Positions 1 to 64,000 of a stretch of DNA of 64,000 bases are shown here, in pieces. How positions within the stretch are numbered: position 1 is the first letter of the stretch; the number at the start of each line of letters is the position of its first letter. The position numbers and the translations under genes are program-made. Source of the stretch: Neolewinella persica DSM 23188 (GTDB lineage: Bacteria > Bacteroidota > Bacteroidia > Chitinophagales > Saprospiraceae); assembly GCF_000373105.1 (NCBI RefSeq), contig NZ_KB890439.1, forward strand, positions 1 through 64,000, read 5' to 3'. The notes below the pieces were generated by a model. That model was not told the DNA's origin. It made no database searches and was given only the letters and a program-made list of their open reading frames with translations.

Positions 1-213
1 AGCGTACATCTTTTTGAGACGTGCGTTTTCCTGCTGAAGCTTTTTAAGCTCGCGTTGAGTATCGTCTTCGTCAGTAGCTTTCTCCTTTTTCCAATTGTAA
101 AGCGTAGCTGTACTGATCTGATACTCTCGACACAGGTCGTCGATTTTTGCCCCGGCATCCCATTTGGCCAGGACCTCAAGTTTCTGAGACTTTGTGAATT
201 TACTTTTCCGCAT
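1..213 (-). CDS. IS3-family transposase OrfA (C-terminus cut by window edge)
   Basis: The first 71 codons are visible on the minus strand, starting MRKSKFTKSQKLEVLAKW. Residues 5-47 form a helix-turn-helix of the HTH_8/InsE type (CREYQISTATLYNWKKE), which binds the element's terminal repeats. Residues 55-71 begin a leucine-zipper-like coiled coil (LKKLQQENARLKKMYA) used for OrfA dimerisation. In IS3 elements OrfA is followed by an overlapping OrfB with the DDE integrase domain, made by -1 frameshifting; that part would lie left of the window. It is identified from the family pattern and not from the catalytic domain. Confidence 0.85.
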   Translation of the reverse strand, partial: MRKSKFTKSQKLEVLAKWDAGAKIDDLCREYQISTATLYNWKKEKATDEDDTQRELKKLQQENARLKKMYA

Positions 214-291
214 GTTGGCGCGATTTAGAGGGTGAGTAAGATAAGGTTATCTTTCTACTAAATCGTGGTGGCGTCTAATGGGAAGCGTACA
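1..291 (-). mobile_element. IS3-family insertion sequence, right-hand portion
   Basis: The element enters from the left edge. It carries the start of an OrfA-type transposase gene (1-213, minus). Reading the minus strand, it appears to begin at 291 with TGTACGCTTCCCATTAGACG, which resembles the TGTACTGCACCC-type terminal repeats of the IS150 group of IS3 elements. This end lies 78 bp ahead of the transposase start, a normal distance for such elements. The reading frame of the neighbouring protease-like gene loses family resemblance at this boundary. The other end and any target duplication are outside the window, so the exact boundary is inferred. Confidence 0.7.
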
Positions 292-809
292 CCACCGTGA
301 TTGTCATTTATGTCCTCCAGGAGTTGCTCCATTATTAGGTATAATTCCGGAGGGGCAGTGGTTGCAGTAACTTTATGTCGTGCATTTGTATAAACGGTGT
401 CCCAGTCGATGTCGTTGAGCTTGAAATAAGCGTAGTGTTCCTTGATGGTGGCCGCCAGCACTTCGAAATTGAAGACTGGGTCTTCCTGTCTGGCCTTCGA
501 TAGAGGCTGTTGGCAAAGCTCCGGGATTTGGTTAATTCTCGTGTATTGGTACTTGCTGTAGCCACTCAGCAGAGTGAGCGTATCCCCCTTCAGTCTGTAA
601 TTGCCCTGGTAATCTGCAACGCTCCCTTCTTTAATTGGAATGCAGGAAACTTTGGTAATGTCGTACAGCTGAAAACTGTCGGCCGTGATGTGGATGATTC
701 TTCCGTAGCCGAGTGACTCCCAGGAACCTTCAATGGATTTAGCCGGAGCTGATGACTGATGGCAAGAGTAGCAGAGTAAAAGAAGTACCGGGAGTAATCT
801 TATGTCCAA
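258..809 (-). pseudogene. S41-type (tricorn-like) peptidase, truncated by IS insertion
   Basis: The 183-residue frame begins with a lipoprotein-like signal (MDIRLLPVLLLLCYSC). A lipocalin-like region of about 85 residues follows (GSWESLGYGRIIHI). Then comes the N-terminal helical domain typical of Bacteroidota S41 peptidases (FEVLAATIKEHYAYF, IDWDTVYTNARHKVTA, LLEDINDNHGG). The frame then runs into the IS end, and the last roughly ten residues (VRFPLDATTI) are encoded by the element. The PDZ-like and catalytic Ser-Lys domains of the family are absent, so the product should have no peptidase activity. The missing 3' part may lie beyond the element. The start was chosen for its signal peptide. 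Confidence 0.72.
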
Positions 810-915
810 AATCGTAGCTGTTTTGATGCACCGGTGGTTAACAGGTACGGGTGTTTACGAGTAACACGATTTCGGTGATGCAAAGGTTACAGCCTATGGA
901 CGGTAACTGGGTGTG

Positions 916-1308
916 CTAAGAAAGATTTGCACTATCGAAGAATTGATCGTCAAATTGGCACAACATATGGTGGGTGATCGATCCGATAATTTCAAGCCCA
1001 TTATAGATGAGGGCTGGGTCTTCAACCAATGACCCATTCCAATCCTCAAAGTGTTTTGACAACATCAAATCACTTATTTTTTCTGATTTTGGGATCGAAA
1101 TTCTTCTCTTATGATCGAAATAAAATCGTTCTTCTTTGCTCGGAGTAATTAGCCTGCCGTTAAATTCTTCTAGAAAGATGTTCAGTTCTTTCCCAGGATA
1201 GGAGTATAAAACGTTGAATTCTATCTCCTCTGCAAGGTGGAGCCCTTTTTTCAAGAGGCTGCACCATCGTTGATCTTGTTCTTTTAGTTCGATTAGTTGG
1301 TGACTCAT
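916..1308 (-). CDS. hypothetical protein, 130 aa
   Basis: I do not recognise the family. The protein is soluble-looking, with no signal peptide and no membrane segment. It is rich in acidic and aromatic residues (EEIEFNVLYSYPGKELNIFLEEFNGRL, split here as LYSYPGKELN and FLEEFNGRL). The base composition is clearly more AT-rich than the neighbouring ahcY, which, next to an IS element, hints at acquired DNA. It could be a small immunity-like or cytoplasmic accessory protein, but nothing in the sequence shows this. The gene stands alone, 106 bp from the truncated peptidase start. Confidence 0.55.
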   Translation of the reverse strand: MSHQLIELKEQDQRWCSLLKKGLHLAEEIEFNVLYSYPGKELNIFLEEFNGRLITPSKEERFYFDHKRRISIPKSEKISDLMLSKHFEDWNGSLVEDPALIYNGLEIIGSITHHMLCQFDDQFFDSANLS

Positions 1309-1456
1309 TCAATTTTTTACTAGCCCAAGGTACTAGTTTGATGTGTTTTGTGGTATCCCTCCGCCTAGGGTTTTCCCAACTGCGACAACTCCCCCCCCTC
1401 TGTTCGACCCAACTTTAGCCAGCTCTTTCTTCCCTTGCTCCATTTATCCCTTTCTC

Positions 1457-1475
1457 TGCACCCGCGGCCCCGCCC
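1457..1475 (+). repeat. 19-bp GC-rich intergenic motif, copy 1
   Basis: Reads TGCACCCGCGGCCCCGCCC, a variant of the consensus TGCACCTGCGNCCSCGCCC. It lies 198 bp upstream of the ahcY start and points toward it. Confidence 0.75.
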
Positions 1476-1624
1476 CAAAAAGCAGCTGAGAAGGAAAGAA
1501 TAGCTTCCGCCATTAGGTCATTCCCGCCTTCCTTGTATTTAGGTGGGTGAGTAAGCGCAGTGTCACGAACGGCATATGTGTAAGCTTTTCATTTATTCAG
1601 TTATTCTCTCATTCAATTATTCCC

Positions 1625-1632
1625 TACCTTTG
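1625..1632 (+). promoter_or_regulatory. -7 promoter element of ahcY
   Basis: TACCTTTG matches the Bacteroidota -7 consensus TAnnTTTG and is followed by CGG. It lies 23 bp before the chosen ahcY start, which supports that start over the in-frame ATG at 1547, since 1547 would be upstream of the promoter. No good TTTG was seen at the -33 position. Confidence 0.6.
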
Positions 1633-1654
1633 CGGCTCCAAAAAAACGAAAAAT

Positions 1655-2968
1655 ATGTCCGCAACCGCAACCGCGACCAACTACAAAGTCAAAGACATCA
1701 AACTGGCCGCATGGGGCCGGAAGGAAATTCGCCTCGCCGAAGCTGAAATGCCCGGTCTGATGGCACTCCGCGAGGAGTTCGGGGCCTCCAAGCCACTGAA
1801 GGGCGCCCGCATCGCCGGCTGTCTTCACATGACCATCCAAACGGCCGTCCTCATCGAAACTCTCGTTGAGCTTGGTGCCGACGTTACCTGGTCCAGCTGT
1901 AATATCTTCTCTACCCAGGACCACGCCGCCGCCGCTATCGCCGCCGCCGGTGTGCCCGTTTTCGCCTGGAAAGGTATGAACGAAGAGGAGTTCAACTGGT
2001 GTATCGAGCAAACGCTCCACGCCTTCCCCGGTGGTGAGCCCCTGAACATGATCCTCGACGACGGTGGTGACCTCACCAACATGGTCTTCGACGATTTCCC
2101 GCACCTGGCGAAAGGCATCAAAGGCCTCTCTGAAGAGACTACTACCGGTGTACACCGCCTCTACGACCGGATGAAGAAAGGCACCCTGGTGATGCCCGCC
2201 ATCAACGTGAACGACTCCGTTACCAAGTCGAAGTTCGACAACAAGTACGGCTGTCAGGAATCTGCGGTTGACGCTATCCGCCGCGCTACCGACGTAATGA
2301 TGGCCGGTAAAGTTGCCATCGTCGCCGGCTACGGTGATGTGGGTAAAGGAACCGCTGCTTCCCTGCGTGGTGCCGGTGCCCGCGTGATCGTCACTGAGGC
2401 CGACCCCATCTGTGCCCTCCAGGCCGCTATGGACGGATTTGAGGTGAAGAAAATGATGACCGCCATCCACCGTGCCGATATCATCGTTACGGCAACCGGT
2501 AACTTCAACATTCTCACCGAGCAGCACTTCAAGGCGATGAACGATAAAGTCATCGTTTGTAACATTGGCCACTTCGACAATGAGATCGACATGGCGTGGC
2601 TCAACAAGAACTACGGTAACACGAAGGACCAGATCAAGCCGCAGGTTGACCTCTATAACGTTGACGGTAACGACATCATCATCTTGGCCGAAGGCCGCCT
2701 GGTGAACCTCGGTTGTGGTACCGGTCACCCCTCTTTTGTAATGTCCAACTCCTTCACCAACCAGGTGCTCGCGCAACTGGAACTGTGGGAAAACAGCGAC
2801 AACTACGAAAATAAGGTTTACATGCTGCCTAAGCACCTGGACGAGAAAGTTGCCCGCCTGCACCTCTCCAAGATTGGTGTTGAACTCGAAGAACTGAGCC
2901 ACGACCAGGCTGAGTACATCGACGTGCCGGTTAATGGCCCGTACAAGCCGGAGCACTACCGGTACTAG
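1655..2968 (+). CDS. ahcY: adenosylhomocysteinase (SAH hydrolase)
   Basis: The enzyme reversibly hydrolyses S-adenosylhomocysteine to adenosine and homocysteine, clearing the product inhibitor of SAM-dependent methylases in the cytoplasm. The 437-residue protein has the normal family length. It shows the substrate region ([18 protein letters not shown]), the conserved [12 protein letters not shown] segment, the NAD-binding Rossmann motif GYGDVGKG at about residues 225-232 and the C-terminal tail ending KPEHYRY that reaches the partner subunit's NAD site. An earlier in-frame ATG at 1547 would add 36 residues that look like non-coding DNA and lie upstream of the -7 element, so 1655 is chosen. 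The gene is monocistronic and ends at its own terminator. Confidence 0.97.
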
Positions 2969-2977
2969 GCTTTTGGT

Positions 2978-3008
2978 ATTATTGGTCTATTGGTCAGTTG
3001 GGCTGTTA
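2978..3008 (+). repeat. TATTGGTC-type short repeats
   Basis: Tandem variants of TATTGGTC follow the ahcY stop codon. The same unit recurs at 22561-22582 and forms a full hairpin at 46192-46262. Confidence 0.5.
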
Positions 3009-3021
3009 GACCGAAAAATAG

Positions 3022-3063
3022 AAAGCGCCGATCCTCGTTTTGAGGGTCGGCGCTTTGTTTTTG
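3022..3063 (+). terminator. rho-independent terminator of ahcY
   Basis: AAAGCGCCGA (3022-3031) pairs with TCGGCGCTTT (3047-3056), extended by CCTC/GAGG, and is followed by GTTTTT. It lies 54 bp after the ahcY stop. Confidence 0.85.
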
Positions 3064-3143
3064 ATGATAACTTGGTTGAGGGTATCCTCACCCGAAATGC
3101 TTGGGATTTAAGTTCTTCGGCGGAGACACCCTCAAGCATTTAC

Positions 3144-4424
3144 TCAATGTGCCCCCTGTTTCAACAAGTAAGCGACAATCTCATTATTTCCATTACGCAT
3201 AGCAGCGTTCAATGGAGACCCTTGACCATTGTTGCGAATATTGACATCTGCCCCTTTAGCAACAAGTAATTTTACGACGTCCATCTGTCCATTGCGTGCG
3301 GCGGCATTCAGTGCAGAGCCCTGTCCATTTGTCTGAGCATCGACGTCGGCACCGGCATCGATTAGCAGTTGAACGATTTCCTTGTTTCCATTTCGGGCAG
3401 CGGCGTTGAGGGGGGATCCCTGACCATTATTATGCACGTTCAGGTCGGCACCTTTTTCGATTAAATATTTGACGACCGCTGCTTGCCCGTTGCGGGAAGC
3501 CGCATTGAGTGCAGACCCCTGACCGTTGGTTTGTACGTTCAGGTCCGCACCGGATGCGATCAGCAATTTTACGGTAGCCAGGTTTCCGTTTCTGGCAGCT
3601 GCGTTAAGGGCTGATCCCTGTCCGTTATTCTGGATGTCGAGATTGGCACCCCGGTCGGCAAGCAACTTGATTACCTCATTATGACCATTGCGGGCAGCGG
3701 CGTTGATGGCGGAGCCTTGTCCGTTGGTCTGGCTGTTGATGTCCGCACCTTTGTCTAGCAGCAAGGCTACGGTCTTGACGTGCCCGTTACGAGCTGCGGC
3801 ATTAAGGGCTGATCCCTGGCCATTAGTTTGAGCGTTGATTTCCGATCCTGAGGCAAGGAGCACCTTCACCAATTCGTTGTGTCCCCCTCTGGCGGCAGCG
3901 TTCAACGCGGTGCCGTAACCATTGGAATTAGTAAGCACATCGGCTCCTTTTTTAAGCAGAAAGTTGACCATGTCCAGGTGGCCTTCTTCGGCCGCAGCAT
4001 TTAAGGGTGGGGCATCCTGACTGGCATAATTGTCAATGCTTGCACCTGCATCGATGAGTTGGTTTATGATGTCTAGATTGCCAGTACGCGCTGCAGATAC
4101 GATTGGCGTTCGGTCATGCGCTCGCCGCCAGGTAACTTCGCCATTGTCCTTGTTGATGGTTTCGTAGTCGGGGGTTGTGGTGACACAGTTGGCATCAACC
4201 GTTTTTAGCAGCGTTGAAATGTCTGCCATGTTTTCTTCCCGGATAGCTTTGTTTAATGCGGTACAGTCACTTTCTACTGTTGCTTCAGCCTCCAGTAGGG
4301 TAAGTGGTAGGGTAGCGGCATTTCCGAAAGCAGATGCAGGCCAAAAGAGATTTAGCAGACATAGCAGGGAGAAAGCTTTACTGGTGGTAGAGAGCATTGA
4401 AGCTGGAGGAGAGAAAGTTGTCAT
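3144..4424 (-). CDS. exported ankyrin-repeat protein
   Basis: The 426-residue protein has an N-terminal signal peptide; M10 at 4397 is a possible start, giving a hydrophobic core SLLCLLNLFWPASAFG. After a helical region with two cysteines come about ten 33-residue ankyrin repeats covering residues ~120-426. The repeats are strikingly uniform: the usual TPLHxAA signature is replaced by SALNAAARNG, preceded by TNGQG or NNGQG. Ankyrin stacks bind proteins, so a periplasmic or surface-exposed binding role is likely, but the partner is unknown. The last repeat ends KQGAH with no sorting domain. The near-identical repeats suggest recent expansion by slippage or unequal exchange. It stands alone, converging on ahcY. 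Confidence 0.88.
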   Translation of the reverse strand: MTTFSPPASMLSTTSKAFSLLCLLNLFWPASAFGNAATLPLTLLEAEATVESDCTALNKAIREENMADISTLLKTVDANCVTTTPDYETINKDNGEVTWRRAHDRTPIVSAARTGNLDIINQLIDAGASIDNYASQDAPPLNAAAEEGHLDMVNFLLKKGADVLTNSNGYGTALNAAARGGHNELVKVLLASGSEINAQTNGQGSALNAAARNGHVKTVALLLDKGADINSQTNGQGSAINAAARNGHNEVIKLLADRGANLDIQNNGQGSALNAAARNGNLATVKLLIASGADLNVQTNGQGSALNAASRNGQAAVVKYLIEKGADLNVHNNGQGSPLNAAARNGNKEIVQLLIDAGADVDAQTNGQGSALNAAARNGQMDVVKLLVAKGADVNIRNNGQGSPLNAAMRNGNNEIVAYLLKQGAH

Positions 4425-4726
4425 TGTAGTGGGCGTTTGGAGGAAAGAAGATGGTTTCTGATTAATTGTTATTAGGGGTACTTCCTTTTTTTAGAATGGT
4501 TACAGATGGGCCATGGGTTCTCTTTTATATCCACCGGGCGGTTAATCCTGGGACAGGTACTCAAATAAGTAGTGCAGGTTTTGAACCAACTCTTCTGAAT
4601 GGTATATACTTTATTCGACAGCCTGTTACTCTCTGGCCGAAGGCAATAGAGTAAGGAACTAAAATTCAGAGAAGGGTGAAATACCCCACTCTCACCTGTC
4701 GTTTTCTCCACAAATACCTTATTCCC
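4425..4726. other. intergenic region without a clear gene
   Basis: Some 300 bp separate two divergent genes. A short palindrome GGTTTTGAACC lies near 4579-4589, and a region resembling the flank of a decayed tRNA lies at about 4575-4650. No tRNA fold can be completed and no coding sequence is supported. Confidence 0.5.
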
Positions 4727-5383
4727 ATGCGTACACTACTTACCCTTGTCGCCTTGTGTTGCGGCCTTTCTGTATCCGCCCAATTCGGCGTAATCGCTAA
4801 CGCCAATTTTCACGAAACAAGATCCACCTTTCTTGATGGTTTGGAGGGCGCTGACCCACTGGAGCTGGAGAACGGCTGGGAAGTGGGCGTTAACTATTGG
4901 TTTCGTTTACCCCAAAAACGGGTAGAGTTTATGCCGACGGTTTACTACGGAACTACAAAATTTACGGGTAATCAGGACCAGGGTTTCTCAGAAGCAGGCT
5001 TCCAGTTCAAAGTGAACGTTTACCCTTTCGACTTTGGCGGCGATTGTGATTGCCCAACTTTCGGTAAGCAAGGCCCTCAGTTACAAAAAGGCTTTTTCGT
5101 CCAATTATCCCCAGGCTATGCCTTGTATATGCCAGAGGATAGTTTTGTGGAATATGAAAACAAGTCTGGCTTTACCATGGGCGGTGCCGTTGGTTTGGAC
5201 ATTGGCCTGAGTAACCTGGTAACGGTTACTCCTATGGTGGGCATTCGTTATGGCCTGAGCCCGTACGCTGATGTATTTTATACGGATGTCAATGGCCAGC
5301 CGCTTGGTATTGATGATCCATCACTGACGACCTTTCAGGCCGGTTTGCAAGTAAGCTTCCGGCTGGATCACCGCAAGTATTAA
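4727..5383 (+). CDS. outer-membrane beta-barrel protein
   Basis: The 218-residue protein starts with a clear signal peptide (MRTLLTLVALCCGLSVSAQ). The rest alternates polar and hydrophobic residues with frequent aromatic and glycine residues, as in small PorT/OmpW-like barrels of Bacteroidota (WEVGVNYWFRLP, FFVQLSPGYALYMP). It ends with strands predicted to close the barrel (FQAGLQVSFRLDHRKY). A CDCPTF segment near residue 105 may be a loop disulfide or metal site. Its function is unknown. The longer frame from 4676 was rejected because the signal peptide begins at 4727. Confidence 0.75.
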   Translation: MRTLLTLVALCCGLSVSAQFGVIANANFHETRSTFLDGLEGADPLELENGWEVGVNYWFRLPQKRVEFMPTVYYGTTKFTGNQDQGFSEAGFQFKVNVYPFDFGGDCDCPTFGKQGPQLQKGFFVQLSPGYALYMPEDSFVEYENKSGFTMGGAVGLDIGLSNLVTVTPMVGIRYGLSPYADVFYTDVNGQPLGIDDPSLTTFQAGLQVSFRLDHRKY

Positions 5384-5418
5384 CACGCTTTGCCGTCGTA
5401 ATTTCCCGGCAACAGTGA

Positions 5419-5449
5419 TTTGGATGCTCATCTCCTGATTGTACCTTAG
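5419..5449 (+). promoter_or_regulatory. promoter of the ilv leader/operon
   Basis: TTTG (5419-5422) and TACCTTAG (5442-5449) are separated by 19 bp, matching the Bacteroidota -33 TTTG / -7 TAnnTTTG arrangement with one mismatch. Transcription would start near 5456, about 15 nt before the leader peptide. Confidence 0.6.
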
Positions 5450-5470
5450 TGGTGTTATAAGCATTAACTC

Positions 5471-5548
5471 ATGTCGCAGTTGCTCTTTATTGTGGTTCTT
5501 ATTGTACTGGTGGTGGTTCTACCCACCCCTTCCAGGAAAGCCGCATAG
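5471..5548 (+). CDS. ilv leader peptide (25 aa)
   Basis: This short reading frame starts MSQ, continues [14 protein letters not shown] and ends PTPSRKAA. Thirteen of the 14 residues from 4 to 17 are Ile, Leu or Val. It lies between a promoter-like sequence and a terminator hairpin directly ahead of ilvD. This is the arrangement of branched-chain amino-acid attenuation: a ribosome stalled in the I/L/V run would leave codons 22-25 free to act as the antiterminator segment. The role is inferred from this architecture. Confidence 0.8.
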
Positions 5549-5598
5549 CTTAACGCAACCGACAAAAGCCGCTTTCCTCTACAGGGAAGCGGCTTTTT
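5534..5598 (+). promoter_or_regulatory. ilv transcription attenuator (antiterminator plus terminator)
   Basis: Terminator: AAAAGCCGCTTTCC (5564-5577) pairs with GGGAAGCGGCTTTT (5584-5597), a 14-bp stem with one G-T pair and loop TCTACA, followed by T residues to 5598. Competing structure: AGGAAAGC (5534-5541), inside leader codons 22-24, is perfectly complementary to GCTTTCCT (5571-5578), the 5' arm of the terminator. Two further GC pairs follow beyond one mismatch. A ribosome reaching the stop codon at 5546 would cover the antiterminator and allow termination; stalling at I/L/V codons would allow read-through into ilvD. Confidence 0.82.
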
Positions 5599-5621
5599 CT
5601 TTACCCCACCTTTTGGAAATT

Positions 5622-7304
5622 ATGTCTCACAACCTAAACAAGTACAGCAAAAACGTTACCAGTAATCCGGAGCAACCAGCTGCCAGGGCCATGCTTTATG
5701 CCACTGGGATGGATGATGACGATATGGAGAAAGCGCAGATTGGCGTGGTTTCCACCGGCTGGGAAGGTAACCCTTGTAATATGCACCTGAACGGACTGGC
5801 CGAGGATGTGAAGCAGAGCATCAATGAGCAGCCGGACCTGATTGGTCTGATGTACCATACCATTGGGGTTAGTGACGGCATCAGCATGGGAACCGACGGC
5901 ATGCGTTACAGCCTGCCCAGCCGCGACGTGATTGCCGATAGCGTAGAGACCGTAGCTGGTGCGCAATGGTACGATGGCCTGGTAACTGTAGTAGGCTGTG
6001 ATAAGAATATGCCCGGCGCCATGATCGGCATTTCCCGGTTAAACCGGCCCGCCATCCTTATGTACGGCGGCACCATTAGCCCGGGGTGCTACGAAGACGA
6101 AAAACTGGACATTGTATCCGCCTTCGAAGTGCTGGGTAAATACCGGACTAACGAAGTTGACGAAAAGAAATATAAGGGCGTCATCCGTCATGCCTGCCCG
6201 GGCTCCGGGGCGTGTGGCGGGATGTACACAGCGAATACTATGGCTACGGCCATCGAGGCGATGGGTATGTCATTGCCTTACAACAGTTCTATCCCAGCCA
6301 ACCATCCGGACAAAAACGCAGATTGCCGCCGGACCGGTGAATTCATGCGAAACCTGCTGGAGAAGGACATTAAGCCAAGCGACATCCTGACCCGGAAGTC
6401 CTTCGAAAATGCCATGGTAACGATCATCGCCCTTGGTGGCAGCACCAACGCAGTGCTGCACCTGCTGGCAATGGCCCATGCGGGAAATGTTGATATCACG
6501 ATCGATGATTTTCAGAAAGTAAGCGACCGGGTGCCGTTCATTGCTGACCTCAAACCTAGTGGTAAGTACGTCATGGAAGACCTTTACCTGGTGGGCGGCG
6601 TGCCTGCGGTGATGAAGGAATTGCTCAAACACGGTTTGCTGCACGGTGATTGCCTTACCGTTACGGGTAAAACCCTGGCGGAAAACCTGGCGGAAGCCGA
6701 ACCCCTGAAGGAGGGACAGGACATCATTAAGCCTTTCGATCAGCCGATTAAGGAAACAGGACACCTGCGCATTCTTTACGGAAATCTGGCCACCGAAGGC
6801 TCGGTAGCAAAGATCACGGGCAAGGAAGGATTGCACTTTATGGGCCCCGCTCGTGTTTTTAACTCGGAACTGGAGGCCAATACCGCCATCGGTAAGCGCG
6901 AAATCGTAGAAGGTGACGTAGTGGTTATCCGCTATTCCGGCCCGCAGGGCGGGCCCGGTATGCCGGAAATGCTGAAGCCAACGAGTGAAATTATGGGCCA
7001 GGGCCTCGGCAAAAAAGTAGCGCTCATCACCGATGGTCGTTTCAGCGGCGGCACCCACGGGTTCGTGGTGGGCCACATCAGTCCCGAAGCCATGGTTGGT
7101 GGGCTGATCGGCCTGTTGGAAGATGGAGACATCATCCGGATCGATGCGGAGCAAAACATATTAGAGGCGGAGCTCGATGAGGCCACGATCGCCGAACGGC
7201 GGGCAAAATGGACGGCACCCGAGCCACGGGCAAAATTCGGCGTCCTTAAGAAATACGCTAAGTCAGTTAGTAGCGCCTCCCTGGGGTGCGTTACCGACTT
7301 ATAA
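5622..7304 (+). CDS. ilvD: dihydroxy-acid dehydratase
   Basis: The enzyme dehydrates 2,3-dihydroxy-isovalerate and 2,3-dihydroxy-3-methylvalerate to the 2-keto acids that precede valine, leucine and isoleucine. The 560-residue protein has the family length. It has the Fe-S ligand regions [11 protein letters not shown] and [15 protein letters not shown], a Mg-binding region, and the C-terminal hallmark [19 protein letters not shown]. An upstream in-frame ATG at 5439 would read through the leader and terminator region, so 5622 is chosen; it begins [11 protein letters not shown], 24 bp after the terminator T-run. It is the first gene of ilvD-ilvB-ilvN and appears to be controlled by the attenuator. 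Confidence 0.97.
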
Positions 7305-7355
7305 TTTATTGCGGCGCGAACGCAGGTGCATTATTAAGAATTTAAAGCAAGGTTT

Positions 7356-9107
7356 ATGAGTACTACGGCAACCCTTACTTCTTCGAACGGCCAGGCGCCT
7401 ACCACCACCCGGATGAACGGCGCTGCTGCCGTGTTGCAATGCCTGGTCAACGAAGGCGTCAACACCATCTTCGGCTACCCAGGCGGCGCCATTATGCCTA
7501 TTTACGATGCGCTGATCGACTATGAAGACCGACTGCAGCACATCCTGCCCCGTCACGAACAGGGAGCAATCCATGCCGCCGAAGGCTACGCCCGGATCAA
7601 GCGCGAAACCGGCGTTTGTATGGCCACTTCGGGCCCCGGCGCCACCAACCTGATCACCGGCCTGTGCGACGCACAGCTGGATTCTCTTCCTTTGGTGGCC
7701 ATTACCGGTCAGGTTCCCGGCTTTCTGCTGGGAAGCGATGCCTTTCAGGAGGTAGACGTCATCAACAGTACCATCCCCGTGACAAAGTGGAACTACCAAA
7801 TTACCGATCCTAAAGACATCGGTTGGGTAATGCGGAAGGCTTTCTATGTGGCAAATACCGGACGGCCTGGCCCAGTGCTAATCGACATCACCAAGGACGC
7901 ACAACTGGCGATGGTGGATTTTCATTATCCGGAACAGTTGCCCATCCGGAGCTACGTCCCGTACAATAAGCCTAAAACCAGCCAGCTGGAAGCTGCTGCA
8001 GCGCTGATTAATGGCGCGAAACAACCCATGATCCTGGCCGGACACGGCATCCATATTGCCCACGGCCAGAAAGCGTTCCTTGAATTCGTGAATAAGACCG
8101 GAATTCCGGTCGGTGTTACCTGCCATGGCCTGTCAACCATCCCTAATTCGCATCCGCTGTTTACGGGAATGCTGGGGATGCACGGCAATTATGGCCCCAA
8201 CTTCCTCCAAAATGAGTCCGATGTAATTATTGCCATCGGTATGCGCTTCGATGACCGTGTGACGGGTAAGCTGTCGGAATACCTGCCAAACAGCAGAGTG
8301 ATTCACATCGAGGTGGATCCGGCAGAGATCAACAAGAACGTGAAGACCGAGGCTCCAGTGCTTGGTGATGCTAAAGAGGTCTTGGAAAAATTACTTCCAC
8401 TGGTGGATCAAAAAACTTACCCTGCCTGGGTTGCCCGCTTCAATGAATGTGAACGCATTGAGCATGAACGGGTGATTCACGAAGCGATCAGGCCAACCGA
8501 AGACGGACAAATCCGGATGGGGCAGGCGATTCGCGAAGTCAGTAACCAAACCGAAGGTAAAGCCATTGTTTGTACTGATGTAGGCCAGCACCAGATGATG
8601 GCCGCACGGTATTACCAGTACGAGGGCCACGACCAGTGGGTCAGTTCCGGCGGAGCCGGAACAATGGGCTACGGATTGCCCGCCGCCTTTGGTGCAAAGT
8701 ACGCCGATCCCAGTCGCCAGACGGTTGCCTTTATCGGTGACGGCGGATTCCAAATGACCCTGCAGGAACTAGGCCTCTGTGCACAGTGGAACGTGGGGGT
8801 CAAAATCGTACTGTTAGACAACAACTTCCTCGGCATGGTTCGCCAATGGCAGGAGCTGTTTCACAATGAAAGGTACAGTTCGGTAGAACTGGTGAACCCC
8901 GATTTTGTCACCATTGCAAAAGGTTTCGGCGTCCCCGGCAAAACCATTCGGGACCCTAAAGACGTCAAATCTGCCATTGCGGAGATGCTGGGGCATGATG
9001 GCCCCTACCTGCTGCACGTTCACACGGTGAAACTGGATAATGTATTTCCGATGGTACCCAGCGGTAAGTCTGTTGCAGAGGTGATTCTGGGGCCGGAAGA
9101 CCTCTAA
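7356..9107 (+). CDS. ilvB: acetolactate synthase, large (catalytic) subunit
   Basis: A thiamine-diphosphate enzyme joins pyruvate with pyruvate or 2-oxobutyrate in the first common step of Val/Leu/Ile synthesis. The 583-residue protein has the three expected domains. The N-terminal Pyr domain has the catalytic Glu in [15 protein letters not shown]. The central domain binds FAD. The C-terminal PP domain has the Mg/ThDP motif [12 protein letters not shown] with [15 protein letters not shown]. It lies 51 bp after ilvD, presumably in one transcript. The start at 7356 precedes a 20-residue polar extension before the conserved domain. Confidence 0.96.
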
Positions 9108-9146
9108 GCATGCTACCGAATGATCGGCCAATTGTACAACTTTCTC

Positions 9147-9189
9147 CTTTTGCGTGCGCTGCGCGCACTGCATTCAGCGCGTGCTTTTT
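9147..9189 (+). terminator. imperfect hairpin with T-run between ilvB and ilvN
   Basis: GCGTGCGCTG and CAGCGCGTGC pair at 8 of 10 positions around 9152-9183 and are followed by TTTTTT. It may reduce read-through or act as an internal processing site. The pairing is imperfect, so termination strength is uncertain. Confidence 0.4.
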
Positions 9190-9200
9190 TAACCCTTCCC

Positions 9201-9219
9201 TGCACCTGCGCTCGCGCCA
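9201..9219 (+). repeat. 19-bp GC-rich intergenic motif, copy 2
   Basis: Reads TGCACCTGCGCTCGCGCCA. It ends 13 bp before the ilvN start codon, so it occupies the translation-initiation region of that gene. Confidence 0.8.
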
Positions 9220-9231
9220 AAAAAAGATATA

Positions 9232-9777
9232 ATGAGTACCGAAATAACTAATTACACCATTACTGTTTTTACAGAAGATCAGGCCGGATTGCTTTCCCGG
9301 GTGGTGGGCATTTTTAATCGCCGTAATCTCAGCATCGCCAGTCTGACCACCAGCCAGAGCAGTGATCCGACGATTCACCGGTTTACCATTGTGGTGAAGG
9401 TGACGGAGGAGATGGTGATTAAATTAGTGGCTCAACTCGACAAGCAGGTTGACGTACTAAAAGCTTTTTATTACGAGGATTCAGAAATCGTCCACCAGGA
9501 AATAGCCCTGTATAAAGTCCCCGTCGATGTTTTTAGTAATGGCAGTGAGGTCGAACAGCTGATCCGAAAGCACAACGCCCGGGTATTGCTCATCGAGCCA
9601 GAATACGTAGTGATCGAGAAAACCGGTCACGAGCAGGAAACGAATGCTTTGCTGGATGACCTGCGGCAATTTGGCATCTATGAATTCGTGCGTTCGGGCC
9701 GTGTAGCGATTGTGAAACCGATGGAACGGCTGAACAACTACCTGGCTACGATGGGTAAGGGGATTAGTTCTTCGTAA
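9232..9777 (+). CDS. ilvN: acetolactate synthase, small regulatory subunit
   Basis: The 181-residue protein carries an N-terminal ACT domain (YTITVFTEDQAGLLSRVVGIFNRR, shown as TEDQAGLLSRVVGIFNRR, residues ~7-80), the valine-binding feedback module. A C-terminal ALS_ss_C region (about 85-170) stimulates the large subunit. It would assemble with the neighbouring IlvB and give valine feedback inhibition. The gap to ilvB is 124 bp and holds a weak hairpin and a copy of the GC-rich motif, unusual for an operon whose subunits are needed together. ilvC and the leu genes are not in the window. Confidence 0.94.
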   Translation: MSTEITNYTITVFTEDQAGLLSRVVGIFNRRNLSIASLTTSQSSDPTIHRFTIVVKVTEEMVIKLVAQLDKQVDVLKAFYYEDSEIVHQEIALYKVPVDVFSNGSEVEQLIRKHNARVLLIEPEYVVIEKTGHEQETNALLDDLRQFGIYEFVRSGRVAIVKPMERLNNYLATMGKGISSS

Positions 9778-9980
9778 AGAAGTTCATAGGTGCTTCCACT
9801 GCAATCTGCTCGCTTCGCTCGTTATGCGCTGCAGGTTTAATTTATCTGAGGTGCAAAAGTAGACCTTAAAAGTAACCCGAGGGTCTTTTTTGGCAGCAGC
9901 TATGGGCGGTTCGACCCTTGAATTATGGACTATAAACAACGATCTGCGTATGTTTGCTCATAGAATCAACCTGATCACCT

Positions 9981-11168
9981 ATGAAAAGCATTACCACCCT
10001 TCTAATCGCACTTTTCCTGATTTCGTCGGTGATGAGCTGCGGGAAAAAGGTGCAAACACTGGTCGATTCTGGTGATTACGACCAAACGATCGAACTGTCC
10101 ATGCGTAAGCTGGTCGGGGACAAGAATAAAAGCCCGAAATACGTGAAGGCGCTGGAAACCGCCTTTAAGCGTGCCAATGCTGAAGACATCGATCGAGCCA
10201 ACCGAATGAAGGGAAGTGCTACCGCCGACTGGGTCCGGATACACAGTATTTACCGGAAAATAAACGATCGCCAGCTTAATATAAAGCCACTGATTCCTCT
10301 CGTAGACAAAAACGGGTATGAGGCTGACCTGCGATTTGTCCGGGTAGGGCCCATGTTAAACGAAGCGGGAAACCAGGCAGCTGTTCAGCTCTATACCGAA
10401 GGGGAGCGCCTGCTGGCGCTCGGCAGGCAGGGGGATAAGGCTGCTGCCCGGCAGGCTTACGAGTCTTTTGAAAGCATTGCCTATTACCAGCGGGATTACC
10501 GCAATGCAAACAGCCTGATGCGGGAGGCAGAAGAACTTGGTCGGTTGTACATTACCGTCGAAATGATGAATGCAACGGGCGGCTACCTCCCGGCGGGATT
10601 TGAACAGGAATTACTCCGCATCAATGCCAGCGAAATGCAGGACCGGTGGCGAATTTTCGAAGCGGCCAAAAAGCCGGGCCGTCAGTACGATTACGTGGCA
10701 CGGATTATAATGCGCAACATCGACGTAAGCCCGGAACGCTCCTCCGAACGGCAATACATCGATGAAAAGGAGATTATTGATGGAACAGAATACATACTCG
10801 ACGAGCGGGGCAACGTAGCAAAAGATAGTCTGGGTAACGACCGGACCAAACCTAAAAAAGTCATCATTCGAGCCGATGTCTTTGAAGTTTTTCAGAATAA
10901 GACGGCTGTTGTCAGTGGTAGTTTCGAGCTCTATGACATCAATCAGCGCCGGGTGGTCGATCAGGGTGACCTGACGGCAGAGGCTGTTTTCGAGAACTAT
11001 GCCAGCACCTTTCAGGGCGATCGCCGCGCGCTCTCTTCCCAAACCAGGCTCCGGATCGGTAACCGCCCGCAGCAATTCCCTTCCAACGAAGAGTTGATCC
11101 TCGATGCGGCAGAAGTGCTCAAGCCGATATTGGCGGAACGGATTGCTACTAGTTATAAGTTGATCTAG
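9981..11168 (+). CDS. lipoprotein of unknown function
   Basis: The 395-residue protein has a lipobox (FLISSVMSC, Cys at residue 20). Residues ~30-190 look helical and TPR-like (LVDSGDYDQTIELSMRKL, TEGERLLALGRQGDKAAARQ). The C-terminal half is more beta-rich (VIIRADVFEVFQNKTAVVSG, SFELYDINQRRVVDQGDLTA). No catalytic motif is recognised. An envelope-anchored scaffolding or assembly role would suit a TPR-like lipoprotein, but this is inference. It follows ilvN by about 200 bp and shares a bidirectional hairpin with the convergent TIM-barrel gene. Confidence 0.7.
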   Translation: MKSITTLLIALFLISSVMSCGKKVQTLVDSGDYDQTIELSMRKLVGDKNKSPKYVKALETAFKRANAEDIDRANRMKGSATADWVRIHSIYRKINDRQLNIKPLIPLVDKNGYEADLRFVRVGPMLNEAGNQAAVQLYTEGERLLALGRQGDKAAARQAYESFESIAYYQRDYRNANSLMREAEELGRLYITVEMMNATGGYLPAGFEQELLRINASEMQDRWRIFEAAKKPGRQYDYVARIIMRNIDVSPERSSERQYIDEKEIIDGTEYILDERGNVAKDSLGNDRTKPKKVIIRADVFEVFQNKTAVVSGSFELYDINQRRVVDQGDLTAEAVFENYASTFQGDRRALSSQTRLRIGNRPQQFPSNEELILDAAEVLKPILAERIATSYKLI

Positions 11169-11243
11169 TTGTCGGGTGTCGAGTTTTCGAGGTGTCAAGT
11201 TTTCGGTGCGCGCTTTAGACAACCCGACACCCCGACAACTAGA
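11164..11243. terminator. long inverted repeat between convergent genes
   Basis: TCTAGTTGTCGGG-TGTCG (from 11164) pairs with CGACA-CCCCGACAACTAGA (to 11243), with GTCGAGTTTTCGAGG-like short repeats in the loop. It overlaps the stop codon of the lipoprotein gene and lies 3 bp from the stop of the TIM-barrel gene, so it could serve both strands. Confidence 0.65.
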
Positions 11244-11245
11244 TT

Positions 11246-12166
11246 TTACACGTCCACCGACCGGTAAGCCTCAATAACCTTAAGCTCCCCTTCCTTCCCA
11301 TCCACGGAATTGCCATGTTCCATGCCGTAAACGCCGGTAAAGCCTTTGCTGTGGATGTGGGACAACACATTTCCGTAGTTGATTTCGCCCGTGGTTGGTT
11401 CTTTGCGTCCGGGGTTGTCGCCGATTTGGTAGTAAGCGATCTCGTCCCAGGCAGCGTCGATGTTGGGGATGAGGTTACCTTCCTGGATCTGTTGGTGGTA
11501 GATGTCGAACAGGATTTTACAGCTTGGGCTGTCAACACCCTTACAAAGGGCGTAAGCCTGGGCGGCTTTTGTGAGGAACAGGCCGGGGTGATTTTGGTAG
11601 TTCAATGGTTCAAGTACGATAATTAGACCGTGCTCTTCGAGAATACCAGCCCCTTGTTTGAGGGTTTCCATTACATTGGCAAACTGGTACATCGGTTCCA
11701 GACGCATTTGTACGAAGCCAGGGACTACCGTCATCCATTTGGCGTTACAGCGTTTGGCTACTTCGACTGAGTTGCGGATGTCTTGCAGGAAAGCGTCGCG
11801 GTGCTCGCCCGCACCGTTAGTGAGGGTGGGTTCGCGCCAGTTGATCTTATTGGCGACAAAGACACCCATTGTCATGTTGTTTTTGGCGAGCAGGTCTCCG
11901 ATTTTAGCCTGCATTTCCGGGGTCCGGTTGGGCATCCCATTATCTTCCCATGCGGTAAAGCCCTGGTCGGCTGCCCATTGAATTTGGTCCAGGATGTTGT
12001 CTCCGGCGTGGGATTTAAACATCCCACCGTGCGGTGCGAAGGCCAGGTTGTATTTTTCAGCGGAGGGTAGGGGAGTCGCCGCAGCCACCGTGGTGGCGCT
12101 TGCCGCAGCGCCGGCGGCAAGTAGAGGAAGGGAGGCGGTAAATTGAAGTGCTTTTCTGCGTTGCAT
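11246..12166 (-). CDS. Tat-exported TIM-barrel enzyme, hydroxypyruvate isomerase-like
   Basis: The 306-residue protein starts MQRRKALQF with a twin-arginine-like signal followed by an Ala-rich core, so export of a folded, metal-bound enzyme is likely. The rest is an AP-endonuclease-2/xylose-isomerase-type TIM barrel. Likely metal ligands are Glu in VLEPLNYQNH, Asp in ILFDIYHQQI and Glu in YGMEHGN. The closest named family is hydroxypyruvate isomerase (Hyi), but periplasmic relatives may act on keto-sugars instead. An in-frame ATG 25 codons earlier (12241) was rejected because the RR signal starts at 12166. Confidence 0.82.
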   Translation of the reverse strand: MQRRKALQFTASLPLLAAGAAASATTVAAATPLPSAEKYNLAFAPHGGMFKSHAGDNILDQIQWAADQGFTAWEDNGMPNRTPEMQAKIGDLLAKNNMTMGVFVANKINWREPTLTNGAGEHRDAFLQDIRNSVEVAKRCNAKWMTVVPGFVQMRLEPMYQFANVMETLKQGAGILEEHGLIIVLEPLNYQNHPGLFLTKAAQAYALCKGVDSPSCKILFDIYHQQIQEGNLIPNIDAAWDEIAYYQIGDNPGRKEPTTGEINYGNVLSHIHSKGFTGVYGMEHGNSVDGKEGELKVIEAYRSVDV

Positions 12167-12200
12167 GGATCGGTTGATTTTGGTGTTAAGATAGGATTTT

Positions 12201-12219
12201 GGGCGGGTACGCAGGTGCA
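12201..12219 (-). repeat. 19-bp GC-rich intergenic motif, copy 3
   Basis: On the minus strand it reads TGCACCTGCGTACCCGCCC. It lies 35 bp upstream of the TIM-barrel gene start and points toward it. Confidence 0.8.
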
Positions 12220-12270
12220 AGGAAAAGGGATGAATGAGCAAAACCCCGATATTATTGCCAAAATCACTCC

Positions 12271-12426
12271 ATGCGCTCCTTCTTTCTTTTACGGCTTTCC
12301 CTTTTTTTCTCCTTTTCCGTATCCGCCCAGAACTACATCGGGAAGCAAAAAGACATCGATCAGATTAAAGGCTGCAAAACAAGTCCTCCACTGACAAAGC
12401 TCATTTCCACAGCATCATACCAATAG
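12271..12426 (+). pseudogene. remnant of a secreted SnoaL/DUF4440-like protein
   Basis: A 51-codon frame begins with a good signal peptide (MRSFFLLRLSLFFSFSVSAQ). It continues NYIGKQKDIDQI, which resembles the start of secreted DUF4440/SnoaL-like proteins. The similarity then stops (KGCKTSPPL) and a stop codon follows. The most likely reading is a gene start left after deletion. A genuine small exported peptide is possible. Confidence 0.4.
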
Positions 12427-12435
12427 CTACCTTTG
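12404..12435 (+). promoter_or_regulatory. promoter of the PAP2-type phosphatase gene
   Basis: TACCTTTG (12428-12435) is a perfect -7 element (TAnnTTTG). TTTC at 12404-12407 is a weak -33 at 20-bp spacing. Transcription starting near 12442 would place the 12454-12510 hairpin in the 5' UTR. Confidence 0.6.
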
Positions 12436-12453
12436 TGTGGTCTGACAAAGACA

Positions 12454-12510
12454 TTGTTCCCCGGCACTTGTGCCGGTAAAGAGTCGGCCGGCACAAGTAC
12501 CGGGGAACAA
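12454..12510 (+). promoter_or_regulatory. strong 5'-UTR hairpin
   Basis: The arms 12454-12476 and 12488-12510 are 23 bp long and complementary except for one position (core CCGGCACTTGTGCCGG paired with CCGGCACAAGTACCGG), with an 11-nt loop. It ends 23 nt before the phosphatase start codon. No T-run follows, so it is not a typical terminator. It may stabilise the transcript, bind a protein, or be one of the dispersed hairpin repeats. Confidence 0.7.
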
Positions 12511-12533
12511 GTTTCTACCTATCCAAACTTACC

Positions 12534-13892
12534 ATGCTTAGATTAATAACACTTTTTTCCGTTGCGCTGTTTCTTTTCTCCTGTGGTGAGGATGTTAATC
12601 CTAACTTCCAGGAGGAGGTAGCCAAGCCAGAGTTTTACCACCGCTCGGTCAAGCAATTGACCGATGTGATTGTACACGACATCTTCAGTCCGCCAGTAGC
12701 GGGTCGAATCTATGCGTATTCCTCTATCGCAGGCTACGAGGCCATTGCTGCGGGGGATCCTGCGCTTCAGTCGCTGGCTGGCCAGATTCCTCACCTCAAT
12801 GAACTCCCTTCGGCGCCAGCGGAGGTGGAGATCGCTTACCCGGTTGCTGCTGTCGCAGCGCAGCTAAAAGTGGGAAAAAGCCTCATCTTCAGCGAAGAAA
12901 AGATCGAAGCTTTTGAAATGGAAATCTTTAAGGAATTCGCTGAAATCGGCGTTCCAGAAGCAACGATGACCGCTTCTGTGGCCTTTGGCCACGCCATCGC
13001 CGACCACGTTATCGCCTGGTACGACGGTGATGTCTACAAGCAATCACGCACCTTCCCTAAATATTCCATCACCAACGATCCCAGTAAATGGCAACCCACG
13101 CCGCCCGATTATATGGACGGTATAGAACCAGCCTGGTCAAAAATCCGCACTTTCGCCCTGGATAGTGCCCAGCAGTTTAAGCCCTTGCCTCCCACCGAGT
13201 ACAGTGAAGAAGAGGGCACCGCCTGGTGGGATGGTGTGTTGGAAGTTTACAATGTTTTCAACGGTGTGGAAGAAACGGAAATGGAAGAACGCAAAGCCAT
13301 CGCTCAATTTTGGGACTGCAATCCTTACGTAAGCCATCATGTTGGCCACGTAATGTTTGCTACAAAGAAGATTACGCCTGGTGGCCACTGGGTCAATATT
13401 TCTGCCATCGCAGCACGTAAGGCAAAGGCGGACTTTGCCCAGACGGCCGAAGCCTACGCGATGGTTTCTATGGCTATGCACGATGCTTTCATCAGTTGCT
13501 GGGATGAGAAATACCGCTCTTCGCTCGTCCGTCCGGAAACCTTTATTAACCGTCACATTGATGAGGAATGGCGACCACTATTGCAAACGCCTCCGTTTCC
13601 GGAGCATACTTCGGGCCACTCGGTGGTCAGCCGGGCCTGCGCCATCGTGCTCACCGATATCTTTGGCGACAGCTTTGCCTTTGATGACGATTCGGAAGAG
13701 GAGTACGACCTGCCTACCCGCAGTTACGACAGCTTCCTGGCGGCAAGTGAAGAGGCTGCGGTCAGCCGCCTTTATGGCGGTATTCACTACCGGCCAGCCA
13801 TCGACTACGGCATCACCCAGGGTGAAGCTGTTGGTAAGCATATGTTGAGCCGAATCCAGCCGCGGGCGGCGATTACGCAACGGGAGGAATAG
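12534..13892 (+). CDS. vanadium haloperoxidase/PAP2-type phosphatase lipoprotein
   Basis: The 452-residue protein has a lipoprotein signal (LFSVALFLFSCGED). The C-terminal part shows the PAP2 active-site motifs in order: a Lys/Arg block in EKYRSSLVRPETFIN (about residues 325-340), PEHTSGHSVVSR (about 358-369), and SRLYGGIHYRPAID (about 408-421). The final His is the nucleophile in acid phosphatases and the vanadate ligand in haloperoxidases. Bacterial homologues of this length are annotated as vanadium-dependent haloperoxidases, but phosphatase activity cannot be excluded. It sits in the envelope and is transcribed from its own promoter. Confidence 0.88.
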   Translation: MLRLITLFSVALFLFSCGEDVNPNFQEEVAKPEFYHRSVKQLTDVIVHDIFSPPVAGRIYAYSSIAGYEAIAAGDPALQSLAGQIPHLNELPSAPAEVEIAYPVAAVAAQLKVGKSLIFSEEKIEAFEMEIFKEFAEIGVPEATMTASVAFGHAIADHVIAWYDGDVYKQSRTFPKYSITNDPSKWQPTPPDYMDGIEPAWSKIRTFALDSAQQFKPLPPTEYSEEEGTAWWDGVLEVYNVFNGVEETEMEERKAIAQFWDCNPYVSHHVGHVMFATKKITPGGHWVNISAIAARKAKADFAQTAEAYAMVSMAMHDAFISCWDEKYRSSLVRPETFINRHIDEEWRPLLQTPPFPEHTSGHSVVSRACAIVLTDIFGDSFAFDDDSEEEYDLPTRSYDSFLAASEEAAVSRLYGGIHYRPAIDYGITQGEAVGKHMLSRIQPRAAITQREE

Positions 13893-13969
13893 CCAGTTCT
13901 CAAAATTCGGGGGCTCATCATCCAGCATTCAGGACACAGCATTTATTCAATTGAAAATCTCGAATTAAT

Positions 13970-14251
13970 ATGGTCAACTCCTCCTCTCGGCTTCTTCCTG
14001 TTTTTTTTAGCCTGATCCTGCTGACTTACTTTATCCTTCTGCAGTTGGCCATTCACTTTGAGCTGGATTACGTGTTGATCGGGGTCTTTGTGGAGCTATT
14101 AACCATTCCCGCACTTCTGGCCCTGGTGGCCTATTTGGGGTTTAACTTTTGGAAAGCAATAAGAGGGGAGAAAGTGCAACGACCTGTGCATTGGATTGCG
14201 GTAGGTCTGCTACTGGTCTGCGTGGGGATGCTGGTATGGGCTAGTTTGTAG
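13970..14251 (+). CDS. small membrane protein, 93 aa
   Basis: Three hydrophobic segments are visible: about residues 8-30 (VFFSLILLTYFILLQLAIHF), 33-57 (VLIGVFVELLTIPALLALVAY) trimmed to ELLTIPALLALVAYLG, and 73-92 (WIAVGLLLVCVGMLVWASL). No family is recognised. It follows the phosphatase gene by 77 bp in the same direction and may be co-transcribed. Confidence 0.6.
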   Translation: MVNSSSRLLPVFFSLILLTYFILLQLAIHFELDYVLIGVFVELLTIPALLALVAYLGFNFWKAIRGEKVQRPVHWIAVGLLLVCVGMLVWASL

Positions 14252-14288
14252 TCTGCCTTTCTAACTTTGCTCCGTAATCTTTTTCTCT

Positions 14289-14307
14289 TGCACCTGCGTC
14301 CGCGCCT
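14289..14307 (+). repeat. 19-bp GC-rich intergenic motif, copy 4
   Basis: Reads TGCACCTGCGTCCGCGCCT, 322 bp upstream of the subtilase gene and pointing toward it. It lies directly before hairpin element B1. Confidence 0.8.
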
Positions 14308-14313
14308 GAAAAT

Positions 14314-14466
14314 TGAATGGGTGAATGCAAGAATGTGTGAGTCGCTGCCGCTGTGACCACTCACTGGGCTGCGCTTGTTTGCCATGGTGAGGGAGTGAGG
14401 CGATACGAACGGTACTTGCGGTTGCAACTCGCCACTCAGCAACTCGCTCATTCCCTCCATTCATTT
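14314..14466. repeat. long hairpin element B1
   Basis: The left arm is made of GAATGGGTGAATGCAAGAAT-like units ending in GTCGCTGCCGC. The right arm reads GCGGTTGCAACTCGCCACTC, then units ending CATTCCCTCCATTCATT. The same plan is seen at 16359-16507, 22645-22780 and 41792-41940. Confidence 0.65.
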
Positions 14467-14628
14467 TAAACTTTAAGACCACCTTAAGCATCACTCCTTG
14501 CTTCGATACGTTTACCGACAAAACAGCAACTTCCGTCATTGTTTTGACAGGATTGGCCGTCGAAAGCCCATCACGTAGAACCAAAACGCGGAAACATTGC
14601 TTTCTTTGCAGCAAACTACCAATCAAAT

Positions 14629-16254
14629 ATGAATAAGCTACTCTTTTTTGCCCTAATGCTATGTACGGCCGGGCTATTTGCTCAGACTGCCCCACAGAAT
14701 TGGTGGGATCTTGACCGTACCGACGACACCTTCCCCGGCGTCAGTGCTCAGAAAGCCCACAACTACCTGAAGGGCAAAAAAGCTCAGGACGTTGTCGTGG
14801 CCGTAATTGACTCTGGCGTCGATATAGAGCATGAAGACCTCAAAGACATTATCTGGAATAACCCGGGGGAAATCGCTGGAAACGGCATCGATGACGATAA
14901 CAATGGCTACGTAGACGACGTGCACGGCTGGAACTTCATCGGCGGTAAAGATGGCCGCAATGTCAACTACGAAAACCTGGAAGTGGTGCGCCTGTACAAT
15001 ACCTACAAGGCAAAATACAACAACCGCAACCGCGATGGCCTGAGTAAGGCGGAGAAAGCTGAATTCGACCTGTTTAAGGAGTACGAAAAAGTCATCGAAG
15101 ACAAGAAGTCAGAAATGGGCCCGCAGGCAGGTCAGATTATTGGAATGATGAACATGATCGATGGTGTGGTTAAAGAAATCGGCAAGAAGCCGACGGATAT
15201 TACTGCATCCGACATCGAAGCACTTACCTCCGATGACCAGGGAACAAATGCCGTAAAGCAAATGGTGGCAAGAGCGACCGCTCAAGGCGGTTCTTTTGCC
15301 GATTTCTATGACGGAATAGAAGGCTACGCCAGCTACCTGAAGCAAACGATCGAATACAACTACAACCCTGATTTTGACGCTCGCGATATCGTAGGCGATA
15401 ACCCGGGCAACCTGGATGACCGTAACTACGGTAATAACGACGTAGAAGGACCTGATGCCATGCACGGTACCCACGTAGCTGGTATTATTGCTGCAGTTCG
15501 TGACAATAATGTTGGAATGAACGGCGTCGGTGGACCAAGCGTGAAAATCATGTCTATTCGTACAGTTCCTAACGGAGACGAACGGGATAAAGACGTTGCA
15601 AACGCCATTCGGTATGCCGTTGACAACGGTGCATCCGTAATCAATATGAGCTTTGGTAAAGGCCAGAGCCCCTACAAAAAGGCCGTGGATGCGGCGATGA
15701 AGTACGCCGAAAAGAACGATGTTCTTCTCGTACACGCTGCTGGTAACGATGGGAAAATGTTGACGTTGAAGAACCACTATCCAAACGATACCTACGAAGG
15801 CAAGAAGAAAACGGTTAAGACCTGGATTGAAGTTGGTGCTGCTACGCCCGATTACGGTGATGGATTGGCTGCTGGCTTCTCGAACTACAACAGTAAGTAT
15901 GTTGATGTTTTTGCTCCGGGTGCGCAGATTTACTCCACGGTTCCCGACGACGGTTACAGTAACCTGCAGGGGACTTCAATGGCTGCTCCTATGGTAGCAG
16001 GTATTGCTGCCCTCCTTCGCAGCTACTTCCCTGATCTGAAAGCGACACAGGTCCGTGAGATCATTTTGGAATCCGCAATTCCGGCTAGTCTGATGGTAAC
16101 CAAGCCGGGCTCTGAGGAAATGGTTGACTTCTCTGAACTGTCTACCACCGGTGGTCTGGCCAATGCTTACACTGCCGTGAAGCTTGCTGAGCTTACGAAA
16201 GGCAAGAAGAAAAAAGTGGCTAAACGTGACGAGTCGCTGATGATGTTTAAGTAA
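14629..16254 (+). CDS. subtilisin-like serine protease (S8)
   Basis: The 541-residue protein has a signal peptide (MNKLLFFALMLCTAGLFAQ) and the complete catalytic triad. Asp61 lies in VVVAVIDSGVD, His282 in MHGTHVAGIIAA and Ser450 in GTSMAAPMVAGIAA. The spacing between Asp and His is about 220 residues, against about 32 in subtilisin; a charged, helical insertion (about residues 110-265) fills it. Such insertions occur in secreted Bacteroidota S8 proteases. It lacks a visible T9SS sorting domain and ends in a basic tail (KGKKKKVAKRDE), so it may stay in the periplasm. It probably degrades protein for nutrition. Confidence 0.93.
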   Translation: MNKLLFFALMLCTAGLFAQTAPQNWWDLDRTDDTFPGVSAQKAHNYLKGKKAQDVVVAVIDSGVDIEHEDLKDIIWNNPGEIAGNGIDDDNNGYVDDVHGWNFIGGKDGRNVNYENLEVVRLYNTYKAKYNNRNRDGLSKAEKAEFDLFKEYEKVIEDKKSEMGPQAGQIIGMMNMIDGVVKEIGKKPTDITASDIEALTSDDQGTNAVKQMVARATAQGGSFADFYDGIEGYASYLKQTIEYNYNPDFDARDIVGDNPGNLDDRNYGNNDVEGPDAMHGTHVAGIIAAVRDNNVGMNGVGGPSVKIMSIRTVPNGDERDKDVANAIRYAVDNGASVINMSFGKGQSPYKKAVDAAMKYAEKNDVLLVHAAGNDGKMLTLKNHYPNDTYEGKKKTVKTWIEVGAATPDYGDGLAAGFSNYNSKYVDVFAPGAQIYSTVPDDGYSNLQGTSMAAPMVAGIAALLRSYFPDLKATQVREIILESAIPASLMVTKPGSEEMVDFSELSTTGGLANAYTAVKLAELTKGKKKKVAKRDESLMMFK

Positions 16255-16358
16255 AAGGATTAAAGAAAAAGGGAGGAGAGGTCGTTTGGCCCTATTCCTG
16301 ATTTCTTGAACGGGTGAAGGCTGTGATGGTCTTCGCCCGTTTTGTTTTGCAGCACCAC

Positions 16359-16507
16359 GAATGGTGAATGATTGAATGGGAGAATAGCTGCCGAAATTTC
16401 CATTTGCTGCCCTTTGGGCACCCAGCCTGGTGAACAAGAGTAGCCAAGCGAGTGGAAACGGCGGTAGCTACTCAATCATTCTCTTATTCTCCCATTCTCT
16501 AATTCAC
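16359..16507. repeat. long hairpin element B2
   Basis: The left arm is GAATGGTGAATGATTGAATG, then GGAGAATAGCTGCCG. The right arm is AGCGAGTGGAAACGGCGGTA, then GCTACTCAATCATTCTC and TCCCATTCTCTAATTCAC. It belongs to the same family as 14314-14466. Confidence 0.65.
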
Positions 16508-16536
16508 TATCTTGTCGGAAATTTAACTTACACCAG

Positions 16537-17829
16537 ATGAGACTACTACTTCCTTTCTTCGCCTTATTCTGTTTTTCCCTTTCAGCCCAGACTGGCCATC
16601 CAGAAACCGCCAAAGCGGCGGCCGCCATTGAAGGAAAGGTGATCGAGTGGCGTCACCATCTTCATGAGAATCCTGAACTCAGTAACCGGGAGTTTGAAAC
16701 GGCTAAATACGTGGAAAAACATCTGCGTGGGCTGGGAATGGAAGTTCGGACTGGCATTGCACACACTGGTGTTGTTGGTATTCTCAAAGGGGGGAAGCCA
16801 GGGGGCGTGATCGCCCTTCGGGCAGATATGGACGGACTACCGGTAACGGAGATCGCCGATGTCCCCTTTGCCAGCAAGGCCAAAGCAATGTACGAAGGCA
16901 AAGAGGTTGGGGTGATGCACGCTTGCGGGCATGACACCCACGTAGCCATGCTAATGGGAGCTGCCGAGGTACTAAGCGCTCGGAAAAAAGATATTGAGGG
17001 CACCGTTATATTCATGTTTCAGCCCGCTGAGGAAGGAGCACCGGCAGGAGAGGAAGGCGGTGCAAAATTAATGGTTAAAGAGGGTGTACTCTCTGACTAT
17101 GGGGTAGAGGTAGCTTTCGGCATTCACATTAATTCCCAAACGCCGGTTGGCCAGGTTAACTATAAGCCCGGCGGCGCAATGGCGTCGGTCAACAGTTTTA
17201 ATATTGTGGTGAAGGGGAAGCAAGCACACGGTGCCCGGCCATGGGCCAGTGTCGATCCCATTGTTACCTCAGCACAAATTATCATGGGGCTGCAAACAAT
17301 CGTTTCCCGCCAGCTAGACCTTACTAAAGAGGCTGCGGTAATTACTATTGGCAAAATCGACGGTGGCGTACGCTCCAACATCATTCCTGATGAAGTGACC
17401 ATGGTAGGGACCATCCGGTCTTTGGATAACGATATGCGGAAGGAAATCTTTGCCCGAATCAAAACAACGGCTACCAATATCGCTGCCGCTGCCGGAGCCG
17501 AGGCAGAAGTTACCATCAATGAAGGGTACCCGATCACATTTAATGATCCGGAGATTACCCGTCGCCTTATGCCAATTGTTGCGGCCACCGCCGGCGAAGA
17601 CAACATCAACCTGGTCCGAGCCATTACCGGCGCTGAAGACTTCAGTTTCTATGCTGAAAAAGTGCCCAGCCTCATCGTCTTCCTGGGAGGGATGGACCCG
17701 GCAAAGAATCGTGATGAAGTCGCAGGGCACCATACGCCGAACTTCCAAATTGACGATCGCGGACTAAAACTGGGTGTGGAAATATATACTAACATCGCGC
17801 TGGACTATTTGAACGGCAAAGCGCGTTAA
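16537..17829 (+). CDS. exported M20 amidohydrolase
   Basis: The 430-residue protein has a signal peptide (MRLLLPFFALFCFSLSAQ) and the M20D amidohydrolase fold. It shows the metal-binding VMHACGHDTH (Cys130, His132), the catalytic pair in QPAEEGAPAGEEGG (about residues 165-178), the dimerisation-domain histidine in GKQAHGARPW, and a late GAEDFSFY. Family members cleave N-acyl amino acids, hippurate or amino-acid conjugates using two metal ions. Export suggests a role in taking up peptide-derived amino acids, consistent with the secreted protease gene upstream. The exact substrate cannot be read from the sequence. Confidence 0.93.
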   Translation: MRLLLPFFALFCFSLSAQTGHPETAKAAAAIEGKVIEWRHHLHENPELSNREFETAKYVEKHLRGLGMEVRTGIAHTGVVGILKGGKPGGVIALRADMDGLPVTEIADVPFASKAKAMYEGKEVGVMHACGHDTHVAMLMGAAEVLSARKKDIEGTVIFMFQPAEEGAPAGEEGGAKLMVKEGVLSDYGVEVAFGIHINSQTPVGQVNYKPGGAMASVNSFNIVVKGKQAHGARPWASVDPIVTSAQIIMGLQTIVSRQLDLTKEAAVITIGKIDGGVRSNIIPDEVTMVGTIRSLDNDMRKEIFARIKTTATNIAAAAGAEAEVTINEGYPITFNDPEITRRLMPIVAATAGEDNINLVRAITGAEDFSFYAEKVPSLIVFLGGMDPAKNRDEVAGHHTPNFQIDDRGLKLGVEIYTNIALDYLNGKAR

Positions 17830-17947
17830 TGTACCTGAGTGTGAAGAGTGTTTCCTGGCTACGGCAGTATTTTTGCCGAAATAGTCAGGAGTCCGCTTAA
17901 CTCCTGCACTTAGCGAACATCCCCCTTGTTTCCGCAATTCTATTTGT

Positions 17948-18883
17948 ATGCATTCATGTTTTAGGAATCTGTTTTTTTGTTTAACTTTTCTTTTTTCTAC
18001 CCCGCTTGCCGGGCAAATCGATACATCGTTCATTCAACTTTTTGATAATGATCAACGAATAAATACTGGTCTCAAGTTTCGAAATAAGTCAGTTGTTTTC
18101 GCAACATCTGCGGGTGAGGAATTTAAACTTGAAAGCCAGGGCCTGTCCTTTCGGATTGGTGGTAGGTACAAATGGGCGAGTTATACTTTTTCCATTCCGA
18201 TTTCGGACCTTGGTACGGGGACAGATGAGGATATGGGGACGAGTTTTGGCCTTGGGGTCACGCTTTTTTTAAGGCAACAACTGCTACACGCGAGTTTTCG
18301 GAATACGAAAGGCTTTCGTTCAGAGATGCAGGGGGCTGGCTCGGAATTCCGGGATGATGTATCCTTATTTCAAGCAACTGTCTTTGGCTTTCAAGTCATG
18401 AATCCAAGCAGGTTCAGCCTGCGGTCCAGTTTCAAACAAAGAGACCGGCAATTGCAGAGCAATGGTTCTCTCCTCCTTGGAGGCTTGATTGACCGACAGC
18501 GAATGCGATCTGAGAACGGTATTAGTATTCCGTTGAACAATGGCAATCAGTCAGTAGTAGCTCGTTACGCCCAAACCAAACTTGGATTCGGGTTGGGTTA
18601 CGGTTATACCTGGTTGTTTAAAGATCACTGGTTCATTACTCCGATGGCTATTGCCGGACCGGAGTTTCGTTTTGTCGCTTTTGATGAGCTGGACGAAGAT
18701 CGTAAACGGGAGAAGATTCATACCAGCATGCGGGTACGTGGGCACCTGGGCATAGGTTGGAACGGAAATCCATTGGCAGTTGCGGTTACGGCCATTTATC
18801 TCCCCAGCCTTGATGTCACAGACAACCTGGAAACGCAAACCGATGACCTTACCCTTGAACTTCGGATTACCCGACGTTTTTAA
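17948..18883 (+). CDS. outer-membrane protein, DUF4421-like
   Basis: The 311-residue protein has a signal peptide ending PLAGQ. Its barrel-like strands (YKWASYTFSIPISDLG, SFGLGVTLFLRQQL, FGLGYGYTWLFKDHWFITPM) resemble DUF4421 beta-barrels of Bacteroidota, and it ends in LELRITRRF. Substrate and function are unknown. The DoxX-like gene follows after 3 bp, suggesting co-translation. Confidence 0.68.
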   Translation: MHSCFRNLFFCLTFLFSTPLAGQIDTSFIQLFDNDQRINTGLKFRNKSVVFATSAGEEFKLESQGLSFRIGGRYKWASYTFSIPISDLGTGTDEDMGTSFGLGVTLFLRQQLLHASFRNTKGFRSEMQGAGSEFRDDVSLFQATVFGFQVMNPSRFSLRSSFKQRDRQLQSNGSLLLGGLIDRQRMRSENGISIPLNNGNQSVVARYAQTKLGFGLGYGYTWLFKDHWFITPMAIAGPEFRFVAFDELDEDRKREKIHTSMRVRGHLGIGWNGNPLAVAVTAIYLPSLDVTDNLETQTDDLTLELRITRRF

Positions 18884-18886
18884 CGC

Positions 18887-19285
18887 TTGTCGGGAACTAA
18901 ACTCCCCAACAAGCAATCAATTTTACTCATGCCCCTGCTCATTATTGGCTTCGCCGTTATTTTACTGCTCGCCGGCGTATACCACTTTGTAAACCCTGCC
19001 TTCTACCGGCCCTTTATGCCCGATTGGTTTCCCAAGCAGTTGGCTAATGCAGCTGGCGGGTTGGTCGAAATCCTGATTGGAATCGGCTTGTTGATCCCTG
19101 ATTTGCGAGGATACGCACTTTGGGCAGCATGTGGACTAATGATTATCTTCCTGCCACTACACGTTATTGACCTGTTTAGGGCAAAGCCGGTCATCGGTCC
19201 GCATTGGGTCGCAGCGATAAGGCTTTTGGTTCAGCTGCTACTGATCTGGTGGCTTTGGCGGGAGGCAACTAACTTCGTAGATTAG
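18887..19285 (+). CDS. DoxX-family membrane protein
   Basis: The 132-residue protein has four hydrophobic segments (about residues 16-32, 50-68, 75-93 and 108-124) and the DoxX signature AGVYHFVNPAFYRPFMPDWF, followed by GGLVEILIGIGLLIP. DoxX proteins are inner-membrane proteins linked to quinone or redox homeostasis in some bacteria; no active site is known. An internal start at 18930 would remove a polar N-terminus and is a reasonable alternative. The gene lies 3 bp after the outer-membrane protein gene. Confidence 0.85.
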   Translation: MSGTKLPNKQSILLMPLLIIGFAVILLLAGVYHFVNPAFYRPFMPDWFPKQLANAAGGLVEILIGIGLLIPDLRGYALWAACGLMIIFLPLHVIDLFRAKPVIGPHWVAAIRLLVQLLLIWWLWREATNFVD

Positions 19286-19419
19286 CAAAGACAAGCACTT
19301 ACTCAGTTAATGCTTTATTAAATTCGGGGGATTTCTGGTGAAACAGGTATTTCTTCGCACACTAATATGCAATCCCCGTTAGTTTTACATCAAGAAGCCA
19401 GAACCTAAAAGAATAAATT

Positions 19420-20409
19420 ATGGACATTCAACTTTCAGAAGCAGAATTAGCCGGTGATCGCCGCGGTAAAGTAGCGGCAGGCATTGGCTTTATCTTATTC
19501 GTAGTTCTTTTGCTCATTCCACTCTTTTTTCACCTGAACCCGCCTCCGGGGCAACCGGGTATTGCGGTTCTTTTGGCTTTCGATGATGCCGGTAGCGGAG
19601 ATGCACCAGCACCTCCCGCCAGCGCGCCTGCACCTGCGGAGCCAGAGCCGGTGAAACCACCCCCACCAACTCCGGAAGTTGAACCAGAACCAGAGCCGGT
19701 GAAACCACCGCCCACGCCAACCAAACCTGAGGTAAAACCAGAACGAGAGGTTATCCAGCAGGAAACTCCCGCTGAGATCGCTATCCGTAAACGGAAAGCA
19801 CAGGAGGAAGCCCGGAAGCAGGAAGCTGAACGCATCCGTAAGCAGCAAGAAGCAGATGTGCGTCGTCGGGAAGAAGCGACGGCAACCGCCGCCCGCGAGC
19901 AAGCAGCCCGTGAGCAGCGCGAGCGCGAAGCCCGTGAAGCCGCCATTGCAGAAGCCCGGGCCAGAGAAGAAGCCGCCCGCCAACGCCGTGAAGCAGACGC
20001 TGCTCGTCTTCGGGACCAACTCGGTGGAAGCCTGAGTAATAACAGCGGATCTGGCTCTGGTGACAGTAATACACCCGGCACTCAGGGGGATCCAAACGGT
20101 GTGCCCGGTGGAGCCGTTACCGCTGGTTCTGGTAGTGGTCGGGTATCTGGCTTAGGTGGCCGAGGTCTCGTTTCCAGCCCCGCCGTTCGGGAAAGCTCCC
20201 AGGCCTCAGGTACGGTGGTCATCTCCGTTTGTATCAGTCCGGAGGGAAAGGTTACCAGCGCTAAGTTTTCCCAATCGGGTAGTAATACCTCCAACCCTTC
20301 CCTGATTAAAGCAGCAACCAATAACGCACTAACCTGGAAGTTTTCTCCCGACGGTGCTGCGCCACCTACCCAATGTGGTAAGATCACCTACACCTTTAAG
20401 GTGCAGTAA
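19420..20409 (+). CDS. TonB-like energy transducer
   Basis: The 329-residue protein has one N-terminal membrane anchor (about residues 25-42, IGFILFVVLLLIPLFFHL). A Pro/Glu-rich stretch follows (residues 58-105, PEPVKPPPPTPEVEPEPEP), then a highly charged coiled coil (about 120-200, RKRKAQEEARKQEAERIRKQ). After a Gly/Ser linker there is a C-terminal TonB/TolA-type domain (about 265-329) with VVISVCISPEGKVTSAKF. TonB spans the periplasm and passes ExbB/ExbD energy to outer-membrane receptors. No exbB, exbD or receptor gene is nearby. The long coiled coil also resembles TolA. Confidence 0.82.
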   Translation: MDIQLSEAELAGDRRGKVAAGIGFILFVVLLLIPLFFHLNPPPGQPGIAVLLAFDDAGSGDAPAPPASAPAPAEPEPVKPPPPTPEVEPEPEPVKPPPTPTKPEVKPEREVIQQETPAEIAIRKRKAQEEARKQEAERIRKQQEADVRRREEATATAAREQAAREQREREAREAAIAEARAREEAARQRREADAARLRDQLGGSLSNNSGSGSGDSNTPGTQGDPNGVPGGAVTAGSGSGRVSGLGGRGLVSSPAVRESSQASGTVVISVCISPEGKVTSAKFSQSGSNTSNPSLIKAATNNALTWKFSPDGAAPPTQCGKITYTFKVQ

Positions 20410-20422
20410 TTAAGCCTCGGCT

Positions 20423-20484
20423 ATCATGACCACTCTCTCGCCGGGAAGGCCGTAGGCCTGACTTGGGGGACGAGTGGTCATGAT
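20423..20484. terminator. inverted repeat between convergent genes
   Basis: ATCATGACCACTC (20423-20435) is perfectly complementary to GAGTGGTCATGAT (20472-20484). It follows the TonB-like gene by 14 bp and lies between convergent genes; no T-run is adjacent. Confidence 0.55.
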
Positions 20485-20586
20485 CGTCCCGAAGCGCTCG
20501 TTGGATAAACCCAACTCCTGCTTCAGTTTTGCCGCGCTGCTTCCTGCGGCGAACGGCAAACGAGTGATTCTATTTTGCGACGCTTT

Positions 20587-22542
20587 TTACAACTTAATTA
20601 CCCTGGTTTCTTTTCCCTCAAGCTCGAGTCCCTGGATCATAACTTCCTTGATTCCACGGGAGATGTCCTCTCCGGTGCGATAACCAGCCAGCATCTCCTG
20701 GTAGGGCTGAAGATCTTCCAGCGTAACCGTTTTATCGTTGCCATTGAATAGTACCATTATTGTCTCGTCACCAGCCCGGCGGAAGTAAATGTACAGGCCA
20801 TCTCTGGGCACAAATTGAGTAAAGGATCCTTCTGTGAGGGCTTTACTGTTTTTCCGGAATACGGCCATGCGCTGAATAAAATCATGCAACTCTTCACTGG
20901 TGCCGGTTCGCTTTTCATCGTCGAAAAGGTTGGTTTCATCTCCTGGGAATCCGCCCGGGAAGTCGACTCGACCTCCTTCCCCGAAGGCGCCTCCGGCGCC
21001 GGTGAGACCAACTTCTGTACCGTAATACAGCATGGGGATACCACGCATGGTCAGCAGCATACTTAGAGCGCTTTTTACCTTTGTCTTATCCTCGCCCAGG
21101 GTGGTGAAAATGCGGGCGATGTCGTGGTTGTCAAGGAAGACAACGTTTTTGGTCGGGTCCGCATAAAGGTAGTCTTTGGCCAACGTGTAGTAGATACGAT
21201 TGACACCATTCGTCCATCCCGGAGTCTGACCAAGTGCCTCGTTGATGGCATAATAGAGTTGGAAGTCGGTTACGCCCGGTAAGTGGGTATCAAAATCCTG
21301 GTGAATGCCACGCCCACCAGTAAACCAAGCCTGGATGGCTGCGCCGTGTACCCAGGTCTCTCCGTAAATGCCCAGGTGAGGAATTTCCTGCTGCAGCCGA
21401 CGGTTCCATTCTGCGGCAAACGCACCATCTGCATAGGCATAGGTATCGATTCTATAAGCGTCCTGATCACTGAAAAGGGTCCACCAAATGCTGTTCTGAA
21501 TCAGGTAGTTGGCCAACTGTGGTTGCTGTTGGTTCAGGTCAGGCATGTGCTTATCAAACCAACCATCAGTCATCAATCTACGGTCATATTCACTTGCGTT
21601 GGGATCTAGCAGGGTAGGGGCCCGGTAGGTGGTTTTGGTGTACTCCGGCCATTGGTGGATCCAGTCGTTGTCCGGCAGGTCCCGCATCAGGTAATGCTCA
21701 TCGCCTACGTGATTGAAGATCACGTCCATGATCACTTTAATGCCTTTGTCGTGCGCTTTTGCACAAAGTTCGCGGTATTTTTCGTTGGTCCCGAAACGGC
21801 GATCTATTCGATAATGATCAGTTGTGGCGTAGCCGTGGTAGCTGGCGTAGGGCTGGTCGTTTTCCAGTACGGGATTTAGCCAAAGAGCGGTTATGCCCAA
21901 CTCCTCCAGGTAACCCAACCGGTCAATAATGCCCTGGAGGTCTCCCCCGTGGCGGAAGAAAAATTTGTTTCGATTCAGGAGCTGATCTTTGGTACCTTCC
22001 ACAACGTCATTGGAGGGGTCTCCGTTAGCGAACCGGTCGGGCATAATCAGGTAAATCAGATCTTGCTGGCCAAGTTGCTCCCTGCCTTTCCACGTTTTTC
22101 TGGGGTGTGGAAGCAGGTTATAGCTGATTGTTTTTTTTGCGCGATCGCGGGCAGCAAGGTGAAGTTTTAAGGAGCCGGGTTGGGTCCCGGGTGCAATGTT
22201 CAGCCCTACAAATAAGTAGTTGGGGTTGGCTTGCCGTTTAACGTATTCCACCGTGATGCCTTGGTAATCGATGATGACCGAGCCATAGTCTGCTATTTCT
22301 TTCTCATAGATGAGAATCTCCAGTTTGGTGTTTTCCATATCGACCCACCAATTCGGTGGCTCAATTCGGGAGGCTACTTCTGCCAAACCAGTGGGTTGCC
22401 GAAGCTGATATTCTGATTCAGGAACATTCAGCGCGCGTTCCTGCATGGGATCATCGTTGTAAATGGCAGGGTCCTGGGCACGACAGGAAGCTGCTCCGAG
22501 CACCAGTGCACAGAACAGCAGGGTTTGCATTCTACTTTTCAT
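20587..22542 (-). CDS. GH13 alpha-amylase/cyclomaltodextrinase-type lipoprotein
   Basis: The 651-residue protein has a lipoprotein signal (FCALVLGAASC). An N-terminal beta-sandwich of the cyclomaltodextrinase_N type follows (PPNWWVDMENTKLEILIYE, residues ~58-140). The GH13 barrel contains DVIFNHVGDEH, the nucleophile Asp in DAYRIDTYAYAD, the acid/base Glu in GIYGETWVHG and the transition-state Asp in VVFLDNHDIAR. A short C-terminal beta domain ends ETRVIKL. Anchored in the envelope, it should cut malto-oligosaccharides or pullulan, like SusA/neopullulanase enzymes. No SusC/D or transporter genes are adjacent. Confidence 0.93.
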   Translation of the reverse strand: MKSRMQTLLFCALVLGAASCRAQDPAIYNDDPMQERALNVPESEYQLRQPTGLAEVASRIEPPNWWVDMENTKLEILIYEKEIADYGSVIIDYQGITVEYVKRQANPNYLFVGLNIAPGTQPGSLKLHLAARDRAKKTISYNLLPHPRKTWKGREQLGQQDLIYLIMPDRFANGDPSNDVVEGTKDQLLNRNKFFFRHGGDLQGIIDRLGYLEELGITALWLNPVLENDQPYASYHGYATTDHYRIDRRFGTNEKYRELCAKAHDKGIKVIMDVIFNHVGDEHYLMRDLPDNDWIHQWPEYTKTTYRAPTLLDPNASEYDRRLMTDGWFDKHMPDLNQQQPQLANYLIQNSIWWTLFSDQDAYRIDTYAYADGAFAAEWNRRLQQEIPHLGIYGETWVHGAAIQAWFTGGRGIHQDFDTHLPGVTDFQLYYAINEALGQTPGWTNGVNRIYYTLAKDYLYADPTKNVVFLDNHDIARIFTTLGEDKTKVKSALSMLLTMRGIPMLYYGTEVGLTGAGGAFGEGGRVDFPGGFPGDETNLFDDEKRTGTSEELHDFIQRMAVFRKNSKALTEGSFTQFVPRDGLYIYFRRAGDETIMVLFNGNDKTVTLEDLQPYQEMLAGYRTGEDISRGIKEVMIQGLELEGKETRVIKL

Positions 22543-22644
22543 GGGGGGGAAGATAATTAGTATTTTGGTCTATTGGTCTATTGACGCGAATCAAGCGCTA
22601 AAGTGAGTCTTTTTACTTTACAACTAGCTTGGGATTCAGCTAAT

Positions 22645-22780
22645 AATTGAGTGAGAGAATGACTACCGATGTTACCACACTCTGCACTCCCTTTATTTGT
22701 AATGATGAGCAAACGAAGTGTCTGGAACTGTAGCTGCCGCATGGATTCACTCGTTCAACCATTGCTTGATTCAACCATTT
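22645..22780. repeat. long hairpin element B3 (degenerate)
   Basis: GAGTGAGAGAATGACTACCG on the left and TGTAGCTGCCGCATGGATTC, then ACTCGTTCAACCATTGC, on the right match the plan of the elements at 14314 and 41792. The pairing is less complete. Confidence 0.5.
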
Positions 22781-22783
22781 TAT

Positions 22784-22802
22784 TGCACCTGCGACCGCGC
22801 CT
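22784..22802 (+). repeat. 19-bp GC-rich intergenic motif, copy 5
   Basis: Reads TGCACCTGCGACCGCGCCT, 81 bp before the glycosyltransferase gene and pointing toward it. Confidence 0.85.
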
Positions 22803-22824
22803 ATTGATAAGATAGAAACTACGA

Positions 22825-22860
22825 GCTAAGGAACTGGTTCACTAGCTTCCAGTTCCTAGC
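22825..22860. repeat. short hairpin upstream of the glycosyltransferase gene
   Basis: GCTAAGGAACTGG (22825-22837) pairs with CCAGTTCCTAGC (22849-22860), with one bulged A. It lies just upstream of the -7-like TATCTTCG. Confidence 0.55.
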
Positions 22861-22882
22861 TTCTAATTCCTATCTTCGCCAA

Positions 22883-24499
22883 ATGACCCTTAACACCGGC
22901 CAAAAATTACTATTGCTAGCCCTGATTATTGGTGCGGCCTTGCGGATTCCCGGTTGGTTTACCGAGGAGGAAAATGCCCGGTGGCGGCTCTTTGAAGTAG
23001 ACGAAGAGCAGCACGTTGCCATTGCTATGCATCGCTTCAATGAATTGAATCAGGGACGGGACACGATCTGGCATTTGTTCCGGGAGGCGTCCTATAACGT
23101 GCGTGGCTATGCCTACGTCAACGCTACCATTGCACACGTCTGGTACCGGATTTTCAAGCAGGCGCCAAACTTTGGTGATACTGTTTTGCTGGGCCGGCAA
23201 ATGTCTACCCTATACGCCCTTTTACTGATCGTAGTAGTCTTTTACCTTGGTCGAGCGAGCGGACTTTCACCACCTTTTGCCGGCACCGCAGCTCTGCTGA
23301 TGGCCGCTTGTGATGTCAATGCCACCTACAGCCATTATTGCCTGCCGGCCTCTGGTTACATCCTTTTTGCCTGGTTGGCCCTGCTCGGGGGCATTCGGCT
23401 TATACGCGGACCATCCTGGCGATCTTTAGGTTTACTCGCGCTGGGCGCTGCTGGCGCTGCTGTCTTTAAGTTCGATGTTTTTCCACTGGTTTGGGGTGGC
23501 TTGTTGCTTATCCTGCTCAGCCTGCGTGGTATTGGCGATGGTGATCTTCACCGGGTAGGCATTCCATGGTATTTCCTTCCAGCGGGCATAGGGTTACTTG
23601 CTTCTTTGTTGGTGATCCTGACGATCGGTTGGTCCTGGGAAGAAATCGTCTATTCCTTTGAAACCTTGCGTAAGGTGAACCGCGACGTCATCAGGTCAGA
23701 GGACCATTTCCGGGACAACCTCCTTACTTATCCTATGGGCGTACTTGCAGGAATAGGCTTGCCGGCCTTTTGTCTGGCTGCTTGGTCGGCACTGGGAATT
23801 ATCCGCCGACGCGTAACTGATTTTGGGAAATTTTGGTCGTTCCACAACCTTGCCGTAGCCTACATTCTTGGTTACCTATTGACCGAGTTCCTGGTGCGCT
23901 GGTACATGGATACGACATTCATCCGGCGGGTTAATGTCTTTATGCCAGCCGTTGCTTTGCTTGCTGCATTCGGCCTGCAAAGGCTACGGGCGAAGCCCTG
24001 GCTGATAGCCGTGGTGATTGCCTGGTCACTAGGCTTGGGTATTGTGGGGCAGAGCCACCACTGGTTTGATACCCGGATAGCTATGCGGGATTGGGCTAAC
24101 AAAGAACTTCCTAAACCGGCTAAAGTCGGCATTTCAGCTTCCATCAACATTGATGGACTGGAGAACTGGAGGTACTACCTGAATTATGACTGGGAGTACT
24201 TCATCATACACGAGGCATTTTACAGCCGTTACACCAAAAGTATGACTACTCCCTTCGGCATTCCTGAGTGCTGTAACGGAATCTACCATTGCGGTCCGGT
24301 TGATCAATGCATTGACTTTCAGACCATGCTACTCGGCCAGCGGGATGATCTGGTGCTGATCAAAGCTTTCCGAACCTGGGACGTATTTCCAGAACGCCTG
24401 CTTTACCACCACTTCTTCGGCTACTACGAAACCTTTCTTGGAGATGTTGAGGTATATCGGAGGGTAAAACCTAAAAAGGCGGAACGGAGCACCTCCTAG
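22883..24499 (+). CDS. multi-spanning membrane glycosyltransferase (PMT-like)
   Basis: The 538-residue protein has about ten membrane segments. Its first periplasmic loop, after helix 1, carries FEVDEEQHVAIAMHRF; an acidic pair in this place is typical of GT-C lipid-phosphate-sugar transferases (PMT_2/ArnT-like). The C-terminal 130 residues are soluble and contain four cysteines close together (PECCNGIYHCGPVDQCIDF). The enzyme probably moves a sugar from a polyprenyl-phosphate carrier to a cell-surface acceptor. A -7-like element ends only 4 bp before the ATG, suggesting a very short leader. Confidence 0.75.
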   Translation: MTLNTGQKLLLLALIIGAALRIPGWFTEEENARWRLFEVDEEQHVAIAMHRFNELNQGRDTIWHLFREASYNVRGYAYVNATIAHVWYRIFKQAPNFGDTVLLGRQMSTLYALLLIVVVFYLGRASGLSPPFAGTAALLMAACDVNATYSHYCLPASGYILFAWLALLGGIRLIRGPSWRSLGLLALGAAGAAVFKFDVFPLVWGGLLLILLSLRGIGDGDLHRVGIPWYFLPAGIGLLASLLVILTIGWSWEEIVYSFETLRKVNRDVIRSEDHFRDNLLTYPMGVLAGIGLPAFCLAAWSALGIIRRRVTDFGKFWSFHNLAVAYILGYLLTEFLVRWYMDTTFIRRVNVFMPAVALLAAFGLQRLRAKPWLIAVVIAWSLGLGIVGQSHHWFDTRIAMRDWANKELPKPAKVGISASINIDGLENWRYYLNYDWEYFIIHEAFYSRYTKSMTTPFGIPECCNGIYHCGPVDQCIDFQTMLLGQRDDLVLIKAFRTWDVFPERLLYHHFFGYYETFLGDVEVYRRVKPKKAERSTS

Positions 24500-24546
24500 C
24501 GGGACAACGTGCTTATCGGGGTGCAATAGCTTTTATATCGCCTGCT

Positions 24547-25056
24547 TTACCGTGATCGGAAAGTTCCGGAAAGCTCCAGCGGAAAGGAATCGTCAAATGC
24601 TTCCGACAATTCAACCGTACCCTCAATGAGCCAGCTATTGTCCAATGTCAGCCGTTGTCCGGTGATCTGGCCTCCGGTAACCTGGCCTACCGGTTCATTC
24701 ACTGTTCGTTCGCTGGTAAACGCGTAGGTCTTTATGCCTGACCAGTCTCCCTCATTGATGTCCAACGTTTGGAGATTATTTGGCAGGATAATATAAATGG
24801 TCTGGTTGCTTTCGTCTCCGCCTACTGCGATGTCGGGATCAACAGTCCGCGTTAGCTGGAGAATCATCGTGGAGTCTGTTCGCCTGAACTCAGTGAAGGT
24901 GTCTTCGCCAGGAATGATGTCAATATCCACGTCAAAATCGTAAATCACCAAGCGGGTGATGCCAATGTTGTTACCGGATAAAAAGGGCTGGTCATCGTTA
25001 CAACCCGGAGAAAGCAGTACCAGGGCAAGTAGGGTGGACAGAAGGATTCGTTTCAT
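24547..25056 (-). CDS. lipoprotein, 169 aa, beta-rich
   Basis: It has a lipobox (LVLLSPGC, Cys19) followed by an Asp-rich mature start. The remainder is predicted to be beta-strands (IGITRLVIYDFDVDIDIIPG, SMILQLTRTV, TIYIILPNNLQTLDI, WLIEGTVELSEAF). The family is not recognised. The -7 element TAATTTTG (25068-25061) ends only 4 bp before the ATG, so the transcript may be nearly leaderless. Confidence 0.62.
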   Translation of the reverse strand: MKRILLSTLLALVLLSPGCNDDQPFLSGNNIGITRLVIYDFDVDIDIIPGEDTFTEFRRTDSTMILQLTRTVDPDIAVGGDESNQTIYIILPNNLQTLDINEGDWSGIKTYAFTSERTVNEPVGQVTGGQITGQRLTLDNSWLIEGTVELSEAFDDSFPLELSGTFRSR

Positions 25057-25060
25057 GGCG

Positions 25061-25068
25061 CAAAATTA
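25061..25068 (-). promoter_or_regulatory. -7 element of the lipoprotein gene
   Basis: On the minus strand TAATTTTG matches TAnnTTTG. It follows directly on the terminator at 25072-25119, so the -33 region would lie inside the hairpin. Confidence 0.5.
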
Positions 25069-25071
25069 GTA

Positions 25072-25119
25072 AAATTGGAATGGGCCCGCGACATTATTGT
25101 CACGGGCCCATTCCAATTT
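25072..25119 (-). terminator. strong bidirectional terminator
   Basis: AAATTGGAATGGGCCCG (from 25072) pairs with CGGGCCCATTCCAATTT (to 25119), with an inner GACA/TGTC pairing and loop TTAT. On the minus strand it follows the TPR gene and is followed by TTTT. Confidence 0.85.
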
Positions 25120-25195
25120 AAAGGATAAATGCCTGGTGCTCTGTCAGGTCAATTCAGACAGTGGTAAGATTGGACTTACAGAGCATCAGTGGTAT

Positions 25196-26539
25196 TTACA
25201 TGCCTTTTTCTTTGTAGTAAGACTTTTCAATTGTCTCGCCAGCCTGAATTTTTTCAATCCGGGCTTTGAATTCATTGGAAACTTCGTACTCATCGTTGCG
25301 AGCAGCCATTTCCTTGAGGGCGATCAATGTATTGAGGTCGTTAGGGTCAGTCATTTCTGCCTTCTGGAAGTAGGGAAGCGCCTTGTCGAATTCCGCGTCA
25401 ACGGTAGCTTTCAGGGCTTCGTACTTTTTCTGACCTTCCTTGCTGAAGTCGTTACCGAGTTCCACCAATTCCTGAGACATGGCAGCACCGCGGTTATAGA
25501 TCATCGCGCCGAGGCTGTAGATGAGGCGGCTGGCTTCTGCATCCTTCGTCAGGCCTTCTTCGTACTTAGCCTTGGCCAGATCGAAGTATTTGGTCGCATC
25601 AGCTTCGTTTCCAGCTTCGTTTGCCTGGTTGTATAGCTGCTCGTATACCTGACCGAGGGTAGCGTATAGACTGGTGTTTTCCGGCTCCTTTGCGATGGCT
25701 TCGCTCAGCTTTTCAGTAAGCTCACTCAGGCGGCCCTGTGCAAGATAGAAGTTGATTTCAGTGAAGAGCAATTGGGTTTCTTCAGGAAAAGCAGCACGAC
25801 CTTCAGAAAGGTACTTACCTGCAGCCTCCATATCACCTTTGGCTTCGTAGATCTTGTAGAGTCCGTCGTAAAGGCTGGCGTCGCTGTAATTGTTTTTATA
25901 CAGGTCAAGGAACATTGGCTCAGCCACTTCAAAATTCTTCAGCAGAATGGCAGAAAGGCCAGCGTAGTACTTCTCATCGTTCAGTTTCTCAGCATCGAGG
26001 GCTGATTCCTCACCTTTGCTGGTGAGAAATTCGTGCGTCGCCACACTGGTTTTGAACGCAGCCATGCTCTCTTCGAAGTTCTTATCCTGAATGGCATAGA
26101 TACCTTCATTAGAGATGTTGCCCTGTACAGCAGTTAAGCCTTTAATGGCTGCCTTAATGTACTTCTTGCCTTTCTTAGGGTCTGCGTTATTGATGGCAGC
26201 CATGTAGGCTTCAGCGGACTTAACGGCAGCGCCTTCCACCAGTTTCTCGGTAGAAGCTGGGTCGGTGAGATTGGTGGAACGTGCGATCACGTAGCTGTTG
26301 ACGGCAGCGGCGTAGATGTCGCCGACTTCAACAAGTGCTTCAGCATCAGCCTTCGTAGCGGGGTCAGCCATTACTTTAGCTGCCATGTCTATTGCTTCGG
26401 TAAGCTTGGTGGCGTCATTGGTGAGGGAGTAGTTGTCAAATGCTTTTTTGGCATCTTTAAGTGCCTGCTCTCCCGACTGGGCCATGACGGCCGTTACGGA
26501 AAGGAGAAGAACAAGCATGCTAAGGAGTAATTTACGCAT
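25196..26539 (-). CDS. exported TPR-repeat protein
   Basis: The 447-residue protein has a signal peptide (MRKLLLSMLVLLLSVTAVMAQ) and is almost entirely helical, with about six to eight TPR-like units (DAKKAFDNYSLTNDATKLTE, EQLYNQANEAGNEADATKYF, SLYDGLYKIYEAKGDMEAAG). It is very rich in Ala, Glu and Lys. TPR arrays are protein-binding scaffolds; in this phylum, periplasmic ones often belong to envelope assemblies. The partner is unknown. It is followed by its own terminator. Confidence 0.82.
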   Translation of the reverse strand: MRKLLLSMLVLLLSVTAVMAQSGEQALKDAKKAFDNYSLTNDATKLTEAIDMAAKVMADPATKADAEALVEVGDIYAAAVNSYVIARSTNLTDPASTEKLVEGAAVKSAEAYMAAINNADPKKGKKYIKAAIKGLTAVQGNISNEGIYAIQDKNFEESMAAFKTSVATHEFLTSKGEESALDAEKLNDEKYYAGLSAILLKNFEVAEPMFLDLYKNNYSDASLYDGLYKIYEAKGDMEAAGKYLSEGRAAFPEETQLLFTEINFYLAQGRLSELTEKLSEAIAKEPENTSLYATLGQVYEQLYNQANEAGNEADATKYFDLAKAKYEEGLTKDAEASRLIYSLGAMIYNRGAAMSQELVELGNDFSKEGQKKYEALKATVDAEFDKALPYFQKAEMTDPNDLNTLIALKEMAARNDEYEVSNEFKARIEKIQAGETIEKSYYKEKGM

Positions 26540-26681
26540 GATGGTAGTTTGTTGGTTTTTCGTAATTGTGTTACACCCCTGTAGACGTGTTGATCATAAA
26601 GAGGGGTAACATGGAAACGTTAATTGCTGGCGCAAAAGTCGTTAATAGTATCCTAAAATTAAAGGATTATTTCATATCAGT

Positions 26682-26718
26682 AAAAAAACCGCCACACGCG
26701 ATATGTTCGGTGTGGCGG
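26682..26718 (-). terminator. gyrA terminator
   Basis: On the minus strand CCGCCACAC (26718-26710) pairs with GTGTGGCGG (26697-26689) and is followed by seven T residues. It lies 37 bp after the gyrA stop. Confidence 0.9.
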
Positions 26719-26754
26719 CGTTTATTCGCATCTGAGTGGTGGTAAAGAAAGAGA

Positions 26755-29322
26755 TTATTCCTCTTCTGAACCTTCCTCTTCATCGCTGGCGGGCACAACG
26801 GCTACGTCTGCAATCGAATCTTTCTTCTCAAGTTTAATGAGCTTCACGCCCTGAGTTGAGCGTCCCATAACACGTAGCGCACTCATCTTCGTACGGATCA
26901 GAATACCCGAGCGATTGGTGATCATCAGGTCATTATCTTCCGTCACGGCTTTAAGCGCGACCAACTCGCCGGTCTTTTCGGTAATGTTCATGGTCTTCAC
27001 ACCTTTGCCTCCACGGTTGGTGACCCGGTATTCTCCCCAATCGGTTCGTTTACCCATACCCTGGGACGAAACGACCAGGATCGTCTTATCTGCATCCAGT
27101 TCATGATCGAGGGTAACCATACCAACGACCTCATCGTCGGCTCCATCCAAAGTGATTCCGCGAACACCGGCCGCATTGCGGCCCATATTGCGGACTTTCG
27201 CCTCTTCGAAGTGAATGGCTTGCCCTTTTTTAGTTGCCAGGAACACGGCGCTGCTTCCGTTGGTGAGTTTCACTTCCAGCAGTTGATCGCCTTCGTTGAT
27301 TGTAATGGCATTGATGCCATTAGTACGTGGCCGACTGTAAGCCTCCAGGCTGGTTTTCTTAACCTGGCCTTTCTTCGTAGCGAAGATGATGGAGTGAGAG
27401 TTGAGGAACTCTTCGTCCGTCAGATCAGCTACGCTGATGTAGGCTTTTACGTTGTCTTCCTTCGGAATCGCGAGAATGTTTTGGATGACGCGGCCGGCAG
27501 ATTGCTTGCTGGCTTCCGGAATTTCGTAGATGCGCAACCAGAAACAACGTCCCTGCTCGGTAAAGAGCATCAGGTAGTTGTGGTTACTGGCAATGAACAT
27601 GTGTTCCACGAAGTCCTTGTCGCGGGTCTTGGAACCACGGCTGCCACGGCCACCACGACTTTGGGCGCGGTACTCTGCTACCGGCGTACGCTTAATGTAG
27701 CCCAGCTTACTAATGGTGACAACCACGTCCTCATCGGCGATCATGTCAGTGATCGAGATCTCCGAAGTGTCAAAGCTGATTTCCGAACGGCGCTCATCAC
27801 CAAAACGGGCTTTAACTTCAGCTAGCTCTTCCTTAACGATGATCCGCTGACGCGGCTCGCTGGCGAGAATATCTTTCAAGTCATCAATGATGCCACGAAT
27901 TTCAGCATATTCCTCCCGGATCTTATCCAGCTCCAGGCCGGTAAGCTTTTGGAGGCGCATGTCGAGAATGGCTTTCGCCTGCCACTCGGACAGGACATTG
28001 TCGCCTTCTACAACAAATTCACCGGTCTGGACTTCATCCACCAGGTCCCTGAACTTGGCCCAGAAAGCTTTCTTATCCTCGATGAAGTCACCCCTCATCA
28101 GGCCTTCCTTCGCATCTTCCGGGTTGGCGCTTGCACGGATCAGGGCGATCACTTCGTCGAGGTAATCGAGCGCGATCAGCAGACCAATGAGGATGTGCGC
28201 GCGAGCCAGGGCCTTATTCAGTTCGAATCGGGTCCGGCGTTGGATGACCTCAATACGGAAGAGAATGAACTCTTCGATCATGTCCTTGAGGTTCAGGGTC
28301 ATTGGCCGGCCTCCTACGAGGCAGACGTTATTGACGCCGTAACTGTTCTGAAGCTGGGTGTACTTGTACAGGTAGCTGAGTACAATGGAGCCCATGGAGT
28401 CCCGCTTGATCTCTACTTCAATGCGGAGACCGTCGCGGTCGGAAAGGTCATTGACGTCACGGATGCCGGTCACTTTACCTTCATTCGCCAGTTCGGCGAT
28501 TTTGGCAACGAGTACGGATTTGTTTACCTGGTAAGGGATCTCCGTAATGACAATGGTCTCCCGATCGTCGTCGTCGACCACCACTTCGGCGCGTCCACGA
28601 AGGATAACCCGGCCCCGGCCGGTACGGAAAGCTTCTTTTACCCCTTCGATACCAAAGATGATTCCTCCGGTAGGAAAGTCAGGTGCTTTCACGTGCTCCA
28701 TCAACTCATCAATGGTAATCTCCGGATTATCAACGGTTGCGATGATTCCGTCTACAACCTCATTGAGGTTGTGGGGCATCATGTTGGTAGCCATACCCAC
28801 GGCAATACCAGAGGCTCCGTTTACGAGGAGATTGGGTATTTTGGTGGGCAGCACCGTTGGCTCCTTCAGCGTATCGTCGAAGTTGAGTTGATGGTCAACG
28901 GTGTCTTTGTCAAGGTCCCCGAGGATGCTTTCAGAGATGCGGCGCATCCGGGCTTCGGTGTAACGCATGGCGGCGGGAGAGTCTCCGTCCATAGAACCGA
29001 AGTTGCCCTGTCCGTCTACCAGGGGGTAGCGGAGGGACCAGTCCTGGGCCATCCGTACCATAGTATCGTACACTGAGCTGTCACCGTGTGGGTGGTATTT
29101 ACCGAGAACCTCACCGACAATACGGGCTGATTTCTTGTGCGAGTTGCGGTAGCTGAGGCTCAATTGCTCCATTCCAAAGAGGACGCGGCGGTGGACGGGT
29201 TTGAGGCCGTCGCGCACGTCCGGGAGGGCCCGGCTAACGATCACCGACATCGAGTAATCGATGTAGGCGGATTTCATCTGGTCTTCAATATTGACCGGAA
29301 TGATCCTTTGTTTATCTGGCAT
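26755..29322 (-). CDS. gyrA: DNA gyrase subunit A
   Basis: The 855-residue subunit makes and reseals the double-strand break through which gyrase passes DNA to introduce negative supercoils. It shows the winged-helix region [16 protein letters not shown], the quinolone-resistance region [20 protein letters not shown] with the susceptible Ser and Asp residues, and the catalytic tyrosine in AMRYTEARM. The GyrA-box-like QSRGGRG marks the start of the six-bladed C-terminal domain that wraps DNA and distinguishes GyrA from ParC. An acidic tail ends EEEGSEEE. The gene has its own terminator. Confidence 0.97.
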
Positions 29323-29368
29323 ATTCTTTTATCTGGTAAAATCGTAAGTCTCTAATACAAGGCACTTT

Positions 29369-29387
29369 TGGCGGGGCCGCAGGTGCA
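29369..29387 (-). repeat. 19-bp GC-rich intergenic motif, copy 6
   Basis: On the minus strand it reads TGCACCTGCGGCCCCGCCA. It lies 46 bp upstream of gyrA and points toward it. Confidence 0.85.
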
Positions 29388-29462
29388 GGGGGAGTTGGAC
29401 GGCAAGGCGGTGGGAACCGGTATTGAGCCGGTGCATTTCACCCTGCTCTTAAACTAATTCAT

Positions 29463-29481
29463 TGCACCTGCGACCGCGCCC
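29463..29481 (+). repeat. 19-bp GC-rich intergenic motif, copy 7
   Basis: Reads TGCACCTGCGACCGCGCCC, 287 bp upstream of ubiE and pointing toward it; it is divergent from copy 6. Confidence 0.85.
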
Positions 29482-29768
29482 GAAATATCCCGAAAAGGGT
29501 CTATTGCGGACGGTCCGCGAAGATAAGAATTTTTACTGGTTTTTAGTAGGGTTTTGCTGCGCTTTCTCTCGCTTTTTCCGGCCCTTTTACTGCGATAATT
29601 TGACCCGCCGGCGCTTTGATCTCAAACGGCCTGGTTTAGGCCCGCAATCGCCTTCTATTTTAAGTGCTCTCAGACATTAAAAAGGCGGCCTTCGCGTTCA
29701 AATCATCGTAATCTTACGAACTTTCACTTTTTCCTGAAACCAAACTACGTCCTAATCGTTTCCCCTGC

Positions 29769-30509
29769 ATGGCAACAACCGACCACAACGTAATTAAGCC
29801 TTACGGCGAAACTGATTCCAAGAAAGAGGAAGTTGGTAAGATGTTCGATAGCATCGCTCCTACCTACGATCTATTGAACCGTGGCACCTCCCTGGGTGTC
29901 GATACGCTCTGGCGGGCGAAAATGATCAGGCAACTCGACCCCACTGTCCATAAAAAAATCCTTGATGTGGCTACTGGAACGGCTGATGTGGCCATCCAGA
30001 CCGTCAAGCGAGCAAACGTAGACCACGTTACCGGACTTGATCTGAGCGAAGGAATGCTGAAATACGGCCGTAAAAAGGTGGCTGCTGCTGGCCTGAAGGA
30101 TCGGATCACGCTGGTGCAGGGAGACAGCGAGAGCCTGCCTTATCCCGACGGTTCCTTCGATGCCGTGACGGTTTCTTTTGGCGTTCGCAATTTCGAGAAC
30201 CTGGAAAAAGGTCTTGCTGAAATGCACCGGGTACTTCGTCCGGGAGGAAAATTAGTGGTACTGGAGTTCAGCCGTATTACCTTTGCGCCGATCAGATGGG
30301 GTTTTAATTTCTACTTCGGTAAAATTATGCCGCTGATTGGTCGTTTACAGTCGAAAGACCCCCGAGCTTACGCCTATTTGTTCGAGAGTGTTCAGGCTTT
30401 CCCCAGTGGAAAGACCTTCACCGGCATCCTCGATAAGGTAGGTTACAAACAAACTGAATGCAAAGCATTAACTTTCGGAATTGCCTCCATCTATACGGCC
30501 GAGAAGTAG
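29769..30509 (+). CDS. ubiE: demethylmenaquinone methyltransferase
   Basis: The 246-residue SAM-dependent methyltransferase carries out the last step of menaquinone synthesis. It has the UbiE/COQ5 signatures MFDSIAPTYDLLNRGTSLG (residues ~25-43) and VLEFSRITFAPIR, plus the SAM-binding DVATGTADVAI and LDLSEGML. Bacteroidota use menaquinone, so the menaquinone-specific role (MenG) is the likely one. It overlaps the downstream porT gene by 52 bp; ubiE followed by porT is a recurring order in the phylum. Confidence 0.94.
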   Translation: MATTDHNVIKPYGETDSKKEEVGKMFDSIAPTYDLLNRGTSLGVDTLWRAKMIRQLDPTVHKKILDVATGTADVAIQTVKRANVDHVTGLDLSEGMLKYGRKKVAAAGLKDRITLVQGDSESLPYPDGSFDAVTVSFGVRNFENLEKGLAEMHRVLRPGGKLVVLEFSRITFAPIRWGFNFYFGKIMPLIGRLQSKDPRAYAYLFESVQAFPSGKTFTGILDKVGYKQTECKALTFGIASIYTAEK

Positions 30510-31204
30510 TACTCACCCTGCTCCTAACAGTATTCCTTTGCACCTGCGCCCGCGCCCAATTCACTGGCGGGAACAACTACAATTTCTACGACTTTCAGAA
30601 CAAACAGTTCTACTTCGGTCTCACCCTTGGGTTTAACTCCAGCCGGTACACCCCGTTTCGTAGTGAGGACTTCATCTTCAGGGACACCATCATCGGCGTA
30701 AAAAGCCTTAATGGCCCCGGCTTTAACCTTAACATGATCGCTAACCTGAAAATCGGACAGTACTTCGACTTCAGGTTTTTACCCGGCTTCAGCTTCGCCG
30801 AACGTCGACTGAACTATACGCAGAATACCCGGATCACCAGAGAAACCCAGGAGTCCGTGCAATCTGTTTTCGTTGAGTTGCCTTTCCACTTTCGCTATAA
30901 ATCAGCGCCTTACCGGGATAAGCGTTTGTTTCTGATCGGTGGTGTCAAATACAGTTTCGACGTAGCCAGTGAGAGTCGAACCAGACAAGCTGAGAACCTG
31001 GTCAGGATAAGTCCGCACGATTTTCATATAGAATACGGCGCAGGAATGCAGTTCTTCTTCGACTATTTCATCTTCTCTCCCGAGTTCAAGATCAGTCAGG
31101 GAATTGGTAATACCCTCCTCTTTAACCCTAACCTGCCTGAAAGTACGGTGCTGGAGAAGGTGCTGAGCCGGACGTTTACGTTGTCGTTCCACATTGAGGG
31201 GTAA
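30458..31204 (+). CDS. porT: PorT-family outer-membrane protein (T9SS)
   Basis: The 248-residue beta-barrel protein has an extended n-region and a signal core (LTLLLTVFLCTCARAQ). Strands such as FYFGLTLGFNSSRYTPF, FNLNMIANLKIGQYFDFRFL and GAGMQFFFDYFIFSPEFKIS fit PorT, a component needed for type IX secretion and, in gliders, motility. Position directly behind ubiE supports the name. No other start lies near the signal peptide, so it must begin inside ubiE. Codons for LCTCARA come from a copy of the GC-rich repeat, so the signal peptide is partly built from a dispersed repeat. Confidence 0.85.
   Translation: MQSINFRNCLHLYGREVVLTLLLTVFLCTCARAQFTGGNNYNFYDFQNKQFYFGLTLGFNSSRYTPFRSEDFIFRDTIIGVKSLNGPGFNLNMIANLKIGQYFDFRFLPGFSFAERRLNYTQNTRITRETQESVQSVFVELPFHFRYKSAPYRDKRLFLIGGVKYSFDVASESRTRQAENLVRISPHDFHIEYGAGMQFFFDYFIFSPEFKISQGIGNTLLFNPNLPESTVLEKVLSRTFTLSFHIEG
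30539..30557 (+). repeat. 19-bp GC-rich motif, copy 8, inside the porT signal peptide
   Basis: Reads TGCACCTGCGCCCGCGCCC and encodes CTCARA plus the next base of the signal-peptide c-region. Confidence 0.85.
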
Positions 31205-31307
31205 CTAAAGTTAGTTGATTGGTAGTGGAGTTTGGTCTCACCTTTGAGTCGTTAGCGAGCAGTATACAGCTTTTGCTAATAGCTTAAAGAACCTAACCCA
31301 TATACCG

Positions 31308-32936
31308 ATGCGCTACCCATTAATCCTGTTGTATTCGTCGATCATTTGTTTACTTCAATTTGGTTGTAACAACCCACCTGTCTTAACTGACGTGGTAAAT
31401 ACCACCGCTTATCCACGCCAGGTGCTGGGGGTTGATGGCAGCAATTTGCTTTTAGCCAGCGTAAAGTGGGATGCTGGCCTGGCCTCCGAAGAAAATGTAG
31501 CCTCTTCATTCATCTCTGCACGCTATTTTCAGGTGCCTGCCGGAAGTTCTGCAGGGAACCATCCGGTACGTTTAAGTAATTCTGTTGGCCTTTCGGCAAA
31601 TACTATAAACGTGAATGTCCTGCCTCCTAGTGGAAGCTGGCCCCAGCCCCGAATTGAGGATATTGGTATCACTAACATGGCCACCCGTACCGATTCCGCC
31701 TCCTTCTGGTTAACCGTAGCGGTGGCCAATGGAGACATAGATGGTAAGGTCCTGGTTGACGGAGTCGAAATGACTACGGCTATGTATTCTGCTATTCCAA
31801 CCGATGAGTTGGTTGCCCACACGCCTAGTACATATGGCTACCCAATCTACCATTACTGCTTATACTTTGCACTAGTGAAGCCGAGAGTCTACGGCAGCAC
31901 TTTGAATGTGCAATTTCGCAATAATACCGGAGTTACGTCAGCGGGAAGATCGTATCAATTGCCAGCGACGTTGGCTGATTTGGACAGTGATGGAGACGGG
32001 CTTAAGGATACCTGGGAAACGAATGGTTATCCAGCCCCTTCTGGAGCGACCATTGACCTGGAAGCAATAGGTTGCGACCCGCACCGTAAGGATGTCCTAA
32101 TCGAGGTGGATTGGATTGCCGCCGCTGTCCCACAAAACGGCATTTGGGCCAATATTGAAAATACTTTTGCTGCAGCACCCGTTCTAAATCCAGATGGTTC
32201 CCGGGGCATCAACGCGATCATTGATCGTGGGCAAGGCGGTGGACTGAACAATGGAGGTACGGTACTGGCGAATCATAGCAGCATGGATTTTGGGCCTGCT
32301 TCAGGGGTCGCCAACTATGTTGACTTTTTCACCTATAAGGCAAATGCCATTAATTTTAATCCTGATCGACTCAGGCTATTTCACTACGCAGCTATTGGGC
32401 GCGCAATGCCAGGTGGCTTCAGTGGACGTGGTGAAATTTTTGGTAACGATTTCATCATGACTTTTACCACTTTCCCGCAATGGGGAAATGAGTTGGCAGA
32501 GTCGGGCACCTTTCTACACGAGTTCGGACACAACCTGGGCTTGAGACATGGAGGCATCAACGACGGAGCCGTTGACGCTAATCGACATTATAAACCAAAT
32601 TTTCACTCGCAAATGAATTATCGTTATCAATTCCCCGGCGTCTCTACTGATTGCGATGTCACGCCAGATGGTGGTCTTGATTTTTCCCAGGGAGTCTTTG
32701 CGAGTATCAGCGAAGCAACCGTTCGCGAAACCGACGGAATCTGTGATGGTACGAATATCGACTATAACTGCGACGGAGACACCAACGACACTGGCCCACT
32801 GGACATCAATAGTCGTCCTGGTTTATGTCCTAATGGCGGAGACGGCATCAATGGTACGAGCCATAGAGACTATGACCAGTGGGGAAACCTGCAACTCTCC
32901 TTTACTTCAGCCGGTAGTACCTGGGCTAATAATTGA
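31308..32936 (+). CDS. zinc metalloprotease-like lipoprotein
   Basis: The 542-residue protein has a lipoprotein signal (ICLLQFGCNN). An N-terminal Ig-like region (about residues 25-220) precedes a calcium-binding-like segment DLDSDGDGLKDTWETNGYP. A long domain then contains the zinc motif FLHEFGHNLGLRHGG (HExxHxxGxxH, about residues 404-416), the metzincin-type site, with acidic thrombospondin-3-like repeats near the C-terminus (DYNCDGDTNDTGPLDINS). It should be a surface or periplasmic protease. No sorting domain is seen. The following small gene starts 23 bp later. Confidence 0.8.
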   Translation: MRYPLILLYSSIICLLQFGCNNPPVLTDVVNTTAYPRQVLGVDGSNLLLASVKWDAGLASEENVASSFISARYFQVPAGSSAGNHPVRLSNSVGLSANTINVNVLPPSGSWPQPRIEDIGITNMATRTDSASFWLTVAVANGDIDGKVLVDGVEMTTAMYSAIPTDELVAHTPSTYGYPIYHYCLYFALVKPRVYGSTLNVQFRNNTGVTSAGRSYQLPATLADLDSDGDGLKDTWETNGYPAPSGATIDLEAIGCDPHRKDVLIEVDWIAAAVPQNGIWANIENTFAAAPVLNPDGSRGINAIIDRGQGGGLNNGGTVLANHSSMDFGPASGVANYVDFFTYKANAINFNPDRLRLFHYAAIGRAMPGGFSGRGEIFGNDFIMTFTTFPQWGNELAESGTFLHEFGHNLGLRHGGINDGAVDANRHYKPNFHSQMNYRYQFPGVSTDCDVTPDGGLDFSQGVFASISEATVRETDGICDGTNIDYNCDGDTNDTGPLDINSRPGLCPNGGDGINGTSHRDYDQWGNLQLSFTSAGSTWANN

Positions 32937-32958
32937 TTTAACGCTTAAATACAAGGTC

Positions 32959-33696
32959 ATGCACCGCATAATACTACTTGTTTTTCTTCTTGTTCCGATG
33001 TTTTCCTGTGCACAGAGTGTGCGGGACCAGTTTCCGGGAACACCACCACCACCGCTAAATCGTCCGACCAAGCCCGTAAGGATTGATACCCGAAAGGATA
33101 TTCAACGCATACCGGATAAAGGAGCTCACCCGGTGGCAATTTTTACAAGTAAGGAGCAGCCTTACCTGGGAGAATTTAAAGGAACGGCCAAAGGATTGAT
33201 AACCGAAAACGGCCGGTGCCTGAACTTCGACCTCAAACGTGGAATATCAGTAGACGCTTGTTTTGCTTTACCCGATGGGTTTGCGTTTCCAAAGGAACTT
33301 CTTCCGACCTTGCAGGTAGACCTGCGCTCGTTCAGCGGATTAGAAGGTAAAAAGGAGCACCTGTATCTCCAGGCACCGGAGAGCAAGGAGTTTGGTATGA
33401 GCTATCACTTCGAACAAGCTGATGAGCCCCAGACCGTGAAGTTTGGTAAGCTCCCTGCTGTTTCTCAGCAAAAGGCTTCGGGGAATAATGAAAGCGACTA
33501 TCAGGAAGCCGAAGCACAAATAGAGACGGATAACGGTCCGGAAACGTTGAAGGTAGGACAGCTAACGACCGTACGTTTCAACGGCGTCACTTACCGTGTT
33601 TACCTTCACAGCTCTACTTACCTCCGAAATGGAGGAAGCTGTGGTGAAGGCGGATACATTCTGAGACTGTTATTGCTTAGTGGTAGTGGGGCTTAG
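32959..33696 (+). CDS. exported protein of unknown function, 245 aa
   Basis: The start at 32959 gives a signal peptide with a lipobox-like end (MHRIILLVFLLVPMFSCAQS). The mature part starts Pro-rich (FPGTPPPPLNRPTKPVRI) and is then beta-rich with several Lys/Glu stretches. A longer frame from 32656 overlaps the protease gene and was rejected. The spacing of 23 bp to the protease gene suggests co-transcription. No family is recognised. Confidence 0.65.
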   Translation: MHRIILLVFLLVPMFSCAQSVRDQFPGTPPPPLNRPTKPVRIDTRKDIQRIPDKGAHPVAIFTSKEQPYLGEFKGTAKGLITENGRCLNFDLKRGISVDACFALPDGFAFPKELLPTLQVDLRSFSGLEGKKEHLYLQAPESKEFGMSYHFEQADEPQTVKFGKLPAVSQQKASGNNESDYQEAEAQIETDNGPETLKVGQLTTVRFNGVTYRVYLHSSTYLRNGGSCGEGGYILRLLLLSGSGA

Positions 33697-33754
33697 GATA
33701 TCAACCAGGATATTCTCACAAGCATGAGACTTGTCATCCGTCTATCTTCGACGT

Positions 33755-34510
33755 TTACCGAGCCTTAATGATCGGGACAAAATTCTCCACAGAAAGACTA
33801 GCCCCCCCAACAAGCCCGCCATCAACGTCCTCCATACCAAACAGCTCCTCGGCATTGTCAGGTTTGACGGAGCCACCGTAAAGAATGGTAGTACTGTTCG
33901 CAATGGTATCGCCAAACTGGTTAGCGACCATCTGACGTATAAAAGAATGCATCTCCTGTGCCTGTTCGGGGCTGGCAGTAACACCAGTACCAATGGCCCA
34001 GACGGGTTCGTAGGCAATGACCACCTTTTCCATTTGCGCCGGATCGAGGCTGAAGAGTGCTTGCTCGATCTGCTTGCCAACGATCATTTCGTGGTTCCCT
34101 GCTTCCCGAATATCCAATTTTTCTCCACAACAGTAGATGGGGAGTAAGCCAGCATTAAGGGCTTTATTAATCTTTATGTTGACCAGTGAATCGTTTTCTC
34201 CGAAGTATTCGCGGCGCTCGCTGTGCCCCAGAATTACGTAGTCTACTCCAGCATCGGCAAGCATGGCAGCACTGAGCTCACCGGTGTACGCTCCGTTGTC
34301 TTTGTGGTGCATGTTCTGTGCCGCCACGAAGTAACCTTCGTGTTGGGCCGTTATTTCCTTGATGCTCATCAACTGAATGGCGGGCACGCCGAATACGACT
34401 TTAGTTGGCGGGGTACCTGCTGCTGCGATTATGTCTTCAGCCAAAGCCTTGCCCTGGGTTGGTGTGGTGTTCATTTTCCAGTTACCGGCGACCATTGTGC
34501 GTGATGTCAT
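33755..34510 (-). CDS. tpiA: triosephosphate isomerase
   Basis: The 251-residue TIM-barrel enzyme interconverts dihydroxyacetone phosphate and glyceraldehyde 3-phosphate in glycolysis and gluconeogenesis. All active-site motifs are present: Lys in AGNWKMN, His in ILGHSERR, Glu in AYEPVWAIGTG, and the phosphate-binding YGGSVKPDNA and GGLVGGASL. The start gives MTSRTMVAGN; the internal Met6 would match the shorter N-terminus of most family members. It is a single gene followed by a repeat-rich gap before bioB. Confidence 0.97.
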   Translation of the reverse strand: MTSRTMVAGNWKMNTTPTQGKALAEDIIAAAGTPPTKVVFGVPAIQLMSIKEITAQHEGYFVAAQNMHHKDNGAYTGELSAAMLADAGVDYVILGHSERREYFGENDSLVNIKINKALNAGLLPIYCCGEKLDIREAGNHEMIVGKQIEQALFSLDPAQMEKVVIAYEPVWAIGTGVTASPEQAQEMHSFIRQMVANQFGDTIANSTTILYGGSVKPDNAEELFGMEDVDGGLVGGASLSVENFVPIIKAR

Positions 34511-34539
34511 GTTTGTTGTAGGTAGTGCCGGGGACTTGC

Positions 34540-34700
34540 CTGGCGGTTTTCATTTTCCCGAATGGCGGACGCTTTGCGGCTTTACCGGGAGATTGATTGG
34601 ATGAGCCCCTGCGGGGCTTAATGTTTGTTTTTTCCCGGATTCCGGCCGCTGCGCGGCCTTCATCCAGGGTTATTCTGGGTTGACCCCCTACGGGATCTGG
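34540..34700. repeat. cluster of short GC-rich hairpins (REP-like)
   Basis: The stretch between bioB and tpiA contains several small stem-loops in series: GAGCCCCTGCGGGGCTTA (34599-34616), GGCCGCTGCGCGGCC (34644-34658) and ACCCCCTACGGGATC, separated by TTCATCCAGGGTTATTC. Such series occur as dispersed repeats in many bacteria. Frames through this stretch (for example HPGLFWVDPLR) are repeat-derived, not genes. Confidence 0.6.
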
Positions 34701-34702
34701 TA

Positions 34703-35785
34703 TTACTTGCGTTTCTCTTCGTTGCGTTCAATTTTATGGCCCGGACGAGACCATTTGATCCGCGTTTTTTCGCCAGGTGCGCCTGGATCTTCTTTGATCT
34801 CCGGCTTCTCCCCTTTAGCGTAGGCAGTAGCGGGTTTCAGACCAAGATTGTTGAACATTTCTAGGTCTTCAAAGGCTTCAGGATTGGGCGTGGTCAGCAG
34901 CCTGTCACCTGCGAAGATAGATCCAGCTCCTGCCAGGAAACAAAGAGCCTGACCCTCCGGGGTCATGCTGGTACGACCGGCGGAAAGACGTACGGTGGTC
35001 GTCGGCATCATGATCCGGGTAACGGCAATCATGCGGACCATCTCGAAGATCGGGACGGGACGCTGGTCTTCCAGTGGCGTACCTTCTACTGCGACTAATG
35101 CATTAATGGGAACCGACTCCGGTTGCGGCGTCAGGCTGGAGAGGGTGATCAGCATTTTTAGCCGGTCATCGATGGACTCACCCATGCCGATGATGCCGCC
35201 GGAGCAAACCGTCAGACCTGCATTCCGGGCGTTACCGATGGTTTCGATCCGGTCCTGGTACCCCCGGGTGGAGATTACTTCTTTATAATATTCCTCGGAG
35301 CTGTCAAGGTTGTGGTTATAGGCATACAGGCCAGCTGCTGCGAGTCGTTCCGCCTGGTTAGGTGTAAGCATGCCTAGCGTCGCGCAAACTTCCATATCCA
35401 GGCCGTTAACGGTGCGGACCAGATCCAGCACCTGCTCAAACTCTCCGTCATCCTTTACGTTTCGCCAGGCAGCGCCCATACAAAGCCGGCTACTGCCGAT
35501 GCCTTTGGCCCGTTCAGCGGCAGTTTTTACCTGCTCTACGGTCATCAGGGCATTCTCTTCAATGTCCGTATGGTACCGGGCAGCCTGTGGGCAATAGCCA
35601 CAATCTTCCGGGCAGCCGCCGGTTTTGATGCTCAGTAAGCTGCTCATCTGTACCTCGTTCGGATCGTGGTGCTCGCGGTGAACACCAGCGGCACGGAAGA
35701 CAAGGTCCATCAAAGGGCTGTCGTGTAACTCACGCAGGGCTTCCAGGCTCCAGGCCTTGGTAATAGGTTCTGTTTTTGCGGTCAT
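34703..35785 (-). CDS. bioB: biotin synthase
   Basis: This radical SAM enzyme inserts sulfur into dethiobiotin. The 360-residue protein has the 4Fe-4S motif CPEDCGYC (CxxxCxxC), the BioB signature GGIIGMGES and the AGRTSMTPEGQALCFLAGA region that holds the auxiliary 2Fe-2S cluster ligands. A longer in-frame start (35818) adds an unlikely 11 residues; MTAKTEPITKAW is chosen. The lysine-rich tail (WSRPGHKIERNEEKRK) extends beyond the usual end and stops just before the hairpin cluster. Other bio genes are not nearby. Confidence 0.96.
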   Translation of the reverse strand: MTAKTEPITKAWSLEALRELHDSPLMDLVFRAAGVHREHHDPNEVQMSSLLSIKTGGCPEDCGYCPQAARYHTDIEENALMTVEQVKTAAERAKGIGSSRLCMGAAWRNVKDDGEFEQVLDLVRTVNGLDMEVCATLGMLTPNQAERLAAAGLYAYNHNLDSSEEYYKEVISTRGYQDRIETIGNARNAGLTVCSGGIIGMGESIDDRLKMLITLSSLTPQPESVPINALVAVEGTPLEDQRPVPIFEMVRMIAVTRIMMPTTTVRLSAGRTSMTPEGQALCFLAGAGSIFAGDRLLTTPNPEAFEDLEMFNNLGLKPATAYAKGEKPEIKEDPGAPGEKTRIKWSRPGHKIERNEEKRK

Positions 35786-35818
35786 GTGGGTCGCGGTTTG
35801 GACGGCAAATATAGGCAA

Positions 35819-35945
35819 GTAGTCAAGCAGTAAAGTAGTCAGGCCGTCAAATAGTCGGGGAGCTAGGTAGTCCGGGAGCTCGGGAGTTGGATCGCTACGT
35901 TGTCAACCAGTCACCTAACTGCTTGATTATTTGACCATTTAACGA
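35819..35945. repeat. imperfect hairpin with AGTC-type tandem units
   Basis: The region repeats TAGTCAAGCAG / AGTCAGGC / AAATAGTCG / TAGTCCGG. TCAAGCAGT (35823-35831) pairs with ACTGCTTGA (35918-35926), and CGTCAAATAGTC-like units pair with ATTATTTGACC. It belongs to the group of long intergenic hairpins with repetitive arms. Confidence 0.55.
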
Positions 35946-35955
35946 TCATATATTT

Positions 35956-35974
35956 GGGCGCGACCGCAGGTGCA
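35956..35974 (-). repeat. 19-bp GC-rich intergenic motif, copy 9
   Basis: On the minus strand it reads TGCACCTGCGGTCGCGCCC. It is 170 bp upstream of bioB and points toward it. Confidence 0.85.
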
Positions 35975-36052
35975 GTGGAAGGTTTTTTGAACAAGAGAAG
36001 AGTCTTACCAACGTTTTTAACCGTAATTCCGTCTTACGGGTAAAGCAATAAC

Positions 36053-37189
36053 GTGCGTCTTATAAAATTTCTACCATTTGTGTTTTTGTTGGCCGGCTGC
36101 CAGGACGACGATGGTGTCCGAACTCCGGATGGATTCTTCGACTGCGAAAGCATAGCTAGTAGCTGGTCCGCGCAAAGTAACGCTTATCTCGTCTTTCATT
36201 ACCCGCAGGATATCACCTTTATATCCGCTAATGATGCCGTTGCCGTTAGCAGATCAGGGCAAATTTCGCGGTCCTCGGATGGCGGGAGAACCTGGACGGT
36301 GACTGAAACTTACTGGAATGGTACCGTTGCAAATGAAAATGCCACTACCCGCGCCCGGTTATGGACAGTTCAGGCCATAAATGGAGACTTGATATATGCT
36401 GCCGGCGAAGATGAAGACGATCGTCGCTTTGATGGTGATATTGAAACAGATGCTGTCTTTCTAACTTCCGCCGATGGCGGGCGGTCCTGGGATAAAAGGT
36501 ACGCTACCGGACTAAGCGGCATATCGGATATTCGATTCATTGACGCCGATCAAGGATTTGCCTTGGGGGCTCCCAACGAAAATCCGGCGGATCAGCGCAT
36601 CTGGTTGTTCGCCACTGAAGACGGCGGAGAAAGCTGGAACCCGACAACTCTGGCCTACGACCGGTTGGCTTCTCCTAAGTTTCTGGATCGTCCCGAAGCA
36701 GTTAGTCACGTCGTTAAAATAAATACACAGGATGAATATGCCTTACTTACTCTAAACACTTTGGACGGTACGTGGGCCGAGAGCCCGCTTCCAGACAACG
36801 CTCAATATACCGTCCGATTCGTAACGCGTGATTTTGGAACAGCGGTCAACCACGAAGGCCTTTGGGTTACCGAAGACGGTGGAACAACCTGGACTTTGCG
36901 ACAGCAAGAGGTGGTTAGTGCTGGCACCCTGCTGTACCTTTCGGATGAGGAGAATTGGCTGGCAATCAATCGAATCACCAAGATAGAAACGGGTGGAGGG
37001 GAAGCCTGGGAGGTGCTGTTGTATTATGAAGTGTCCGAGACAAAAGACGGAGGAACAACCTGGGAAACCCGGAAAGTAGCAAAAGACTGCGATTACGTAA
37101 ACTCTTTCAATGGCCTGGTCGTACGCACCCCCGATAACGGATTTCTTACCGTTGCTTCACGGTCTAACCTGATTCGCTTCATGAATTAA
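36053..37189 (+). CDS. YCF48/BNR-repeat lipoprotein
   Basis: The 378-residue protein starts with GTG and has a lipobox (FVFLLAGC). It contains several BNR/YCF48-like units (SSDGGRTWTVTE, SADGGRSWDKRY, TEDGGESWNPTT, TEDGGTTWTLRQ, TKDGGTTWETRK), each a beta-propeller blade with an Asp-box-like turn SxDGGxTW. Such propellers act as assembly or binding modules in the envelope; sialidase activity is not indicated because the catalytic residues are not evident. Its last 75 codons are partly duplicated just downstream. Confidence 0.82.
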   Translation: MRLIKFLPFVFLLAGCQDDDGVRTPDGFFDCESIASSWSAQSNAYLVFHYPQDITFISANDAVAVSRSGQISRSSDGGRTWTVTETYWNGTVANENATTRARLWTVQAINGDLIYAAGEDEDDRRFDGDIETDAVFLTSADGGRSWDKRYATGLSGISDIRFIDADQGFALGAPNENPADQRIWLFATEDGGESWNPTTLAYDRLASPKFLDRPEAVSHVVKINTQDEYALLTLNTLDGTWAESPLPDNAQYTVRFVTRDFGTAVNHEGLWVTEDGGTTWTLRQQEVVSAGTLLYLSDEENWLAINRITKIETGGGEAWEVLLYYEVSETKDGGTTWETRKVAKDCDYVNSFNGLVVRTPDNGFLTVASRSNLIRFMN

Positions 37190-37219
37190 ATTCCCCTTAT
37201 AGTAGACGGGGCTACCGAT

Positions 37220-37462
37220 TAGAATAACTGGTTGGCCATCAAGGAAATAACCCTTTGGTACGACAATCGCCTTGAGGGAGCAACTGAATTACTTCATTAC
37301 GAAGTCTTAACAACAACCGACGGCGGTACCACCTGGACAAGCAGGAAAGTCGACAAGGATTGCAATTATGATCTGCCTTACCAGGTAAACCCAACGCGGA
37401 CCCCTAATGGAGGCTTTCTGACGGTGACCTCGAGGGCCAACCTGATTACTTTCGACAATTAA
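37220..37462 (+). pseudogene. partial duplicate of the YCF48-like gene tail
   Basis: The frame NNWLAIKEI... matches the last 75-80 residues of the preceding protein. Paired segments are EVLTTTDGGTTWTSRKVDKD against EVSETKDGGTTWETRKVAKD, and RTPNGGFLTVTSRANLITF against RTPDNGFLTVASRSNLIRF. No signal peptide or complete propeller is present, so it is a remnant of a tandem paralogue whose 5' part was deleted. Confidence 0.75.
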
Positions 37463-37506
37463 GCAGACGTCAAAGGCCTCAATCCTTGCTTTTAAAACCT
37501 TTCCCC

Positions 37507-37525
37507 TGCACCGGCGGCCGCGCCC
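37507..37525 (+). repeat. 19-bp GC-rich intergenic motif, copy 10
   Basis: Reads TGCACCGGCGGCCGCGCCC. It lies between the duplicate fragment and a convergent gene, so it does not precede a gene start. Confidence 0.75.
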
Positions 37526-37571
37526 TGAAGAGGGAATAAGATAATTGTTGAATTAATAATTTCCGCATTGA

Positions 37572-38831
37572 CTAATCATGCACCCGCCCCTTAATCTCTC
37601 CGCCTTGAACGGCTTTGTCTAAAGTGTCAGACTTAGCGTAAATGATGGGATCGGGAGACAGCCTGTTGAGGTCGGGCTGCCCGGCGTCTACCCAGCAGGT
37701 GTACCAAACGCTGCCGATGCTTAGGATGGCTGCACGGAAACGCTCTTCGACCATGCCCTGCATTTCCTTGTCCCAGGCCGCGGCAAATTCTGCACATTGT
37801 GTCTTGATGGTCCGGCCGGAGCGCTCGTCGAAGCACATCTGCTGATCGATGGGGTAGGTATCCCGTAAGCGCTGCTCGGTACGCAAAACACTGTCCACCA
37901 GGGAGTGGCTTTTCAGGACAATGCCCCAGTAATAGTCTCGTGGATTTTCGATGTACCTGGCCTTGCCAACAAAATAGTCGTAGGTGTCGTCAGCAAATAA
38001 CTCAGGAATTCTGCTTTCCCAAAAGCCATGAATACCCGTTTGTCCGGTCATCTGCCCATTGTAATTTTCGGTGGTATGCAAGGGCACGTGAGCGTCCCCT
38101 ACGTAGTGTCCCATCTCTGCACATAGCCGGAGGATTTTATCGGTGTCTTCATCGACAAAGGCTTGGGTTATACGCTTATGCATTGACTCCAGGTGGTAGG
38201 GAAGGATGCCAAATTCGGAGAAGTGCTCCCTTACATAAATCTCTTTTGGGTTTTCCCCAGGAAGGGGGAAACCAATGGCCCGCAAGCTGTCGGGCGAAAG
38301 GACGATGCGGTCTTCGTAGAACTGTGGCCAGACGTTGTTGAACCAAAAATCCCGGTAGCTGGCTAACTGAAGTTCCAACCTTTTGCCCTTAGAACTGCTC
38401 ATTTGTACTCTGCTGTCGGGGTAGAAACGCCGTTCAGGCGCGGGATGGGTGATCTCCTGCACCTTCCAGAAGGTGGTATCTCTGCCTTTTTCAACGATCA
38501 CCAACTCTGCCTTCCATATTTGTGCGTCGGTGTAAGTCCGAGGCACATCCGGAAAGGTCTTGCTTTCGCCCCAATGGTCAAGGTCAATATAGTGCCTGAC
38601 CGCCTCGAATTTCGAGGCGTAGCGACGCTTGTCGGGGTCAACGGCATGGTCCGTTAACCACTCGATATTGGCCCGGAAGAAGGGCATCATCTCCTGATCC
38701 AGGGTGAAGACTGCCAGCCGGTTAATGCGGCGGTGGCCGAAGAAACCCCATTGTGGATCGTCCAGGGGGAGGGTGGCGGAGGTCAGAATTAAACATGCGA
38801 CACCGGCGAGGAGAAAATGAAAAGGCTTCAT
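37572..38831 (-). CDS. zinc-dependent phospholipase C / S1-P1 nuclease-like protein
   Basis: The 419-residue protein has a signal peptide (FLLAGVACLILTSA). Mature residues begin QWGFFGHRRINRLAVF, placing a Trp and His near the N-terminus as in enzymes with a trinuclear zinc site. Other ligands fit HYIDLDHWG (about residues 87-95), HYVGDAHVPLHTTENYNG (about 241-258) and HGFWESRIPE. This is the S1/P1 nuclease and phospholipase C fold, which splits phosphodiester bonds in nucleic acids or phospholipids. Its length and sequence favour the Bacteroidota zinc-dependent phospholipase C group. Its role is probably phosphorus scavenging. Confidence 0.82.
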   Translation of the reverse strand: MKPFHFLLAGVACLILTSATLPLDDPQWGFFGHRRINRLAVFTLDQEMMPFFRANIEWLTDHAVDPDKRRYASKFEAVRHYIDLDHWGESKTFPDVPRTYTDAQIWKAELVIVEKGRDTTFWKVQEITHPAPERRFYPDSRVQMSSSKGKRLELQLASYRDFWFNNVWPQFYEDRIVLSPDSLRAIGFPLPGENPKEIYVREHFSEFGILPYHLESMHKRITQAFVDEDTDKILRLCAEMGHYVGDAHVPLHTTENYNGQMTGQTGIHGFWESRIPELFADDTYDYFVGKARYIENPRDYYWGIVLKSHSLVDSVLRTEQRLRDTYPIDQQMCFDERSGRTIKTQCAEFAAAWDKEMQGMVEERFRAAILSIGSVWYTCWVDAGQPDLNRLSPDPIIYAKSDTLDKAVQGGEIKGRVHD

Positions 38832-38915
38832 CGGGCTGATTTACTGCGAAGGGGAAGATACGGTGGATATGTAGCTACGTGGCTGGTAGCTGCCAACTTC
38901 AAGCTTAACGGACCA

Positions 38916-39926
38916 CTAGAAAGCACTGTATCCCACCATTAGCGGTTGAATCGTCTCAATGTTTAGCAGCACCCAATCCTCGTCATTATTAATGAAAGCG
39001 GTATAAGCCTCCAGGCCGCCGCCTTCCAGCACCTCACCACTTTTCAGGTCGTGCTGAAAGGTACGCCCTGCATACCTGGCGTACACTTTCATGATCTGTT
39101 CTTCCTGCCCTTCCTGTTTTACCCTTATGGTGGCGAAAGGCAAAATCTCTTTGGCTTTAGCGATGGTTTCTAAGTCTTTGTTCTCAAACCTGTTGACGTA
39201 GTACTTCTCATACCTGGCCAGGACGCCTTCCGCTCTTCCATAGGGAATGGTTCTGGTCTGCTGGCCAGTTTCATAAAAAGGGGAAAGGCGGAAATCGGTG
39301 CCAATTCTAGTTAAGGTAAAACTCTGATTACGTTGGGTAGGGTACTCGATGCTGAGGTATTCCACCTTTTCCGGGTCTACCCGAAAGTAGACTTTGTCGC
39401 GCCATTCATCGTCCCAGTGAGTGACCCGCATACGTACGTTGCCCGTAAAGTGGGGAAGGTGAACAACGTAAGGGTTTTCCTTGCCTTCAACAATGGCGTT
39501 AGTCCCTGTTTCATCGTAGGTGCCTCCACCAAGATAATAGCCTCGGATTTTCTGATCGTTTTTATCAAATACCTGGACAAGAATACCGTGGGAGGCAATG
39601 TCATCGATCATGTGTTTCTTAGCACCTTCGGTAGGCAGGCTTTTGATGTCGAGGTTCGTGATGACGTCCTGAAGATTGGCCATCATGTTCTCATTAGCGG
39701 GAACGCCGTTGGCTAACCATCCGGTAATTCCTCCGCGTGTCAGGGTGGTGTTGTGTCCGTCGCGGTCGGCAATCAGGATACGATGAACCTCGTCGAATTC
39801 AGCAATGCCGAAACGGCGCTCTTCGGCGCGTTCCTCGGCGGTAGCGGGCTTGGAGCTGGTGGTGGCCCACCAGGCAATCCCCCCTAGCAGGAGGACGGAG
39901 AGGAGAAGGATAAGCGTTCTGTTCAT
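38916..39926 (-). CDS. DUF4340 protein, gliding-operon partner
   Basis: The 336-residue protein has one N-terminal membrane anchor (MNRTLILLLSVLLLGGIAWW) and a DUF4340-type extracytoplasmic domain (IDDIASHGILVQVFD, VVHLPHFTGNVRMRVTHWDD). DUF4340 genes commonly lie beside ABC-type gldG/gldF genes in Bacteroidota, as here, where the start is 49 bp after gldG. The longer frame (40091) overlaps gldG and was rejected. It likely forms an envelope complex with GldG. Confidence 0.82.
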   Translation of the reverse strand: MNRTLILLLSVLLLGGIAWWATTSSKPATAEERAEERRFGIAEFDEVHRILIADRDGHNTTLTRGGITGWLANGVPANENMMANLQDVITNLDIKSLPTEGAKKHMIDDIASHGILVQVFDKNDQKIRGYYLGGGTYDETGTNAIVEGKENPYVVHLPHFTGNVRMRVTHWDDEWRDKVYFRVDPEKVEYLSIEYPTQRNQSFTLTRIGTDFRLSPFYETGQQTRTIPYGRAEGVLARYEKYYVNRFENKDLETIAKAKEILPFATIRVKQEGQEEQIMKVYARYAGRTFQHDLKSGEVLEGGGLEAYTAFINNDEDWVLLNIETIQPLMVGYSAF

Positions 39927-39975
39927 TTGGTCAGTTCGGGATGAGCACAATATTGGAAGTAGGTAAGCCGGAGCT

Positions 39976-41712
39976 TTACGTCGTGTGTTTTCTGGCATAT
40001 CGTCGCCGACGTAGCCAGTTAAAGACCAGGCCGAAGCCAGCAAGTAAAAGCATTGGTACTCCCAGGTTGAGGGCTCGCCAATAGCCTGCATCAGCCCGAG
40101 CGGCCTCTTGATCGGTCAGGCGCAATTTCACGTCTTTGCCCCTTGCGGCAATAACACCGTCAGGATTGAGCAGATACTCGATGGCATTCAGCAGGAGCAC
40201 TTTGTTTGCGTAGGTAAACTTTTCCCAAATGTTGTATCCGGTGGGGTAAGTTTCTCCTTTAATTACGGGATTTGACAACACATCGCCGTCAGCAATCACG
40301 ATCATGCTGGTGGTGACGGATACGCCACGAAAATCTATCCCATTCTCCTGAAGCAACTGTTCATTTGCCTGGGTAAGCCGGTTAGCATAAGGGCTGTTAA
40401 AAGTGCCTTCCAGCAGGTAAGCAAAAGGTAGCCCCTCTTCATTAAAGCGGTCAAGGTCCAGCTTGTATTTCTGTGCGTCCAAATCAATTGGTGCAGGAAG
40501 CCGTTTTCTGCGGGACCGGTTGCTGGATTGAAGTAAAACGGTCTTTTTTACGCCAGGGTCTTCATCATTGACGGTTTCAATTACGGTGGGAAACCGCAAA
40601 TCAACGGGGTCAAGGTTCTTAACGATGGGGTGTTCAGAAACCGGGATGGCCCGAACGTGATAGGGGAAAGGCGTGAATGATACGTTCGGGCGCCCACCGG
40701 TTGAGCCAGTGACTATTGGGATACTAGTGCTTTGAAGGTCAAGCCCCAATACGGGTGACATGCGAAATCCGTATTTGAAAAAGAGGTTTTCGAGACCCAA
40801 CTCTCGTGGGTTTGGGTAGAATTCGTTGCGGGTCAACAGCGAATCATAGTCCATGCCAACGGCGTCAATGGCCCATAGTACCTTGCCCCCATTCATCACG
40901 TACTGATCGAGCTTGAAGGCTTCGTAATCAGAAAATGGCTTGTTCGGTTTAGCAACGATCAGCAGCTTTACATCTTGCGGTATAAAAGCAAAACTGTCGA
41001 GGTGTACCGGCCCAACTTCGTAGTCTTTTACGAGTGTACTGAAAAGGTCTCCGGTATTCTGCGGTGGGAGTTCGCCGTGCCCGAAAGTAATGCCAATCAG
41101 GGGCTTGTCGTTATCGGTTAGTCCCTGAATCGCTCGCGTGAAATTATACTCAAGCAGTGATTCCGCCTTGTTGATCTGACGGGCTTCGCTGAAACCACGT
41201 GGTGCCGGTTGCAGCAACGGTGCGATGCGGGTGCGGCCACCGTAGTAAAAGATGGCGTAGGGGTAAACGAGATTGGATGAACGTTCGGAGGCGCTTGCTG
41301 CGGAGTAAACCGTGACCGGAAAAATACCCTCTTCCGCCAGGTTTCGCTGCCTTTCCTGTACCTGGTCTTTATCTCCGGCTAAGGGATCTGCGAACTCGTA
41401 CTCCAGTAGTGAATTGTTGCCCGAAAAATCAATGAGCATTTCCTCCACTTTCTCGGAAAGTCGTTGATAGTTAGCGGGTAGGTCGCCGGTGAGCAGGATG
41501 CGGACAAACAACGGTTCTTCCAATTGCCGGAGTTGCTCCACGGTGTTGTCCGTAAGGGTGAAACGTTTGTCCTCCGTCAGGTCCAATGCGCCGTGTAAGG
41601 GTAGCCCACCGATGCGGGCGTTGGCGAGTACATTGATGATGATCAATAGCGCAACCGCCAGCACGAACTGAATGAGGGATTGCGTTTTGTGTTTACGTTC
41701 TAATTGAGCCAT
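39976..41712 (-). CDS. gldG: gliding-motility ABC transporter component GldG
   Basis: The 578-residue protein has an N-terminal membrane segment (residues ~14-31, FVLAVALLIIINVLANAR). A large extracytoplasmic ABC_transp_aux-type domain follows (KRFTLTDNTVEQLRQLEEPL, ITFGHGELPPQNTGDLFSTL), and a second membrane segment lies near the C-terminus (about 552-568, LGVPMLLLAGFGLVFNWL) before the basic tail RRRRYARKH. In flavobacteria GldA, GldF and GldG form an ABC transporter linked to gliding. Here gldF does not sit beside gldG; a DUF4340 gene follows instead. Whether this bacterium glides cannot be told from the sequence. Confidence 0.87.
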   Translation of the reverse strand: MAQLERKHKTQSLIQFVLAVALLIIINVLANARIGGLPLHGALDLTEDKRFTLTDNTVEQLRQLEEPLFVRILLTGDLPANYQRLSEKVEEMLIDFSGNNSLLEYEFADPLAGDKDQVQERQRNLAEEGIFPVTVYSAASASERSSNLVYPYAIFYYGGRTRIAPLLQPAPRGFSEARQINKAESLLEYNFTRAIQGLTDNDKPLIGITFGHGELPPQNTGDLFSTLVKDYEVGPVHLDSFAFIPQDVKLLIVAKPNKPFSDYEAFKLDQYVMNGGKVLWAIDAVGMDYDSLLTRNEFYPNPRELGLENLFFKYGFRMSPVLGLDLQSTSIPIVTGSTGGRPNVSFTPFPYHVRAIPVSEHPIVKNLDPVDLRFPTVIETVNDEDPGVKKTVLLQSSNRSRRKRLPAPIDLDAQKYKLDLDRFNEEGLPFAYLLEGTFNSPYANRLTQANEQLLQENGIDFRGVSVTTSMIVIADGDVLSNPVIKGETYPTGYNIWEKFTYANKVLLLNAIEYLLNPDGVIAARGKDVKLRLTDQEAARADAGYWRALNLGVPMLLLAGFGLVFNWLRRRRYARKHTT

Positions 41713-41791
41713 ATGCAGAATGAGAACGCGAAGATAACATTAGGGATTACACTGCCGGCCCTGTATTGGGGTTTTGACGTTTGGATGGCAG

Positions 41792-41940
41792 TGATTGAGT
41801 GAGTTGGCGAGTCACTGAGTAGCTGCCGCTAGTACCGTTCGCATCCTTAGGGTACTCACCCTGGGCGAACGAGCGCAGCGAATTGAGTGGAAACAGCGGC
41901 AGCAACTCAGCGACTCGCCAACTCACATACTCACTCAATA
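41792..41940. repeat. long hairpin element B4
   Basis: The left arm is TGATTGAGTGAGTTGGCGAG, then TCACTGAGTAGCTGCCGCT. The right arm is AGCGAATTGAGTGGAAACAG, then CGGCAGCAACTCAGCGACTCG and a final ACTCACATACTCACTCAAT. Of the four copies this is the best paired. It overlaps the last codons of the LD-carboxypeptidase gene. Confidence 0.7.
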
Positions 41941-42929
41941 ATCTCGACCCGCATCCTCTCCATAGAAACCCGTGCCTTCAGGCCAACCGGCAGCGTACAC
42001 ATATCCTTGATGTGACCAACTGGAAAACCGTAGGCTACGGGTATCCCCAGGTCTTCGAATCTTCCGGTAAGCGTTTCCCGTAAGGTGAGAGAACGGTCGT
42101 CGGGGTCAGCCTCACATCCCTTGAACACTCCAAGCAGGATACCTGCAGTACTGCCCAGGTCCCAGCTTTGCCGCAACTGAGTCAGCATCCGGTCAAGCTT
42201 GTAGGGATCTTCGCCGATGTCCTCGATAAACAGCAGGCTTCCTTTAATGGGGGGAACATAGTCAGTCCCGGAAGCGGCCGCTAGCAAACTGAGGTTGCCG
42301 CCCCAGAGCCTTCCTTCTGCTGTCCCTGCCCGGATGACATAGGATTCGTAAACAGTTTCCTCCGGACTAACCGGTGGCCGCTCAATGGCCGCCCAGGAAT
42401 TCCCTTCCATTAGTGCAGCTTTAAGATGCTTGGTGGTATAGTCGGTAAAATCAGAAGATCCAACCGGGCCATGGAACGTCACCAGGCCCGTTTGGCGGGT
42501 TATGGCGTTCGTTAAGGCTGTGATGTCACTATACCCAATGAGAATTTTCGGGTTGCGTTTGATCATCTTATAGTCCAGTTGCGGTAAAAGCCGACCACAT
42601 CCATAGCCTCCTCTTACACACCAAACTGCCTTCACCGCTGGATCGGCAAACATAGCGTGGAGATCGTCGAGTCGCTGGCGATCGGATCCGGCAAGGAAAC
42701 CCTTGATCGCACGAATGTTTTTACCTGGCCTTACTTTTAATCCCAGGCTTTCGATCTGCCGGATAGCTTTTGAAATACCCTCTTCGCTAATTGAACTTCC
42801 GGGGGCGATGAGCCCAACGGTATCACCGGGGCGTAGCCGGGCAGGAATAATAAGCCGTTTATCTTCTCCGGCCATGGAAGTAAAAAATGGCAGTGCGAGG
42901 CTGGTGCCGAGGAAAGTTCGTCTTTGCAT
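41931..42929 (-). CDS. LD-carboxypeptidase (S66), Tat-type signal
   Basis: The 332-residue enzyme trims the terminal D-Ala from murein tetrapeptides in peptidoglycan recycling. Motifs are the entry PGDTVGLIAPGS, the serine nucleophile in ILIGYSDITAL (about residue 118), and the Glu and His of the Ser-Glu-His triad in LLFIEDIGEDPYK and VGHIKDMCTLPVG. The N-terminus MQRRTFLGTSLALPFF looks like a Tat or Sec signal, which would put it in the periplasm, whereas LdcA of E. coli is cytoplasmic. Confidence 0.9.
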   Translation of the reverse strand: MQRRTFLGTSLALPFFTSMAGEDKRLIIPARLRPGDTVGLIAPGSSISEEGISKAIRQIESLGLKVRPGKNIRAIKGFLAGSDRQRLDDLHAMFADPAVKAVWCVRGGYGCGRLLPQLDYKMIKRNPKILIGYSDITALTNAITRQTGLVTFHGPVGSSDFTDYTTKHLKAALMEGNSWAAIERPPVSPEETVYESYVIRAGTAEGRLWGGNLSLLAAASGTDYVPPIKGSLLFIEDIGEDPYKLDRMLTQLRQSWDLGSTAGILLGVFKGCEADPDDRSLTLRETLTGRFEDLGIPVAYGFPVGHIKDMCTLPVGLKARVSMERMRVEIIE

Positions 42930-43165
42930 GATGCCGACATTAGAGCTGGTTAGGAAATCCGATTTCTGATTGTGAACGAGCCATTTTGTGGCAGGTTGAG
43001 GTCAAAAAATGGACTCATTGCTGGTTAATAGTACACTTTTATGGATGCAGAGCAGGCCGAAGGGGGACGTTCGCAGGTCGGAGACCTATTTTCTGGTGCG
43101 CGCATTGAATGGGTAAGATATTGTACTTTGTGGAGGAACGGACAAGGTGCCGTAAACTATCTTAA

Positions 43166-44773
43166 ATGAATTACCTTCAACAATACCACGTCCTATTCAG
43201 TGGGGTGGCTGTCTTTCTGCTATTGGGAGGATTTACCAGCCTGTTTTCTTCCGAGGCGAAGCAAATGACTGAGTTATGTGCCAATGCGATTGATGATGAC
43301 AATGATGGTCTCATTGACCTGAACGATCCGGATTGCATCTGTGAGGTCATTGAACCAGTGTCCCTGATTCCTAACCCTTCTTTTGAAGATTTGAATTGCT
43401 GCCCCAGCAGTCGGAGCCAGCTTAACTGTGCGGATGTCTGGATTCAGGCTTCTGCTCCGACCACTGACCTGATTCATCAGTGTGGTTGGCCCGGATGGCC
43501 CGATTATGCTCCGCCTCTGCCATTTCCCGATGGTGAAGGCGTATTGGGGTTCAGGGATGGCCGCCCTTCCTTTATGTTGGAGGCTGCGAACCCCAATTGG
43601 AAAGAGTATGCAGGAGCTTGCTTATTAAGTCCGTTAGTGACGGGCAACCGATACCGGTTCGAATTTGAGGTCGGTTTTGTCAACCGGACTTTTTCTCCGC
43701 CAATAAACATTACTTTTTTCGGAACAAGGAATTGTGATAACCTTCCATTTGGGGGCAATGACGATCGTTTTGGCTGCCCGACCAATGGCCCCGACTGGAT
43801 TAACCTTGGGTCAACGATGGTTAATGGTGGATCAGGTAATCAATGGGTGAAGGCTGTGATTGATATGGAGGCTACCGCTGATATAGAAGCGATCGCTATC
43901 GGCCCTGGTTGTCCGGAAATAGTGGCAGATGTAGGCTTGTATTATTATTTTGACAACCTGGTACTGGATGACTTCGAGTCTTTTACCTTTAAGATTAGCG
44001 GTACCGTTCATCCCTGTAGTGATGCCTATCGACTTTCCGTACCTGATCGGGATAACGCAAATTTTCAATGGTACTTCAATGGGGTCGCGATTCTGGGTGA
44101 AACGAGCGCTAATCTTGGCCGGCTCCCAATTGACGGCAAATACATCGTAGTGATTGATGATGGAAGCGGCTGTCGCACTTCATCAGAGTTTGAATACATC
44201 AGGCCCGTCATCGAAATGCCGGCCTCAGTAGTTATTTGCCCGGAGGATGTTTATCCTTTTGGTGATCTTCAACTCGGCACGACAGGAGCCTATCTCGATA
44301 CTTTCCGCTCAATTAATAATTGTGACAGTATTGTACCACTTCAACTAACGGTTCTGGGGGAATCAGTAGACACTGTGGATGTCAGCATATTCGAGGGGGA
44401 ATCCTACGAAATCGGAGCATTTAACATCCGGAAGGAGGGAGAATTCTACGTCACACTTTCCTCCAGCCTTAACTGTGACAGCCTGGTACTTGTCCGGCTC
44501 GATTATTACAACGTGTATTTCCCCACTGCATTCTCGCCCAATAGCGACGGTGTTAATGACTTTTTTACGGTGCAGGGAGGAGACGACTTGGTGGAAGTAC
44601 TGGAACTGAAAGTGTTCGATCGCTGGGGGAATGAACTGTCGGCGGATAAATCATGGGATGGAAGCAGGGCGGGAGAACCTCTAAACCCGGGGGTCTACGT
44701 CTACCGGGCGAGACTGTTGATGGACGATGGGGAGGAAAGGGCCTTTTCGGGCGCGGTGTCGTTGTTAAGGTGA
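43166..44773 (+). CDS. secreted protein with T9SS type B (CHU_C) C-terminal domain
   Basis: The 535-residue protein has a signal/anchor near residues 8-24 (VLFSGVAVFLLLGGFTSL). A calcium-like motif CANAIDDDNDGLIDLNDPDC follows. A carbohydrate-binding-like beta domain (about residues 60-270) comes next, then Ig-like segments, and a terminal CHU_C/gliding-motility-associated domain (YFPTAFSPNSDGVNDFF, LKVFDRWGNELS, PLNPGVYVYRARLLMDDGEE). The last domain sends proteins through the type IX secretion system, with type B cargo often kept by PorP/SprF partners. The protein is probably exported to the surface; its ligand is unknown. Confidence 0.88.
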   Translation: MNYLQQYHVLFSGVAVFLLLGGFTSLFSSEAKQMTELCANAIDDDNDGLIDLNDPDCICEVIEPVSLIPNPSFEDLNCCPSSRSQLNCADVWIQASAPTTDLIHQCGWPGWPDYAPPLPFPDGEGVLGFRDGRPSFMLEAANPNWKEYAGACLLSPLVTGNRYRFEFEVGFVNRTFSPPINITFFGTRNCDNLPFGGNDDRFGCPTNGPDWINLGSTMVNGGSGNQWVKAVIDMEATADIEAIAIGPGCPEIVADVGLYYYFDNLVLDDFESFTFKISGTVHPCSDAYRLSVPDRDNANFQWYFNGVAILGETSANLGRLPIDGKYIVVIDDGSGCRTSSEFEYIRPVIEMPASVVICPEDVYPFGDLQLGTTGAYLDTFRSINNCDSIVPLQLTVLGESVDTVDVSIFEGESYEIGAFNIRKEGEFYVTLSSSLNCDSLVLVRLDYYNVYFPTAFSPNSDGVNDFFTVQGGDDLVEVLELKVFDRWGNELSADKSWDGSRAGEPLNPGVYVYRARLLMDDGEERAFSGAVSLLR

Positions 44774-44800
44774 TCATTCAGGAAGGGGGTTGCTATCTCC

Positions 44801-44819
44801 GGGCGGGGCCGCAGGTGCA
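44801..44819 (-). repeat. 19-bp GC-rich intergenic motif, copy 11
   Basis: On the minus strand it reads TGCACCTGCGGCCCCGCCC. It follows the CHU_C gene by 27 bp and points back at its 3' end, one of three copies not aimed at a gene start. Confidence 0.8.
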
Positions 44820-44969
44820 ATAAAAGTGATGGAAAAGCAGGGTAGTGGCCGGGGTGGAGTGACTGTGTCGCGACGTAATGCATACTATTCGCTGCACAGT
44901 CGCTCTAACCTGATACGAGACAATCGCCATATGAATCAACCGTCATTTATCTCGTCGGCGGTTATAGTA

Positions 44970-44977
44970 TATCTTTG
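44970..44977 (+). promoter_or_regulatory. -7 promoter element of the first ferredoxin gene
   Basis: TATCTTTG matches TAnnTTTG and is followed by CG. TTTA at 44946 lies at about the -33 position. The ferredoxin ATG is 27 bp downstream. Confidence 0.65.
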
Positions 44978-45003
44978 CGTCTTCTAAAACAATAGGTCTC
45001 GAA

Positions 45004-45339
45004 ATGACAGAAGAAGGTAACGTAATCATCACCGTAGTTGACCGCGTGGGCGAAGCCCACGAACTGGAGGCTCCCACCGACATGAACATGAACCTAATGG
45101 AGGTTTGTAAGGCCTACGAACTACCCGTACAGGGAACCTGTGGTGGGATGGCACTGTGTAGCACCTGTCATTGTTACATACTATCGGAAACTGAATTGCC
45201 GGAGCTGGGCGATGCTGAAGAGGATATGCTCGACCAGGCTTTCTTCGTAGAAGACAATTCCCGCCTGGGGTGCCAGTTACGCATCACAGAAGCACTCGAC
45301 GGATTGAAGGTTCAGCTTGCTCCGGAAGCGGAAGGCTGA
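45004..45339 (+). CDS. 2Fe-2S ferredoxin, adrenodoxin type
   Basis: The 111-residue electron carrier has the ligand set CGGMALCSTC (CxxxxxCxxC, about residues 48-57) and a fourth cysteine in RLGCQLRI (about residue 93), the adrenodoxin/Fdx arrangement. It probably supplies electrons for iron-sulfur cluster assembly or a redox enzyme. A second ferredoxin of the same type lies 0.5 kb downstream beyond a tRNA gene. The acidic surface (PELGDAEEDMLDQ) is typical of partner docking. Confidence 0.92.
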   Translation: MTEEGNVIITVVDRVGEAHELEAPTDMNMNLMEVCKAYELPVQGTCGGMALCSTCHCYILSETELPELGDAEEDMLDQAFFVEDNSRLGCQLRITEALDGLKVQLAPEAEG

Positions 45340-45378
45340 TGCCGCTGAAAATAAATTTACCGAAACTGACAGAAAACT

Positions 45379-45408
45379 TTTGCAGTGTCAGAATTGTATA
45401 TATCTTTG
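45379..45408 (+). promoter_or_regulatory. promoter of the initiator tRNA
   Basis: TTTG (45379-45382) and TATCTTTG (45401-45408) are separated by 18 bp and fit both consensus elements perfectly. The tRNA starts 52 bp later. Confidence 0.8.
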
Positions 45409-45459
45409 CGGTCCCTTAACGTAGGGAGCTAAGTAATTAGCACATAAAAATGGTAACAT

Positions 45460-45532
<73 letters not shown>

Positions 45533-45540
45533 CAAGTTAG

Positions 45541-45577
45541 AGCCGTTGTCGACTTAGGTTGACAACGGCTTTTTTTA
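45541..45577 (+). terminator. tRNA-fMet terminator
   Basis: AGCCGTTGTC (45541-45550) pairs perfectly with GACAACGGCT (45561-45570), followed by TTTTTTT. Confidence 0.92.
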
Positions 45578-45843
45578 TTGAAAAGGGAAATCAAAACAGC
45601 CAGAGATCAAACGTCAAAGGACTTAGCACTTAGCGGTTATTTACGGTGATTCCCAGGCTTTCCGGGCCACAAACACAAGTGTTTTGGCCTGCTTTTCCTA
45701 CCGTTTCCTTCACCAGCGGCCCCGCCCCTTAAATCATCCTGCCAGAGGAATTAATAAGGATGACACAATCCGGTCCAAATAGACTCAACTAATACTGCTG
45801 CTCACGCATTTGAATAGCAACGTTAAACTTACCCCTGACCAAT
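45578..45843. other. intergenic region between tRNA and second ferredoxin
   Basis: About 265 bp without a gene. One degenerate GC-rich motif (45709-45727) is the only recognised item. Confidence 0.5.
45709..45727 (+). repeat. 19-bp GC-rich intergenic motif, copy 12 (degenerate)
   Basis: Reads TTCACCAGCGGCCCCGCCC, two mismatches from the fixed positions of the consensus. It points toward the second ferredoxin, 117 bp away. Confidence 0.6.
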
Positions 45844-46185
45844 ATGGCCACCGTAAAATTCACTTTTGAAGATAAGAGCATCGCACCGAAAACGGTCGAG
45901 AACGTCCCCGTCGACGTAAGTATTCTGGAAGTGACAGAAGATAATGGTATCCACCTGAACCACAACTGCGGAGAAGTCTGCGCCTGCAGTACATGCCATA
46001 TCTACGTTAATAAAGGCGAAGATGCGCTGGAAGAGATCAGCGATAAAGAAGAAGACTTCATCGACCGTGCCATCAACCCGCGAATTGAAAGCAGGCTTGG
46101 CTGTCAGGCCGTTATCCTTGACGAAGACGCGGTGATTGAGGTGGAAATTCCAGATCAAAAACAGATCATCGGACACGAACACTAG
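45844..46185 (+). CDS. fdx: 2Fe-2S ferredoxin, adrenodoxin type (ISC-like)
   Basis: The 113-residue ferredoxin has ligands in NHNCGEVCACSTCHIYV (CxxxxxCxxC) and RLGCQAVI. Features such as SILEVTEDNGIHLNHNCG and the acidic KEEDFIDRAINP match the Fdx of iron-sulfur assembly operons. The gene next to it encodes IscX, another ISC accessory protein, which supports that role. The two genes are separated by a 71-nt hairpin repeat. The tail QKQIIGHEH is family-specific and may be functional. Confidence 0.92.
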   Translation: MATVKFTFEDKSIAPKTVENVPVDVSILEVTEDNGIHLNHNCGEVCACSTCHIYVNKGEDALEEISDKEEDFIDRAINPRIESRLGCQAVILDEDAVIEVEIPDQKQIIGHEH

Positions 46186-46191
46186 TTGGCC

Positions 46192-46262
46192 TATTGGTCT
46201 GTTGGTACTATTGGTCTAAAAGTCCGGTAGTCAAATGGACCAATAGCACCAACGGACCAATA
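46192..46262 (+). repeat. 27-bp-arm hairpin made of TATTGGTC units
   Basis: The left arm (46192-46218) starts TATTGGTCTGTTGGTACTAT. The right arm (46236-46262) starts TGGACCAATAGCACCAACGG. In RNA they would pair with one mismatch and two G-U pairs. It lies between fdx and iscX and has no T-run. Copies of the same unit appear near 2980 and 22565. Confidence 0.75.
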
Positions 46263-46280
46263 ATATTAAAATACCAACCT

Positions 46281-46526
46281 GTGAGTTTTAAGGATTTTGA
46301 CGACTTCCCCTTCGGCTGGGCCGATCATGAAGATATTGCCATGGCACTGTACGAGCGCTTTGGAGATGAGTTTGACCAGGGAAAAATTTACCGGATCCGC
46401 TTTACCAGCTTGCTGGAGTGGATTCTTGAAATCCCCAGTTTTACCGGAACGAAAGAAGGTTCTACCGAAGAACACCTGGAACAGATTCAGGCCAAGTGGG
46501 TGTACGAATGGCGGGATAATCAGTAG
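46281..46526 (+). CDS. iscX: IscX-like iron-sulfur assembly protein
   Basis: The 81-residue acidic protein resembles IscX (YfhJ): GWADHEDIAMALYERFGDEF, then IRFTSLLEWILEIPSF and EEHLEQIQAKWVYEW. IscX binds iron and the cysteine desulfurase IscS and modulates Fe-S cluster synthesis. An earlier frame (from 46194) reads through the hairpin repeat, so the GTG at 46281 was chosen; it gives MSFKDFDDFPFGWADHED. It follows fdx in the same direction. Confidence 0.85.
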   Translation: MSFKDFDDFPFGWADHEDIAMALYERFGDEFDQGKIYRIRFTSLLEWILEIPSFTGTKEGSTEEHLEQIQAKWVYEWRDNQ

Positions 46527-46591
46527 TAAATAGTAGCCAGGAACCGGTTCTCGGCTATTAGTTCCTATCTGCTGGCAACCAGCCTCTAATC

Positions 46592-47128
46592 ATGAATGAG
46601 CTCGAACGGTTTGAAAATATTAACACCTTCATCTTCGATGTTGATGGTGTACTTACCAATTCACACCTCTTGGTGCTGGAAAACGGTAAGCTGTTACGGC
46701 AGATGAACGTTCGTGATGGCTATGCCATCAAACGCGCGGTAAACATGGGCTATAAAGTAGCCATTATCACCGGCGGGAAAAGTATGGGCGTAGTGAAACG
46801 GCTGCAAGCGCTTGGGGTCGTCGATATTTACTACGGTATCAGCGATAAAGTAGAGGCATACCGGGAATTTATGTACCTCTACGACGACGAAATTTCCGAC
46901 GAGAACGTGCTTTATATGGGAGACGATGTGCCTGATTATGAGGTGATGCGGCTGGTAGGTTTTCCTACCTGCCCACGGGATGCTTGTCCGGAAATTCTTT
47001 CGATATCGAGCTACGTAAGCGCCGCTAATGGCGGCGGCGGTGCCGTCCGTGACGTTATTGAAAGGACCTTGCGTTTGAACGGACACTGGATGCCGGCGGA
47101 AGACGAGGATCTTCCCACAAGCGTTTAA
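46592..47128 (+). CDS. kdsC: KdsC-type phosphatase (HAD family)
   Basis: The 178-residue cytoplasmic protein removes phosphate from 3-deoxy-D-manno-octulosonate 8-phosphate, giving Kdo for the lipopolysaccharide core. HAD motif I is in FIFDVDGVLTN, motif II in VAIITGGKS, and motif IV in VLYMGDDVPDYEVM. The lack of a cap domain and the tetramer-type sequence DGYAIKRAVNMG match KdsC and not the general HAD phosphatases. It overlaps nothing, and other Kdo genes are not in the window. Confidence 0.93.
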   Translation: MNELERFENINTFIFDVDGVLTNSHLLVLENGKLLRQMNVRDGYAIKRAVNMGYKVAIITGGKSMGVVKRLQALGVVDIYYGISDKVEAYREFMYLYDDEISDENVLYMGDDVPDYEVMRLVGFPTCPRDACPEILSISSYVSAANGGGGAVRDVIERTLRLNGHWMPAEDEDLPTSV

Positions 47129-47202
47129 TCAGTAACAATTTTATTCAAGTCTGTACACCAAAACTGGCTGATCGTGCATTACCGGGAGAAACCCCTCTAC
47201 GC

Positions 47203-48390
47203 ATGATGCGCAATTCCCTGTTTTCTCTGCTCTTTTTAGGCACTATTATTAGCTCGTGTGCTTCTGATGAAATTGCTGTTTCAAAAACTGCCAGCGAATG
47301 GGTGGTGATCGGTAATGACCTGGGCTTCCGGAATGAGTTCATCGATATGGCTAATGTGGTCAGGTTGTCCGACAGCATCCTTACTGTTCACTCAGTTGCT
47401 TATCCGGATGTAGCCTTGAAATTTCCCATCAGGGACAGTACGGTAATTGGTAGCCAGGATAAGCATTGGCAACTGACCACCGTAGGGCCTGATACCTTGC
47501 TGCTGCTCGATACCGTTCAGGATAATCGATATCATTTATTAAGGTTGAAGGACTACAAACCAAAAGCTGATATCTGGGCAATGCTTACGGGAAGTCGTTT
47601 TGTCGACCGTCAGTACTACAATGAACAGACGTTGGTTTTCGAAGGAAGTGATACCACCGGGAAGAATTGTTATGTGCATCACCGTATTCAAACCTGGAGA
47701 GGGGAACGTCGTTCGGCTAGGATGAAGGATGGTTTCTGGCGGCTGGACCAGCGTTTCAGTCAGCCAATTCTGCTATATACTTTAGGGCAGGGAGAACACT
47801 ATGTAACCCTGATCGACTCAGTCGCTCAGGAGTCCGGTTTACAAGGACAGCTCCTCATCAACAGCCGGCCCAATCCCCAAATACATCAACGGGATACGCT
47901 GCGACCGATCCGGGATACGATAGATATGGCACAGGTGAGGCAGGATATTGTTAAGTTAGACTATGCTAGGGCGGAGGTAAACCCCGCCATTGATCCAGAA
48001 AAAGATAGTCGCTGGCGTGTATCCTGGAACGGATCTGAGCTGAAAGAGGTGCTTAGTGTGAATGATTTTGAGGTTAGCGATCTGAGGCTTTTTTTGTCGG
48101 GAGACAATTATGCGTTGACGACCTTAGGTGGGGAACTTGCGTCCGGCAAATTCACCATTCATCCAAAGTATCCGTATCTGATCCTGGACGGAAACTGTGC
48201 CAACGATTTCTACCTGCCCTTGGCTTACAACTCAGACAATGAGTTGGAAGTAACACTACCTATCCGCATTCGGTTACCGGACCAGGAGATCAAACCTATG
48301 GAAATTGGGCCAGAACAACCCAATCGGGTGGCCTATTCCGAAAATACGGTTGTTTTTACCATTCCATTTTTTAGAGAGCGCATTAATTAA
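47203..48390 (+). CDS. lipoprotein of unknown function
   Basis: The 395-residue protein has a lipobox (LFLGTIISSC). The rest is beta-rich with repeated DSI/DTL elements (DSILTVHSVAYPDVALKFPI, KDYKPKADIWAMLTGSRFVD) and no recognised domain. An alternative start one codon later gives the same signal peptide. Given the anchor, it is an envelope protein; function is unknown. Confidence 0.62.
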   Translation: MMRNSLFSLLFLGTIISSCASDEIAVSKTASEWVVIGNDLGFRNEFIDMANVVRLSDSILTVHSVAYPDVALKFPIRDSTVIGSQDKHWQLTTVGPDTLLLLDTVQDNRYHLLRLKDYKPKADIWAMLTGSRFVDRQYYNEQTLVFEGSDTTGKNCYVHHRIQTWRGERRSARMKDGFWRLDQRFSQPILLYTLGQGEHYVTLIDSVAQESGLQGQLLINSRPNPQIHQRDTLRPIRDTIDMAQVRQDIVKLDYARAEVNPAIDPEKDSRWRVSWNGSELKEVLSVNDFEVSDLRLFLSGDNYALTTLGGELASGKFTIHPKYPYLILDGNCANDFYLPLAYNSDNELEVTLPIRIRLPDQEIKPMEIGPEQPNRVAYSENTVVFTIPFFRERIN

Positions 48391-48528
48391 ACTTGATATT
48401 GAGCATCTGGCAGATAGTATTTGAGCTCTCATCGAACCGTATAGTAGTTTTTTACCGCCACCCACCAACATTTCTCCGGGAGACTCCGTCTGACAGGATA
48501 AGACGTACCGTTCCAAAAATATAGCCTT

Positions 48529-49338
48529 ATGCGATTACTCATCCTGCTTTTTCTTATTTTGCCTTCTTCAGTATTTGCTTGCTCTTGCTTCTGGACGGAG
48601 GATTTCTGTGAATACACCGCCAACTACTTCGAATGGACTGAGGGCAAAGTCGTTGTTGCTCGGGCAAAATTCATTGAATTTCGTTCCCCGACGGTGGATG
48701 GTTTTGCTCCTCTATTCGACTTCGAAATTCTTGAGGTCCTGGTTGGTGAATTAACGGAGAATCATGTAACCCTTTGGGGGCAGGATGGCGCTAACTGTAA
48801 CGGACCGGTTATCGAAATGGATGAGGGGCAGGAATACATGGTGATGTTTCCTTCTACTGAAGGCTATTCCAGTGCTTACGGTTCTTTGTCCGGAGGGATT
48901 CCGAACCGATATCCTATTTACGATTACCCGGGCTGCGGACCGGCAACACTTGTAGTTCAAGGAGAAAGGGTGAGTGGGCCAATTGCTGAGGGGGTTAACG
49001 CGATGTTTAAGCCTGCTTTCTATGATCAATTGGCGGAATGTGTAGGGGAAGAAAATATGAACGCTGAAGGGCCGACGGTGCGTTATAAAACCTATGAGGC
49101 AATCGTACGGCCCAACCCCGCATCGGATCACTTTATCGTTGAATTTGAAACTGAAGTTCCGGTATTTGCAGTAAGTCTCTATGATGTACTTGGCCGCTTA
49201 GTCTCACGTGATCAATTGGGTGGGGTAGGGACTACAAGCCACGAGGTAAACGTCTCAGGCTTACCTGCAGGAGTTTATATCCTTGTCGTGGAAACGGATG
49301 GAATAAGGGTTAAAAGGCGTATTGTCGTAAATGGATAA
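48529..49338 (+). CDS. secreted NTR-like protein with T9SS type A sorting domain
   Basis: The 269-residue protein has a signal peptide (LLILLFLILPSSVFA). A cysteine-containing region (CSCFWTEDFCEYTANYF, about residues 19-36) starts an NTR/TIMP-like OB-fold domain (about 19-155; FDFEILEVLVGELTEN). The C-terminal 75 residues match the T9SS type A sorting domain: VRPNPASDHFIVEF, VSLYDVLGRLVSR, VSGLPAGVYILVVET, VKRRIVVNG. In T9SS the domain is removed after export and the cargo is attached to surface lipopolysaccharide. NTR-like domains bind other proteins; here the partner is unknown. Confidence 0.88.
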   Translation: MRLLILLFLILPSSVFACSCFWTEDFCEYTANYFEWTEGKVVVARAKFIEFRSPTVDGFAPLFDFEILEVLVGELTENHVTLWGQDGANCNGPVIEMDEGQEYMVMFPSTEGYSSAYGSLSGGIPNRYPIYDYPGCGPATLVVQGERVSGPIAEGVNAMFKPAFYDQLAECVGEENMNAEGPTVRYKTYEAIVRPNPASDHFIVEFETEVPVFAVSLYDVLGRLVSRDQLGGVGTTSHEVNVSGLPAGVYILVVETDGIRVKRRIVVNG

Positions 49339-49440
49339 TGATTAGTTATTGGGGGGTGGTTGAATATTTGCGACCTATCAGGGGCCGGTCCGCGCAGAAC
49401 AATTCAATAAGACCCCTAATCAGGAATCAGGAATCAGTTG

Positions 49441-49515
49441 TCAGGGATCAGTTAATAGCTTTCAGTATTCAGCCTTCAACGCCTTGAACGCTGAATACTG
49501 AAAGCTGATCCCTGA
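49441..49515. repeat. long hairpin between convergent genes
   Basis: TCAGGGATCAG plus CTTTCAGTATTCAGC (49441-49473, with a 7-nt bulge TTAATAG) pairs perfectly with GCTGAATACTGAAAGCTGAT, CCCTGA (49490-49515). The stretch before it repeats AATCAGGAATCAGGAATCAG. It probably terminates one or both flanking genes. Confidence 0.65.
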
Positions 49516-49525
49516 ACCCTGCCCC

Positions 49526-50845
49526 CTAAACCTTAGGCTTCCACCCTTTTTCATACTCCCGCCCCCATAGTTTCATGGCTTCAGGATTATTGATTGGTCG
49601 TCCGTCCTTGGGGTCAAGGTGAAGCGTTCCGGTAGTGCGTTGGGCAATGTTACCCAGGTGGCACATGGTGACGCTAGGGTTGGCGTCATCGATTGGACTG
49701 TTGAGCTGCTCTCCGCTATTGATGGCGGAAATGAAGTTGGCGGCGTGGCCGTCCGTCAGACTTCCACCTCCCGAAGTGCCCATGCTAACGTTATTTCCGG
49801 CCTCTTTTTCGCTGCGGATCTCTTTCCCCTTAAGATCATAAACCCAGTAGCCTGCGCGATCCATGATCACGGTACCTTCTGTACCATAAATGATAGAGCC
49901 TCTGCCACGATCATACTTTGGCATTCCGTTGCAACTACGACCGTGCCAGGAGATCATTTTGTTTTCTGGGAATTCGAAACCAACGTCCTGGGTGTCATAG
50001 GCCTCCCAGTCGTCATCGAAATGGAACCGTCCACCAGTACTGGTGATCTTATTTGGATAGCGAACGCCTAGCGCCCAACGGCACATATCTATTTCGTGGG
50101 TACCGTTGTTCAGGAGTTCACCGGTACCGTAATCCCAATCCCAGTGCCAATTGTAGTGTACAATGTTGGTTGCGTATTTACGGCGCGGCGCTGGTCCTTG
50201 CCAAAGCTCCCAATCCAGCCATTCTGGGCGGTACGTTGGCTCCCGCCGACCAATACCGGCACGGGTGTTGGCGTACCAGGCGTTGCCCGCGTAGGCTCTG
50301 CCGATTACGGATTCTTCCTGAATTTCCTTCACGATTTTATTTAGAGTCACCGAGCTGCGGGTCTGGTTTCCCATCTGCACCAATTTGCCGGTTTGCTTTT
50401 GTTTGGCGACCAGCCATTCTCCCTCCTGCGGGTTGTGGCTACACGGTTTTTCTACGTAGACGTGTTTGCCCGCTTCCAGGGCCATAATGGCCATTGGTGC
50501 ATGCCAGTGATCCGGGGTGGCGATGACTACGGCGTCAACGTCCCGGTCATCTAGGAAACGACGGAAATCCTGGTTACCACGAGGACGCTCCCGGGTAATT
50601 TCGTAGATGGCCTTTTGCGTTTTCGCTACCGCACGGGTATCTACATCACCGATGCCCAGCACAAAAGAGTCTTTTGCTTTGGCAAAGGTCCGGGCAAGTT
50701 CATTCCCCCGACCATTGGTGCCGAAAACGGCCACGTTGAGCCGGCGGTTAGCTCCGGGGATATTTTTGCCAATGGCTGGCATCCCGACGGTTAATCCGGC
50801 CCCGGTTAAGGCGGCGGTTTTGATGAATTTTCTTCTGGTTGACAT
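49526..50845 (-). CDS. Tat-exported Gfo/Idh/MocA oxidoreductase
   Basis: The 439-residue protein starts with a twin-arginine signal (STRRKFIKTAALTGAGLTV), so the folded, cofactor-loaded enzyme is exported. The dinucleotide-binding site reads VAVFGTNGRGNEL and the catalytic Lys lies in VEKPCSH, both within the N-terminal Rossmann domain (about residues 36-160); the substrate domain follows. Enzymes of this type next to DUF1080 proteins oxidise C3 of sugars and glycosides. It is followed by the DUF1080 gene upstream on the same strand, and the gap of 120 bp allows co-transcription. Confidence 0.9.
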   Translation of the reverse strand: MSTRRKFIKTAALTGAGLTVGMPAIGKNIPGANRRLNVAVFGTNGRGNELARTFAKAKDSFVLGIGDVDTRAVAKTQKAIYEITRERPRGNQDFRRFLDDRDVDAVVIATPDHWHAPMAIMALEAGKHVYVEKPCSHNPQEGEWLVAKQKQTGKLVQMGNQTRSSVTLNKIVKEIQEESVIGRAYAGNAWYANTRAGIGRREPTYRPEWLDWELWQGPAPRRKYATNIVHYNWHWDWDYGTGELLNNGTHEIDMCRWALGVRYPNKITSTGGRFHFDDDWEAYDTQDVGFEFPENKMISWHGRSCNGMPKYDRGRGSIIYGTEGTVIMDRAGYWVYDLKGKEIRSEKEAGNNVSMGTSGGGSLTDGHAANFISAINSGEQLNSPIDDANPSVTMCHLGNIAQRTTGTLHLDPKDGRPINNPEAMKLWGREYEKGWKPKV

Positions 50846-50965
50846 GTCTAATTAAGTTTTGATGAAGTCTTCCGTCCATTATTTCAGACAAGATATGCTT
50901 CGGGATTATGCACAAACGCACAGTGTTTTTTAAATCCTCCCCGTGGGGAGGGGGGGCTTAGGGTA

Positions 50966-52324
50966 TTAAAATTCCCGCACTTTCACCGAGCGAAAACTGA
51001 CCTTGTCTCCATGGTCCTGCAACAGAATTGGCCCGGCCGGCCACTGGCCGAAGTTCTCCCAGTCTTTGTATTTACTGTAGGCAACTAAAGCCCGGAACAT
51101 CTGACTGAAGCGATCGTACTCAATAACCTTGTAACCGTTTAACCAGTGCTCTACGTGGCCTCCTTTAACCACGATCCGGCCCCGGTTCCAATCATTGATA
51201 TTTGTCTCCGCATTTCTGGATACGTCGATGGGCTTAGCGGTAATCAGGTCGTAGAGGGAACCAGCGGTACGGTTTCCGGCCACCCCCATTTTTGCGTCTG
51301 GATGCACTTTATTATCCAGGATCTGAAATTCAAGGCCGATGGCGGAACCAGTTCCTTTATTCAGGGTAGGGTCTACAAAATACTTGACGCCACTATTGGC
51401 ACCGGTCGTCGGCTTAAATTCGAAACTGAGTTCGAAATCACTGAAGTGATCAATGGTAATAATATCGCCTCCGTTGGTGCTTTCACCACCGTCACTTTTT
51501 TCAACGGTTAGCTCTCCATTACTCATGGTCCAGCCTTTTTCAGGGAACCCGTCGAGTTTGGCACCGCGCCAGCCGGCGGTTGTTTTACCATCCCAAAGCA
51601 GGCGCCAGCCCAACCGTTTTTCTTGTTCGGAAATGGTGTTAGGTACAAGGTTGACCGGCATGCCGAGATTGGCCGCAGGCAGGCGGTCAGCTTTTGTCGC
51701 ATTTTCCTTGATCCGGATATTACGCCATTTGACCTGTTTTCCCTCCAGAGCATTATTAACGCTGTGGACCTGCAGACAAATCATCCCCGAAGCATCAAAA
51801 TCATCGATGAGGTTAGCGGCAGGAACGCCGTTGATGTAGGTCCGCATTTCTGTTCCGATCGCTTCGATACGAGCCTTGTTCCAGCCAATATGCTGGTAAG
51901 CGGATCGGGCAGGAAGATTGTAGTGCAACGGATAAATCCACCCCCTGCGCGCTTCATCGTATATGCCACCGGTGTAAGCCCTTGGGGCCGGATCAATCTC
52001 CATTTGGTAACCGAACACCCGGCGAATATCATCTTGTTGGCGCCATTGGGCCCGAAACATAACGCCAGAATTCAGGGTCGGGTCATCATGGAATTCAAAC
52101 TCCAGGATGAAATCACCGTAGGGGCGATCCGTACAAAGGAAGGAGTTGGGGGTTTTAATAACGGCAGTACCGACAAGCTCTTCATTGACGGCAGCGTAAG
52201 TCGCCTTGCCCCCGTATTGCTCCCAGCCGTTCAGATTTTTGCCGTTGAATAGCGGCTTGAAACCATCATCTTGCGCAAAGAGCGTCGCAGACAAAAAAAG
52301 GAGCAACCAAAAGGTATTTCGCAT
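50966..52324 (-). CDS. DUF1080 3-keto-glycoside hydrolase-like protein, two domains
   Basis: The 452-residue protein has a signal peptide (MRNTFWLLLFLSATLFAQ). Two tandem DUF1080/LamG-like domains follow: about residues 20-205 (GFKPLFNGKNLNGWEQYG, NSGVMFRAQ) and 235-452 (RLLWDGKTTAGWRG, NSGVKYFVDP). Members of the family split 3-keto-glycosides made by a partner oxidoreductase. The Gfo/Idh gene immediately downstream fits such a partner. The enzymes would work in the periplasm. A second, possibly related activity is the Tat-exported TIM barrel at 11246-12166. Confidence 0.87.
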   Translation of the reverse strand: MRNTFWLLLFLSATLFAQDDGFKPLFNGKNLNGWEQYGGKATYAAVNEELVGTAVIKTPNSFLCTDRPYGDFILEFEFHDDPTLNSGVMFRAQWRQQDDIRRVFGYQMEIDPAPRAYTGGIYDEARRGWIYPLHYNLPARSAYQHIGWNKARIEAIGTEMRTYINGVPAANLIDDFDASGMICLQVHSVNNALEGKQVKWRNIRIKENATKADRLPAANLGMPVNLVPNTISEQEKRLGWRLLWDGKTTAGWRGAKLDGFPEKGWTMSNGELTVEKSDGGESTNGGDIITIDHFSDFELSFEFKPTTGANSGVKYFVDPTLNKGTGSAIGLEFQILDNKVHPDAKMGVAGNRTAGSLYDLITAKPIDVSRNAETNINDWNRGRIVVKGGHVEHWLNGYKVIEYDRFSQMFRALVAYSKYKDWENFGQWPAGPILLQDHGDKVSFRSVKVREF

Positions 52325-52399
52325 AATCTTTTATTTTGGCAGAAGGTAAGCAACCCAATGAATACAGACCAAGTCTTTTTTAGTGTTAAAGTACAAGTT

Positions 52400-53008
52400 A
52401 TGCGCATATTCGTACTAATACTGATTTGGGCGGGGACGCAGGTGCAGGCAAATGCTCAGGAAGAGCAAGGGTTTGTTCTGCAGACGGATGAAGACGGTGT
52501 TTTCGTCTGGGTTAGGCCAGAGTCCAACGATGACCTCACCGTCCGCGTTGCTATAACCGCCCGGGCTTCGGTCTCAGAGGTGCGCAAGGTCATCGACCAT
52601 GCCTCAGCCTACCCGCGTTGGGTACATCGTTGTGAAGAAGCCTACGTTCTGCCCGGTGGTACACCTAAGGCTTATTCTTACTACTCCCGGGTAAATTTGC
52701 CCTTTCCCTTTAGTGACCGGGAAGTCGTAGGGGCGATTACCCAATCTGTTGACGTAAACACCGGCGTTTTTACCCGAATCATCAAAAGCACCCCAACGGC
52801 TCTGCCAATGAATAAGGGGATACAACGGGTAGAAACTTATGACTCCACCTGGAAGGTGGAACCTTTGTCTGACAATAAAGTGGCCATCACGTGTACCGTC
52901 AGGACTGCCGCAGGTTCAGGCTTGCCTAATTGGCTGCGGCACGAGATCATGACCGGAGGACCGGTCAAAACGATGAAGGGCTTAGTCGAAGAGTTAGAAA
53001 AAGACTAA
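52400..53008 (+). CDS. START-like lipid-binding protein, exported
   Basis: The 202-residue protein begins with a signal peptide (MRIFVLILIWAGTQVQANAQ). A START/polyketide-cyclase-like fold follows: VAITARASVSEVRKVIDHAS, YSYYSRVNLPFPFSDREVVG and a C-terminal helix (LRHEIMTGGPVKTMKGLVEE). Such domains bind lipids or hydrophobic ligands. Longer frames (52271, 52358) were rejected in favour of 52400. Codons for the signal peptide (IWAGTQVQ) overlap the GC-rich repeat, here in reverse orientation. Confidence 0.78.
   Translation: MRIFVLILIWAGTQVQANAQEEQGFVLQTDEDGVFVWVRPESNDDLTVRVAITARASVSEVRKVIDHASAYPRWVHRCEEAYVLPGGTPKAYSYYSRVNLPFPFSDREVVGAITQSVDVNTGVFTRIIKSTPTALPMNKGIQRVETYDSTWKVEPLSDNKVAITCTVRTAAGSGLPNWLRHEIMTGGPVKTMKGLVEELEKD
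52428..52446 (-). repeat. 19-bp GC-rich motif, copy 13, in signal-peptide codons
   Basis: On the minus strand it reads TGCACCTGCGTCCCCGCCC. It lies 103 bp upstream of the DUF1080 gene, pointing toward it, and within the START-like protein's signal-peptide codons on the plus strand. Confidence 0.85.
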
Positions 53009-53040
53009 TCGGACTTGGCGTAAGCGATTTGCAATCGCAA

Positions 53041-53706
53041 CTACCGAATAATAGCGGAACAATCCAACGTCGGCGCTTCTTCCCAGGGTAACATAGCATT
53101 CATGAGGCGTAGCTTTCCGAAACTATCCAGGTCGCGTGCCCGGATGACGATGGGGCGAATTACGCCAAGCTCAAGCAACTGTTCCCGTCGGGTGCCTCTC
53201 AACATGGGCCAGGCGGGGGTGTACCAGTGCTGACCGTCAAATAAGGCAATGTTGGCGTAGCTCGCATCGGTAAGGTGGCCTTTTTGTACCATAAGGATGT
53301 CATCACAATGCCCCTTCTTTTCCAAGCACTTTCTAATGCCGCTGCGATCGGTGAACTTTTTGCCGTAGGCGAAGTTTTCCGCCTCCACCAATTTAAGGCT
53401 ATTGATGGTACGCGCAGTATAGGGTACAAGCTCCTGTTTTAATACCTCGGTACCGTATTCGATTCGTAGTTTGTAGAGGCCTGAAAGGGGCAAATCGATC
53501 TCAGATAAAATCTTGTCCAATTTCAGCGCAGGAGGCTTACCGAACAGTGCTCGACGGGATCGGTCAACCCTTCGCTGGTGATAAGGCAGCAGGTCCGCAT
53601 GTCCATTCTTTATCCGAATGGACTCCAGCAAAACAGCTCCGGATGATTTTGTCTTATGTCCCAATTGGCTATTCTCTAAGCTAATGTAACGAAAAAGAGT
53701 TAACAC
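53041..53706 (-). CDS. pabC: aminodeoxychorismate lyase-like class IV aminotransferase
   Basis: The 221-residue PLP enzyme would convert 4-amino-4-deoxychorismate to p-aminobenzoate for folate. It shows the PLP-fold IV pattern: ENFAYGKKFTDRSGIRKCLE, GHLTDASYANIALFDGQHW, YTPAWPMLRGTRREQLLE. Its length is shorter than typical PabC (about 270). It overlaps pabB by 26 bp, a tight translational coupling that supports the assignment. A branched-chain aminotransferase is a less likely alternative. Confidence 0.82.
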   Translation of the reverse strand: MLTLFRYISLENSQLGHKTKSSGAVLLESIRIKNGHADLLPYHQRRVDRSRRALFGKPPALKLDKILSEIDLPLSGLYKLRIEYGTEVLKQELVPYTARTINSLKLVEAENFAYGKKFTDRSGIRKCLEKKGHCDDILMVQKGHLTDASYANIALFDGQHWYTPAWPMLRGTRREQLLELGVIRPIVIRARDLDSFGKLRLMNAMLPWEEAPTLDCSAIIR

Positions 53707-54691
53707 TCAGCGGAATTCTTACTTTAGCTTTAAGTTCTTCGAACTCTTCCTGCCAATTGCTGCGGGCGGTAATCCCTCCGCCGGACCTGAAATGGAAGGT
53801 GCCGTCTGTTCGTTTTTCGATCAACCTGATGAGCACACAGGTGTCGAGTTGCTGACCGTCAAAGTATCCGCCAATGCCACAATAATAGCCTCTTGGTTGC
53901 CCTTCTGCCCGGCGAATGATGTCTAGCGTAGCCGGCTTTGGCGCACCGCTGATGGAGCCTGCCGGCAGCAGACGATTCAGTATTTCCCCAAGGTTCTCTC
54001 GCCAGTTCTCAGGTAATTGGCCACCGATATTGCTGCTGGTTTGGACCAGGCCACGTCGGCTCGTGGCAATCTTATGGAAGTAACGATAATTGGTTACCCG
54101 GACTTTTCTGGCCACCTGGCTAAGGTCATTCCGGATAAGGTCCACAATCGTTGCGTGTTCCGCTACCTCTTTTTTACTTTGTAACAGAGCTTGCCGGGCT
54201 TTAGGGGTGTCCAGAGCGGTCCCCTTCATTGGCCGGCTTTCGATATAGCCCGCCGGAGAGACAGTGACAAAGGTTTCCGGACTAAAGCATACGAAATGAT
54301 CAGGCCACACAATACGATACTTTGCCTCACTTTGCCAGTATATCTCTTCTAAGGAGCCAGTAAGATCAACGGGTACAGGGAAAGTCAGGTTGGTGAGGAA
54401 ACTATCTCCCCGTTGTAGACCGGTCTGTACCACTTCAAAGGCATTCCGGAAAGCCGATTCACTAATGTGGTGAGCAAAAAGCTTTGGTGGCAACATCCCA
54501 CTGGGCGGAAGGTCTTCTTCCTCGTAACCCCGAAAGGAGAACCTTGGCTGATCTGCATCCGCTTCGCTCGCTGACCAAACCCGAGGTTTTTCCTGTTCGA
54601 AATCGACCAGGAAGAAACATGGCTCCTGCTTGGCACCCAGGCGATTGAGCTCCAAGGCCCACTGGTCCATATTTTGTGGTTGTTGCTTCAT
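53681..54691 (-). CDS. pabB: aminodeoxychorismate synthase component I
   Basis: The 336-residue chorismate-binding enzyme makes 4-amino-4-deoxychorismate from chorismate and ammonia. Signatures include YIESRPMKGTALD (the PabB type P-x-KGT), VDLIRNDLSQVARKV, LPAGSISGAPKPATLDII and GYYCGIGGYFDG. It is missing much of the N-terminal domain of longer PabB proteins (about 450 residues), a common short form. No glutamine amidotransferase (pabA) is adjacent, so ammonia may come from a TrpG/PabA encoded elsewhere. It overlaps pabC. Confidence 0.92.
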   Translation of the reverse strand: MKQQPQNMDQWALELNRLGAKQEPCFFLVDFEQEKPRVWSASEADADQPRFSFRGYEEEDLPPSGMLPPKLFAHHISESAFRNAFEVVQTGLQRGDSFLTNLTFPVPVDLTGSLEEIYWQSEAKYRIVWPDHFVCFSPETFVTVSPAGYIESRPMKGTALDTPKARQALLQSKKEVAEHATIVDLIRNDLSQVARKVRVTNYRYFHKIATSRRGLVQTSSNIGGQLPENWRENLGEILNRLLPAGSISGAPKPATLDIIRRAEGQPRGYYCGIGGYFDGQQLDTCVLIRLIEKRTDGTFHFRSGGGITARSNWQEEFEELKAKVRIPLSVNSFSLH

Positions 54692-54883
54692 TTAAAATAA
54701 AGACGATTATCGAAGAGAAAAGTTACGGCATCAACGGAATAACTCTCCATTACCCTCCCAATCTGTTTATAGTTGTTATCGTATATCTGATTCGGGGCAA
54801 ATGCTTAATCGTTCAAATTTTTTTATTCTTTTTACACTTATCCTTCCGATAGCCAAGCATTTTTTAAGCCCGTTTATAAACTC

Positions 54884-55957
54884 ATGTCTGGACGATCTTT
54901 TCGTCCTAATAAAGGTTTAACTTTCATGCTTCCACTACAGAAAATAACCTACTCCCTGGCATTGGCCTGTCTTTTCATTTGCCTGATGGTTTTTGGTAAG
55001 GTCTTGCTTGTTCCCGTCGTCCTGGCCTTTGTACTTTGGTACCTTATTAACGCCGTTGATCAGGTGATGCGTAAGTTGCCACGTATCGGCCCCGCAAGTC
55101 CTCGTGGGATTAGCTTGTCGGTTGCCGCCGTGATGGTGCTGGGCATAATCATCCTGGTTGGCAACCTGGTAGGACAACAGATCAACGACATGATTGATAC
55201 CGCTCCCGAATACTGGATCAACCTGGAGTTGCAGTTTGCCCGTGTCATGACTCGGTTTGGATACGACGAGGCTGTCACGCTCAAAACGATTTCCGAAGGG
55301 TTCGATGTAAATGGCTACCTGCTCGGCCTACTTACCTATTTTACCTCCGCCACCCGCCAGTTCCTGCTCGTTTTACTTTACACCCTTTTTCTGTTGGTGG
55401 AGCAGCACACCTTCCCGCGTAAGCTGGCAGCTCTGGATCTTCCCCGTCATCGTAGGAATCAGTTGATGCAGGTGCTAGGTAAGCTTAACCTTGCCATCCG
55501 TGCTTATGTAGGCGTTAAGTTCGCCGCCTCCTTCGCAACGGGGCTGCTCAGCTATTTCGTCATCGAATACGCTGGTGTTGATTTTGCTGTCCTCTGGGCC
55601 TTCTCCATTTTTGCGCTCAATTTTATACCCACCATCGGCTCTATCGCAGCTACGATCCTTCCAAGTTTGATGGCGCTGGTCCAGTTTGATTACCTGACCC
55701 CTTTCCTCATTGTCGTTATTGGCGTAGGGCTGATTCAGCTCAGCATCGGGGGATTATTAGAGCCTAAGCTTTACGGAGATGCGCTCAACATCAGCCCTTT
55801 CGTAATCATCTTCTCGCTTATCCTTTGGGGCTTGCTTTGGGGCGTAGTGGGTATGCTCCTTTGCGTGCCGATAACCTTTACGTTGATCACTTTCTTAGCG
55901 CAATTCCGGGGTACCCGGCCAGTAGCGGTGTTACTCTCACGACGGGGGCGGGTCTGA
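54884..55957 (+). CDS. AI-2E family (PerM-like) membrane permease
   Basis: The 357-residue protein has about eight membrane segments in the family pattern. There is an N-terminal pair (LALACLFICLMVFGKVLLVP), a middle loop (about residues 95-160), and a conserved C-terminal cluster with FIPTIGSIAATILPSLMAL and SIGGLLEPKLYGDALNISPF. The family includes the E. coli AI-2 exporter TqsA and Na+/H+ antiporter-like proteins, so the substrate is open. A start at 54926 is an alternative. It stands alone. Confidence 0.87.
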   Translation: MSGRSFRPNKGLTFMLPLQKITYSLALACLFICLMVFGKVLLVPVVLAFVLWYLINAVDQVMRKLPRIGPASPRGISLSVAAVMVLGIIILVGNLVGQQINDMIDTAPEYWINLELQFARVMTRFGYDEAVTLKTISEGFDVNGYLLGLLTYFTSATRQFLLVLLYTLFLLVEQHTFPRKLAALDLPRHRRNQLMQVLGKLNLAIRAYVGVKFAASFATGLLSYFVIEYAGVDFAVLWAFSIFALNFIPTIGSIAATILPSLMALVQFDYLTPFLIVVIGVGLIQLSIGGLLEPKLYGDALNISPFVIIFSLILWGLLWGVVGMLLCVPITFTLITFLAQFRGTRPVAVLLSRRGRV

Positions 55958-55983
55958 TTTTGCTCCTTAGTTAAACCCCGTAC

Positions 55984-56002
55984 TGCACCTGCGGCCGCGC
56001 CC
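55984..56002 (+). repeat. 19-bp GC-rich intergenic motif, copy 14
   Basis: Reads TGCACCTGCGGCCGCGCCC, 169 bp upstream of the cysteine-rich repeat gene and pointing toward it. Confidence 0.85.
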
Positions 56003-56171
56003 TGAATAACTTCGGGAAAAAGAAAATTGAAAAAAGTTTGCTCTTGCTGTCACACTTAGCCAGGCACCCGGCTATAAGTCAGTAACAAGCTTACCAAAAT
56101 CACTTTTTTTGATCTGCTGATCCTGCCCCGGGCCCATGGGAGGAGGAAGATCTACTCGATAATTCAACCTA

Positions 56172-57449
56172 ATGAAAAAGCAACTATTTTCTCTTCAGGG
56201 CTTCCTGCTGCTATCGCTAATTGCCATCTTCACTTCTTGTGGACTGCTGGACAGCGACGAAATTGAAATCCTGCCGGTATTCGATTGCCCAAGAATAGAA
56301 GCCATGATTGGCGATTCCTGTTTAAATGCTGCCGGCGTCATTGGCACCGTGAACGCCGATTGTGCCTGTGAAGGCTTCGGTAATGCCTTTGACTGCCCTG
56401 ACCTGCAACTCAATTTCCGGGACTCCTGTACCACCGCAACTGGACTGACCGGCCTGGTATCTGGCGATTGTGCCTGTTTTATCACCACCGATACGACCTC
56501 TTTCGATTGTGACAACCTGATGCTTAATATTGGCGATGACTGCCGGACCGGTTCTGGCGGAGGCTACGTCGATGAGAACTGTGGTTGTACGCCCTACAAC
56601 GATTTCGATTGTCCTGGTCTTCAACTTAATTACCGGGATACCTGCATTAATGCTGTAGGGAACCCGGGCCTAGTGTCTGGAGACTGTGAATGTATTGGCG
56701 GCACCGAGTTTGACTGCCCTGACCTACAATTAAACTACGAATGGGACTGTATGTTGGCCGATAGCACCTACGGCTACGTAAATCCGAATTGCAACTGTGT
56801 TCCTTACAACAATGACTTCGACTGCCCCGATCAGCAAGCGAATTACCGCGATGATTGCCAGACCGCTGATGGTGAAGAAGGATTCATAAATCAGGACTGT
56901 GGCTGCGAGCCTTACAACAACGATTTTGATTGCCCCGATCTTCAGCTGAATTTCCGGGACACTTGTGTAAGCGCTACTGGAATTCTTGGTGTCATATCCG
57001 GAGATTGTGAATGCATCACTGGCAGCACTGAGTTTGATTGCCCGGACTTACAAGCCAACTTCCGCGACGTTTGCCGGACCGGTGACGGCCAAGCTGGAAC
57101 GGTCAGTCAGGATTGTAACTGTGAACCGAATAACAATACTTTTGATTGCCCGGACTTACAAGCCAACTTCCGCGACGTTTGCCGGACCGGTGACGGCCAA
57201 GCCGGAACGGTTAGTCAGGATTGTAACTGTGAACCGAATAACAATACTTTTGATTGCCCGGACCTCCGCCTTGATTTTGGGGCTGTCTGCCTGACTGCCG
57301 ACAGTACTGCCGGTAGAATCAACCAAGAGTGTCTTTGTATCGCAACGCAAACCTTCGATTGCCCTCAACTACAGGCCAATGTTGGTGACAACTGCCGGAC
57401 CCCCGGCGGCGGCAGTGGAACCGTTACTGCCAACTGTAATTGTGAATAG
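56172..57449 (+). CDS. cysteine-rich tandem-repeat lipoprotein
   Basis: The 425-residue protein has a lipobox (SLIAIFTSCGLLD). The rest is eleven repeats of about 36 residues with the pattern FDCPDLQxNxRDxC, a spacer of about 13, then DCxCxP. Each unit carries four cysteines (FDC, RDxC, DC, C), suggesting two disulfides per unit and a stiff rod. Units 8 and 9 are identical in protein and differ at two bases in 108, so a recent duplication occurred. The module is reminiscent of cysteine-rich secreted repeats in Saprospiria. It may be a surface sensor or adhesin; the following sigma factor is a possible regulatory partner. Confidence 0.85.
   Translation: MKKQLFSLQGFLLLSLIAIFTSCGLLDSDEIEILPVFDCPRIEAMIGDSCLNAAGVIGTVNADCACEGFGNAFDCPDLQLNFRDSCTTATGLTGLVSGDCACFITTDTTSFDCDNLMLNIGDDCRTGSGGGYVDENCGCTPYNDFDCPGLQLNYRDTCINAVGNPGLVSGDCECIGGTEFDCPDLQLNYEWDCMLADSTYGYVNPNCNCVPYNNDFDCPDQQANYRDDCQTADGEEGFINQDCGCEPYNNDFDCPDLQLNFRDTCVSATGILGVISGDCECITGSTEFDCPDLQANFRDVCRTGDGQAGTVSQDCNCEPNNNTFDCPDLQANFRDVCRTGDGQAGTVSQDCNCEPNNNTFDCPDLRLDFGAVCLTADSTAGRINQECLCIATQTFDCPQLQANVGDNCRTPGGGSGTVTANCNCE
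57033..57248 (+). repeat. two 108-bp tandem repeats
   Basis: Unit 57033-57140 and unit 57141-57248 are identical except for two bases (AGCTGG/AGCCGG and GGTCAG/GGTTAG). They encode repeats 8 and 9 of the cysteine-rich protein. Confidence 0.9.
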
Positions 57450-57458
57450 AACGATAGG

Positions 57459-57494
57459 GACTGCGGAGAGGTGTTTTTAAGCCTCTCCGCAGTC
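57459..57494 (+). terminator. hairpin between cysteine-rich gene and sigma gene
   Basis: GACTGCGGAGAGG (57459-57471) pairs perfectly with CCTCTCCGCAGTC (57482-57494). It starts 10 bp after the stop codon and is followed by TACCTTTA, not a T-run. It may terminate or reduce read-through. Confidence 0.7.
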
Positions 57495-57502
57495 TACCTT
57501 TA
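57495..57502 (+). promoter_or_regulatory. possible -7 element of the sigma gene
   Basis: TACCTTTA differs from TAnnTTTG at the last base only. It adjoins the hairpin and ends 12 bp before the ATG, so the sigma gene may have its own promoter. Confidence 0.4.
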
Positions 57503-57514
57503 CCAATCAACTTT

Positions 57515-58138
57515 ATGAGTCGTAAGGTCGACATCCAACTAATTGCCAGGTGCCTCGCGAATAATCGTGCGGCACAACGGCACTTGTATGACCTCTGCCT
57601 CCCTTACCTGAATTTGAGTTGTCGTCGATACCTGATCAATGAGGCGGACCTGAAAGATGCTCTCCAGGATACTTTTATCAGTGTTTTTGGTAGCCTTAGC
57701 CAGTTTGACGTAGAGAAAGCCAGCTTTAAGACCTGGTCTACGCGCATCGCCATTAATGCCTGCCTGAAGTGTAATCGTAAGCGAAAGCAGAGCGGTACCC
57801 AGGAGTTGGTTATCAATATGCATGATCCGGAAATACAGCCGGAAGTTTTTGCCCAATTGTCCAACGAAGACTTGGTCGCGTGGCTGAAGCAGATGCCGCG
57901 TCCATATTTCGAAGTGTTTAACTTCTACGTCATCGATGGTTTTTCGCACCAGGAGATTAGTAAGATGTTGGATATTGATCCCCAATTATCCAGGCAACGA
58001 CTGGCACGTAGCAGGGCCTGGCTAAAAAAACGCTTGCCGACCGATCTACGGGCCGACATCAGCCGGGAACACCGGCTTGAAATTGGTCTGATTCTCGTCC
58101 CTCTAGCTCAAATCATCACTCTTTTCTTAACCCAGTAG
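57515..58138 (+). CDS. ECF-type RNA polymerase sigma factor
   Basis: The 207-residue protein has sigma region 2 (about residues 22-90; DALQDTFISVFGSLSQFDVE, then ASFKTWSTRIAINACL) and region 4 (about 120-178; VFNFYVIDGFSHQEISKMLD, SRQRLARSRAWLKKRL). It lacks a region 3, so it is an ECF sigma factor. The extra tail (about 187-207, LEIGLILVPLAQIITLFLTQ) is hydrophobic and long enough to cross or enter a membrane. It ends 2 bp before the start of the next gene, the typical spacing of a sigma/anti-sigma pair. Confidence 0.9.
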   Translation: MSRKVDIQLIARCLANNRAAQRHLYDLCLPYLNLSCRRYLINEADLKDALQDTFISVFGSLSQFDVEKASFKTWSTRIAINACLKCNRKRKQSGTQELVINMHDPEIQPEVFAQLSNEDLVAWLKQMPRPYFEVFNFYVIDGFSHQEISKMLDIDPQLSRQRLARSRAWLKKRLPTDLRADISREHRLEIGLILVPLAQIITLFLTQ

Positions 58139-58140
58139 TC

Positions 58141-59604
58141 ATGACCTTTTTCGAAACTATTCTGAAAAAACGCCTTGGTAATGCTACTTCTGATAAAGGA
58201 GTCGCACCTGACGACCTATGGGCTGCAATTGAGCAGGGGCTACCGCCCGAGAAAGAAAAGGGCTCTTCCTTTAAGTGGAGAACTATTGGTCTTACCTTAT
58301 TGGGGGTGTTTGTGGCTTTGAGCGTTTCATTGAGTATTCTTCTGCAGAAAGACGAAGGGAATACGGACCTGGACGATATTGAATTCCTAAGCGAAAATGT
58401 GGTTGAAATTGCCGAAGCTCCCACAAGGCAGGTCCGTGAAGAAGGTATCGACGCAGTAGATGTTATTGCCGGCGAAAAAGGGGAGGCTGCAACAAAGAAA
58501 GGGGAAAGTCTGCAGAGTTTAGCGGGCAAAGGGAATGTATCTAAGCCTGCTGATTCTGAAAATCATATTTCAGCCGGTAGTTCCGAACGGATTATTGACA
58601 AGGCTTTAGCCACAAATGAATCAGCAGAAGCGAGCTTGTCGAACAATGCAAAAGACGAGCCAGTAGTCACAGCAGCAATGACTGATGAACGTTCGTCCGG
58701 AACAAAACCCTCCAATGTGCAAGTATTTGAAGAAAATCTGGCTAAGGATGAGGCAAAAAGAGCGCGTAAGGAGAAGCTAATGTCCACTGGCGCTGTGCCA
58801 GCCAATGACTTGAAAACCATTCCTTCCCTCAATGAAGTTGCCGTAAGTAAGCTTAATTTACCAACAACAATTGCTCCGCTGGTAAGGAACAAAAAGGAAC
58901 TTTTGGTTGAGAATTTTAAATCCATCTTGCCCATAAGACAACTACGTCGTCCCAGGGCTGAGCTTGGCGTCTTTGTGGGCACGAATATGCTGCGGCACAG
59001 GTATCCATCCGCCGCTGCAGATGATTTGGCTGATGTGCTCAACGCTTCCCGGGGGGAAGCATTAGGGCAGTCCGCTGCCCTGGAGGTGGGCTATCGTCTA
59101 AAGCCGGGCCTGAAGTTGTATTCCGGGGTAGAATTGTTGAAGACCCATACCACCTTCCGGTATACCCAACAGCGGGATACGGTAATGATGCGGAATGGCC
59201 GTGAGATCGATGCTGTCGCCATTCGTCGCGTGCAGCATAACAATCGCCAGACCTTACTCAGTGTCCCGCTGATGCTGGAAAAAACTTTTGCTTCTGGCCG
59301 TTGGGAGGCTGGGTTGTCCGCAGGAATTTCCTTCAATTACCTGACCCAACAGACTGGCCGGTCACTTAATGCTCTACAGCAAATTGTTACTTATTCTAAT
59401 GGCGGTGGAGTAAATCTTCCTGCACCTGATTTTTACCTGTCTTACCAAATTCGTCCTTCCATAAATTATCGGTTGAACAGCCAGGTAAGGATCCAGGCCA
59501 GAGCTGACCTTCGTTGGCAACGGTATGGTCAGTCTGCCTTGTACGAGCTGTCGGCTAATTCAATGTTATATGGTGGATCGATTGGGGTTGTTTTTGGCTT
59601 GTAG
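58141..59604 (+). CDS. putative dual-membrane-spanning anti-sigma factor
   Basis: The 487-residue protein has no signal peptide. A cytoplasmic start of about 45 residues includes APDDLWAAIEQGLPPEKEKG. A membrane segment lies at residues 48-68 (TIGLTLLGVFVALSVSLSIL). A long polar, Ser/Lys/Glu-rich linker of about 200 residues follows (residues 69-268), presumably periplasmic. A C-terminal domain of about 218 residues has strands resembling an outer-membrane barrel (RPRAELGVFVGTNMLRHRY, SAALEVGYRLKPGLKLYSGV, YLSYQIRPSINYRL, SIGVVFGL). One chain would thus connect the cytoplasm to the outer membrane. The translational coupling to the ECF gene indicates that it controls that sigma factor. Confidence 0.75.
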   Translation: MTFFETILKKRLGNATSDKGVAPDDLWAAIEQGLPPEKEKGSSFKWRTIGLTLLGVFVALSVSLSILLQKDEGNTDLDDIEFLSENVVEIAEAPTRQVREEGIDAVDVIAGEKGEAATKKGESLQSLAGKGNVSKPADSENHISAGSSERIIDKALATNESAEASLSNNAKDEPVVTAAMTDERSSGTKPSNVQVFEENLAKDEAKRARKEKLMSTGAVPANDLKTIPSLNEVAVSKLNLPTTIAPLVRNKKELLVENFKSILPIRQLRRPRAELGVFVGTNMLRHRYPSAAADDLADVLNASRGEALGQSAALEVGYRLKPGLKLYSGVELLKTHTTFRYTQQRDTVMMRNGREIDAVAIRRVQHNNRQTLLSVPLMLEKTFASGRWEAGLSAGISFNYLTQQTGRSLNALQQIVTYSNGGGVNLPAPDFYLSYQIRPSINYRLNSQVRIQARADLRWQRYGQSALYELSANSMLYGGSIGVVFGL

Positions 59605-59769
59605 ATAACGAATACGTAGGGGTGAACCCCCACGCTACGATAGACGGACCTCCGGCCCTGAACGAATGGCGCTCCGTGTCCGGAATAAGCACACTCACCC
59701 CCAACTTTGTTTTATCTTCCCCGCAGATCACGGTGGCATCTGCCACTTTACAAAGTACCCAGCCTGATT

Positions 59770-61014
59770 ATGCGGAAATTAATACTAGTGCTTCCTTTCC
59801 TTTTCCTATTGCTTACCGCATGTGGAAATGAGACCACCTCAACCGGTGACATCGATAATAGGGTGGACGAAGAACCTGCTGCCTCCAAACCCATGGACTT
59901 CGTTTCCCACCGGGTGGTCGACAACGCCAAATGGTGGTGGGCCCTTACGGTGGGAGATGTGACCAATGACGGACTGCAGGATGTGGTTTACATCAATAAC
60001 AATGCTAACGGAGGCTATCTTGCCTTCCGGACTGGCGCGAAAGACGGAGAGCTGTGGAAGGAAACCATCGTCGCCCAGGCGCCACCAACTGGCGGCACTT
60101 TTGCTTCGGGCGACCTGGAAACCGGAGACATGGACGGCGACGGTGATCTGGACATCCTGGCCGTGAAGCACACCGGTGAATGGGATGATGCAGGAGAGAG
60201 CGCCGAGATATTCTATTACGAAAATCCGTCCTGGACGCCTCATCCCATCGGACTGGCGAAAGACGCGGTTAAGGACCTGTCCATCGGAGATTTTGACGGA
60301 GATGGCCGCAATGATCTTGCGGTGCTCACCTTTGACGAACACAACCTGCGTATTCACCAGCAGCAGGAAGACGGTACCTTTAAAATGGTGCAGGACATCA
60401 CTCGTGATGGCCTCCATGAAGGCATGGACTTGGGAGATATTGACAACGACGGCGACCTGGACATTGCGGCCAACGGCTTCGTGTTCATGAACCCCGGTGG
60501 TGACCTTACGGAGGATTGGACCATTGAAGTAATTGACCCCAAATGGAATACGCAAACCGGAGACTGGAGTGCCAACGGCACTAAAACCTTTGTGGTCGAT
60601 ATGCTGGGCAGCGGAATTCCGATGATCTTCATCAGCCACAGCGAGAGAGCTGGATACCCGTTGGCTTATTATATGCGCAAACGCGACGGGACTTACATTG
60701 AATCGATTGTCCTGGAGGAATTGCCCGCCGCGCACACCCTCCAGGTTTTTGATATGGACATGGATGGAGACTTCGACATTGTGACTGGGATCAACTACGC
60801 CCGTGCGATAAATCTGGATCCAAAGGTTGACCATTTTGAAGTATTGGTACTCACCAACGACGGAAATGATGAGTGGGGGCGGAAGGTGATTGAAAACGAA
60901 GGCATTTATAACGGTAGAGTAGCTGACTTTGAGGGGGATGGTGACATGGACATCTTTCGTTATCCAAACCATGAGGCTACGGATCTTTTCTTCATGGAGA
61001 ACCAAATGAAGTAA
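59770..61014 (+). CDS. FG-GAP/VCBS-repeat lipoprotein 1
   Basis: The 414-residue protein has a lipobox (FLFLLLTAC). The mature part has about six to seven FG-GAP/VCBS-type units with Asp-rich loops (VGDVTNDGLQDVVYINN, GDMDGDGDLDILAVKH, GDFDGDGRNDLAVLTF, GDIDNDGDLDIAANGF), forming a calcium-binding beta-propeller. Such propellers bind ligands at the surface; no enzyme domain is seen. The in-frame start 21 codons earlier was rejected because the signal peptide begins at 59770. The next gene starts 7 bp after the stop and is a paralogue. Confidence 0.87.
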   Translation: MRKLILVLPFLFLLLTACGNETTSTGDIDNRVDEEPAASKPMDFVSHRVVDNAKWWWALTVGDVTNDGLQDVVYINNNANGGYLAFRTGAKDGELWKETIVAQAPPTGGTFASGDLETGDMDGDGDLDILAVKHTGEWDDAGESAEIFYYENPSWTPHPIGLAKDAVKDLSIGDFDGDGRNDLAVLTFDEHNLRIHQQQEDGTFKMVQDITRDGLHEGMDLGDIDNDGDLDIAANGFVFMNPGGDLTEDWTIEVIDPKWNTQTGDWSANGTKTFVVDMLGSGIPMIFISHSERAGYPLAYYMRKRDGTYIESIVLEELPAAHTLQVFDMDMDGDFDIVTGINYARAINLDPKVDHFEVLVLTNDGNDEWGRKVIENEGIYNGRVADFEGDGDMDIFRYPNHEATDLFFMENQMK

Positions 61015-61021
61015 TTGCCCA

Positions 61022-62248
61022 ATGAGAATCCTTAAGCAACTTTTTTTGGGCGCGGTCGCAGGTGCAATGTTCGTCCTGTCTGCCTGTGGACCAGCCACTG
61101 AATCTGCTGACCAGCTTCCACCTGCAGACGTACCCAATACCTTGTCGACGGAGCAGTGGACGTACATTCAAATAGACTCCACCAACGTAATGTGGGGAGA
61201 ATTTGACGGGCCGGAATGGCTGCGTTACTTTGGCCTGGCGGCAGCCGATTTTACCGGAGACGGTAAGCTGGAGATCGTTACCGGGCGTACCGTCTTTCGA
61301 AACCCCGGCGGAGATATGACCGGGAAATGGGAGAAAATAGACCTGGCCGTCAATGTGGACGCTAACCTGACTTATCAACTAATCGGAGAAAAGGCACCGA
61401 GTATCCTGGCCGAAGCACTTCCTGAAGTGATTCGTTTTTCGGTAGATCAAAATGGAGATTTTACGAAGGGTGAAGTCGTCGCCCGGGTGCCTCCTACCGG
61501 TCATCACAACGGACAAGGTTATAAAACCGCCGACCTCTTTCCTGGTAAAGGGGACGTTGAAATAATTTACGCGAGCCAGGGGGGGCTCTACGTTATGGAC
61601 CCAACGGCGGCATTGCCCTGGCCCGTCGTTCTGGTAGGCGCCGACGCCAGCGACGAAGGCTTCGGCGTAGCTGACATGGATGGAGATGGCGACCTCGACC
61701 TGATTTCCGGCTATCGCGTCCCTGGCCTTGATGCCGAAGTGCCGACTACGGTAGTGTGGTTTGAAAATCCAGGTACTATGACGCCCGACTGGACCCGTCA
61801 CCAGGTGGGCCATACCGCTTTCGCTATCGACAGGGTAGAGGCCACCGACTTGAATGGAGACGGCCGCATCGACGTAGTCGTCGCAGAAGAACGGTACCCC
61901 GGCCTGGAGCCAGACGCTACCCTGTGGGCTTTCATGGCTTCCGATACCGGCTTTGTGCGCAACGCCATCGTCACCCAATACTCCATGAATAACCTGGACC
62001 TGGCAGACCTGGATCAGGATGGAGATGAAGACATCCTCACCGCAGAACACAAAGGTCCAGACCTCGCTTTGCAGCTTTGGAAGAATGATGGTGCCGGCCA
62101 TTTCACTAAACAAGAAATTGACCGGGGTAAGGAATCTCACCTCGGAGCGCAGGCTTTTGACATGGACGGTGATGGCGACCTGGACATCATCAGTATCGGT
62201 TGGGACCAGCATCAGTTTGTGCATCTCTGGCGGAACGACGCAAAGTGA
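61022..62248 (+). CDS. FG-GAP/VCBS-repeat lipoprotein 2
   Basis: The 408-residue protein has a lipobox (VAGAMFVLSAC) and FG-GAP-type loops (AADFTGDGKLEIVTGR, VADMDGDGDLDLISGYR, ATDLNGDGRIDVVVAEE, LADLDQDGDEDILTAEH, AFDMDGDGDLDIISIGW). It is probably a calcium-stabilised propeller like its upstream neighbour, with which it forms an operon. Codons for the signal peptide contain a reversed GC-rich motif (61048-61066), encoding GAVAGAM. Confidence 0.88.
   Translation: MRILKQLFLGAVAGAMFVLSACGPATESADQLPPADVPNTLSTEQWTYIQIDSTNVMWGEFDGPEWLRYFGLAAADFTGDGKLEIVTGRTVFRNPGGDMTGKWEKIDLAVNVDANLTYQLIGEKAPSILAEALPEVIRFSVDQNGDFTKGEVVARVPPTGHHNGQGYKTADLFPGKGDVEIIYASQGGLYVMDPTAALPWPVVLVGADASDEGFGVADMDGDGDLDLISGYRVPGLDAEVPTTVVWFENPGTMTPDWTRHQVGHTAFAIDRVEATDLNGDGRIDVVVAEERYPGLEPDATLWAFMASDTGFVRNAIVTQYSMNNLDLADLDQDGDEDILTAEHKGPDLALQLWKNDGAGHFTKQEIDRGKESHLGAQAFDMDGDGDLDIISIGWDQHQFVHLWRNDAK
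61048..61066 (-). repeat. 19-bp GC-rich motif, copy 15, in signal-peptide codons
   Basis: On the minus strand it reads TGCACCTGCGACCGCGCCC. It lies in the signal-peptide codons of the second FG-GAP protein and has no minus-strand gene downstream. Confidence 0.85.
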
Positions 62249-62356
62249 TTTAACGGTGATTTGATTAATGATTAAACAGAATTCTGTATTTTCGTTTATG
62301 CCCAATCAGTTAGCTGGTCTGGCGTTTTTGTCATCCTTTACAGAAAATCACCACCC

Positions 62357-64000
62357 ATGCGTTTCCTTTTTTCCCTGTTCGCAGTGTACTGTTGTTCCTT
62401 TCTTTTTGCTCAGACTGGTGCTGCCTTTTCAGGCTTGTCCAGCTGTGATGCCCAAGTGCAAAGCTTCCTCAATGAATACGATATCCCCGCTGCCTCCCTG
62501 GCCATTTCTCGAAATGGCAAGCTGGTGTACAACCGTGCTTTTGGCAAGGCCGATTTGGCCGGGCAAATAGTCACCCAACCCTGGCATCGTTTCCGGGTTG
62601 CCAGTGTCTCCAAACCTCTGACGTCCATTGGCATAATGAAGCTGATAGAAGCGGGAAGCCTTGAACTAAACGAAAAGGTGTTTGGCCCGGGGAGTCTTCT
62701 TGCTAGCCACGAATACCTCAGCATGGCCAACATTACAGATAACCGGGTTTACGATGTTACTGTCCAGCACTTGCTAGAGCATTCAGGAGGATGGGATCGT
62801 GATCAAAACTGCTTCCCTAATCCAACTACACCCTACAGCTTCTTTCGTGGAGGGTGTGATCCTATCGGCGCACCACTACACATTACACAAACTCTCGGTG
62901 TTGGCAATCCAATGAAAACGGAGGACCCCATTTTTTTCCTTTTGGAAAAAGGCCTTGAATTCACTCCCGGAACTAGATATGCTTACTCTAATATTGGATA
63001 TCTCGTACTTGGAGAAATCATCGAGGCCGTTACCGGAAAAGATTACGAAACCTATATGCGGGAGGACGTATTCGCTCCGGCTAATGTGTGTGATATGAAC
63101 CTTGGGAAGGATTTACGGGAAGACCGCTTGCCACGCGAGGTAGAATATGAAGGTAATGGGTTTACGGTGTCCTCCGCTTATGGAACAGGTCAGCAGGTAC
63201 CCTGGGAATACGGCGGTTGGACGATCGAAGCAATGGGGCCTCATGGTGGCTGGGTAGCAAGTGCTGCCGACCTCATTCGTTTGCTCAGCACCGTCGATGG
63301 ATTTAACAGTAAACCAGATCAATTGAGTAGTACTACGATCAATTCTATGACTACGCCTTCTGCAAATGCTAATTACTACGCCAAGGGCTGGGCCGTAAAC
63401 TCAGCTAATAATTGGTGGCATACTGGAGCCCTCGACGGGACCGCCAGCATTATGGTCAGGTCCAGCGGAGGGTACAACTTCGCCTTGATTCTGAACAAAA
63501 GAATCATCGATCGCCGATCCAATCAGTTTTGGGCGGACCTTGACGGCCTACCCTGGAGTTGTATAGGAGGTGCTACTTCCTGGCCTGGGTACGACCTGAT
63601 GTTGCAACCAGAGGCAGGGGTGACTAACTTCACGGCAACCCCCATCCAGAATGCGGCCGCAGCTACGGTAAGCTATGATTTACCTACAGGGGTGGAAGTA
63701 CTCATTGTCGCCAGTGAGACTGAGTTTTTGGCTTCCTATCCGGAGGAGGCGGTCAGTTATGAGGTTGGAGATGTTTTGCCCGGTGGAGCAAAGGTGGTCT
63801 ACGTTGGAGATGAAGATGAAGTAGAAATCCTTTCCCTTGAGCCTACCACCACCTACTTTTTGCGGGCATTCCCTTTCCGGAAGAATAGTGATACCAGAAA
63901 TTTCCCCCTGTATCGACTGTGTGACGCTACTGAAATATCGGTGACCACCTCAAGTACTTTCGTTGAAGATCCTCAGTTTGTGGTAGATTTCAAACTCTTT
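62357..64000 (+). CDS. serine hydrolase, beta-lactamase (class C)-like; right end cut
   Basis: At least 548 residues are encoded before the window ends. After a signal peptide (MRFLFSLFAVYCCSFLFAQ) comes a beta-lactamase/DD-peptidase-type domain. The SxxK motif lies in VASVSKPLTS (about residue 87), YSN in YAYSNIGYLV (about residue 215) and HTG in NNWWHTGALDGT (about residue 355). After about residue 420 the sequence is beta-rich, possibly a fibronectin-like region. A sorting domain may lie beyond the edge. Family members are esterases, D-aminopeptidases or penicillin-binding proteins; beta-lactam hydrolysis is only one possibility. Confidence 0.88.
   Translation, partial: MRFLFSLFAVYCCSFLFAQTGAAFSGLSSCDAQVQSFLNEYDIPAASLAISRNGKLVYNRAFGKADLAGQIVTQPWHRFRVASVSKPLTSIGIMKLIEAGSLELNEKVFGPGSLLASHEYLSMANITDNRVYDVTVQHLLEHSGGWDRDQNCFPNPTTPYSFFRGGCDPIGAPLHITQTLGVGNPMKTEDPIFFLLEKGLEFTPGTRYAYSNIGYLVLGEIIEAVTGKDYETYMREDVFAPANVCDMNLGKDLREDRLPREVEYEGNGFTVSSAYGTGQQVPWEYGGWTIEAMGPHGGWVASAADLIRLLSTVDGFNSKPDQLSSTTINSMTTPSANANYYAKGWAVNSANNWWHTGALDGTASIMVRSSGGYNFALILNKRIIDRRSNQFWADLDGLPWSCIGGATSWPGYDLMLQPEAGVTNFTATPIQNAAAATVSYDLPTGVEVLIVASETEFLASYPEEAVSYEVGDVLPGGAKVVYVGDEDEVEILSLEPTTTYFLRAFPFRKNSDTRNFPLYRLCDATEISVTTSSTFVEDPQFVVDFKLF

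Follow-up and report, generated by a model that had tools for sequence, protein, structure and literature searches.

Here we report that the ilvD-ilvB-ilvN operon of Neolewinella persica DSM 23188 is very probably governed by a transcription attenuator of the ribosome-mediated type, responsive to the charging of branched-chain tRNAs. The element lies in the 64,000-nucleotide stretch of contig NZ_KB890439.1 (positions 1 to 64,000) that was analysed here and is referred to as the window; its parts, their conservation and the covariation of both of its alternative helices can be read from the sequences compared. Two competing helices, together with selection on codon class, provide comparative evidence for ribosome-mediated branched-chain attenuation in Bacteroidota. 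Switches of this kind are already known, and the genomes surveyed give good support to the view that attenuators often precede ilvD in this phylum. The more novel part of the results concerns tandem copies of the element and its traceable losses.

An earlier note on the window had described a promoter-like TTTG-N19-TACCTTAG, a 25-residue leader in which residues 4-17 include 13 I/L/V, a 14-bp hairpin and T-run followed by ilvD, perfect complementarity between 5571-5578 and 5534-5541, and the gene order ilvD-ilvB-ilvN. All of these were recovered, the promoter-like site as an exact match, the leader in the ORF 5471-5548, the hairpin in the MFE fold at 5565-5596 and the gene order with NCBIfam profiles. 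The features are as follows.

5419-5449, forward strand: promoter-like site, TTTG (5419-5422), N19 and TACCTTAG (5442-5449), exact match.
5471-5548, forward strand: leader peptide ORF of 25 aa, ATG start and TAG stop, kept across the genus and with a characteristic codon-position pattern.
5480-5521, forward strand: putative regulatory codons 4-17 of the leader, 13/14 of them I/L/V.
5534-5544, forward strand: strand 2, the 5' strand of the antiterminator within the last leader codons (pairing test, covariation, genus pattern).
5565-5578, forward strand: strand 3, the 5' arm of the terminator, also used by the antiterminator (MFE fold, pairing test, covariation).
5583-5602, forward strand: strand 4 (5583-5596) and T-run of the intrinsic terminator (MFE fold, covariation).
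5622-7304, forward strand: ilvD, dihydroxy-acid dehydratase (TIGR00110, 740.7 bits, cut-off 618).
7356-9107, forward strand: ilvB, acetolactate synthase large subunit (TIGR00118).
9232-9777, forward strand: ilvN, acetolactate synthase small subunit (TIGR00119, NF008864).

The three genes all exceed their NCBIfam cut-offs, and the 7.08-Mb genome contains no other match to the ilvD family. The product of the operon is what the leader codons would sense: residues 4-17 comprise 13 I/L/V and one F, a control codon run for the operon's own product in a short leader ORF. Between this leader and the first structural gene lies an intrinsic terminator, a 14-bp hairpin (5565-5578/5583-5596) with one G-U pair, a loop of 4 and a tail into TTTTTCTTT. 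The MFE fold of 5460-5622 has z = -4.6, and 0/200 shuffles were as stable. A simple terminator scanner reported no terminator over 5380-5700; it probably took part of the T-run for stem. The 5' arm of the terminator has a second possible partner at the end of the leader: the stretch 5534-5541 (AGGAAAGC, codons 22-24) is an exact complement of 5571-5578 (GCTTTCCT), and this pairing gains 2 bp beyond one mismatch (5543-5544 with 5568-5569). As strand 3 is common to both, the antiterminator (2:3) and terminator (3:4) helices exclude each other. A 1:2 pause or protector helix occurs in many, not all, ribosome-mediated attenuators; one forms in the window fold, and it is not claimed as part of the element, since it was better than shuffles at the 5% level in just 2/10 genus leaders.

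In the mechanism that we infer from these parts, which predicts the start site, leader translation, positions of stalled ribosomes and response to amino acids, RNA polymerase would start near 5456 and a ribosome would load on the leader; translation in Bacteroidota starts largely without Shine-Dalgarno sequences. A shortage of Ile-, Leu- or Val-tRNA would slow the ribosome in codons 4-17 with its front edge 5' of 5534; strand 2 (5534-5544) would then pair with strand 3 (5568-5578), no terminator would form and ilvDBN would be transcribed. When the tRNAs are charged, the ribosome would reach the stop codon (5546-5548) and cover strand 2; strands 3 and 4 (5583-5596) would then form the terminator, ending the transcript at the T-run. 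Given the usual footprint of a ribosome, the positions of the run end (5521), strand 2 (5534-5544) and the stop codon (5546) are compatible with such stalling.

A terminator ahead of an operon is also what riboswitches and T-boxes present, and a structure of that sort could read the amino acid or tRNA directly, the ORF being incidental. To this reading we give almost no credence: across the whole window only a tRNA at 45460-45532 reaches an Rfam gathering score, and a permissive search of 5380-5700 gave seven weak matches at E <= 10, all to unrelated families and none to a T-box or amino-acid riboswitch, the best being GlmZ_SraJ (20.4 bits, E 0.0045; gathering score 60). What is conserved in the leader region, moreover, is the I/L/V codons and strands 2-4.

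Within the genus, a strict strand 2/spacer/strand 3 pattern occurs exactly once per genome in 11/21 Neolewinella genomes, and its reversed control in 0/21; the element is lacking in 10/21, among them one with a divergent ilvD (G010). Ten loci were aligned, the eleventh, with a fragmented ilvD (G018), being left out. The leaders have 25-26 codons and end in RKAA-stop in 10/10. Over the 14 codon columns of the run, pairwise differences per site among the ten species are 0.53, 0.13 and 0.59 at codon positions 1, 2 and 3, compared with 0.49, 0.54 and 0.49 in the four spacer codons and 0.05, 0 and 0.38 in the RKAA codons. A middle T that is kept while positions 1 and 3 drift is the pattern expected if the I/L/V class matters, and the run thus bears the mark of selection for T-centred codons.

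A hydrophobic peptide with an RKAA end conserved in the genus might instead be a real small membrane protein, encoded by a gene with its own terminator, ilvD being controlled otherwise. We regard this as very unlikely on several grounds. The RKAA codons vary at four nucleotide positions. The 2:3 helix can accommodate three of these (A/G facing U, the internal mismatch and the last base); at the fourth, the first base of the Arg codon in one locus (L029), the outermost pair is lost. The 2:3 helix covaries across genera although the peptide ends differ, and a Pfam search of the leader peptide gave zero families above cut-off. I/L/V ORFs are found beside ilvD, and none at 7/10 I/L/V was found before leuA in 21 genus loci (one with ~300 nt upstream), where there are two weak GTG ORFs with LLL (L098, L115). 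Four of the 21 leuA-type matches (L096, L106, L113 and L114, of G005, G007, G003 and G013) have stop codons inside the matched stretch.

The attenuator was then considered more broadly in the upstream DNA of 93 ilvD loci of the family and order, comprising 33 loci and the best-scoring 60 further matches over the cut-off, drawn from a search in which 126 genomes exceeded the ilvD cut-off. A leader was defined as an ORF of 12-60 codons, with I/L/V at 8 or more of 10 consecutive positions, at most 600 nt upstream; at one locus (L032) no start was found. Such an ORF is present 5' of ilvD in 41/93 loci, and among the 92 loci with at least 300 nt it was found 41 times on the coding strand versus 7 on the reverse strand and 2.6 expected from shuffles. 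A terminator-like hairpin lies 13-45 nt 3' of 44/45 of these ORFs. The 2:3 pairing was tested by letting the leader end plus spacer pair with the 5' arm and loop of the terminator, against 200 shuffles per module; it reached the 5% level in 36/44 modules (mean z -3.2); the 8/44 that miss it include L002 and L012 of the genus. Strand 2 sits inside the last codons in Neolewinella and at or just after the stop codon in many other genera. The I/L/V ORF at L007, which lies inside an upstream coding region and fails the 2:3 test, was dropped before alignment. At L041, ahead of ilvD, the start of the leader is duplicated on either side of an N run, which may reflect a tandem copy or an artefact of assembly.

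The remaining 43 modules were aligned with MAFFT on sequence only. In the 2:3 helix 80.9% of cells are paired, with 57 double-change cells against a shuffled mean of 20.4; in the 3:4 helix the values are 95.3% and 69 against 17.8. On both measures, and for both helices, 0/500 shuffles were as high, and sliding the partner by 1-3 columns sharply lowers most covariation measures. Double changes occur in 11/11 pairs of the terminator and 7/10 pairs of the antiterminator, the latter count not being above controls (equalled or exceeded in 115/500 shuffles; as many as 9 in the slid controls), and antiterminator columns 43/86 are unpaired in 21/43 modules. Because relatedness inflates such counts, it is the slid controls and per-module shuffles that carry weight. 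A genus-only RNAalifold consensus gave no covarying pair and no 2:3 helix; a single structure cannot hold both helices, and the strands are too conserved within the genus to covary.

A scan of named contigs examined 79/80 loci (L122, with a missing ilvD start, was omitted), of which 73 were left after six without a found ATG. This set overlaps in part with the others; L121 and L015, for example, are the same locus. Under a looser 7-of-10 rule, a leader and terminator are present in 20/73 loci, or 19/73 with a narrower terminator window, in which 14/22 modules reach the 5% level for 2:3. Carriers include Flavobacterium, Lutibacter, Meridianimaribacter, Algibacter, Gaetbulibacter, Sediminibacterium and a MAG labelled Ignavibacteriae; a leader in a Pirellulaceae MAG (L188) is probably due to chance. 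In a phylum sample of 90 genomes, 67 exceeded the cut-off, 64 loci were fetched and 61 were usable; 15/61 were flagged and 10 accepted, seven of the 10 from one family and 7/10 at the 5% level for 2:3. Five flagged loci of one family (L233, L237, L240, L243, L247) were not counted, as their hairpins are 50-57 nt off, mismatched and without a clear T-run; 4/5 of them reach the 5% level for 2:3, and their exclusion is a matter of judgement. A tyrosine/basic stretch is common to the ilvD leaders of seven loci from one family of the phylum (L260-L263, L266, L268, L276), and 6/7 also have GK close to their end, a lineage-specific end comparable to RKAA in Neolewinella.

The earlier note had looked to relatives for conservation of the short frame, of its I/L/V codons and of the 5534/5571 complementarity, and for covariation of both hairpins. 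Frame, codon class and complementarity are kept within the genus, both helices show covariation in the family and order, and the ribosome-mediated design that it proposed appears well founded on the conserved frame, I/L/V run, terminator and covarying 2:3 complementarity. Its remark that such a design is less expected in Bacteroidota did not hold: these leaders are frequent before ilvD in the phylum, and the available text of a study of Flavobacterium psychrophilum (PMC9723704) already proposes attenuation there.

The Bacteroidota promoter consensus is TTTG / TAnnTTTG. In the window this pattern by itself is not above chance (4 matches vs 2.1 expected). Across the genus, a -7 box TAnnTT is present in 19/19 loci examined and begins 26-30 nt 5' of the leader start codon in 10/10 leader-bearing loci examined; as a control, TANNTT[AG] occurs in 15/152 50-nt pieces of upstream DNA. 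The -33 part has a loose match or none at some genus loci, and at L010 it was not found, the loose rule included.

Nine further genus loci have the same upstream gene end and promoter box, and no leader; in the four of these nine that were checked, the gene after ilvD is ilvB. At four of them (L008, L013, L015, L021) a hairpin comes after the promoter box, and at least 5 of the 9 bases behind this hairpin are T, L015 being the weakest case. L016 also has a hairpin after the box, without T. No hairpin was seen 3' of the promoter box at L018, L020, L007 and L024, and in the last two the box begins 13 nt before the ilvD ATG. These arrangements bear on whether the hairpin of the window might merely terminate the upstream outer-membrane-type gene (4676-5383), past whose stop it begins at ~180 nt, with ilvD transcribed from a promoter of its own after the hairpin. 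This we consider highly improbable: the conserved -7 box stands between the upstream gene and the hairpin or ilvD in all the genus loci examined, in sister species it is directly 5' of the hairpin or of ilvD, and in the window the ilvD ATG follows the T-run at a distance of only ~20 nt. The attenuator reading places the hairpin within the ilvD transcript. In an ilvD tree of 26 rows, from which G010 and G018 are absent, the ten species with a leader fall into a single group (100/98); with a midpoint root, the leaderless species group weakly (61/88), compatible with one change. Loss would be likelier than gain, since other genera have the leader.

Duplication is suggested by eight loci with two modules in series, five among the 93 family and order loci (L014, L048, L052, L071, L094) and three among the 73 named loci (L146, Lutibacter; L151, Ignavibacteriae MAG; L180, Gaetbulibacter). 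The first hairpin and the second leader ATG are 14-38 nt apart, and less than 25 nt apart in five. As the -7 box of Neolewinella starts 26-30 nt ahead of its leader, these five loci would have room for a second promoter only if it overlapped the terminator. Loose promoter matches lie near some tandem modules. The 2:3 pairing reaches the 5% level in 14/16 tandem modules, the second modules of L071 and L094 failing. We moderately favour the view that branched-chain attenuators are an old and widespread form of ilvD control in Bacteroidota that evolves via duplication and decay, with complete tandem modules of the same specificity in a seemingly single transcript in some lineages, and with the leader lost in part of Neolewinella, where the promoter is left beside an orphan terminator-like hairpin or ilvD. 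If true, the tandem arrangement would act as a multiplicative or AND-like gate that reads branched-chain tRNA charging. The tandem modules, together with close species with and without the switch, make gating logic and attenuator evolution directly testable.

Leaders were also sought at other amino-acid genes. Before hisG, a His-run leader and terminator-like hairpin are present in 19/21 genus genomes, for instance MFNLHHHHAIFSCHAGER at L201 (G000:C78), and the leader sits after a tRNA-Phe gene in three loci checked; 0/19 reached the 5% level in the 2:3 test. No His leader is present in G011 (hisG locus L219) and G008 (L221), which are also the genomes of the two ilvD loci 13 nt from the promoter box (L007, L024), both attenuators being missing together. 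No obvious leader was seen by eye at the aspartokinase genes of the N. persica genome (two strong matches of three). Elsewhere in the window, the reverse strand at 3144-4424 carries a 426-aa ORF of repeated NGQGSALNAAARNG-like units, which we take to resemble ankyrin repeats.

The enterobacterial ilvGMEDA and leuABCD operons are controlled by ribosome-mediated attenuators. In overall design, the element shares with them a short I/L/V-rich leader ORF, a terminator before the first gene and a mutually exclusive antiterminator; unlike them, it belongs to another phylum, precedes genes in the order ilvDBN, has no supported 1:2 helix and carries strand 2 within the last leader codons. Closer at hand, a study of F. 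psychrophilum (PMC9723704), in the same phylum, proposes the same mechanism, leader-peptide attenuation, ahead of operons for amino-acid biosynthesis; the available text of that paper contains no ilv leader, alternative helix or covariation test, unlike the present analysis. Upstream ORFs reminiscent of leader peptides are mentioned for Bacteroides thetaiotaomicron in the accessible part of PMC7366714, and a 2010 comparative attenuation study by Lopatovskaya and colleagues is cited in that of PMC4833913. Another attenuator of a branched-chain operon outside Proteobacteria is that of Corynebacterium glutamicum ilvBNC (PMC11857589, in its available portion), which differs in being actinobacterial and following a three-hairpin model. 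Among the titles and abstract beginnings of open-licence PMC literature, no tandem attenuators of an amino-acid biosynthetic operon were found, and a possible tandem case (PMC4974804) concerns, in the portion available, magnesium transporters. The tandem relatives described here resemble Salmonella mgtCBR, as presented in the accessible text of PMC3641672, in having two leader ORFs with attenuators in series; mgtCBR differs in that its tandem attenuators read different signals, ATP and proline, and control a non-biosynthetic operon, and the window itself holds one module.
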